Notes under the pieces: model-generated
The model's database searches: none
Told to the model about the DNA's origin: nothing
What the model saw: the letters and a program-made list of their open reading frames with translations, nothing else
Translations under genes and position numbers: made by a program
Shown: one piece after another, positions 1 through 37,210 of the stretch
Layout: each line of letters begins with the position of its first letter
How positions within the stretch are numbered: position 1 is the first letter of the stretch
Origin: Acidimicrobiia bacterium
GTDB taxonomy: Bacteria > Acidobacteriota > Vicinamibacteria > Vicinamibacterales > UBA2999
NCBI GenBank assembly: GCA_016871255.1
Contig: VFZH01000022.1
Span: 1 to 37,210 of the forward strand
Reading direction: 5' to 3'
DNA length: 37,210 bases

Positions 1-606
1 GTGCTGCTCAGTCCGTTCGAAGACGCGGCCGAACAGGCAGTCGATGCAATCACCACGGCCCGGGACCGTCTGTCGGACGTCGCGACGACGGTTCCGGGGT
101 TCCGCGAAGTGCGCATCGCGTCCGGATCCCGCTGGGCGGGAGAACAGCTCGGCGAGATGTCGCTGCGGGAGGAGTTCTCGGTCACGGTGCTCGCGGTAAG
201 CCGTGCCGGCCGCAGTTTCTTCAACCCGGGCCCCGCTTTTGCCCTCTTTCCGGGGGATCGCCTGTTCCTCGCCGGCAGCCCTGACGCCCTCGATCGAGCC
301 GCGGAGTATCTGTCGCTGCGGGATCACCGGGTGTCGCCGGACGAAGAGGACTTCGCCGTGGCGCAACTGGCCATGCGGGACGTGTCCGGGTGGGAGGGGC
401 GGACGCTGGCCGAACTCGAGCTGCCGAAGCGCTACGGCGTGCGGGTGCTGGCGGTGGCGAGAGGCGACGGTCCCTTCGAGGTTCCGGACCCCCACGTCGA
501 GCGCGTGCTGGACGAGCGGCTTCTCGTGGCCGGTGCGCGCACCTCGATCGACGCGCTCTGCGTCGGCGCGGACGGCGCGCCGGACGGGCCGGCCGAGAAT
601 GGCTGA
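1..606 (+). CDS. C-terminal part of a protein with two TrkA_C (RCK) domains
   Basis: The reading frame is open from the first base, so the true start lies upstream and only the last 201 residues are visible. Two copies of a TrkA_C-like fold can be read. The first, about residues 33-105, has G-x-x-L-x-E-M-S-L-R and the typical FPGDRLFLAG. The second, about residues 118-190, has GRTLAELELPKRYGVRVLAV and DERLLVAG. TrkA_C domains bind ligands such as c-di-AMP or nucleotides and gate K+ channels, K+/H+ antiporters (KefB/CPA2) or SLC13-like carriers. The missing N-terminus probably holds the membrane part and perhaps a TrkA_N domain. The next gene resembles a K+/H+-exchange-related family, which fits an ion-homeostasis role. 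The exact transporter class cannot be told from this fragment. Confidence 0.7.
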   Translation: MLLSPFEDAAEQAVDAITTARDRLSDVATTVPGFREVRIASGSRWAGEQLGEMSLREEFSVTVLAVSRAGRSFFNPGPAFALFPGDRLFLAGSPDALDRAAEYLSLRDHRVSPDEEDFAVAQLAMRDVSGWEGRTLAELELPKRYGVRVLAVARGDGPFEVPDPHVERVLDERLLVAGARTSIDALCVGADGAPDGPAENG

Positions 607-660
607 CCTGCGGATCCGTGCGATCGTTCCGGTCGTGCTGAACGTTCCCGCGCCCGCCCC

Positions 661-680
661 GCGCCTGGGGCCCCGGGCGC
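661..680. terminator. GC-rich hairpin after the TrkA_C gene
   Basis: GCGCCTGG and CCGGGCGC can pair (7 of 8 positions) around a GGCC centre, 55 bases after the stop codon. There is no T-run, so Rho-independent termination is uncertain. The rest of the 143-base gap (607-749) holds only the putative -10 of the next gene. Confidence 0.25.
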
Positions 681-734
681 ACTCGGCGTTGGCAGCCGCC
701 CGTCCGGGATCTACTGGCGAGCCGACGGCCGCGC

Positions 735-740
735 GATAAT
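735..740 (+). promoter_or_regulatory. -10-like hexamer GATAAT
   Basis: GATAAT lies 9 bases before the GTG at 750 in otherwise GC-rich DNA, and there is no Shine-Dalgarno sequence. It fits a promoter giving a leaderless or nearly leaderless message. No convincing -35 box was seen. Confidence 0.4.
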
Positions 741-749
741 CAGATCATC

Positions 750-1430
750 GTGATGGACGTCTTCGTCGTTCCGGTCGGGCCCGATCGTTACGAGCTGTAC
801 TCCGAGGTGGCGGACGAACCGACCGACTCCGACACGGGCGCCGGCCTCTTCGGCGGGCTCCGGCATCGGTTCAACGTAATGCTGCGCGCGGCCGAGACCA
901 GGAGCCTGGAAGGCGGCTCGCTCGGCACGCACGGGACCTGGCGCGCCCGGCTGCAGGAGCGTCTGATTCGCTGGGTGGCCGACCGCGTTTCCGAGCAGCG
1001 TCTGCTCTGGAGCCTGCGCCGCGCGAAGGCGGCGACGCTCGTCTTCCCCGAGGACCTGAGATTCGACCAGGCGATGACGCTGGTCCTCGCCCGGCTGACA
1101 CGGGAGCGCCAGCGTCACCGGTCGTGGTTCTGGGTGGATCTGACGGGCCTGGTCGCTTCCGCCCTCGTCATGCCCATTCCCGGCCCCAACCTCATTGCCT
1201 ACTACTTCGCCTTCCGCGTGGTGGGCCGCAGCCTGTCGATGGCGGGAGCGTCGCAGGGCCTGTGGCGGACGACCTGGACGGGCCGCCCCTGTTCACCGCT
1301 GGCGGAACTGCGTGCCGCCGTGGCGCTGGAGCCGGGCGCGCGCCGCGCGCGCCTGCACGACATCGGCGACCGCCTGAGCCTGCGGCATCTCGCCACCTTC
1401 GTCGAGCGCGTGGCGTTCACCCGTGCCTGA
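750..1430 (+). CDS. Mit_KHE1-like (mitochondrial K+/H+ exchange-related) protein
   Basis: A 226-residue protein; GTG at 750 is followed directly by ATG at 753 and either may be the start. The N-terminus ([16 protein letters not shown]) and the segment [20 protein letters not shown], followed by [14 protein letters not shown], resemble the Mit_KHE1 family. That family is known from yeast proteins linked to mitochondrial K+/H+ exchange and has a hydrophobic stretch ending in PxxPNxxxxYxxxR. The middle segment [19 protein letters not shown] fits the same family. One or two membrane-associated helices around residues 130-155 are likely. The preceding gene encodes TrkA_C domains, which supports an ion-homeostasis setting. 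The 3' end overlaps lpxD by 8 bases. Family assignment is from remembered motif shape, not a search; otherwise it is a conserved protein of unknown function. Confidence 0.6.
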
Positions 1431-2463
1431 TCGCCGGATCAGGCTGGGCGAGCTCGCCGAGGCGCTCGGGTGCGCCCTCGAAGGAGACGCGGAGACGGTC
1501 ATCACGCACGTGGCTTCGCTCGACGAAGCGTCGCCCGGCGCCGTGACGTTGATGGCCAACCCGCGACTGCTGCCGCATCTGGCAGCCACGCGCGCTGCGG
1601 CGGTCATCCTCGCGCCCGGGGCGCCGGCCCCGCCCTGTGCGGCCCTCCGGGCGGACCACCCGTATCTGGCCTTCGCCCGCGCGCTGGCGCTCTTCGCTCC
1701 ACCCGCGTCACCGCCTCCCGGCGTGCACCCGCTGGCGGCGGTGTCTCCGACCGCGCAGCTCGGCCGCGACGTGTCCATCGGTGCGTTCGTGGCCGTGGGC
1801 GAGCGCGTGACGATCGGCGACGGCACGGCCATCCTTCCCAACTCGACGATCGGCGACGACGTCGTGCTCGGGCGCGACTGTCTCGTTCACGCGAACGTGT
1901 CGATCCGCGAACGGGTCACCATCGGCGATCGCGTGGTCCTGCAGGATGGCGTCGTGGTGGGCGCCGACGGGTTCGGGTTCGTGCGGCGGCAGGACGGCTC
2001 GCACGAGAAGATCCCGCAGACCGCGCGTGTCGTGATCGAAGACGACGTGGAGCTGGGCGCGAACACGACGGTGGACCGGCCGCCGATCGGGGAGACGCGC
2101 ATCCGCGCCGGTGCCAAGATCGACAACCTGGTGCAGGTGGGCCACGGGGTCACGGTCGGGCGCAACGTCCTGCTGGCGGCGCAGGTCGGCATCGCGGGCA
2201 GCACGCGCATCGAGGACGACGCGGTGCTGGGTGGTCAGGTGGGAGTGGGGGACCACCTCACGGTCGGCCGCGGTGCGATGGCGGTGGGCCAGAGCGGGAT
2301 CACCGAATCGGTGGCCGCCGGTGCCCGCGTGGCCGGGTACCCGGCGATCGACAGCCGCGCCTGGGGGCGTTCGGCGGTGTTGTTCCGCCGCCTGCCGGAG
2401 CTGAAGCGCCGGCTCGAGGCGCTGGAGGCGAAGCTGCTGGAGCGGGAGCGGCCCCTGTCGTGA
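1423..2463 (+). CDS. lpxD: UDP-3-O-acylglucosamine N-acyltransferase LpxD
   Basis: A 346-residue protein, the usual LpxD length (about 340). LpxD transfers an R-3-hydroxyacyl chain from acyl-ACP to UDP-3-O-acyl-glucosamine in the third step of lipid A synthesis, in the cytoplasm. The N-terminal uridine-binding domain ([15 protein letters not shown], residues 7-21) is followed by a left-handed parallel beta-helix of hexapeptide repeats (about 105-310). The family signature GADGFGFV and NTTVDR-type motifs are present, and His241 in QVGHGVTVG matches the catalytic His of E. coli LpxD (His239). The GTG start at 1423 overlaps the preceding stop. The C-terminal helix (about 315-346) is the acyl-carrier-binding extension. 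fabZ and lpxA, which often follow lpxD, are absent here. Confidence 0.95.
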
Positions 2464-3236
2464 AGCGGTGGGCAGCCGGGTTGGCCGTCGTGCTTGGATC
2501 ACTGGCGGCGGAACCTGCGGAGGCGCAGTCGGGTGCGGAGTTCCTGCCGCGCACGGTGTTCCGGATGGACGCCGCGCACCTGTGGACCGACGACATCCGC
2601 CTGACCTGGGACGCCGACCTGTCCGGGGAGATCGATCTGGTTCTCTGGGACGGGGGGCGCGCCACCTTCTTCGCCAACTACGAGGTCGTGCTCGGTGACG
2701 AGCTCCGCCGGTTCGATCCCAACCAGGGCAACTACACGCTGACAGGATCCGTGTCGCAGCGCGCGGCCGGCATGGAGTGGTCGGCCGTGTTCCACCACGT
2801 CTCGAGGCACCTGTCGGACCGTCCCAAGGCGCAGGCCGTGGACTGGAACATGGTCGGCGTGCGCGTGCGCCGCGAAGCGGCGCCGGGGCGGCTGCACATG
2901 GCCATGCAGGCCGACGTGCGCGGGACGGTGGCGCGGTCCTTCGTGGACTACACGCGTGAGTTCGAAGCGCGGGTCGAGACGCGGTATCCGCTGGGAGCGC
3001 GCGTGGCGCTCGTCTCGGGTGCGAGCCTGCGGGTGGTCGGCGTGGCCGCGTCGGGCGGCCGGGGGACGCAGACCGGCGGACGCGGCGAAGTGGGAGTGCG
3101 CCTGGCCGGCGAGGGCGGCGCGGTCACGCTGTTCGTGGCCGCGGAGCGGCGCGTGGATCCCCTGCCGCTCGAGTTCGGGCGCATGTCGTGGGTCGCGGCC
3201 GGATTCCGCCTGAGCAGCCGGGACGGCACGGAATGA
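2460..3236 (+). CDS. Putative outer-membrane beta-barrel protein
   Basis: A 258-residue protein starting at a GTG that overlaps the lpxD stop (GTGA), so it is very likely translationally coupled. The N-terminus (KRW, then [13 protein letters not shown] and a cut after AEAQ) is a good signal peptide. The rest alternates polar and hydrophobic residues in roughly 10-residue strands separated by Gly/Asp-rich turns and ends in [15 protein letters not shown], which suggests a small outer-membrane barrel. The [10 protein letters not shown] segment (near residues 114-123) recalls the HxSxHxGD pattern of DUF1207-type barrels. Position inside a lipid A operon suggests a role in the outer membrane. I do not recognise a characterised family; the function is unknown. 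Confidence 0.7.
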
Positions 3237-3259
3237 GGGCGCGGCGGGCTGGAACTTGT

Positions 3260-3265
3260 CATAAT
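3260..3265 (+). promoter_or_regulatory. -10-like hexamer CATAAT
   Basis: CATAAT sits 6 bases before the ATG at 3272, in the only non-overlapping gap (35 bases) of the lpxD-lpxB run. It may be an internal promoter giving a leaderless M16 message. No clear -35 box. Confidence 0.4.
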
Positions 3266-3271
3266 CCAGGC

Positions 3272-4630
3272 ATGTCCCGCCGCCTCCTCGTCGCGTCGGC
3301 CGTCGCGGCCGGATTGCTGCTCCTGTCGTGGCCCGCGCGGGTGTCGCTCGACGCCGCCGTCCGGCCGCCCAGGATCCAGTACCAGACGACGACCCTGCCG
3401 AACGGCTTGCGCGTCATCCTGTCCGAGGACCACTCCACGCCGATCGTGCACGTGTCGGTCTGGTACCACGTCGGATCCCGCGACGAGCGTCCGGGGCGCA
3501 CAGGGTTCGCGCACCTGTTCGAGCACATGATGTTCAAGGGCTCGAAGAACGTGCAGCCCGAGGCGCACACGTCGCTCGTGGCGAGCATCGGCGGACAGAG
3601 CAACGCCTACACGACCGAGGACACCACGGTCTTCTGGCAGACGCTGCCGGCGCACTACCTGCCGCTGGCGCTCTGGCTCGAGGCCGACCGCATGGCGACG
3701 CTCCGGGTGGACGAGGCGGCGTTCGCGCGGGAACGGGAGGTGGTCAAGGAGGAGCGGCGGCTGCGGATCGAGAACCAGCCGTACGGCCGGCTGAACGAGA
3801 TCATCTACGCCCACGCCTACACGACCCATCCGTACCGGCACCCGACGATCGGCAGCATGGCGGACCTCGAGGCGGCGTCGGTCGAGGACGTGCGTGCGTT
3901 CCACGACACGTACTACGTGCCCGAGAACGCCACGCTGACGGTGACCGGCGACTTCGACTCGGGGCTGGCACTGCAGCTCATCGATCGGTACTACGGCCGG
4001 ATCCCGAAGGCGCCGAAGCGCGTGCCGCGCGACCTGCCGAAGGAACCGCCCCAGCAGGGAGAGCGCCGCGTCACGCTGGAGGAGCCGTGGCCGCTGCCCG
4101 TCGTCGTGGTCGCGCACCACATCACCTACGACGGGCATCCCGACTCGTACCCGCTGCACGTGGTGTCGAAGATCCTCTCCGACGGGCAGAGCGCGCGGAT
4201 TACCCGCCGCCTGGTGTACGAGGAGCAGCTCGCGGTCAGCGCGTTCGGCAGCGCGAACATCAACGAAGACCCGAGCCTGTTCTACGCCGTGGCGATCGTC
4301 GCGCCGGGCCGGAGGCCGGACGAAGTCGAGGCGGCACTCATCGAGGAGCTGGAGCGGCTCAAGAACGAGCCGCCGGCGCCCAGGGAGCTGCAGCGGGCCA
4401 AGAACCAGTTCGCGCGCGACTACATCATCGGGCGCGAGTCGATCCAGGAGAAGGCGCTGCACCTTGCGCACGGGGCGGTGATCCACAACGACATCACGAC
4501 CACCGACGGCGAGTTCGACATCTTCATGAACCTGACCGAGGAGGACATCCAGCGCGTGGCGCGGACCTACTTCACGAAGACGAACCGCACCGTGCTGACG
4601 ATCCTGCCGGGCGGAGGGAGCGGACGGTGA
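3272..4630 (+). CDS. M16 family zinc metallopeptidase, catalytic subunit
   Basis: A 452-residue protein with an N-terminal signal peptide or anchor (VASAVAAGLLLLSW, residues 7-20). The inverted zinc motif HxxEH is intact as His81-Leu-Phe-Glu84-His85, and the third ligand is Glu160 or Glu161 in EREVVKEERR, about 75 residues later as in the mitochondrial processing peptidase/PqqF family. LPNGLRVIL and GGQSNAYTTEDTTVFW are also family typical. One M16 N-terminal domain and one M16_C domain make a half-size subunit that works with a partner. The partner follows with a 4-base overlap. The signal sequence places it in the periplasm, where M16 enzymes cut peptides. The ATG was chosen because it begins the signal peptide directly; an upstream in-frame extension runs into the previous gene. 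Confidence 0.93.
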   Translation: MSRRLLVASAVAAGLLLLSWPARVSLDAAVRPPRIQYQTTTLPNGLRVILSEDHSTPIVHVSVWYHVGSRDERPGRTGFAHLFEHMMFKGSKNVQPEAHTSLVASIGGQSNAYTTEDTTVFWQTLPAHYLPLALWLEADRMATLRVDEAAFAREREVVKEERRLRIENQPYGRLNEIIYAHAYTTHPYRHPTIGSMADLEAASVEDVRAFHDTYYVPENATLTVTGDFDSGLALQLIDRYYGRIPKAPKRVPRDLPKEPPQQGERRVTLEEPWPLPVVVVAHHITYDGHPDSYPLHVVSKILSDGQSARITRRLVYEEQLAVSAFGSANINEDPSLFYAVAIVAPGRRPDEVEAALIEELERLKNEPPAPRELQRAKNQFARDYIIGRESIQEKALHLAHGAVIHNDITTTDGEFDIFMNLTEEDIQRVARTYFTKTNRTVLTILPGGGSGR

Positions 4631-6117
4631 GGGGCACCGCCGGTCGCGGGGTGCTGGTCGTCCTGGCGCTGGCGGCCGCCGTGCCGGCAGCCGGACAGGG
4701 GGTGGACTGGCCGCGCGAGTCGCCGCCCCGGCCGTTGCCGGCGCGCGAGGTGCGGTTTCCCCCGTACGAGGTCCGCACCCTCGCGAACGGCATGCAGGTC
4801 GTGGCCGTGCCGCATCACGAGCAGCCGGCCGTGACGCTGCGCCTTCTGGTGCGCGTCGGCGCGGCGCGGAACCCCTCCGACAAGCCCGGTCTCGCCAACC
4901 TGGCGGCGGGGTTGCTCGATCAGGGCACCACCACGAAGACCGCTGCCGAGATCGCGGACGCCATCGACCTGGTCGGCGGCGCGCTCGACACCGGCGCCGG
5001 CCGGGATCACACCTCGATCAACGCAATCGTGATGAAGGACTCGTTCGACATGGCGCTCGCGCTCATGGCGGACCTGGTCCGGAACCCCGCGTTCGCGCCC
5101 GAGGAGATCGAGCGGCAGCGCCAGCAGCGTCTGTCGGCGCTGCAGGTGTCGGCGTCCAACCCCGGCTACGTCGCCAACACGGTGTTCGACCGGCTCGTGT
5201 ACGGGTTCCATCCCTACGGCCTGCCGGCGACCGGCACGCCCGAGTCGCTGGCTTCGATCACGCGAGCCGACCTGCAGGACTACCACGCGGCGCACTTCGT
5301 GCCGAACAACATGGTGCTGGCGATCGTGGGCGACGTCACGCGCGAGGAGGCGTTCGCCCGCGCCGAGCGGGTGTTCGGCGGGTGGCCGCGCGGCACGATT
5401 CCCGCGGCCCCGGCGACCGCCCCGCCACCGCCGACGCGACGGGTGGTGGTCGTCGACATGCCGGGCGCGGTGCAGACCGAGGTCCGCGTAGGGCACCTGG
5501 GCGTTCCGCGCAATCACGCGGACTATGTGCCGGTCGACCTGGCGTTCCGCATCCTCGGCGGCGAAGGTGCCAACCGGCTGCACCGTGTGCTCCGGTCGGA
5601 GCGCGGCTTGACCTACGGGGCGTCGGCCACGATCGAGGCGCTCAAGCAGACGGGCGCCTTCGTGGCGGAAACCAGCACGCGGACCGATGCCACGGGCGAG
5701 GCGCTGGGGCTGATGTTCGAGGAGTTCGTGCGCATTCAGCGGGTGGCCGTCAGCCGCGGCGAGCTCGGTGACGCGCAGGCGTACCTGGCGGGCAGCTTCC
5801 CGCTGACCATCGAGACGCCGAACGCGATTGCGGCGCAGGTGATCGACACGGTGTTCTTCGAGCTGCCTCCGGACGAGGTCGGGACGTTTCCCCAGAGGGT
5901 GCAGGCGGTGACGCCCGCGGACGTGCAACGCGTCGCGCGCGAGCACCTCTTTCCCGAGCGGCTCGCCGTCGTCCTCGTGGGTGACGCGAGGGTGTTCGTG
6001 TCGCAGTTGAAGGACGCGGGCATCGCGGAGTACGAGGTCATTCCGGTCGGCCAGCTCGATCTCGCGTCGCCAGGACTCCGCAGCCCGGCAGCCGGAACCT
6101 CGCTCCAGGTCCGGTGA
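4627..6117 (+). CDS. M16 family peptidase-like protein, non-catalytic partner
   Basis: A 496-residue protein starting at GTG and overlapping the preceding stop (GTGA). Signal peptide: RGVLVVLALAAAVPAAGQG. The fold matches M16 (LANGMQVVAVPHHEQPAVTL; RSERGLTYGASA in the C-terminal domain), but the place of HxxEH reads N91-LAAG95 within PGLANLAAGLLDQGT, so zinc ligands are missing and it should be catalytically dead. Active plus inactive M16 subunits as a heterodimer are known from mitochondrial processing peptidase and from bacterial pairs such as Sphingomonas Sph2681/Sph2682. The glycine-rich loop region and the R/Y pair that grip substrate in the inactive subunit seem to be kept (RGLTYG). It likely forms the periplasmic heterodimer with the gene at 3272. 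Confidence 0.92.
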   Translation: MRGTAGRGVLVVLALAAAVPAAGQGVDWPRESPPRPLPAREVRFPPYEVRTLANGMQVVAVPHHEQPAVTLRLLVRVGAARNPSDKPGLANLAAGLLDQGTTTKTAAEIADAIDLVGGALDTGAGRDHTSINAIVMKDSFDMALALMADLVRNPAFAPEEIERQRQQRLSALQVSASNPGYVANTVFDRLVYGFHPYGLPATGTPESLASITRADLQDYHAAHFVPNNMVLAIVGDVTREEAFARAERVFGGWPRGTIPAAPATAPPPPTRRVVVVDMPGAVQTEVRVGHLGVPRNHADYVPVDLAFRILGGEGANRLHRVLRSERGLTYGASATIEALKQTGAFVAETSTRTDATGEALGLMFEEFVRIQRVAVSRGELGDAQAYLAGSFPLTIETPNAIAAQVIDTVFFELPPDEVGTFPQRVQAVTPADVQRVAREHLFPERLAVVLVGDARVFVSQLKDAGIAEYEVIPVGQLDLASPGLRSPAAGTSLQVR

Positions 6118-7334
6118 TCGCCGCCCCATCGACGCTCGATGGCGACGAGGCGACGGGGCTGGACCGCGCCGACCGCCCTCCGCGCATCCTGATTTCGTGC
6201 GGCGAGCCCTCGGGTGACCTGTACGCCGCCGAGCTCGTGCGCGATCTCCTCGCGCGCGTGCCCGAAGCCCGGGTTGCCGGGCTGGGGGGGCCGAGGCTGC
6301 GTGACGCCGGCGCGCACCTGATCGGTGACTTCGCCGGGCTGTCCGTGACCGGCCTGTCCGAGGCGATACGCGTGCTGCCGCGGTCGCTGGCGATGCTGCG
6401 GCGGCTGACGACCGACGCGCGCAAGCGCCGTCCCGACGTGTTTGTTGCCGTGGACTTTCCGGACTTCAACTTCCGTCTGATGGCCAGGATGCGCCGGCTG
6501 GGGATCCCGGTCGTCTACTACATCAGCCCGCAGCTCTGGGCCTGGCGGCCGACACGCATGCGCACGATGCAGGCGATGGCCGACCGCGTGCTCGTGATCT
6601 TCCCCTTCGAGGAAGCGCTCTACCGGCGGGCCGACGTGGACGTGCGCTTCGTCGGGCACCCGCTCGTGGACCTGGCCCGTCCGAGCGAGCCGCGCGAGAC
6701 GTTTCTCCGCGGTCTCGGGCTCGACCCGGCCCGCCCGGTCGTGGCCCTGCTGCCCGGCAGCCGGCCGAACGAGCTTGCGCGCCTGGCGCAGCCGCTGGCC
6801 GGATCGGTGCCGCTCATCCACCAGCAGCGTCCTGGCGTGCAGTTCGTCGTCGCCTGCGCACCGGGATTGGACGCGTCGCTGTTCTGGCCCTTCCGCGCCG
6901 TGGCCCCGCTGCCCGTCCTGGTGGAGGGCCGGGCCGATGACGTGCTGGCCGCAGCAGACGTGGTCGTGACCGCCTCGGGGACGGCGACCGTGCAGGCGGC
7001 GCTGCACGAACGGCCGATGGTCGTCGTGTACCGGCTGTCGGCGGCGACGTACCTGGTGGGGAAGCCGTTTGCGCTCGTGGACATGTACGCCATGCCCAAC
7101 CTGATTGCGGGGCGGCGGATCGTGCCGGAGCTGATCCAGGGCGCCTGTACGGCGCGGCGGGTGACCGCGGACACGCTGCGCTTCCTGACGGACCGCCACC
7201 TCTACGACACCACGCGTGTGGCGCTGGCCGACGTGCGGCGCCGGCTGGGGGCATCCGGCGCCAGCGGCCGGGCCGCCGAGGCGGTGCTGGAGATGGCCCA
7301 CCGCAGCCTTGGCGCAGGCGGTCCGCGAGTATGA
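6114..7334 (+). CDS. lpxB: Lipid-A-disaccharide synthase LpxB
   Basis: A 406-residue GT19 glycosyltransferase that joins UDP-2,3-diacylglucosamine and lipid X to form lipid A disaccharide at the inner face of the inner membrane. Motifs: [18 protein letters not shown] near residues 25-42, [47 protein letters not shown] and the nucleotide-binding end [11 protein letters not shown]. The GTG start overlaps the M16 partner stop by 4 bases (GTGA). The protein carries about 25 extra residues before the conserved core compared with the usual 380-residue form; no in-frame alternative looks better. lpxB at the far end of a run that begins with lpxD indicates one lipid A unit interrupted by barrel and peptidase genes. 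Confidence 0.95.
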
Positions 7335-7335
7335 T
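7309..7335 (+). promoter_or_regulatory. Possible acnA promoter (TTGGCG ... TATGAT)
   Basis: TTGGCG (7309-7314) and TATGAT (7330-7335) are separated by 15 bases and overlap the lpxB stop codon. A start near 7342 would leave a leader of about 36 bases, and GGAGA at 7362-7366 could serve as ribosome binding site 11 bases before the ATG. The spacing is short, so this is tentative. Confidence 0.3.
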
Positions 7336-7377
7336 CGATCTTCTGTCCTGACCCTGGTTCCGGAGACCTGTCACCAC

Positions 7378-10092
<2,715 letters not shown>

Positions 10093-10097
10093 TCAGA

Positions 10098-10113
10098 GCC
10101 GGCTGACGCCGGC
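10098..10113. terminator. Hairpin after acnA
   Basis: GCCGGC-TGAC-GCCGGC: two self-complementary 6-base arms around a 4-base loop, starting 6 bases after the acnA stop. A third GCCGG follows at 10121. There is no T-run. It resembles the palindromic repeat at 11833, though shorter. Confidence 0.35.
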
Positions 10114-10146
10114 CCGTGACGCCGGTCGCGGCCCCAGGCTCCAGGC

Positions 10147-11223
10147 TTGCCTCTCCACCGTCCCGCCTCCACCCGCATCAAGGCGAAGGCCGCGGAGCTC
10201 GGCTTCGAGCTCTGCGGCATCGCGCCAGCTGACGACCTGCCCGAGTTGTCGTTCTTCGCCGAGTGGCTCGCGCGGGGCTACGCCGGCGAGATGCAGTGGC
10301 TGACGCGGACGGCGGCGCGGCGTGCCGACGTCCGGGCCGTCGTGCCGGGGGCACGGTCGGTCATCGTCACCGGCACGCTCTACAACGTGGATCGCCCGTA
10401 TTCGACCGAAGAGCGCGATCCGGCTGTCGGGCTCGTGTCCCGGTACGCCTGGGGTGACGACTACCACGATGTGATCGGCCGGCGCCTGGACCAGTTGCTG
10501 GCGTGGATGCGTGAGGAAGCCGCGGAGCCGTTCGAGGCGCGCGCGTACGTGGACACCGGCCCGGTGCAGGAGCGGGTGTACGCGCAGTACGCGGGGCTGG
10601 GCTGGATCGGGAAGAACGCCTGCCTGATCAACGAGCGGATCGGGTCGTGGCTGTTTCTTTCCGAGATCATCTGCTCGCTGCCGCTGGAGCCCGACACGCC
10701 TGCGTTCGACCGGTGCGGTACGTGCACGTTGTGCCTCGAGGCGTGTCCGACCGGTGCGATCGTCGAGCCGCACGTGATCGACTCGAATCGCTGCCTCTCG
10801 TACCTCACCATCGAGTTGCGCGGGGACATTCCCGAGGAGCACCGCGCCGCACTCGGTGCGCACGTGTACGGCTGCGACGTGTGTCAGGACGTGTGTCCCT
10901 ACAACCAGGCGGCGCCTGCGAGCGACGATCCCGCCTGGCAGCCGCGCCCGTCGCTGGACCGGCCGCGGCTGGCCGATCTGTGGCGGATGCCGGACGCGGA
11001 GCTGCGCAGGGTGACGAAGGGCAGTGCGATGACGCGGGCGAAGCTGCCGGCGCTGCGCCGGAACGTGGCCGTGGCGCTCGCCAACGCGGGTCGGCCGCTG
11101 GACCTGGAAGCTGCCGATCCTGCGCGTCCGTCGGCAGGCGATCCGATGGTGCGCCGGCACGTCGGAAGCTCGGCCGGGACACCGCCCGCGGTGAGTGTGC
11201 CGCGCGACGTCCGGTCCGGTTGA
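10147..11223 (+). CDS. queG: Epoxyqueuosine reductase QueG
   Basis: A 358-residue protein that reduces epoxyqueuosine to queuosine in tRNA (cytoplasm, cobalamin- and iron-sulfur-dependent). It carries the family block AYVDTGPVQERVYAQYAGLG followed by WIGKNACLI, with the Asp proposed as proton donor. Eight cysteines fit two [4Fe-4S] clusters: Cys190, 193, 196 and 200 (CGTCTLCLEACPTG), Cys216 (NRCLSYLTIE) and Cys243, 246 and 250 (CDVCQDVCPYN). The C-terminal HEAT-like region (LPALRRNVAVALANAG) is present. TTG at 10147 is the only reasonable start, because the N-terminus matches the family just after it (IKAKAAELGFELCGIAPA). The gap to acnA is 54 bases and contains a hairpin. Confidence 0.95.
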   Translation: MPLHRPASTRIKAKAAELGFELCGIAPADDLPELSFFAEWLARGYAGEMQWLTRTAARRADVRAVVPGARSVIVTGTLYNVDRPYSTEERDPAVGLVSRYAWGDDYHDVIGRRLDQLLAWMREEAAEPFEARAYVDTGPVQERVYAQYAGLGWIGKNACLINERIGSWLFLSEIICSLPLEPDTPAFDRCGTCTLCLEACPTGAIVEPHVIDSNRCLSYLTIELRGDIPEEHRAALGAHVYGCDVCQDVCPYNQAAPASDDPAWQPRPSLDRPRLADLWRMPDAELRRVTKGSAMTRAKLPALRRNVAVALANAGRPLDLEAADPARPSAGDPMVRRHVGSSAGTPPAVSVPRDVRSG

Positions 11224-11247
11224 ACCCACGGCGCGGGCGGGATTCAG

Positions 11248-11253
11248 TACAAT
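11248..11253 (+). promoter_or_regulatory. -10-like hexamer TACAAT
   Basis: TACAAT ends 5 bases before the ATG at 11259. A transcript from it would begin at or next to the start codon, and no Shine-Dalgarno sequence is present. Confidence 0.45.
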
Positions 11254-11258
11254 TCCGC

Positions 11259-11807
11259 ATGCCCTCTCCTGCCCCCGTGCTCCTGCTGTCCATGCCGCAG
11301 ATGGCGGATCCGAACTTCGCGCGGAGCGTCGTGCTGCTGTGCGACTACACGGATCAGGGGGCGTTCGGCGTGGTGGTGAACCGGCGGATCGACGAGCCTG
11401 CGTGGACGCTCATCACGACCGAGCCCGCGGTGCGCGTGGATCCCGCCGTGCACATCTGGGTTGGCGGGCCCGTGGAGCCGAACCGGACCTGGGTGCTGAC
11501 GGGCGAGCCGACCGGTCCCGAGGACGAGCGGCGCGAGATCTGTCCCGGCGTCGTGCTGTCCGCGTCGCACGAGCTGACGCTCGAGGTGCTGCAGGCGCCG
11601 CCCTCCGGCCGGCGGCGCATCCTGGCGGGGTACGCCGGCTGGGGACCCGGTCAGCTCGACCGCGAGCTGGCGGCCTCCGGGTGGCTCATGATGGACGTCG
11701 ATCCGCACCTCATCTTCGATGTGGCGCCGGACAAGATGTGGGAGACGGCGATCCGCCGGCTGGGCGCCGACCCCTCGGCGCTTCAGACCAGCACCGGCGT
11801 GCACTGA
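11259..11807 (+). CDS. YqgE/AlgH family protein
   Basis: A 182-residue member of the YqgE/AlgH (DUF179) family. Typical blocks: LLLSMPQMADPNFARSVVLL at the N-terminus, GAFGVVVNR, the IWVGGPVEP motif and GYAGWGPGQLDRELAASGWL followed by a D-P-x-L-I-F-D block. The biochemical role of this family is not settled; AlgH was linked to alginate regulation in Pseudomonas, and structures show no enzyme site. The ATG at 11259 directly begins the conserved N-terminus. It is separated from queG by 35 bases that hold a -10-like element, so it may be transcribed separately. The gene converges on fmdB with 89 bases between them. Confidence 0.93.
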   Translation: MPSPAPVLLLSMPQMADPNFARSVVLLCDYTDQGAFGVVVNRRIDEPAWTLITTEPAVRVDPAVHIWVGGPVEPNRTWVLTGEPTGPEDERREICPGVVLSASHELTLEVLQAPPSGRRRILAGYAGWGPGQLDRELAASGWLMMDVDPHLIFDVAPDKMWETAIRRLGADPSALQTSTGVH

Positions 11808-11829
11808 CGCGCAGCCTGCGCTCACTCGC

Positions 11830-11851
11830 AGGGGCCGGCTTCAGCCGGCCC
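11830..11851. repeat. Palindromic GC-rich interspersed repeat (copy 1)
   Basis: GGCCGGCT-TC-AGCCGGCC (11833-11850) is a perfect 8-base stem with a 2-base centre, preceded by AGG. The first 18 bases of the element are identical to 36310-36327. It sits between the convergent yqgE and fmdB genes and could act as a bidirectional terminator. Just after it, about 11877-11891, GAGCGAAGTCGG matches the GAGCGAAGTCG core of the repeat at 12430-12480. Confidence 0.7.
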
Positions 11852-11896
11852 GACGCGTGTGGCGCCGAAGGCCCAGCCCTGAGCGAAGTCGGCGGG

Positions 11897-12124
11897 TCAG
11901 TTCAGCGAGCAGGCTCCCGGTCCGCGCGGGTCGCCGCAGGTGCCGCAGGCGCCCATCGATGGGCTGGCCGTTACGCTCGAACCGTTCGTGTGTGCGGCGA
12001 AGACCGACAGCCGGCGCGTCAGCTCGGCGCTGTCGCAGGAAGGGCAGACAGGCTGCTCCGTGCTCCTGACGAGCAGTTCGAACTCGCGGTGGCAGTCGTT
12101 GCAGGCGTATTCGTAGAGCGGCAT
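11897..12124 (-). CDS. FmdB-type zinc ribbon protein
   Basis: A 75-residue protein beginning [19 protein letters not shown], the hallmark of the FmdB/CxxC_CxxC_SSSS putative regulatory family. Two zinc knuckles are seen, Cys8-x2-Cys11 and Cys27-x2-Cys30. The tail is rich in Ser, Gly and extra cysteines (CGTCG, then a Cys near the end), as often found in this family. The ATG at 12124 has a clear Shine-Dalgarno sequence, GAGGAG at 12136-12131, 6 bases upstream, which decides this start over the longer frame reaching 12373. Its function is unknown; the family was named after a gene near formamidase and may bind nucleic acid or metal. Single gene, convergent with yqgE. Confidence 0.88.
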
Positions 12125-12388
12125 TCCGTACTCCTCGAGGCCGACGGCCTCGCCCCATGATAGCCGAGCCCGGAGACGCTCCGGACTCTGGTGGTTGGAG
12201 TCACGAAAGCGAAGAAGTGTTTCCCGCAGCCGCCCCTCGACGTTGCCCGGGACGCCGGACGCGATCCGTTGGCCGCGGGAATCGAGCCCAGCGATTTCGG
12301 CAGAGGCCGCCGCCCCCGCGGCTGACACCGGCCCGCCCGATGGGTACCGTTCGATCGTGTCGAGGGTGTGCACGACGGCGTCGACAGG

Positions 12389-12480
12389 AAAGCTGGCGCT
12401 ACAACGGATCGGACGGAGCCCTGGAGATCGGCCAGCTGCCTTCGACTTCGCTCGGGCCAGGGAAGCTGGCCGCTACGAAG
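12389..12480 (-). repeat. Interspersed repeat block in the fmdB-typA gap
   Basis: Read on the minus strand, the block contains GTAGCGGCCAGCT (12477-12465), GGCCCGAGCGAAGTCGAAG and, further on, TTGTAGCGCCAGCTT (12403-12389). GGCCAGCT (12430-12437) pairs with AGCTGGCC (12464-12471) around a 26-base loop. The same GTAGCGGCCAGC unit recurs at 33343-33354. The remainder of the 410-base gap 12125-12534 has no convincing gene on either strand and only a weak -10 before typA. Confidence 0.6.
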
Positions 12481-12522
12481 ACCAGACGGGGCAGGGCGGG
12501 GCGGCGCACACCTGCCGCGTGC

Positions 12523-12528
12523 CATACT
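12523..12528 (+). promoter_or_regulatory. -10-like hexamer CATACT
   Basis: CATACT is 6 bases before the ATG at 12535; no ribosome binding site is seen. A weak match, listed because it fits the spacing found at other unit-first genes. Confidence 0.3.
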
Positions 12529-12534
12529 GCTGTG

Positions 12535-14418
12535 ATGGCTTCATCTTCAACACCCGGCTCCGTGGCGGTATTGGGCGCGGACGGGACCCGGGCCGCCGGC
12601 CCCGTGGCCAACCCGAACCGCCGCAACGTCGCGATCATCGCGCACGTCGATCACGGCAAGACCACGCTCGTCGATGCGCTGCTCCGGCAGAGCGGCGCGT
12701 TCCGGGCGAATCAGACCGTGGCCGAGCGCGTCATGGACAACACGGACCTCGAGCGCGAGCGCGGCATCACGATCCTCGCCAAGAACACGGCGGTCCACTA
12801 CGGCGACCTCCTCATCAACATCGTGGACACTCCCGGCCACGCCGACTTCGGCGGCGAGGTCGAGCGTACGCTCTCGATGGTCGACGGCGTCATCCTGCTG
12901 GTGGATGCCTCCGAAGGCCCGCTGCCGCAGACCCGCTTCGTCCTCCGCAAGGCGCTCGAGCGCGGCCTGCCCCCGATCGTCGTCCTCAACAAGATCGACC
13001 GCGCCGACGCGCGGCCGAAGGAAGTGCTGAACGAGGTCTACGACCTGTTCATCGACCTGGACGCCACCGAAGGGCAGATCGAGTTCCCGGTCCTGCTGAC
13101 CAACGCCAAGGCCGGCACCGCGGTGCGTGAAGGCGCTGGCCCCGGTGAAGACCTGCGCCCGCTGTTCGAGGCGATCGTCGACCACGTCCCGCCGCCCCGC
13201 GGCGACCCGGAGGCGCCGCTCCAGATGCTGGTCGCCAACCTCGACTCGAGCGACTATCTGGGGCGCATCGCGGTGGGCCGCATCTTCAACGGCACGGTGC
13301 GGCTGAACGACGCGATCGCCGTGCTGAAGCTGGACGGCTCCACGGAACAGACGCGTGTCACGAAGCTCTTCGCGTTCGACGGGCTGAAGCGCGTCGACAT
13401 CCAGCAGGCGGCCGCAGGCGACATCGTCTGTCTCGCCGGCATCGAGGACATCACCATCGGCGAAACGATCGCCGACCCGGAGCAGCCGGTCCGGATTCCG
13501 CCGATCGCCGTGGACGAGCCCACGGTCTCGATGCACTTCGGGGTGAACACGTCGCCGATGGCCGGGCGCGACGGCCAGTTCGTGACCTCGCGCAACCTGC
13601 GCGACCGCCTGCAGAAGGAGCTGCTCGGCAACGTGTCGATTCGTGTCCTGGACACGGACTCCCCGGAGCAGATGAAGGTGATCGGCCGCGGCGAGCTGCA
13701 GCTCTCGATCCTGATCGAGATGATGCGCCGCGAAGGCTACGAGCTGCAGGTCTCGCGTCCGGACATCGTCACGCGCGAGATGGACGGCCAGCGGATGGAG
13801 CCGGTCGAGGAACTGATCATCGACGTGCCGGAGGAGTTCCAGGGCGTGGTGATCGCCCAGGCCGGCACGCGCCGGGGCGTGCTTGGGAAGATGGTGAACC
13901 ACGGCAGCGGCCGCGTGCGCCTCGAGTTCCGCATCCCCACGCGCGGGCTGATCGGCTTCCGGTCCCAGTTCATGACCGACACCCGCGGGACCGGGATCAT
14001 GAACCACCTGTTCGCCGCGTGGGAGCCGTGGCACGGAGCGATCCCGGCCAGGCCGACGGGCGCGCTGGTCGCCGACCGCTCGGGGGTGGCCACGGCTTAC
14101 GCCATCTACAACCTGCAGGAGCGGGGCGAGATCTTCATCGACCCGGCCACGGCGGTCTATGAAGGCATGATCATCGGTGAAAACGCGCGGCCGCGCGACA
14201 TGGACGTCAACGTCACGAAAGAGAAGAAGCAGACGAACATGCGCGCGTCCACCGCCGACGAGGCCATCCGGCTGATCCCGCCGCGCCGGCTGAGCCTGGA
14301 ACAGGCGATCGAGTTCATCAACGACGACGAACTGGTCGAGGTGACGCCGAAGTCGATCCGGCTGCGCAAGCGGATCCTGGCGGCGAACCAGCGCCCGAAA
14401 GTCGGTGGCGACGACTGA
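12535..14418 (+). CDS. typA: Translational GTPase TypA/BipA
   Basis: A 627-residue ribosome-associated GTPase that helps 50S assembly and stress or cold adaptation. G motifs: G1 [10 protein letters not shown] near residues 36-45, G2 [10 protein letters not shown]3 DTPGHADF and G4 NKID. The usual G5 SAK reads TNAKAG, a Ser-to-Asn change at the first position. Domains II and III, the EF-G-like domain V ([20 protein letters not shown]) and the BipA-specific C-terminal domain ([20 protein letters not shown]) are complete. The N-terminus has about 26 residues before the conserved [13 protein letters not shown] at 12604 would give the usual 604-residue length and is a possible alternative start. 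Transcribed alone; converges on the ferredoxin gene. Confidence 0.96.
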
Positions 14419-14426
14419 CGCGTCGC

Positions 14427-14495
14427 CAATCCGTCAATCATCAATCGTCAATCGCCAATTCAATCGTCAATCCTCAATCCCCAATCTTCAATTGT
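14427..14495. repeat. 7-base degenerate repeat array, CAATCNN type
   Basis: Ten units of CAATC or CAATT follow each other, eight spaced by two variable bases (AT, GT, GC, GT, CT, CC, TT, GT), with one three-base spacer and one missing spacer. The period is therefore essentially 7 bases. The array fills almost the whole 77-base gap between the convergent typA and ferredoxin genes and ends exactly at the ferredoxin stop codon. The same unit appears on the opposite strand at 29869-29942. Confidence 0.85.
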
Positions 14496-14846
<351 letters not shown>

Positions 14847-14852
14847 ACCGGC

Positions 14853-14859
14853 TATATTA
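14853..14859. promoter_or_regulatory. Shared bidirectional -10 element TATATTA
   Basis: TATATTA reads TATATT on the plus strand (10 bases before ATG 14869) and TAATAT on the minus strand (7 bases before ATG 14846). It is the only AT-rich sequence in the 22-base gap between two divergent genes, and neither gene has a Shine-Dalgarno sequence. Confidence 0.5.
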
Positions 14860-14868
14860 CCCGTGACC

Positions 14869-15426
14869 ATGACCACTGCTCCCGACACCGATACCGAGAC
14901 CGCCACGCCCCCGCTGCCGCCGCCCTCCCACCTGTGGAAGCGGCTGCCTCCGGATCGCCGGCAGCAGGCCGCGGAGGCGTTCTGGCGTGACGGGCAGGCT
15001 CGGGCCGAGCAGGCCGAGACGATTGCCGCGATCGCGCACCGCATCAAGTTCCGGACGAAGAGCGTGCGCGCGATGACGGTGGAGAAGAAGGCGCAGCAGG
15101 TGCTCCGCCTGGCCGGCGTGTCGGAACTGGTGGCCGCGAGGCTGCTCGTCTCGTACCACGTCGCGCATCAGCGGCCGATGATGGGGGCGTTCCTCGACGC
15201 GCTGGGCATCGCGCACGAGGACGGGTTGATTGCCGCCGAGGAGGTCGAGGCCCCGGCGCCGGAGCGGCTGCGCGAAGCCGTCCGGACGCTGACGGCGTCC
15301 TTCCCGGCCGAAGACGTCGCCCTGTATCTGTCAACGCTCACGTGGCAGGACCCCGACGCCTGGGGCGCGCTGGCTGAGCTGCCCGGGACGCGCCTGCCGG
15401 ATGCCGAGCCGTCGGAAGGCGCCTGA
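14869..15426 (+). CDS. Conserved-looking protein of unknown function
   Basis: A 185-residue protein; GTG at 14863 is an in-frame alternative two codons earlier. I do not recognise a named family. Residues 1-20 are Thr/Pro/Asp-rich and probably disordered. From LWKRLPPDRRQQAAEAFWRD onward the protein looks mostly helical and soluble, with charged amphipathic segments, no signal peptide and no membrane helix. The RPMMGAFLDALGIAHEDGLI segment is distinctive and would be a good search probe. terC starts 3 bases after its stop and rsgA overlaps terC, so the three probably form one transcript. Nothing in the sequence shows a catalytic site. Confidence 0.8.
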   Translation: MTTAPDTDTETATPPLPPPSHLWKRLPPDRRQQAAEAFWRDGQARAEQAETIAAIAHRIKFRTKSVRAMTVEKKAQQVLRLAGVSELVAARLLVSYHVAHQRPMMGAFLDALGIAHEDGLIAAEEVEAPAPERLREAVRTLTASFPAEDVALYLSTLTWQDPDAWGALAELPGTRLPDAEPSEGA

Positions 15427-15429
15427 CCC

Positions 15430-16164
15430 GTGGAGGCGCTCGCCACCGCCGAAGGCTGGATCGCGCTCGCCACCCTGACGCTTCTCGAGGTCGTCCTCGG
15501 GATCGACAACGTCGTCTTCATCTCGATTCTGGCGGGACGCCTCCCCCCTGTCGAGCGCGATCTCGCCAGGAACGTCGGCCTCTTCCTGGCGATGTTCATG
15601 CGCATCGCCCTGCTGCTCTCGATCACCTGGGTGATGCGGTTGACGGCGCCCCTCTTCGGGGCGTTCGGGTACGAGCTGTCCGGACGCGACCTGATCCTGC
15701 TGGGTGGCGGGCTGTTCCTCCTGGCGAAGAGCACGCACGAGATCCATGGGAGGCTGGAAGGAGCCGAACACGGGGGGCAGGGCGCCGCGGCGGCGTCGAT
15801 GGCGGGTGTAATCGTGCAGATCCTGCTCCTCGACGCCGTCTTCTCGATCGACTCGGTCATCACGGCGATCGGCATGGCCAACGACGTCTCGATCATGGTG
15901 ATTGCCGTCGTGCTGGCGGTGATCGTGATGATGGCCTCGGCAGGCAGCGTCAGCCGCTTCGTCGAGCGCCACCCCACGGTGAAGATGCTCGCGTTGAGCT
16001 TCCTGCTGCTGATCGGCTTCTCGCTCGTCGCCGAGGGGCTCGACCATCACGTCCCGAAGGGGTACATCTACTTCGCCATGGGGTTCTCGCTCTTCGTCGA
16101 GGCGATCAACCTGCGCGTTCGGGCGAAGGCCGAGCCCGTACTCCTCCGTCAGCCGCGTCCATGA
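15430..16164 (+). CDS. TerC family integral membrane protein
   Basis: A 244-residue membrane protein with about seven hydrophobic helices. The two TerC signatures are present: LEVVLGIDNVVFISIL near residues 18-33 and LLDAVFSIDSVITAIGMAND near residues 134-153, each placing an Asp in the membrane that is thought to bind a metal ion. TerC proteins were named for tellurite resistance; relatives such as Alx and MeeY/MeeF take part in manganese export and protein metalation. There is no CBS or CorC domain. The GTG start is 3 bases after the preceding stop, and GGAAGG at 15414-15419 could be a ribosome binding site. The stop overlaps the rsgA ATG (ATGA). Confidence 0.92.
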   Translation: MEALATAEGWIALATLTLLEVVLGIDNVVFISILAGRLPPVERDLARNVGLFLAMFMRIALLLSITWVMRLTAPLFGAFGYELSGRDLILLGGGLFLLAKSTHEIHGRLEGAEHGGQGAAAASMAGVIVQILLLDAVFSIDSVITAIGMANDVSIMVIAVVLAVIVMMASAGSVSRFVERHPTVKMLALSFLLLIGFSLVAEGLDHHVPKGYIYFAMGFSLFVEAINLRVRAKAEPVLLRQPRP

Positions 16165-17234
16165 CGCTCGACGACCTCGGCTGGGACGACGCGTTCGGGG
16201 CGGCGTTCGAGCCGTGGGCGCGTCAGGAGGACGTCCAGCCGGGCCGCATCGCCGTCGAGTTCAACCACCTGTACCGGGTGTTCGTTGCGGGCGGCGAGCA
16301 GGAGGCAGCCGTTTCCGGTTACCTGAAGCACCGCGCCCGCAGCCAGGCGGAGCTGCCGGTCGTTGGGGACTGGGTGGCCGTGCGCACGCGGCCCGGGGAG
16401 GCCCTGGCGTCGATCCGGGGGGTGCTGGCACGCCGCAGCCGCTTCTCGCGCAAGGTGGCGGGGCAGGTCACCAGCGAGCAGGTCGTGGCGGCCAACGTGG
16501 ACGTCGTGTTCCTGGTCATGGCGCTGCACGGTGACTTCAGCGTGCGGCGCCTCGAGCGGTATCTGCTACTCGCTCGCGAGAGCCGGGCGGCGCCTGTCAT
16601 CCTGCTGACCAAGCCCGATCTGTGTGACGACGTCGCCGCGGCGGTGGCTGAGGTGACGGCCGTTGCCGGCGGCGCGCCGGTTCTCGTCGTGAACGCGAAG
16701 CGCGGCGAGGGGCTGGAGCCCATGGGGAGCCTGCTGCCGGCCGGCCGGACGGGCGCGCTGCTCGGGTCGTCCGGCGTGGGCAAGTCGACAATCATCAACG
16801 CGCTGGCGGGCGTCGTTCGCCAGAAGACGCGCGAGGTGCGCGACTCGGATCAGCGCGGGCGGCACACGACGACGAACCGTGAGCTGATCGCACTGCCGGG
16901 CGGCGGCCTGCTCATCGACACCCCGGGGATGCGCGAGCTGCAGTTGTGGGACGTGGCCGGCGCCGCAGGCGGCACCTTCGAGGAGATCGAGACGCTGGCC
17001 GCCGCGTGTCGTTTCACCGACTGCCGGCACCGGGGGGAACCGCGGTGTGCGGTCGAGGACGCCGTCGAGCGTGGCGACATCGCGCGCGCGCGGCTGGACA
17101 GCTACCTGAAGCTGCAGGACGAGCTGGCGCACCTGGCGCGCCAGCAGGACCAGCGGCTGCAGATCGAGGACAAGCGCCGCTGGCGCGTCGTTCACAAGGC
17201 ACAGCGCGCGCGAAACAGGCAGAAGGGGCGATAG
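16161..17234 (+). CDS. rsgA: Small ribosomal subunit biogenesis GTPase RsgA
   Basis: A 357-residue circularly permuted GTPase that acts late in 30S maturation. The G motifs come in the permuted order: G4 TKPD (LLTKPDLCDD), G5 VNAKRGEG, G1 GSSGVGKST, G2-like RGRHTTTN and G3 DTPGM. The N-terminal OB domain (about residues 20-110) and the C-terminal zinc site Cys283, Cys288, His290, Cys296 (CRFTDCRHRGEPRC) are complete. A basic, Gln-rich C-terminal helix probably binds rRNA. The ATG overlaps the terC stop by 4 bases, indicating coupling. A perfect palindrome begins at the stop codon and probably ends the operon. Confidence 0.96.
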   Translation: MTLDDLGWDDAFGAAFEPWARQEDVQPGRIAVEFNHLYRVFVAGGEQEAAVSGYLKHRARSQAELPVVGDWVAVRTRPGEALASIRGVLARRSRFSRKVAGQVTSEQVVAANVDVVFLVMALHGDFSVRRLERYLLLARESRAAPVILLTKPDLCDDVAAAVAEVTAVAGGAPVLVVNAKRGEGLEPMGSLLPAGRTGALLGSSGVGKSTIINALAGVVRQKTREVRDSDQRGRHTTTNRELIALPGGGLLIDTPGMRELQLWDVAGAAGGTFEEIETLAAACRFTDCRHRGEPRCAVEDAVERGDIARARLDSYLKLQDELAHLARQQDQRLQIEDKRRWRVVHKAQRARNRQKGR

Positions 17235-17254
17235 CGCGTCCGCGCGGACGCGCT
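17233..17254. terminator. Perfect 22-base palindrome at the rsgA stop
   Basis: AGCGCGTCCG (17233-17242) and CGGACGCGCT (17245-17254) are perfect complements around a CG centre. The hairpin begins inside the TAG stop of rsgA. There is no T-run, but the following 7-base repeat array also separates rsgA from the convergent ATPase gene. Probable bidirectional transcription end. Confidence 0.5.
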
Positions 17255-17264
17255 GTCGCGAAAT

Positions 17265-17318
17265 CCCGAAGCCCAGGCACCAAGTCCCGAACCGAATCCC
17301 AAGGCCCAAAGCCCGATG
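17265..17318. repeat. 7-base degenerate repeat array, CCCAANN/CCCGAAN type
   Basis: Eight units: CCCGAAG, CCCAGGC, ACCAAGT, CCCGAA, CCGAAT, CCCAAGG, CCCAAAG, CCCGATG. The period is 7 bases with two 6-base units. It lies between the convergent rsgA and ATPase genes and belongs to the same type as arrays at 21787, 29958 (opposite strand) and 36233. Confidence 0.8.
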
Positions 17319-17339
17319 GGACGGAGACCGCGCGGTTCC

Positions 17340-18467
17340 CTACTGGAACTCGGGCAGGGGGCTGGAGCCTGGCGGCGGGGGAGGCGGAATCCCCGCCGGT
17401 TCTGCGGGCCCGGGGGCGATGGTGGGTGGCGGCGCATCCGGCTGCGCGGGCGGTGGCGCGTCCACCCAGCCTTCGGGTGGGCCGAGCCACACGAGCGCGG
17501 CCACCGCGGCTGCGACCATCAGCAGAAGTGCCAGCCCGATCCAGAGCCCGCGTCGCCCCCGGCCGGCTCGGATGACATCCGGCGGTATCGTGATGTTCAG
17601 CGCCCCTGCGGCGCGGGCGACGTGCGCGGCCGTCACTGTCTGACTCTCGGCCTCGGCCGCGACCGCCAGCGCGCGATCGCACAGCAGGTTGATCAGGCGC
17701 GGCACGCCGTTCGAGCCCGCGTGTACCGCCGCCACGGCACGCTTGTCGAACACGGGCGTGTTCACCCCATGGGCCACCCCAAGGCGGTGCGCGATGTAGG
17801 CCTCCGCCTCGGGCGGCGTCAGCGGCACCAGCGACGCGCGCAGGGAAATGCGCTGGCTGAGTTGCCGGAGGTCGTGCCGCGCCAGCGTCTCGAGCAACTC
17901 GAGCTGACCGATCAGGACGATCTGCAGCAGCCGGTTTTCGCCGGTCTCCAGGTTCGAGAGCACACGAATCTGCTCCAGCACCCCTGGTGACAGGTGCTGC
18001 GCCTCGTCGATCAGGAGCACCGCCGTGCCCTGAACCGCCTGCAGTGACAGCAGGAACTCGTGCAGGGTGCCCACGAGCTCGTGGGTGCTTGCGGCCTTGA
18101 ACTGTGCGTCGCGCGCCGCCTCCTTCGAGACGACACCGAAGTCCACCAGCACCGTTCGCAGCAACTCGTCGACGGACACGAACGGGTTCAGCACCAGGCA
18201 CGTGAACGTGGTGGCCCCGAGCTCGGTCAGCAGCGATCGGCACACGGTGGTCTTGCCCGTGCCGATGTCGCCGGTGAAGACGATGAACCCTTCACGGCGG
18301 CGGATGGCGCGCACCAACTGGGTGATCGCCTCGTCGTGCGACGTGCTCCGATACAGGAACCTCGGGTCGGGAGTGAGGTCGAACGGCCGCTGGTCGAAGC
18401 CGAAGAAGGCCTCGTACGAAGGGGACTCTGGCGCGGTTGGCGCGTCTGATGTCGTGATCAGGCCCAC
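17340..18467 (-). CDS. ExeA/GspA-like AAA ATPase with one membrane helix
   Basis: A 375-residue protein. The core begins SYEAFFGFDQRPFDLTPDPR, typical of the ExeA/GspA group that helps insert the type II secretin through peptidoglycan. Walker A is GDIGTGKTT (about residues 66-74) and Walker B is VLLIDEAQHL (about 150-159); LSQRISLRASLVPL contains the sensor/arginine region. A single membrane helix (GLWIGLALLLMVAAAVAALV, about 302-321) is followed by a short Pro-rich tail in place of the peptidoglycan-binding domain of ExeA. The ATPase therefore faces the cytoplasm. GTG at 18467 was preferred because an extended -10 (TGCTATTCT) lies 9 bases upstream; GTG at 18512 would add 15 unconserved residues. 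No secretion operon is adjacent; a pseudopilin lies 15 kb away. Confidence 0.87.
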   Translation of the reverse strand: MGLITTSDAPTAPESPSYEAFFGFDQRPFDLTPDPRFLYRSTSHDEAITQLVRAIRRREGFIVFTGDIGTGKTTVCRSLLTELGATTFTCLVLNPFVSVDELLRTVLVDFGVVSKEAARDAQFKAASTHELVGTLHEFLLSLQAVQGTAVLLIDEAQHLSPGVLEQIRVLSNLETGENRLLQIVLIGQLELLETLARHDLRQLSQRISLRASLVPLTPPEAEAYIAHRLGVAHGVNTPVFDKRAVAAVHAGSNGVPRLINLLCDRALAVAAEAESQTVTAAHVARAAGALNITIPPDVIRAGRGRRGLWIGLALLLMVAAAVAALVWLGPPEGWVDAPPPAQPDAPPPTIAPGPAEPAGIPPPPPPGSSPLPEFQ

Positions 18468-18476
18468 TGAAAGGGG

Positions 18477-18485
18477 AGAATAGCA
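18477..18485 (-). promoter_or_regulatory. Extended -10 TGCTATTCT for the ATPase gene
   Basis: On the minus strand TGCTATTCT ends 9 bases before GTG 18467, a TGnTATNNT-type extended -10. It supports that start and a nearly leaderless message. Confidence 0.45.
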
Positions 18486-18530
18486 GGAAAGTGGCGTCGC
18501 CACCGGGCGCACGCTTCGGGTACTGTGCGA

Positions 18531-18547
18531 TCGGGCCTCCGGCCCGA
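18531..18547 (+). promoter_or_regulatory. Hairpin or operator-like palindrome upstream of the sensor gene
   Basis: TCGGGCC-TCC-GGCCCGA is a perfect 7-base stem with a 3-base loop, 10 bases before ATG 18558, in the divergent gap with the ATPase gene. It could be an operator or a 5' mRNA hairpin; TACTGT at 18521-18526 may be a -10. Confidence 0.35.
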
Positions 18548-18557
18548 GAAACAGGTG

Positions 18558-19790
18558 ATGTCCTCAGCCGCATTCTCGCTCCTGTACCTGGCCGCGGCGG
18601 CGGCGGCGTTCATCGCCGGCAGGCTCGTCCTGCCGCGTCGGCGCGAGCCGGGCGGAACCGCGCTGTGCCTGATGCTCTACGCCGTGTCGTTCTGGGCGAT
18701 CTGCGACGCCATCGAGCTGCAGATGCCCACTGTCGCAGCCAGGCAGCTCGTCGCGCAGGTGCAGTACCTCGGCGTGGCAGCGGTCGCGCCGTTGTTCCTG
18801 CACACGGCCTGGGCGCTCGCCGGAGGGCGCCGCAGGACCCTGCGCCGCTACCGGCTGGTGGTGTGGGGGCCCTCGGCCCTGTCGGTGCTCGTGGCCTGGA
18901 CGAACCCCTGGCACGGCTGGCTCTGGGCCAGCATCGAGCCGCCCGTGAGCGGGTCGCCCTTCGCGCTCTATCGCTACGGCTGGTGGCTGTGGCTGCTCAT
19001 GGCCCAGCACTACGTCCTGATGGGCGTCGCCGCGATCGTGCTGCTGCGCGCCATGCGCCGGGTGTGGAAGGACTTCCGGCGCAGCATGGCTGTCGTGCTC
19101 GTGGCGGTGACGCTGCCGTGGGTGGGGAACCTGGTCTCCAACCTCAAGCTCGGTCCGTGGCCTGGCCTGGACTGGCTGGCGCTGTCTCTTGCCGTCAGCG
19201 GTCCGCTGCTGGCCTGGGTCGTCCTGCGCGGTGGGCTGCTGGACCTGCTTCCACAGCCGCGACTCGCCTTCATGAAGGCGATCGACGCCGCGGTGGTCGT
19301 GGTGGACCTGAAGGGCGGAGTCGTGTTCCGGAATGCGGCCGCTACGCGCCAGCCGTTCAACGACCTGGCTGCGCTGGCACGGGCGCTCGGGGTCGCGTCC
19401 CTCGTGAAGGCACCGGACATGTTCCGGTCCGATCTTCCCCTTGGGAGCCATCGCGTCGACGTGCGGCTGATGCCGGTGTCGGATCGCTGGGGCGCCCGTG
19501 CCGGCCGCCTCGTCGTTCTGCGCCACGCGGGCGGACCTCAGGGAGCACGCGCGGGTCGTCGCGATTGCCGGAGCGATCAGGGTGAGGCGGATCTGCTGGC
19601 CGTGTGCGCGAGTTGCCAGCGCGTGCGCGACGAGCAGGGCAACTGGCTCAACGTCGAGGACTACCACGCCAGTCATGCCGACGTGCAGTTCACGCACGGG
19701 ATCTGCGGAGAATGCCTGACGCGTCTGTACCCCGAGGTGGCCGATCGCGCCGGAGCGTCGACGTTCCGGTCCGGCGCCGCGCGTGGATGA
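18558..19790 (+). CDS. 7TM sensor-like protein with PAS-like region and Cys/His zinc motif, no output domain
   Basis: A 410-residue protein. Residues 1-225 form about seven hydrophobic helices like the N-terminal 7TM region of some sensor kinases (HisKA_7TM type: ALCLMLYAVSFWAICDAIEL early, WTNPWHGWLW in the middle, LAVSGPLLAWVVLRGGLLDL at the end). Residues 237-330 read like a PAS fold (FMKAIDAAVVVVDLKGGVVF). The C-terminus carries Cys350-x2-Cys353 (CASCQRVRDEQGNW) and His380, Cys383, Cys386 (HGICGEC), a motif also seen at the end of some response regulators and sensor proteins. No kinase, GGDEF or phosphatase domain is present. It may sense a membrane or redox signal and pass it to a partner. 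ATG 18558 was chosen over GTG 18525 because it begins the first membrane helix. hupE follows closely. Confidence 0.82.
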   Translation: MSSAAFSLLYLAAAAAAFIAGRLVLPRRREPGGTALCLMLYAVSFWAICDAIELQMPTVAARQLVAQVQYLGVAAVAPLFLHTAWALAGGRRRTLRRYRLVVWGPSALSVLVAWTNPWHGWLWASIEPPVSGSPFALYRYGWWLWLLMAQHYVLMGVAAIVLLRAMRRVWKDFRRSMAVVLVAVTLPWVGNLVSNLKLGPWPGLDWLALSLAVSGPLLAWVVLRGGLLDLLPQPRLAFMKAIDAAVVVVDLKGGVVFRNAAATRQPFNDLAALARALGVASLVKAPDMFRSDLPLGSHRVDVRLMPVSDRWGARAGRLVVLRHAGGPQGARAGRRDCRSDQGEADLLAVCASCQRVRDEQGNWLNVEDYHASHADVQFTHGICGECLTRLYPEVADRAGASTFRSGAARG

Positions 19791-19794
19791 CGGC

Positions 19795-20889
19795 ATGGCC
19801 CGGGGCTCTGGTCTGGGGGGGCGCGGCTGGCTGACGGGCTTCGCGTTCCTGTGCGGGGTTTCGACTGCCGAGGCGCATCCCGCGCCGTTCAGCTACCTGG
19901 ACCTGCGGCTCGACGGTGACCGCCTGACGGGGACGCTCGTCGTGCACGTCATCGACGTGGCGCACGAGCTTGGCCTCGATCCCCCGGAGCGGCTGCTCGA
20001 TCGTACCGAAGCGGCGCGCATCCACGAAGCGCTGGCAACGCTCGTCAACGGCCGGCTGGCGCTCGCGGCCGACGGCCGCGGGCTGGTCCCGCGGTGGAGT
20101 GCACCGGTCCCGGTGCCCGAGCGGCAGGCGGTCCGGCTGACGTTCGATCTGTCCGGTGTACCACTGGCGGCGCTGACTGTCCGTGCCGGCCTCTTCCCGT
20201 ACGACGGCTTCCATCAGACCTTCCTGAACGTCTACGAAGACGACGCCCTGCGCCGGCAGGCGGTGTTTGACGCGGATGCGTCGGCGCTGGTCTACTACGC
20301 GGGCAGCGTGCAGGGCCGGGCCGCAGTGGTCGCGACGTTCGTGCGGTCAGGCATCCACCACATCCTGATCGGACCCGATCACATCCTGTTCCTCGTGGGG
20401 CTGCTGCTGCTCGGTGGCGGTCCCTGGGCGCTCGTGCGCATCGTGACGGCGTTCACCCTCGGCCACAGCGTGACCCTGTCGCTCGCCGCCCTCGGCGTGC
20501 TGTCGCCCCCTGCGCACCTGGTCGAGCCGGTCATCGCCCTCAGCATCGTGTTCGTCGGCGTGGACAATCTGCTGGTAGGATCGGGCGGTCGTGACATCCG
20601 GGGCTGGGCCGCGCTGGGCTTCGGCCTGGTCCACGGGTTCGGGTTCGCGGGTGTGCTGCGCGAGTTCGGCATCCCGGCCGAGGCGCTCGGCTGGTCGCTC
20701 TTCGCGTTCAACCTCGGCGTGGAGATCGGACAGCTCGTGGTGGTGGGGATCGTCGTGGCGCTGCTGGCGGGGGTGACCCGCCTGCACGCCGGACTCGGCC
20801 GCCCGCTCGCCGTGGCCGGATCGCTGGTCGTGATCGTCGCAGGTGGATACTGGTTCGTGGAGCGGGTGTTCTTCACGGGAGGCGCATGA
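19795..20889 (+). CDS. HupE/UreJ family membrane protein
   Basis: A 364-residue protein with a signal peptide (WLTGFAFLCGVSTAEAHP), an N-terminal extracytoplasmic domain of about 150 residues and a C-terminal membrane domain of about six helices. The membrane domain begins with G186-IHHILIGPDHILFLVG, the His/Asp motif of HupE/UreJ proteins, and includes the second family motif GLVHGFGFAGVLREFG. HupE and UreJ are nickel (or cobalt) permeases linked to hydrogenase and urease; this long form with an extracytoplasmic domain is common where neither enzyme is present, so its metal is unclear. GTG at 19783 is an alternative start that overlaps the previous gene by 8 bases. The stop overlaps the next ATG. 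Confidence 0.88.
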   Translation: MARGSGLGGRGWLTGFAFLCGVSTAEAHPAPFSYLDLRLDGDRLTGTLVVHVIDVAHELGLDPPERLLDRTEAARIHEALATLVNGRLALAADGRGLVPRWSAPVPVPERQAVRLTFDLSGVPLAALTVRAGLFPYDGFHQTFLNVYEDDALRRQAVFDADASALVYYAGSVQGRAAVVATFVRSGIHHILIGPDHILFLVGLLLLGGGPWALVRIVTAFTLGHSVTLSLAALGVLSPPAHLVEPVIALSIVFVGVDNLLVGSGGRDIRGWAALGFGLVHGFGFAGVLREFGIPAEALGWSLFAFNLGVEIGQLVVVGIVVALLAGVTRLHAGLGRPLAVAGSLVVIVAGGYWFVERVFFTGGA

Positions 20890-21770
20890 TGAGACGGTCG
20901 GTGGTGCTCGGAGTGCTGCTCGGCGTCGGGATGGCCATGGTGGGCGCGCGCGCGTTGACCGCGCAGCAGAACACGGCGGCCATTCAGAACGTGCGCGACA
21001 ACCTGTACCTGCTCACCGGCGGAGGTGGCAACACGGCCGCGCTGGTCACCGACGACGGCGTCGTGCTCGTGGACACGAAGCTGGCCAACTGGGGGCCGGC
21101 GATCATGAGCGCCCTGAAGACGGTGACCGACAAACCGGTGACCACCATCATCAACACGCACACGCACGGCGACCACGTGGGGAGCAACGAGTTCTTCCCG
21201 GCCGACGTGCAGGTGGTCGTGCACGAGAACACGCGCGCGAACATGGCGCGCATGGACGCGCTGAAGGACAAGCCGCAGGCGATGCCCGATCGCACCTACC
21301 AGGATCGGCTCACCCTGACGACCGGCGGCCAGTCGATCGAGCTGTACCACTTCGGTCCCGCGCACACCAACGGCGACACCATGGTGGTCTTCCCGCAGCT
21401 GCGCGTCCTGCACACGGGCGACCTGTTCCCAGGCAAGAGCCTGCCGTTCATGGACAGCTCGAACGGCGGCACGGGCCTCCGGTATCCCGACACGATGGAG
21501 AAGGCGGTGTCCACGCTGAAGGGTGTCGAGCGGGTGATCCCCGGGCACAGCCCGGTGATGGCGTGGTCGGACCTCGTGGAGTTCTCCGAGTTCACCCGGG
21601 CGTTCGTCACATCCGTGCAGGCCTCGTTGAAGGCCGGCCGGACGGCCGAGCAGGCCGCGGCGGAACTGAAGCTGCCGGAGCGCTTCAAGGGGTACAGCCT
21701 GCCGACGACCGGCAACTTCGCCACGGTCGCCAGCGCGGTCGCGCTGATCTACAAGGAGTCCGGTCGGTAG
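20886..21770 (+). CDS. Secreted metallo-beta-lactamase-fold hydrolase
   Basis: A 294-residue protein with a signal peptide (VVLGVLLGVGMAMVGARALTA). The metal motif is intact: His92-Thr-His94-Gly-Asp96-His97, then a His in FGPAHTNGD, an Asp in HTGDLFPG and a His in VIPGHSPV, enough for two zinc ions. The form resembles broad MBL hydrolases (SoxH/quinoprotein-relay-like or B-class lactamase-like); substrate cannot be named. Two ATG codons (20886, 20889) overlap the hupE stop, so the metal-permease-like protein and the metalloenzyme are translationally coupled. The C-terminus (YSLPTTGNFATVASAVALIY) is a helix seen in related proteins that lack lactamase activity. A repeat array follows. Confidence 0.9.
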   Translation: MMRRSVVLGVLLGVGMAMVGARALTAQQNTAAIQNVRDNLYLLTGGGGNTAALVTDDGVVLVDTKLANWGPAIMSALKTVTDKPVTTIINTHTHGDHVGSNEFFPADVQVVVHENTRANMARMDALKDKPQAMPDRTYQDRLTLTTGGQSIELYHFGPAHTNGDTMVVFPQLRVLHTGDLFPGKSLPFMDSSNGGTGLRYPDTMEKAVSTLKGVERVIPGHSPVMAWSDLVEFSEFTRAFVTSVQASLKAGRTAEQAAAELKLPERFKGYSLPTTGNFATVASAVALIYKESGR

Positions 21771-21786
21771 ACGAGAGGGCGCAAGT

Positions 21787-21901
21787 CCCGAATCCCAGGA
21801 CCCACGCCAGATCCCAATGACCGAATCCCAGTGCCCGAGTCCCCGAACCTCCTCGGGACCTGAGCCTTTCGGCGTCTGGCTTGGGATTCGGGATTCGGGA
21901 T
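21787..21901. repeat. 7-base repeat arrays in inverted orientation, CCCGAAT type
   Basis: Left arm units: CCCGAAT, CCCAGGA, CCCACGC, (CAGAT), CCCAATG, ACCGAAT, CCCAGTG, CCCGAGT (21787-21840). Right arm on the opposite strand: TTGGGAT, TCGGGAT, TCGGGAT (21881-21901). TCCCGAATCCCA at 21786-21797 pairs perfectly with 21882-21893, so a 12-base stem is possible. Located between the MBL and cyclophilin genes. Confidence 0.8.
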
Positions 21902-21911
21902 CTGACGCCGG

Positions 21912-21917
21912 TACAGT
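21912..21917 (+). promoter_or_regulatory. -10-like hexamer TACAGT
   Basis: TACAGT ends 4 bases before ATG 21922; no Shine-Dalgarno sequence. The distance is slightly short for a start exactly at the ATG. Confidence 0.3.
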
Positions 21918-21921
21918 CCGG

Positions 21922-23025
21922 ATGTTCTCGATCCTCTTCGCCTTCATCTTCCTGTTTCAGGCCCCCAAGCCCGGGGCGCCCGCGTTCTTCACGACGCCGT
22001 TCACCGCCGAGGACATGCGGGACAAGCAGGCCGTCATCGAGACCTCGATGGGCACGATCGTGCTGGACCTGCTGGCCGATGCGGCGCCGAATCACGTGGG
22101 GCACTTCATGGTGCGGGCGCGTGAAGGGGCGTTCGACGGGACGGTGTTCCATCGGGTGATCCCGATGGGCATCATCCAGGGGGGCGACCCGCTCTCGAAG
22201 GACCCGGCGGCAAAGGACCGGTACGGCACCGGCGGCCTGAAAGCGCTGCGGTTCGAGGCGAACCAGGAGCGGCACACGCGCGGCGCGGTATCGGCCGTGC
22301 TCGTGCCGGGTGACCGCGACAGCGCCGGGTCGCAGTTCTTCATCTGCGTGACGAATCAGGACGCGCTCGACGGCCAATACACCGTCTTCGCACGCGTCAT
22401 CCAGGGGATCAACATCGTCCAGAAGCTCTCGACGGCTCCCGCGAGCGCCGAGGGGATGCCGAACGAGCGGCTGGAGGTCCGGACGGTCACGATCCGCGAC
22501 ACTCCTCCACCGGAGCCGGAGCCCTTCTCGACCGGCACGCCGGAGGAGCTGTCGACCCGCCGCGCGGTGATCGAGACGTCGATGGGGAACATCACGCTGG
22601 AGTTTCTCGCCGACCTGGCGCCGAACCACGTGCGCAACTTCCTGCGGCTGGCCGGGAGCGGCGTGTACGACGGCACGGCCTTCCACCGCGTGGCCAAGGG
22701 CTTCGTGATCCAGGGCGGGTTCCTGCCGTCGCGCCGTGAGCCGCTCGACGAGCGGCAGGAGGGCTTCGTCCGCCCGCTCGAGCCGGAGTTCAACGACACG
22801 ACGCACGAGAAGGGAACGCTGTCGATGGCGCGCGGCGACGATCCCGCCAGCGCCACCACGTCGTTCTTCATCGTGACGGCGCCCTCGCCCGGCATCGACC
22901 GCCAGTACACGGTATTCGGCCGCGTGGTGGAGGGGATCGACGTCGTCGAGCGGATCGAGGCCGTGGCGGTGACCGGCGAAACCCCGGTCGATCGCGTCGA
23001 GGTGTACCGGGTGCGACTGGACTGA
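21922..23025 (+). CDS. Tandem cyclophilin-type peptidyl-prolyl isomerase
   Basis: A 367-residue protein with two complete cyclophilin domains and an N-terminal hydrophobic segment (MFSILFAFIFLFQAP) that acts as signal peptide or anchor, placing it outside the cytoplasm. Domain 1 (about residues 34-192) has VIETSMGTIVLDLL, the catalytic-Arg motif FHRVIPMGIIQGGDP and GSQFFICV. Domain 2 (about 208-366) has VIETSMGNITLEFL, FHRVAKGFVIQGGF and TTSFFIVT, where the usual Gln of SQFFI is replaced. Each keeps the FHRV Arg, so both may isomerise prolyl bonds. The two domains are similar enough to suggest internal duplication. Likely a periplasmic folding helper. The ATG at 21922 follows a -10-like TACAGT; the open frame upstream runs through the repeat array and is not coding. 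Confidence 0.93.
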   Translation: MFSILFAFIFLFQAPKPGAPAFFTTPFTAEDMRDKQAVIETSMGTIVLDLLADAAPNHVGHFMVRAREGAFDGTVFHRVIPMGIIQGGDPLSKDPAAKDRYGTGGLKALRFEANQERHTRGAVSAVLVPGDRDSAGSQFFICVTNQDALDGQYTVFARVIQGINIVQKLSTAPASAEGMPNERLEVRTVTIRDTPPPEPEPFSTGTPEELSTRRAVIETSMGNITLEFLADLAPNHVRNFLRLAGSGVYDGTAFHRVAKGFVIQGGFLPSRREPLDERQEGFVRPLEPEFNDTTHEKGTLSMARGDDPASATTSFFIVTAPSPGIDRQYTVFGRVVEGIDVVERIEAVAVTGETPVDRVEVYRVRLD

Positions 23026-23069
23026 GCTTCGTTGAAGGTCGTCGACCCGCACGCCGCCAAGACCCGCAG

Positions 23070-23089
23070 CGGACGTGGCGCGACGTCCG
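23070..23089. terminator. Hairpin between convergent genes
   Basis: CGGACGT-GGCGCG-ACGTCCG, a perfect 7-base stem, fills the end of the 64-base gap between the cyclophilin and aldehyde dehydrogenase genes and abuts the latter's stop codon. Possible bidirectional terminator without a T-run. Confidence 0.4.
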
Positions 23090-24547
23090 TCAGTCCAGGC
23101 GCACGTTCACGTTCTTGATCTGGGTGTAGGACAGCAGCTCGTCGAGGTCCTCCTCGCGGCCGATCCCGCTGTCCTTGAACCCCCCGAAGCTCGTGCCCTC
23201 GTAGTGGCGCGACGTCTGGTTCACCCAGACGTACCCGGCCTGGACGTCGCGGGCGAAGCGGTGCGCCGTGGCCAGGTCGCGTGTGTACACGCTGGCGGTC
23301 AGGCCGTACCGCACGCCGTTGGCGATCGTCACCGCCTCGTCGTAGTCGTCGAACGGGATCACCGCCAGCACGGGCCCGAAGATCTCTTCCTGCGCCAGTC
23401 GGCTGTCCGGCTTCACGTGGTCGAAGAGTGCCGGGCGGATGAACAGACCTGCGCCGCAGTCACCGCCGGTCACCTGCGTCCCGCCGGTGACGAGTGTGGC
23501 GCCTTCGTCCTGACCCAGGCGCACGTAGCGCAGCACCTTGTCGAACTGCGCGCGGTTCACCATCGATCCGGTGTCGGAGTCCGGCTCGAGCGGTGGGCCG
23601 GGCCGAAGCGCGGCGAGCCGTTCAGCAAGCTGCTCGACCAGCTCGCGGTGGATGCTCCGGTGCACGAGCAGCCGCGAGGTCGACCCACACGACTGCCCCT
23701 GCCAGGTGAAGTTCATCCCGCCCTGCGCGCCGGCCAGCGCGAGATCGAAGTCCGCATCCGGGAATACCACCAGCGGGTTCTTGCCACCCATCTCCAGCGT
23801 GACGGTCTTGACCGCGACCTCCGCCGCGCGCCGCTGGATCGCCATGCCGGTTTCGACGGCCCCGATGAACGCGACGCGGCGGACCCGCGGGTGCGCCACC
23901 AGGGCATCACCGGCTTCCGCGCCGTATCCGGTGACGACGTTGATCACCCCGGGTGGAAACAGGCGATGCGCCTCCTCCGCGATCCGCAGGGCCGAGAGCG
24001 ACGTGTGTTCGGACGGCTTCAGCACGACGGTATTGCCCGCCACCAGCGGCGCCGCGATCTTCGCGGCGGCGAAGAGCAACGGGTGGTTGAAGGGCACCAT
24101 CCGGCCGACGACCCCGTAGGGCTGCCGCAGCGAGTAGTTCAGCCGTTCGTGTCCGGCCGGGATCGTCTGGCCGCGCGCCTGCAGCGACAGCCCCCCGAAG
24201 TAGCGCAGGTGCGTCGTCGCGAACATCACGTCCTTGCGCATCTCGTGGAGCGGGCTGCCGTTGTCCACGACGTCGAGCGTGGCCAGCTCTTCCCCGATCC
24301 GCTCGATCGCGTCTGCGAGCAGGAACAGCAGCCGGCCGCGTGCGGGCGCGTCCATCCGGCTCCACGCGGGGAAGGCCGTCTCGGCCGCCAGGACGGCCCG
24401 GTCGATCTCCGCCGCACCGCATCGGGGAATCGCAGCAAGCCGCCCGCCCGTCGCCGGGTTGGTCACGTCGATCGTTGCGCCACTGGCGGCCCGGTGCCAT
24501 TCGCCCCCGATGAGCACGGGCTTGAGATCGGGCGTCGAGGTGGTCAT
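23090..24547 (-). CDS. NAD(P)-dependent aldehyde dehydrogenase
   Basis: A 485-residue member of the ALDH superfamily, oxidising an aldehyde to the carboxylic acid. The key residues are present: Asn154 in VPFNHPL, Lys177 in VVLKPSE, Glu252 in LEMGGKNP and the catalytic Cys287 in QGQSCGSTS; EEIFGPVLAV binds the cofactor ribose. Cys is followed by Gly-Ser-Thr, as in the betaine- and benzaldehyde-type branches. The ATG overlaps the preceding alcohol dehydrogenase stop (ATGA). Together with the upstream alcohol dehydrogenase and AAHS-type transporter it could convert an alcohol to an acid. The exact substrate cannot be read from sequence. Confidence 0.94.
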   Translation of the reverse strand: MTTSTPDLKPVLIGGEWHRAASGATIDVTNPATGGRLAAIPRCGAAEIDRAVLAAETAFPAWSRMDAPARGRLLFLLADAIERIGEELATLDVVDNGSPLHEMRKDVMFATTHLRYFGGLSLQARGQTIPAGHERLNYSLRQPYGVVGRMVPFNHPLLFAAAKIAAPLVAGNTVVLKPSEHTSLSALRIAEEAHRLFPPGVINVVTGYGAEAGDALVAHPRVRRVAFIGAVETGMAIQRRAAEVAVKTVTLEMGGKNPLVVFPDADFDLALAGAQGGMNFTWQGQSCGSTSRLLVHRSIHRELVEQLAERLAALRPGPPLEPDSDTGSMVNRAQFDKVLRYVRLGQDEGATLVTGGTQVTGGDCGAGLFIRPALFDHVKPDSRLAQEEIFGPVLAVIPFDDYDEAVTIANGVRYGLTASVYTRDLATAHRFARDVQAGYVWVNQTSRHYEGTSFGGFKDSGIGREEDLDELLSYTQIKNVNVRLD

Positions 24548-25662
24548 GTGGGGATGCCTGCGCGCGGAGGGGTGACGTCCGCGCCGGTGGCCGCGAGGAT
24601 GGCCAGCAAATCGTCTTCGGAGGCCTCGCGGCGGTTGTTGGCTCGAAACGGGTTGTCGAGTGCGGCCTCGACCATGCGCGCGGGTGCGTCGGTGCCAGGT
24701 TCGCCGGTTCGCCAGCGCGCGTCGATGCCGAGGGAACGGTACAGGTCGTCGAGCGCCTCGATTTCGCGGCGGGCCTCGCGGTCCACGACGGGCAGGTTGA
24801 AGGTCGCCACGTGCGGCAGGAGCACGGTGTTCTGCCGCCCGTGCGACACGTGCACGGCGGTCTGTGACGACAGCGCGTGGACCAGTCCGAGGCCGCAGCT
24901 GCCGCATGCGAGGTTCGCCATGGTGCTCGCCTCCAGCAGCAACTGCAGGTCGTTCGGGCGGCGATGCTCCAGGGCCGGTGGAAGAGCGAGCCGGATCGTG
25001 CGCGCGGCGGCCAGCGCAAGGGCGTCGGTGAACGGGGTGGCTCGGCGGACCCAGAGCGACTCGAGCGCGTGACTGAGCGCGTCCAGCGAGGCGTCGAGGA
25101 ACGGCTCACGGGGCAGCCCGATCAGCAGCTCGCCGTCGAGGATCGCGACATCTGGCTCCAATCCCCGTCCCCGGACGACCAGCAGGTCCGGGCGCGTCGG
25201 CTCGTGGAGCACGACGACGTTCGAGACCTCGCTGCCAGAGCCAGCGGTGGTGGGAACGGCGACGCACGGGGCTGGAGGATTCGGCACACGGCCGATGCCT
25301 TCGTACGCATCGATCCTCCCGGCGTTCGTGAGCCTGACGGCCACGACCTTGCCGGCGACGATCGCGCTGCCGCCGCCGACGACGAGCACGCTGCGGCAGC
25401 CTGCCGCGCGCGCGATGGCCGCGGCGGCTTCGGTCTGGGCAATCGCCGGGTCGGGCTCGATGCCTCCACAGTCCACCCAGTCCACGGCTATGGCCGAGAC
25501 GATCGGGTCCAGCAGCCCGGCGCGGGCTACGCCCGCATCGCAGACGACGGCGACCGGGCCGCTGCCGATCCGCCGCAGCTCCTCTCCGGCGCGAGCCCGG
25601 CTGCCGAGCCCGGTCACGATCCGCGTCGGTGCCGAGAACTCGAGGAAGGTCGGGGGCGTCAT
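24544..25662 (-). CDS. Iron-type (group III) alcohol dehydrogenase or maleylacetate reductase-like enzyme
   Basis: A 372-residue protein of the iron-containing ADH family. The metal ligands line up with E. coli FucO as Asp194 and His198 (DALSHALES), His262 (GLVHALS) and His274 (VSHGRQN). The cofactor loop GGGS (96-99) and PTTAGSGSEVS are present. The family motif GGGSxxDxxK reads GGGSAIVAGK, so the usual Asp is Val102; this may alter cofactor handling. The length and the end of the chain also allow a maleylacetate-reductase-like role. The ATG overlaps the transporter stop, and the stop overlaps the ALDH start, so the three are translationally coupled. Confidence 0.9.
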   Translation of the reverse strand: MTPPTFLEFSAPTRIVTGLGSRARAGEELRRIGSGPVAVVCDAGVARAGLLDPIVSAIAVDWVDCGGIEPDPAIAQTEAAAAIARAAGCRSVLVVGGGSAIVAGKVVAVRLTNAGRIDAYEGIGRVPNPPAPCVAVPTTAGSGSEVSNVVVLHEPTRPDLLVVRGRGLEPDVAILDGELLIGLPREPFLDASLDALSHALESLWVRRATPFTDALALAAARTIRLALPPALEHRRPNDLQLLLEASTMANLACGSCGLGLVHALSSQTAVHVSHGRQNTVLLPHVATFNLPVVDREARREIEALDDLYRSLGIDARWRTGEPGTDAPARMVEAALDNPFRANNRREASEDDLLAILAATGADVTPPRAGIPT

Positions 25663-27005
25663 GCCCTCGGTCCCTGCGGGACGAAGCGCAGGGCAGCCAT
25701 GGCGGCCATCGAGACCGCGGCGGGCAGGGCCAGCGCCAGGAAGATGGATCCCGTCGTCCACTGCAGGGCGATGAAGATCCCCGCCACGACCGGACCGACG
25801 ATCGCCCCTGTGCGACCGATGCCGAGACCCCAGCCGACGCCCGTGGCGCGCAGCGACGTCGGGTAGAAGGCGCCGGACATGGCGTTGATGCTCGCCTGCC
25901 CGCCCACCACGCAGGCGCCAGCCACGAACACGATCGCCATGAGCAGGGGCAGCGAGAGCCCCGGGCTCCCGATGGCCGCGGTCGCCAGGGCGGCGACGGC
26001 GAACACGATCGTGAGCACGGGGCTGAAGCCGCGCCGCACGATCAGCCAGGCGAAGAGAAACGGCGAGAGAATGCCGCCGACCTGCAGCGTGGTGCCCACG
26101 AGCGCCGCGGTCGACACGCTGTAACCGAGCCCCTGCACGACCGTCGGGAGCCAGTTCGACAGCGAGAACACCATCAGCAGGTTCATGAAGTTGACGATCC
26201 ACAGGAGCGTCGTGAACCCGCCCCGGCCCTCGCGGAAGAGCTGCGCCACCGACACGCCCGCGTGCCGGGTTTCCGAGACGACGAAGCGGACGTCGCCCTC
26301 CGGGACCTGTGCCGGATCGATGCGGCGGAGCCAGCGCGCGACGTAGGGCGTACTGCCAGGTCGATCACTGAGGACGATCAGCTTCAACGATTCCGGCAGC
26401 CACACGTACAAGGCGCCTGCGAGCACGACCGGCGCCGCGGCACCCACGTAGAAGACCGTCTGCCAGCCGAAGCGGGGAATGATCCACGCCGCCAGGAAAC
26501 CTCCGAGTGCGGCGCCCACCGTGAACCCGATGGCCGTCCAGGTGAGCAGTGTCACGCGCAGACGCGCGGGGCTGAACTCGCCAATCAGGGCAAACGCGTT
26601 CGGGATCACCGCACCGAAGCCGATGCCGGCGACCAGCCGGATGGCCAGCAGCTGCGGCACCGTTGCCGCGAACGCCGTCAGGAACGTCATGGCGGCGAGG
26701 AAGACCACACCGGCAATCAGCACCGGCCGCCTGCCGATGCGGTCGGCGACGATCGGGACGGCCAGCTGGCCGATCAGCACGCCGAGATTGCCGCCGCCGA
26801 ACACCGGGCCGAGCAGGGAGGGCGCGATGCCCCAGTCCTGGATGATCGCCGGCGCCACGTAGCTGATCGCCTGCACGTCGAAGCCGTCGATGACGAGGCA
26901 CAGCGTGCAGATGGTGACGATGCTCACGTGCAGCGGCCCGACGGCGGCGTTGTCGATGACCGTCGAGACGTTGACCGTCGTGGCCGGGGACTCAGGCGGT
27001 GGCAT
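25659..27005 (-). CDS. MFS transporter, aromatic acid:H+ symporter (AAHS) type
   Basis: A 448-residue, 12-helix major facilitator protein of the inner membrane. The first helix carries IDGFDVQAISYVAP, the DGFD motif of the AAHS family (PcaK, BenK and relatives), and the loop after helix 2 has ADRIGRRPVL, the MFS signature. A central cytoplasmic loop separates helices 6 and 7 (about residues 215-265). AAHS carriers import aromatic acids with protons, which suggests the operon handles an aromatic or similar organic acid or a precursor. The ATG at 27005 begins a short Pro/Ser-rich N-terminus; the frame is open upstream but overlaps the MBL gene. Gap to the MBL gene is 26 bases; stop overlaps the ADH start. 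Confidence 0.92.
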   Translation of the reverse strand: MPPPESPATTVNVSTVIDNAAVGPLHVSIVTICTLCLVIDGFDVQAISYVAPAIIQDWGIAPSLLGPVFGGGNLGVLIGQLAVPIVADRIGRRPVLIAGVVFLAAMTFLTAFAATVPQLLAIRLVAGIGFGAVIPNAFALIGEFSPARLRVTLLTWTAIGFTVGAALGGFLAAWIIPRFGWQTVFYVGAAAPVVLAGALYVWLPESLKLIVLSDRPGSTPYVARWLRRIDPAQVPEGDVRFVVSETRHAGVSVAQLFREGRGGFTTLLWIVNFMNLLMVFSLSNWLPTVVQGLGYSVSTAALVGTTLQVGGILSPFLFAWLIVRRGFSPVLTIVFAVAALATAAIGSPGLSLPLLMAIVFVAGACVVGGQASINAMSGAFYPTSLRATGVGWGLGIGRTGAIVGPVVAGIFIALQWTTGSIFLALALPAAVSMAAMAALRFVPQGPRA

Positions 27006-27031
27006 CGTGGTCGTCAGCAGCGGAGGAGTGG

Positions 27032-28075
27032 TCAGAACTCCTGGAGGTCCTCGGCGACGATGATCGGCCCGGAGAAGAAGCGCTGCGCTTCCTCGACGTA
27101 GCGCTCGAAGCGATCGCCCGGCCCGGTCGGGGGCACGTGCGAGAAGATCAGCGTCTTCACCCCGGCCGCCGCCGCCATCCTCGCGACCTGTTCCGGCCGC
27201 ATGTGCTCCTCTTCGAGGTGCTTGACCCAGTTCGCGCGGGTCTCCTCGCTCATCTCCTGCCAGGAGCCGTTCCGCTTCCGCATCTCGATCGCGTCGTTGG
27301 CGTCCAGCACTTCGCTGACGAGCAGGTCCACCCCCTGCGCGAGCGCCGTGACCGCCTCGGAGGGACCGGTGTCGCCGGTGAAGACGATCGATCGATCCGG
27401 CGTGTCGAACCGGTACGAATACGACGCCGCCTTCCCGTACGCCGGCGTGCCCTCCGGGAACTGGAAGTGGGAGTTCTCGACGGCCGTCACCGTGACGCGG
27501 TCGTCGGTGAACACCACTCCCGGCGTCACGTCCCGCGCGTGAAACACGTCTTCCATGGGCGTGCGCTTGCCCTCGGTCCAGCAAGTCAGGAAGTTGATCG
27601 TGGCGTACTGGATGGCGCCCGCGACGATCGCCTCGGTGCCCGGCGGGCCGTAGATCTCGATGGGACCCCGGTGCTGGTACTCCCAGCCAATCACGAGGAC
27701 CGTGGCGAGGCCCAGCATGTGGTCGCTGTGCGGGTGCGTGATGAAGATCTGGTCGATCTCGCGGAAGTTCGCGCCCGACTGGACGATGCGGCGCAGGACG
27801 CCGTCGCCGGCGTCGATGAGGTACGGCTTGCCGTCGACCGTCAGGAGATTCGACGCCTGCGCACGGTTCGCCGTGGGCAGCGGGCCGCCCGCCGTGCCGA
27901 GCGTCACCAGGCGCGTTCGGGAGGTGGCCCCGGGCGCGGTGTCGGGCGTAGCGCCGGGAGGCGCGTCAGGCGTCGTGCCGGACGCCTGGCGCGTGGCGGA
28001 GTCGCCGCACGCTGCGGCGAGCAGCGCGAAACCGAGAACGACGACGAGTGCGGCACGTCTGTCGCGAATCGACAT
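27032..28075 (-). CDS. Metallo-beta-lactamase-fold lipoprotein, RNase Z/arylsulfatase-like
   Basis: A 347-residue protein with a lipoprotein-like signal peptide (ALVVVLGFALLAAAC, Cys at about residue 23), followed by a Pro/Thr/Ala linker. The MBL core starts RLVTLGTAGGPLP and has the zinc motif THPHSDHMLGL, then FTGDTGPSEAV, EVLDAND and IFSHVPPTG. This pattern is closest to the RNase Z/AtsA-like branch of small-molecule hydrolases rather than to lactamases. It is first in a unit with the transporter, alcohol and aldehyde dehydrogenases, so it may hydrolyse an ester, lactone or sulfate outside the cell before uptake. GAGGG 7 bases before the ATG is a plausible ribosome binding site. Confidence 0.9.
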   Translation of the reverse strand: MSIRDRRAALVVVLGFALLAAACGDSATRQASGTTPDAPPGATPDTAPGATSRTRLVTLGTAGGPLPTANRAQASNLLTVDGKPYLIDAGDGVLRRIVQSGANFREIDQIFITHPHSDHMLGLATVLVIGWEYQHRGPIEIYGPPGTEAIVAGAIQYATINFLTCWTEGKRTPMEDVFHARDVTPGVVFTDDRVTVTAVENSHFQFPEGTPAYGKAASYSYRFDTPDRSIVFTGDTGPSEAVTALAQGVDLLVSEVLDANDAIEMRKRNGSWQEMSEETRANWVKHLEEEHMRPEQVARMAAAAGVKTLIFSHVPPTGPGDRFERYVEEAQRFFSGPIIVAEDLQEF

Positions 28076-28195
28076 GGTTCGACCCTCGGGCCAAGCCGGC
28101 TGTCACGCGGTCGGCGGGAACAGAAGGGGAGTGTCCTGTCCGGAGCCGAAGCGTGTCAACCCTCGGCCGCGAGCGTTCGTCCCGCTTTCCCGCGT

Positions 28196-28519
28196 CTAGG
28201 GATCGACCAGAATCTCGTCCGCAACGCGGATGACCACATACTGCTGAAGCTCTCCGGGGCGCAGTTGGAGCGCCGCCCGGTCAGGCAGGGTCGCGAGCGC
28301 GTCGATGACGCGTGCCTGGTTGTCGGAGTCGGCATCGACCAGCAGATCGACGTCCATCGTTCGCCGGTTATGGCCCGCGGCCCGAATCGCGAAGCCGCCG
28401 ATCACGACAGAGCGCGCGCCGCGCTTGTTGAGCGCGCGGCACAAATCGCGCAAGTCCTCGAGCGTGGGTTCGCGCGACTCCAGCGGCTGGCCGGACGCGT
28501 GATCGTCCTCCACAGCCAT
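28196..28519 (-). CDS. Truncated nucleotidyltransferase-like protein (possible pseudogene)
   Basis: A 107-residue protein with the minimal nucleotidyltransferase signature: Gly41-Gly42 (VVIGGFAIRAAGHNRRT) and Asp56-x-Asp58 (MDVDLLVD), with a probable third acidic residue Asp106 in DEILVDP. The chain ends right after it, whereas typical relatives of this AbiEii/MNT-like group continue for several dozen residues. I see no continuation in the other frames after the TAG, so the gene is either a short form or decayed. Its 5' part overlaps the gene at 28402-28707 by 118 bases in another frame. Similar pairs form toxin-antitoxin-like modules, but this is not shown here. Confidence 0.6.
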   Translation of the reverse strand: MAVEDDHASGQPLESREPTLEDLRDLCRALNKRGARSVVIGGFAIRAAGHNRRTMDVDLLVDADSDNQARVIDALATLPDRAALQLRPGELQQYVVIRVADEILVDP

Positions 28520-28707
28520 TCGTCAGCGTCTCGATGAGTGGGAAAGCGATAGACTCCGCGCGCGACTCGGATGCCACCGAACGCGTTCCGCCACGCGATC
28601 GAGTCAGCCCGTCGGCTCGACGCTATGGAGAGTGGATCGACCGGCTGCGTCCGGCGACCGACGACGCGATCGATGCGCTCCTCGACAGTGGAAGGGCGGG
28701 ACGGCAC
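28402..28707 (-). CDS. Small protein upstream of the nucleotidyltransferase
   Basis: A 101-residue frame starting at GTG 28707. Residues 1-68 look coding: STVEERIDRVVGRRTQPVDP, then a helix and GGIRVARGVYRFPTHRDADE followed by WLWRTITRP. Small proteins ending in a GVYRF-x-THxxADEW-type motif are, as I recall, often encoded just before nucleotidyltransferase genes. The last 30 residues overlap the nucleotidyltransferase start and look non-conserved, so a frameshift or late stop loss is possible. No Shine-Dalgarno sequence was seen. The function is unknown; an antitoxin-like or partner role is only a guess from position. Confidence 0.5.
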   Translation of the reverse strand: MPSRPSTVEERIDRVVGRRTQPVDPLSIASSRRADSIAWRNAFGGIRVARGVYRFPTHRDADEWLWRTITRPASRWSRANPRSRTCAICAARSTSAARALS

Positions 28708-28777
28708 GGTGAGCCAAGCGTAGCACCGACGGGCCGAATCACAACACCGACGCGTTGAGCGGCCTCCGGCCGGTCTG

Positions 28778-29866
28778 TCATGGTTCGTCCAGGGGCAGGC
28801 GGGCCTGGGGAGGTGACGGCGCCGGCGCAACGGCGTCGCTGTCGCAGAGGCCGTGCACGCTCGCACCCAGCAGGCGCACGGGTCGGACGCCGGCCTCCGT
28901 CTTCGCCAGCAGTACCACGGCCCGCGTCGCGATCGCGTCCGGATCGCGCGTCGGCGCCGCCGAGTGGCTCCGCGTGATGGTGGTGAAGTTGCTGTAGCGC
29001 ACCTTGATGGTGACCGTCCGGGCGAACAGGCCACGGCGTTCCAGCCACGAAGCGGCGTCGCGCGCCATGCCGTCGATCTCCGAGCGGATCCGATCGAGCT
29101 CCGTCAGGTCCTGCGGGAACGTGTTCTCGCTACCGGACGACTTCGGCTCGTGGTGGGCGACGACCGGGCGATCGTCGATGCCGTGGGACAGTTGCACCAG
29201 CCAGCCGGTCATGCTGCCGACGGCCGCGCGCAGCGTCTCCGGGTCCGCGGTACGCACGTCCACGAGCTTTTCGATTCCGCGCGCGCGCAGCTTCTTCGCC
29301 GTAACCGGCCCCACCCCCCAGAGCGCGTCGACCGGCAGCCCCTGCAGGAACGTCTCGACGCGCTCGGGCGCGACCACGGTGAGGCCGTCGGGCTTCTTCC
29401 AGCCCGAGGCGATCTTCGCCAGGAACTTGTTCGGCGCGACGCCGGCTGACGCGGTCAGGCCGGTCGTCTCGCGGATCTGCTCCTTGAGCCGTCTGGCCAC
29501 GGTGGCCCCGAGCGGTTCCCCCCAGGCGTTCTCGGTGACGTCGAGATAGGCCTCGTCGAGCGACATCGGCTCGACCAGCGGCGTGATCGCGCGGAACAGC
29601 CCGAACACCGTCTGCGACGCCGCGCGGTACCGGGTGAAGTCGGGCCGGACGACGACGAGCGATGGGCACAGCCGGAGCGCCCGCGCCATCGACATCGCGG
29701 AACGGACGCCGAACACCCGCGCCTCGTAGCTGGCCGCCGCGACAACCCCGCGCGAATCCGCAGCGCCCCCGACCGCCACCGGCTTCCCCCGGAGCGACGG
29801 GTCGTCGCGCTGCTCGACCGATGCGTAGAAGGCGTCCATGTCGAGGTGCAGGATGCGGCGAATCAT
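28778..29866 (-). CDS. dinB: DNA polymerase IV (Y family)
   Basis: A 362-residue translesion polymerase for bypass of damaged bases. Catalytic residues: Asp9 (HLDMDAFYASVE) and Asp104-Glu105 (SLDEAYLDV). The steric-gate position is Phe13 or Tyr14 in DAFYASVE. GLTASAGVAPNKFLAKIASG is the finger/palm motif, LWGVGPVTAKKL is the helix-hairpin-helix thumb, and the little-finger domain follows (about 240-345). The C-terminus QARLPLDEP looks like a beta-clamp-binding peptide. The ATG at 29866 begins the conserved N-terminus; no ribosome binding site was seen, as the 7-base array starts 3 bases upstream. dut lies upstream on the same strand, so two nucleotide/DNA-integrity genes are adjacent. Confidence 0.95.
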   Translation of the reverse strand: MIRRILHLDMDAFYASVEQRDDPSLRGKPVAVGGAADSRGVVAAASYEARVFGVRSAMSMARALRLCPSLVVVRPDFTRYRAASQTVFGLFRAITPLVEPMSLDEAYLDVTENAWGEPLGATVARRLKEQIRETTGLTASAGVAPNKFLAKIASGWKKPDGLTVVAPERVETFLQGLPVDALWGVGPVTAKKLRARGIEKLVDVRTADPETLRAAVGSMTGWLVQLSHGIDDRPVVAHHEPKSSGSENTFPQDLTELDRIRSEIDGMARDAASWLERRGLFARTVTIKVRYSNFTTITRSHSAAPTRDPDAIATRAVVLLAKTEAGVRPVRLLGASVHGLCDSDAVAPAPSPPQARLPLDEP

Positions 29867-29868
29867 TG

Positions 29869-29942
29869 AGAATTGAGGATTGCGGATTGGGGATTGCGGA
29901 TTGCGTTGGCGATTGGCGATTGGCGATCGAACTGACGATTGC
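29869..29942. repeat. 7-base degenerate repeat array, GATTGNN (CAATCNN) type
   Basis: GATTG or GATCG recurs with two variable bases (GAATTGA, GGATTGC, GGATTGG, GGATTGC, GGATTGC, then three GATTGGC-type units). It is the reverse complement of the array at 14427. Located immediately upstream of the dinB start, between dinB and dut. Confidence 0.75.
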
Positions 29943-29957
29943 GGCGTAAGGTCTGCG

Positions 29958-30015
29958 TTGGGCTTTGGGCCTTGGGCCTTGGCTTGGGATTTGGGCCTTG
30001 GGTCTTGGGATTTGG
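29958..30015. repeat. 7-base degenerate repeat array, TTGGGNN (CCCAANN) type
   Basis: Nine units: TTGGGCT, TTGGGCC, TTGGGCC, TTGGC, TTGGGAT, TTGGGCC, TTGGGTC, TTGGGAT, TTGG. The phase is exactly 7 except for one 5-base unit. It ends 9 bases before the dut stop codon, so two different 7-base families stand side by side in the 158-base dut-dinB gap. Confidence 0.85.
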
Positions 30016-30024
30016 AGCTGCCCC

Positions 30025-30456
30025 CTATGTCCCCGTAGACCCGAACCCGCCGCGCGTCTCGGGGCGGATGACAGGAACATCCTCCCAGGTCACGCGCGGC
30101 GCGGGGAGCACGACGCCCTGGGCCAGCCGGTCGCCGCGGGCCACGTGCACCTCCCCGTCGGTCACGTTGATCACCTGGATCCGTACCTCATCCGAGGGTC
30201 CCGCGTAGTCGGAATCGACGATCCCCACGCCGTTGGCCACCATCAGCCCCCGCTTGAGCGGCGTGCTGCTTCGGGCGAAGATGGCGAGGAGGTACCCGGG
30301 CGGCACGCCAATCACCAGGCCGGTCGGGACCAGCACAATCGCACGCGGTGGCACCGTCACGTCGGCGGCCGCGGCCAGGTCGAAGGCCGCCGAGCCATCC
30401 GTGCCGTAACCAGGGAGAGGCATCGTGGGATCCAGACGGGTGATCTGCAGGCGCAT
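30025..30456 (-). CDS. dut: dUTPase (deoxyuridine 5'-triphosphate nucleotidohydrolase)
   Basis: A 143-residue trimeric dUTPase hydrolysing dUTP to dUMP and pyrophosphate, which keeps uracil out of DNA and feeds thymidylate synthesis. The five motifs are in order: I GSAAFDLAA (21-29), II ARSSTPLKRGL (61-71), III GVGIVDSDYAG (76-86) with the catalytic Asp, IV GDRLAQGVV (108-116) and V RGGFGSTGT at the C-terminus. Motif II differs from the common PRSGLAxKxG, marking a divergent branch that also has a small insert (PSDE) after DYAG. The ATG at 30456 overlaps by 2 bases, head to head, with the start of the M16 gene. TATGCT is 6 bases upstream, so the message may be leaderless. Confidence 0.95.
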   Translation of the reverse strand: MRLQITRLDPTMPLPGYGTDGSAAFDLAAAADVTVPPRAIVLVPTGLVIGVPPGYLLAIFARSSTPLKRGLMVANGVGIVDSDYAGPSDEVRIQVINVTDGEVHVARGDRLAQGVVLPAPRVTWEDVPVIRPETRGGFGSTGT

Positions 30457-33289
30457 GGCTGGAGCATACCGAAGTCCGCACACGTCGCGCCCCTCGTGGC
30501 TGATGGTGGTTCTCCTCCTGCTCGCGGGCAGTCCCGCTGGGGCGCAGCAGGACGACCTGGGCGCCACGCTGCCGCTCGACACGTCCATCCGGACGGGACA
30601 GCTGCCGAACGGCTTCACGTATTTCATCCGCCAGAACGACCGTCCGGAGAAGCGCGCGTCGCTGCGGCTGGCGGTCATGGCCGGCTCCATCGACGAGGCG
30701 GAGCACGAACGCGGCCTGGCGCACTTCCTGGAGCACATGGGCTTCAACGGAGGCCGGCACTTCCAGCCTGGCGAGCTGGTGAAGTACCTCGAGTCGATCG
30801 GATCGAGCTTCGGCGCGCACCTCAACGCCTACACGAGCTTCGACGAAACGGTCTACATGGTGGAGGTGCCGACCGACCGCGAGGGGCTGCTCGAACGCGG
30901 GCTCGACGCGATGTACGACTTCGCGGGCGGCATGTTGCTCCTGCCGGACGAGATCGACCGGGAGCGGGGCGTTGTCATCGAAGAGCGCCGCATGCGGCGC
31001 GATGTCGGCACCCGGGTGATCGAGCAGCAGGCGAACGTGATGTTCGGCGATTCGAAGTACGCCGACCGGCTGCCGATCGGGCTGCCGGAGGTCGTCACGG
31101 GCGCTTCACCGGACACCGTCCGTGGATTCTACGAACGCTGGTACCGGCCGGACCGCATGGCCCTCATCGCGGTGGGCGATGTCGATCCGGCCGCGCTCGA
31201 GCCGCTGATCGTCAAGGAATTCTCCGCGCTCGAGAAACCGGCCACGCCGCCGCCGCCGCGGGACTACCCGATCCCGGATCACGAAGGCACACAGTACTCG
31301 GTGGCCACCGATCCCGAAGTGCCGCAGTCCACGGTCAGCATCATGGAGCGGCGTCCGATGGGGCGGCAGGATCGCGTCGGCGACTACCGCCGGTCGCTGG
31401 TGGAGCGGCTCGCCGTCCAGATGCTCAACGAACGCCTGGCGCAGATCGCACGCCAGCCGGACGCGCCGTTCCTCGGGGCGTCCGCCGGCCAGAGCCTGCT
31501 GAGCCAGGACGTCATTGCATCGATGCTGCGGGCGTCGGTCAAGGACGGCGGGATCGAAGCGGGACTGACCGCCATTGCGCAGGAGGCGGCGCGGGCCAGC
31601 CGCCACGGCTTCAGCGCCGCAGAGCTCGATCGGGCGCGCAGACGGCTGCTGGCATCGTACGAGCGGATGTACAACGAGCGCGACACGAGCGAAAGTGGTG
31701 GCCTTGCGTCTGAGCTGGTGCGCCACTTCCTGACGAACGAGCCTGTGCCCGGGATGGCCGGCGAGTTCGACCTGGCGCGCCGGTTCGTCCCGGCGATCAC
31801 GGCCGAGGAAACGACCGAGGTCGCGCGGCGGTTCTGGAGCGGTGAGAACCGCGTCGTGCTCGCGGTCGCTCCCGACAAGGACGGCCTCGCTGCGCCGACG
31901 GAGGCGGGACTCAGGGAGACGCTGGAGCGGGCGCTGGCGGCAGAACTGGATCCGTGGCCGGAGGAGGACGACACGCCGGAGCAGCTGATGTCGAGTCTCC
32001 CGGTGCCCGGCACGGTGACCGACGACCGCGTCGTGTCCGAGCTCGGCGCCACCGTCCTGCGGCTGTCCAACGGCGTCGAGGTGTGGTTGAAGCCGACCGA
32101 CTTCAAGGCCGACCAGGTGGTGTTCACCGCCTACGCGAAGGGCGGCCTGTCGCTGGCGGCGCCGGACGAGTACCACGAGGCCGATCTCGCCACCAACCTC
32201 GCCGATGTGTCCGGCGCAGGCGGGTTCTCACCGATCGATCTCGAGAAGCTTCTTGCCGGTCGCACCGCGGGCGCCTCCCCCTTCATCGGGACCTACACCC
32301 ACGGCATCAGCGGCTCCTCGTCGGCGGCCGATCTCGAAACGGCGCTGCAGCTCGTGCATCTGTACATGACGGCGCCGAACTGGAACGACGAGTCGTTCAC
32401 CCTGCTCAAGACGCGGCTGCAGGCCGCGCTGGCCAACCGGGCCCAGAACCCCACCGCGGCCTTCTCGGATGCCGTGGAGGCGGTGAACAGGATGGGCCAC
32501 TACTCGTCGGTGCCCCTGACGGCGGACAAGGTGCCGACGCTCCGCGCGGACGTGATGCAGCGGTTCTACGAGGCGCGGTTCGCGAACGCGGCCGACTTCA
32601 CGTTCATCTTCGCCGGCTCGTTCAACGTGAACAACGCCACGTCGCTGGCGGCCCGCTACCTCGGCTCGCTGCCGTCCACGGGCATCCGCACCGCCGAGGT
32701 GGGAGACGTGCGCTTCGAGTTCCCGCCCGACGTCCGGCGTGAGGCCGTGCGGAAGGGGAAGGAACCGAAGGCGCAGACGATGATCTCGCTCTTCGCGGAC
32801 ACCGGACTGGACGAGATGGAGATGCACCGCCTGCGCGCCGCCATCAGCGTGCTGGACATCAGGCTGAATGAGGTGCTCCGCGAACAGATGGGCGGAACCT
32901 ACAGCGTGGGGGTCGGCTACCGGGATTCGCAGCCGGTGCCGGGCTGGGGCATGGTGCAGGTCGTGTTCGGCAGCGCGCCGGACAACGTCGCGGAGCTCAC
33001 GGCGGCTGTCATGAAGGAAGTGGCGGCGCTGAAGGCCGAGGGCCCTACCGGCGAGGACGTGGCGAAGGTGAAGGAAATCGAGAAGCGCCAGCTCGAAACG
33101 TCGGCCAGCAACAACGGCTACTGGATGGGATCGATTCAGACCGTGCTGACCCTCGGGTGGGACCCGACGTCGATCGTGCGGCGCCCGCAGCGCACCGAGT
33201 CGCTGACCCGCGAGAACATCCAGGCGGCGTTCCGGAAGTACTTCCCGGAGGACCGCTACACCGTCGTCTCGCTGCTGCCCGAGCAGTAG
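30455..33289 (+). CDS. Large M16 family zinc peptidase, PqqL-like
   Basis: A 944-residue periplasmic metallopeptidase of the two-halves type (pitrilysin/PqqL). Signal peptide: RPSWLMVVLLLLAGSPAGAQ (about 12-31). The zinc motif HxxEH is His90-Phe-Leu-Glu93-His94, with the third Glu in RGVVIEERRMRR. Residues 45-490 form the active half (M16 plus M16_C). Residues 520-940 form the second half, with LSNGVEVWLKPTDFKADQVV and EQMGGTYSVGVGYRD, and lack HxxEH. ATG 30455 is preferred because it gives a positively charged signal peptide; ATG 30503 would begin inside the hydrophobic core. The start codon shares CATG with the dut start on the other strand. E. coli PqqL works with a TonB receptor to use host iron-binding protein; no receptor is nearby here, so the role is open. 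Confidence 0.94.
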   Translation: MAGAYRSPHTSRPSWLMVVLLLLAGSPAGAQQDDLGATLPLDTSIRTGQLPNGFTYFIRQNDRPEKRASLRLAVMAGSIDEAEHERGLAHFLEHMGFNGGRHFQPGELVKYLESIGSSFGAHLNAYTSFDETVYMVEVPTDREGLLERGLDAMYDFAGGMLLLPDEIDRERGVVIEERRMRRDVGTRVIEQQANVMFGDSKYADRLPIGLPEVVTGASPDTVRGFYERWYRPDRMALIAVGDVDPAALEPLIVKEFSALEKPATPPPPRDYPIPDHEGTQYSVATDPEVPQSTVSIMERRPMGRQDRVGDYRRSLVERLAVQMLNERLAQIARQPDAPFLGASAGQSLLSQDVIASMLRASVKDGGIEAGLTAIAQEAARASRHGFSAAELDRARRRLLASYERMYNERDTSESGGLASELVRHFLTNEPVPGMAGEFDLARRFVPAITAEETTEVARRFWSGENRVVLAVAPDKDGLAAPTEAGLRETLERALAAELDPWPEEDDTPEQLMSSLPVPGTVTDDRVVSELGATVLRLSNGVEVWLKPTDFKADQVVFTAYAKGGLSLAAPDEYHEADLATNLADVSGAGGFSPIDLEKLLAGRTAGASPFIGTYTHGISGSSSAADLETALQLVHLYMTAPNWNDESFTLLKTRLQAALANRAQNPTAAFSDAVEAVNRMGHYSSVPLTADKVPTLRADVMQRFYEARFANAADFTFIFAGSFNVNNATSLAARYLGSLPSTGIRTAEVGDVRFEFPPDVRREAVRKGKEPKAQTMISLFADTGLDEMEMHRLRAAISVLDIRLNEVLREQMGGTYSVGVGYRDSQPVPGWGMVQVVFGSAPDNVAELTAAVMKEVAALKAEGPTGEDVAKVKEIEKRQLETSASNNGYWMGSIQTVLTLGWDPTSIVRRPQRTESLTRENIQAAFRKYFPEDRYTVVSLLPEQ
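30463..30468 (-). promoter_or_regulatory. -10-like hexamer TATGCT for dut
   Basis: On the minus strand TATGCT ends 6 bases before the dut ATG (30456). It lies inside the first codons of the divergent M16 gene. Confidence 0.4.
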
Positions 33290-33293
33290 GCGC

Positions 33294-33365
33294 GGCCCAG
33301 CCGAAGCCGGCCCCTGCATGTGCGGATGCGCGCTCGGGCCTGGTAGCGGCCAGCTCTGGCTGGCC
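33294..33365. repeat. Two palindromic interspersed repeats between convergent genes
   Basis: 33294-33317 is a degenerate reverse-strand copy of the 11830 repeat (GAAGCCGGCCCCT is exact). 33343-33365 is GTAGC followed by GGCCAGC-TCTG-GCTGGCC, the same family as 12465-12477. Together they fill most of the 89-base gap between the convergent M16 peptidase and pseudopilin genes and could terminate both transcripts. Confidence 0.65.
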
Positions 33366-33378
33366 GGGCGGCCGACCA

Positions 33379-34251
33379 TCAGCGGTCCTGACGAATCTCG
33401 GGAGACGGGAGAGTACCCGGCCCACCGGGGAAGCTGCCGCCACCGGGGAACGGGAACGGCGTGTTCAATCCGCCACCCGGTCTGCCGGGTGTGCCTGGAG
33501 TGCCACCCTGTCCCGGGAAGCCGGGAGGTCTGGCGCCGATGGCTCCAAGCTCACCGGTGACGGGCGCGCCGGGCTGCCCCTGGCCGGGGGCGCCGGCAGG
33601 GCCCTGCGCCACGAACAGGAACACCCATTCGTTGTAGTGGCTGTACCCCTCGTACAGGCGGATCGACTCCTCGGTGCTCGTGCTGGTGACGCCGATGATG
33701 CCACCGCCGCCGGCCGTCGCCGTGCCCCCGACTGAGCCTGGCCGTCCAGGCAGGTTCTGCGCCGGAGCCCCGCCGGGGTTCAGCGTGTATAGCCGCGATC
33801 CAAGCCCGCCTGGCCCAGGGCCGGTCCGCTGCTCGAGTTCCCGACGCTCGGCCGCGAGTCTCGCGTCCGGTTGTCCCGACCCCGGCATTCCCGGCGTGAC
33901 GCTCCCGCCGCCACCCGGCATCCCGGGCTGCAGCGCACCGGCCGCCTGAGCCGCCGTCAGGATCTGGAAGTTGCCACCGGTGATCGGGTCCTGGTACTTC
34001 TTGCGCAGGAACTTGCCGTCGACGAGGACGTCGATCGACGGTGGCAGCGCGCCGGGTCCCGCCTTGCGCTGGAACAGGCCGATCGCGCGCCCGTACTGTT
34101 CGCCGCGGAAGATCAGCTCGGCTTCCTTCTCGCGCCGCGCCATCTGGCTCCAGACCGGCATCGCGGCGGACGCCGCGATGCTCATGATGGCGATGGCCAC
34201 GAGCAGGGCGGCCATGGCGAAGCCGGCGGCGCGCGAACCCGGCTCGATCAT
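33379..34251 (-). CDS. Type II secretion/type IV pilus-like pseudopilin with Gly/Pro-rich tail
   Basis: A 290-residue protein. A prepilin-like leader (MIEPGSRAAG) and cut before Phe are followed by the hydrophobic helix FAMAALLVAIAIMSIAASAA. Mature position 5 is Ala instead of the usual Glu, a feature of minor pseudopilins such as GspK. REKEAELIFRGEQYGRAIGL and the DVLVDGKFLRKKYQDPITGG block are typical of type II secretion-like proteins in this group. After about residue 105 the chain is low-complexity, rich in Gly and Pro (PGMPGGGG, GAPGQGQPGAP, GTPGTPGRPGGG), with a short ordered patch EGYSHYNEWVFLFV. It may be a stalk-like tail. The ATG at 34251 is 6 bases after a TATCCT -10-like hexamer. 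Alone on the minus strand. Confidence 0.85.
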   Translation of the reverse strand: MIEPGSRAAGFAMAALLVAIAIMSIAASAAMPVWSQMARREKEAELIFRGEQYGRAIGLFQRKAGPGALPPSIDVLVDGKFLRKKYQDPITGGNFQILTAAQAAGALQPGMPGGGGSVTPGMPGSGQPDARLAAERRELEQRTGPGPGGLGSRLYTLNPGGAPAQNLPGRPGSVGGTATAGGGGIIGVTSTSTEESIRLYEGYSHYNEWVFLFVAQGPAGAPGQGQPGAPVTGELGAIGARPPGFPGQGGTPGTPGRPGGGLNTPFPFPGGGSFPGGPGTLPSPEIRQDR

Positions 34252-34257
34252 GCGATC

Positions 34258-34263
34258 AGGATA
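34258..34263 (-). promoter_or_regulatory. -10-like hexamer TATCCT for the pseudopilin gene
   Basis: On the minus strand TATCCT ends 6 bases before the ATG at 34251 and no Shine-Dalgarno sequence is present. Confidence 0.4.
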
Positions 34264-34296
34264 CCCGTAGCCGGGCTCGCGCGCCGCCGACTTCGC

Positions 34297-34526
34297 AAGT
34301 GGAACAGTGGAACAGTGGAAAAGTGGAAAAGTAAAGTGGGAAGTTGGAAGTCAGAAGTCGGAAGTCAGTTGAAGGTTCGAAGTAGGGCGCTGGGCCGCGG
34401 TACTCGCACTTCCCAGTGAATTCCCACTTCCCACTTCCCACTTCCCACTTCCCACTTACTTCCGACTTCTGACTTCCAACTTCCCACTTTACTTTTCCAC
34501 TTTTCCACCTTTCCACTTTTCCACCT
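34297..34526. repeat. Long inverted repeat made of 7- and 8-base units
   Basis: Two perfectly complementary 51-base arms, 34315-34365 and 34458-34508, flank a 92-base spacer. Outward the similarity continues imperfectly to 34297 and 34526. The arms consist of 8-base GTGGAAAA units and 7-base GGAAGTN units; part of the spacer holds CTTCCCA repeated five times. The element occupies most of the 294-base gap between the divergent pseudopilin and ettA genes, ending where the ettA -10-like TATCAT begins. It could extrude a cruciform or, if transcribed, fold into a long hairpin. Confidence 0.9.
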
Positions 34527-34531
34527 ATCAT
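34526..34531 (+). promoter_or_regulatory. -10-like hexamer TATCAT for ettA
   Basis: TATCAT ends 14 bases before ATG 34546, directly after the inverted repeat. The leader CGTCTCTGTCTCTG is pyrimidine-rich, without a ribosome binding site. Confidence 0.4.
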
Positions 34532-34545
34532 CGTCTCTGTCTCTG

Positions 34546-36216
34546 ATGCAGTACATCTACACCATGAAGGGCCTCGGGAAGGTGCATCCTCCCGACGCCG
34601 TCGTTCTCAAGGACATCTGGCTCTCGTTCCTCCCCGGCGCGAAGATCGGCGTCCTGGGCCTCAACGGCGCCGGCAAGAGCTCGCTCCTGCGGATCATGGC
34701 CGGCGAAGACACCGAGTTCATCGGCGAAGCGTTCCCGGCCGACGGCATCAGCGTCGGGTTCCTGCAGCAGGAGCCTCGGCTGGACGCCTCGAAGACGGTG
34801 CTCGGCAACGTCGAAGAGGGCGTCGCCCAGACCAAGGCGCTGCTTGAGCGGTACGACGCGCTGAACATGAAGCTCGGCGAGGACCTGTCGCCGGACGAGA
34901 TGGACAAGGTCATGGAGGAGCAGGGGAAGCTCCAGGACCGGATCGACGCGATCAACGCCTGGGATCTCGACTCGCAGCTCGAGCTTGCGATGGACGCGCT
35001 GCGCTGTCCGCCGCCGGACGCCGACGTGTCGACGCTGTCGGGCGGGGAGCGGCGGCGGGTCGCGCTGTGCCGGCTGCTCCTTCGCTCGCCTGACCTGCTC
35101 CTCCTCGACGAGCCGACCAACCACCTGGATGCCGAGTCGGTCGCGTGGCTCGAACGTTTCCTCAAGGACTACAAGGGCACGGTCGTGGCAGTGACGCACG
35201 ACCGGTACTTCCTCGACAACGTGGCGGAGTGGATCCTCGAGCTGGACCGCGGCTCCGGCATCCCCTGGAAGGGCAACTACTCCTCGTGGCTGGACCAGAA
35301 GCAGCAGCGGCTGGCGCAGGAGGAGAAGTCGGAGACGAAGCGGCAGAAGACGCTGCAGCGCGAGCTCGAGTGGATCCGCATGGCGCCGCGCGCGCGGCAG
35401 GCGAAAGGCAGGGCGCGTCTCAACGCCTACGAACAGCTGCTCAACGAGGACACGGCGCAGAAGCTCGATCAGGTGGAGATCTACATCCCACCGGGGCCGC
35501 GCCTCGGCGACATCGTGGTCGAGGCCCGCGGGCTCCGCAAGGGCTACGGCGACCAGCTCCTCATCGACGACCTGAACTTCACGCTGCCGCGCGGCGGCAT
35601 CGTCGGCGTGATCGGCCCCAACGGCGCCGGCAAGACGACGCTCTTCCGGATGATCACCGGGCAGGAGACGCCGGACGATGGGACGCTGCGGGTGGGCGAG
35701 ACGGTCGTGCCGGGGTACGTGGACCAGGATCGCGACAGCCTGGACGGCTCGAAGTCGGTGTGGGAGGAGATCTCCGGCGGCGAGGATGAGCTCCTCGTCG
35801 GGAAGCGCACCGTGGCGTCGCGCGCCTACGTGTCCTGGTTCAACTTCAAGGGACCGCAGCAGCAGCGGAAGGTCGGCACCCTCTCCGGCGGCGAGCGGAA
35901 CCGCGTGCACCTGGCGAAGCTGCTTCAGAAGGGCTCGAACCTGCTGCTGCTCGACGAGCCGACGAACGACCTGGACGTCGACACGCTGCGCGCGCTTGAA
36001 GAAGCGCTGGTCAACTACGCCGGGTGCGCCGTGGTGATCAGCCACGATCGCTGGTTTCTCGACCGGATCGCCACGCACATGCTCGCGTTCGAAGGCGACA
36101 GCCGCGTCGTCTGGTTCGAAGGGAACTACCAGGACTACGAGGCCGACCGCCGCCGCCGCCTCGGCGCGGAAGCCGACACCCCGCACCGGATCAAGTACCG
36201 CAAGCTGACGCGCTGA
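34546..36216 (+). CDS. ettA: ABC-F energy-dependent translational throttle protein EttA
   Basis: A 556-residue soluble ABC-F protein, the usual EttA length (about 555). EttA binds the ribosomal E site and gates translation according to the ATP/ADP ratio. Two ATPase domains: Walker [10 protein letters not shown] (38-46), signature [11 protein letters not shown] and Walker [13 protein letters not shown] in the first; GPNGAGKTT (357-365), [11 protein letters not shown] and [12 protein letters not shown] in the second. Between them lies the P-site tRNA interaction motif linker with a charged coiled coil ([20 protein letters not shown]). The arm region is present in domain 1 (about residues 95-140). 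The N-terminus [16 protein letters not shown] matches EttA directly, which fixes the start. Expressed alone behind a long inverted repeat. Confidence 0.97.
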
Positions 36217-36232
36217 CGCGCGGACGCGAAGT

Positions 36233-36286
36233 CCCAAGACCCGAATCCCGAATCCCAAGCCAAATCCCAACGCCCAAGTCCCAATG
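36233..36286. repeat. 7-base degenerate repeat array, CCCAANN/CCCGAAN type
   Basis: Eight units: CCCAAGA, CCCGAAT, CCCGAAT, CCCAAG, CCAAAT (offset by one), CCCAACG, CCCAAGT, CCCAATG. Same family as 17265 and 21787. It occupies the first part of the 140-base gap after ettA. Confidence 0.8.
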
Positions 36287-36307
36287 AGGAGGGTCACACT
36301 GACACTT

Positions 36308-36331
36308 GTAGGGGCCGGCTTCAGCCGACCC
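36308..36331. repeat. Palindromic GC-rich interspersed repeat (copy 2)
   Basis: GTAGGGGCCGGCTTCAGCC begins the element; GGCCGGCT (36313-36320) pairs with AGCCGACC (36323-36330) with one mismatch. The first 18 bases from 36310 equal those at 11830. It follows the 7-base array between ettA and the ubiD-family gene. Confidence 0.7.
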
Positions 36332-36343
36332 GGCCTGGAGTCG

Positions 36344-36349
36344 TAGACT
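36344..36349 (+). promoter_or_regulatory. -10-like hexamer TAGACT
   Basis: TAGACT ends 7 bases before the GTG at 36357; no Shine-Dalgarno sequence. Confidence 0.4.
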
Positions 36350-36356
36350 CTCCTCT

Positions 36357-37210
36357 GTGTCATTTACCGACCTCCGGAGTTTCCTCGACCGCCTGCGCGG
36401 GGACGGCGACCTCGTCACTGTCGATGCGGAGGTGGATGCCCACCTGGAAATCGCCGAGATCCATCGGCGGGTGATCGCCGCCGGCGGTCCCGCGATCCTG
36501 TTCACGAACGTCCGTCTCGGTTCACCCAAGTCTTCCCGCGGGCAGTCGCGGTCCACGTTTCCGGTGGCGACCAACCTGTTCGGCACCGCGCGCCGCGCCG
36601 AGCTGGCGTTCGGCGAGCGCCCGCTGCGACTCGTGCGACGGGCGGTGGAGCTGGTCGAGCGGCTGATGCCGCCAACCGCCTCGACGTTGTGGGGCGCGAG
36701 GGACGTCGGGTTCGAGCTGATGAAGGTGGGGACGCGCCGCGTCTCCCGCGGGCCCGTGGTCGACCAGATCACGTCGGAGCCTGCGCTGACTCGCCTGCCC
36801 GCCCTCACGTGCTGGCCGGAGGACGGCGGCCCGTTCATCACGCTGCCCCTCGTCTACACAACGCACCCGGTCCGTGGCGGGCACAACCTCGGGATCTATC
36901 GCATGCAGGTGTACGACGGCCGCCGGGCCGGCATGCACTGGCAGATCGGCAAGGGCGGCGGCTTCCACTACGCGGCGGCCGAGGCGCTGTCCCAGAGCCT
37001 GCCGGTGACGGTGTTCCTGGGCGGTCCGCCGGCGCTGCTCCTGTCGGCGGTCGCGCCGCTGCCGGAGAACGTGCCGGAGCTCCTGCTGGCGTCGCTCATC
37101 GCGGGCGAGCGGCTGCCGCAGGTACACGGCCACGGCGCGCATCCGCTCGTCGCCACCGCGGAGTTCGCGCTGATGGGCGAGGTGCCGCCCGGAGTCCGGC
37201 ACCCGGAAGG
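36357..37210 (+). CDS. UbiD family decarboxylase, 5' part
   Basis: The gene starts at GTG 36357 and runs off the window after 284 codons. The N-terminus (SFTDLRSFLDRLRGDGDLVT followed by V-D-A-E-V-D) and GGPAILFTNV are typical of UbiD/3-polyprenyl-4-hydroxybenzoate carboxy-lyase. The block GGHNLGIYRMQVYDGRRAGM followed by HWQIGKGGGFHY matches the prenylated-FMN and metal-binding part of the family. The catalytic Glu lies downstream and cannot be checked. It would decarboxylate an aromatic acid with a prenylated flavin supplied by UbiX, in ubiquinone/menaquinone synthesis or aromatic metabolism. Full-length family members have about 480-620 residues, so roughly half is missing. A -10-like TAGACT lies 7 bases upstream. 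Confidence 0.92.
   Translation, partial: MSFTDLRSFLDRLRGDGDLVTVDAEVDAHLEIAEIHRRVIAAGGPAILFTNVRLGSPKSSRGQSRSTFPVATNLFGTARRAELAFGERPLRLVRRAVELVERLMPPTASTLWGARDVGFELMKVGTRRVSRGPVVDQITSEPALTRLPALTCWPEDGGPFITLPLVYTTHPVRGGHNLGIYRMQVYDGRRAGMHWQIGKGGGFHYAAAEALSQSLPVTVFLGGPPALLLSAVAPLPENVPELLLASLIAGERLPQVHGHGAHPLVATAEFALMGEVPPGVRHPE

Follow-up and report, generated by a model that had tools for sequence, protein, structure and literature searches.

An exact inverted repeat upstream of ettA

Within the 37,210-nt stretch of DNA analysed here (the window), the plus-strand ettA gene and a minus-strand gene that an earlier note on this DNA called a pseudopilin gene are divergently arranged, and the region between them holds an inverted repeat with the following parts.

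33379-34251, minus strand: the "pseudopilin" gene, between an M16 peptidase gene and ettA (open reading frame; synteny)
34297-34332, plus strand: outer block of the left arm, octamers AAGTGGAA/AGTGGAAA in 4.5 copies (TRF); this block is also outermost in the genome's other arrays
34329-34337, plus strand: junction AAGTAAAGT of the left arm, the same or nearly the same in the C184, C19, C45 and C31 arrays
34338-34365, plus strand: 28-nt block of the left arm, composed of four degenerate heptads that recur unchanged in the right arm (inverted-repeat comparison)
34366-34420, no strand: spacer (loop) of 55 nt, not similar to the DNA inside the gene-bearing copy at C184
34421-34457, minus strand: inner heptads of the right arm, TTCCCAC (AAGTGGG on the minus strand; TRF)
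34458-34485, minus strand: 28-nt degenerate heptad block of the right arm, exact reverse complement of 34338-34365
34486-34494, minus strand: junction of the right arm, AAGTAAAGT on the minus strand
34491-34524, minus strand: outer octamers of the right arm, (ACTTTTCC)n (TRF)
34315-34508, no strand: perfect 51-nt inverted repeat plus spacer
34502-34531, plus strand: promoter-like site of ettA (TTTCCA, 18 nt, TATCAT), its first hexamer within the right arm; assigned by consensus scan only, with a -10 position common to relatives
34546-36216, plus strand: ettA, encoding an ABC-F ATPase (TIGR03719, E 2.7e-288)

The earlier note had claimed a perfect 51-base inverted repeat, and re-comparison of the arms confirmed that 34315-34365 and 34458-34508 are exact reverse complements over 51 nt. 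Pairing continues outward to 34299/34524, which gives 67-nt arms with three mismatches, and an 88-nt version of the arms is 89% complementary; the runner-up among perfect inverted repeats of the 37-kb window with arms within 2 kb measures 18 nt. Folding of 34297-34526 is predicted to yield -143.8 kcal/mol for RNA (z -19) and -87.2 for DNA (z -18), with no shuffled sequence as stable in either case. The structure is thus a doublet of two arrays of one 7-9-bp unit, inverted so that the G-rich strands face inward. An Rfam scan of the window returned no matches.

A dispersed array family in the same genome

A sequence search of the window's own genome, a 243-contig draft, recovered about ten further arrays of this type. 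From the outside inwards they consist of four to six AAGTGGAA octamers, a AAGTAAAGT-like junction, four degenerate heptads and AAGTGGG heptads, and the degenerate block is 28 nt long in 10 of 13 arms; octamers, junction, the block of about 28 nt and heptads are common to C22, C184, C19 and C5. Close inverted pairs occur in the window and at C45, inverted pairs that enclose other DNA at C19 (an IS256-like element), C184 and C31 (genes), and single arrays at C5 and C21. The gene enclosed at C184 matches PF05635 (23S_rRNA_IVP) and TIGR02436 ("four helix bundle protein"); we refer to such genes as IVP genes. Because no PF05635 gene lies between the arrays of the window copy, just a spacer of 55 nt, we file this copy as a gene-less derivative and not as a full member of the family. 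No IVP remnant was found in this spacer, and inspection by eye of the ends of the window and C184 copies revealed no target-site duplication. The earlier note missed the membership of the repeat in a dispersed family tied to an IVP gene.

Several features of this genome are recorded alongside. Between the inverted arrays of C19, ORF reading places an IS256-like transposase gene (L012:20442-22231, in G000:C19 coordinates), perhaps an IS that inserted into a doublet spacer. The C184 element (L011) and L168 (G157:C350) lie, by reading, at the same junction of a response-regulator and a formiminotransferase-like gene in two genera, so the gene-bearing element of C184 type is old at its site. The second IVP gene of the genome (L017, G000:C78:3116-3394) has no visible arrays, and the sequence just 5' of it resembles, by eye, the start of a DUF1156-type DNA methylase. 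The window itself carries other degenerate heptad arrays at 14423-14496, 17266-17316, 21780-21903, 29865-30015 and 36204-36284, with the units CAATCNT, CCCGAAT/ATTCGGG (an inverted pair), TTGGGCC and TCCCAAA, several of them just past stop codons; these units flank neither of the IVP genes found in the genome.

Inverted arrays flank IVP genes across phyla

PF05635 genes are present in 96 of 149 genomes of the same order, and the best 30 loci mostly show 7-bp (sometimes 8- or 9-bp) tandem arrays on both sides, with a unit specific to the locus. We scored this association as tandem units of 6-9 bp within 300 bp of the gene, at IVP loci that were picked by best score and are phylogenetically non-independent. 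Among the same-order IVP genes, 20 of 28 loci had arrays on both sides, and in 17 of these 20 the two units were reverse complementary within one edit; for control PhdYeFM antitoxin genes of the same genomes the two-sided count was 0 of 28. In a named set of eighty loci, drawn from Patescibacteria, Bacteroidota, Planctomycetota, Cyanobacteria, Acidobacteriota, Pseudomonadota, Methanophagales archaea and others, arrays stood on both sides in 31 of 74, inverted in 26 of them, against a baseline in which about 10% of distant 300-bp windows hold any array. The arrays are also polar: G exceeds C in the array 5' of the IVP gene in 80 cases against 23, and C exceeds G in the 3' array in 85 against 15. 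The polarity of the window doublet agrees with that of these IVP-flanking arrays.

At three loci (L102:223-3414, L107:61-3552 and L140:976-5343), the IVP element lies within a long host ORF. No stop codon interrupts this ORF across the two arrays and the IVP gene, and the relative frame is the same at all three loci; L107 matches N6_N4_Mtase and L102, weakly, MmeI_Mtase. We know of no catalytic activity for IVP proteins.

The repeat unit tracks the IVP protein. Between loci, the units lie 3.2 edits apart where the proteins are less than 30% identical, and this distance declines steadily to 0.7 at 75-95% identity. Many of the close pairs in this trend represent one site shared by related genomes. 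Among pairs at different sites whose proteins are 60-70% identical, the unit lay within one edit in 14 of 53, compared with 88 of 4,000 unrelated pairs. Arrays of the AAGTGGAA type occur at C184-type IVP genes of other genera (L167, L168 and L172; L169 differs). Octamer arrays were found in 9 of 43 family genomes. The five genomes that have a close C184-type IVP gene are all among these nine (Fisher 1.3e-4, kinship ignored), although in one of the five, G155, the sole octamer array is the gene's own. Gene-less arrays likewise matched the IVP-flanking unit of their own genome at 3 of 4 loci in G110 and 3 of 6 in G038, two well-assembled relatives, against 0-1 for the units of other genomes.

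Array inventories were taken from 400-kb samples. G038 has 38 arrays in 400 kb compared with six IVP genes genome-wide, and their density peaks between convergent genes (0.85 per kb, versus 0.33-0.40). Two doublets of G010 that lie 25 kb apart are alike in arms and spacer (80% over 123 bp) within unrelated flanks, which means that at least one copying event has involved an entire doublet. The closest IVP pairs are found mostly at homologous sites, so movement is rare. By reading, octamer doublets of relatives (L044, L046, L047 and L051) directly follow an SRP RNA-like gene, adjoin tRNA genes or come after an rpoD-like gene.

Identity of the two arms

The arms of the other inverted pairs in the genome share 37 (C184), 32 (C19) and 20 (C45) exact bases, compared with 51 in the window, and those of nine G010 doublets share 15-24. 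As the arms are repeat arrays, agreement by chance is less remote than it would be for random 51-mers. Both window arms contain a private 28-nt block, and the chance of matching this block is about 6e-4 given the column frequencies of the genome's other arrays. By eye, each doublet had at first seemed to have arms copied from one another, an idea that testing did not bear out: similarity within loci does not in general exceed that between loci (permutation p 0.12 for the own genome, 0.42 for G010).

Of the three origins suggested in the earlier note, gene-conversion-like correction between the arms fares best, with 51 exact bases that include the private block against 37, 32 and 20 elsewhere. 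We infer that such correction, by template switch or gene conversion, is the best account of the 51-nt identity, which would have arisen later, between arms that were already inverted. That stems can be perfected when the template switches between inverted repeats is well established (PMC7202029, PMC8794818). A recent and simple local duplication-inversion, another of the suggestions, is not required because inverted pairs are a regular form of this array family.

The ettA promoter and the orthologous junction

On the basis of a consensus scan, TATCAT at 34526-34531 is a plausible -10 box of ettA, and relatives with a short region upstream of ettA carry TATACT roughly as far from their start codon. 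Since the best -35 match (34502-34507) falls inside the right arm, this arm probably overlaps the promoter of ettA. The element may lie outside both predicted transcripts, as described in the earlier note, which also placed it between two -10-like boxes. The scan found no promoter for the "pseudopilin" gene, and the right arm extends to 34524, just short of the likely ettA -10 box at 34526, which would place the -35 region of ettA inside the repeat. The "pseudopilin" gene itself (33379-34251) had no Pfam or NCBIfam match, and in several relatives M16 peptidase and ettA are directly adjacent without it.

A comparison with relatives, as the earlier note had proposed, showed that the M16-ettA junction is either array-free, at 33-60 bp, or occupied by arrays of quite different units, several of which are themselves inverted pairs (L221, L222 and L224). 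That arms pair in several genera despite their differing sequence disfavours misassembly. Since relatives have no array or different units at this junction, the window element is not conserved at the M16-ettA site, and it most likely has no conserved function there. The third suggested origin, selection for a hairpin or cruciform, is thus left unsupported by these array-free or unrelated junctions, and the stem has no terminator-like tail. The right arm may nonetheless be the present supplier of the upstream part of the ettA promoter.

Interpretation and alternatives

The window feature is, in our judgement, probably a gene-less inverted doublet of a dispersed family whose full form comprises a G-rich array of 7-8-bp units, a PF05635/TIGR02436 gene and the same array inverted. 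By analogy with REPINs, we would take it for a gene-less doublet within a family of IVP-array elements, and it resembles a mini-element of a selfish system that has so far gone unrecognised. Gene-less doublets would then be non-autonomous derivatives that the system of the IVP gene has spread, in a relationship like that of REPINs to RAYTs; this would entail both mobility of the doublets and their dependence on the IVP gene, with an IVP oligomer presumably recognising its own unit in DNA or RNA. More tentatively, and with the balance of our judgement somewhat against it, IVP genes and inverted short-unit arrays might form a selfish class that spans phyla. Each protein would be specific for a 7-8-bp unit of its own, and the heptad or STRR repeats of bacterial genomes, long without an explanation, would be gene-less offspring, the window doublet among them.

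The main competitor holds that these are ordinary heptad simple repeats, as in Xanthomonas and Nostoc, which arose and expanded by slippage, and that IVP genes simply tend to insert between or survive beside them. In favour of such an origin, with IVP genes as guests, gene-less arrays are far more frequent than IVP genes and the other heptad families of the window have no gene-bearing copy in the genome; the inverted GGGAATC pairs of Xanthomonas are, in addition, "generally" not associated with mobile elements (PMC4692102). Slippage leaves unexplained, however, why the arrays are inverted on the two sides of an IVP gene, why the unit follows the relatedness of the protein, why the same octamer-junction-heptad order recurs at unlinked loci, and why separate doublets have spacers in common, and we regard it as unlikely overall. 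A bidirectional terminator or mRNA 3'-end stabiliser, with the hairpin kept by selection, would fit the very stable predicted fold, the many doublets of relatives that lie, by reading, just past gene ends, SRP RNA or tRNAs, and the peak of G038 arrays between convergent genes. The window copy instead lies between divergent genes, at their 5' ends, and the orthologous junction of relatives is array-free or has unrelated arrays; an intrinsic terminator (a GC-rich stem followed by a U-tract) was rejected for the window stem, which has no U-tract and no terminator match. This makes a selected hairpin of this kind improbable here.

In a draft of 243 contigs, a fold-back or a collapsed short-read join could also produce inverted arms. 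We consider an assembly artefact very improbable, given the intact gene on each side, the divergence of the arms beyond 67 nt, and the doublets of similar build that recur elsewhere in this genome and in further genomes, including some at the orthologous junction. Least credible of all is a REP/REPIN system driven by a Y1 (RAYT-type) transposase, despite the shared features of hairpin-forming inverted doublets, intergenic dispersal and a resident gene flanked by repeats (PMC3116915): the gene between the arrays is PF05635, and no 6-9-bp arrays surround the genome's single Y1_Tnp gene.

We retain the gene-less IVP-array doublet as the preferred reading. IVP/TIGR02436 proteins are widespread and, to our knowledge, have no known function; the heptad repeats of cyanobacteria, Xanthomonas and Beggiatoaceae are known, without a spreading agent. 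A unit-specific inverted association across phyla would join the question of how heptads spread to that of what IVP proteins do. In the openly accessible papers searched, we found no work linking IVP genes with inverted heptad arrays, except for the heptamers of the Coxiella IVS. The repeats themselves are known and the link between IVP gene and array appears to be new, and the window feature would therefore be a gene-less member of such a class.

Relation to known repeat systems

The GGGAATC arrays of Xanthomonas are mostly intergenic and form 70-75 convergent inverted pairs per genome, for which a quadruplex role has been proposed (Rehm et al. 2015, PMC4692102). They resemble the window doublet as heptad arrays in inverted pairs, but have another unit and no reported link to an IVP gene, and the octamer block of the window has only GG runs. 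For the STRR heptads of cyanobacteria, the TAACTGA repeats and the heptads of Beggiatoaceae, "no mechanism is evident" for their spread (MacGregor 2015, PMC4679880). STRR and TAACTGA repeats are dispersed 7-bp direct repeats of patchy distribution, a description that the heptad portion of the window arms fits; they differ in their unit, occur mostly as single arrays and have no gene assigned, and the outer octamers of the window would be atypical among them.

In REPIN/RAYT systems, the REPs are short palindromes that go with a Y1 transposase (PMC3116915). These systems share with the present family the dispersed, hairpin-forming inverted doublets and a resident gene flanked by its own repeats, whereas here the repeats are tandem 7-8-mers, the gene encodes a four-helix bundle, and the genome has no array-flanked Y1 transposase. 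The protein is also akin to Avd, the accessory protein of diversity-generating retroelements, which is PF05635-like in sequence and structure (PMC10053308); the bAvd Pfam gave weak matches for two IVP proteins, but no RVT_1 reverse transcriptase was detected in the window's genome, and a reverse transcriptase was dropped as candidate mover on these grounds.

The 23S rRNA IVS of Coxiella combines an S23/IVP ORF, complementary stem-forming ends and GACAGAT heptamers beside the ORF (PMC4990558). That element lies within 23S rRNA and is excised by RNase III, whereas the window copy is gene-less and intergenic between two protein genes; from this position and the empty Rfam scan, an identity of the window copy as a 23S rRNA IVS was rejected. 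What the IVS shares with the gene-bearing elements described here is a PF05635-type gene enclosed by complementary ends and accompanied by heptamers.
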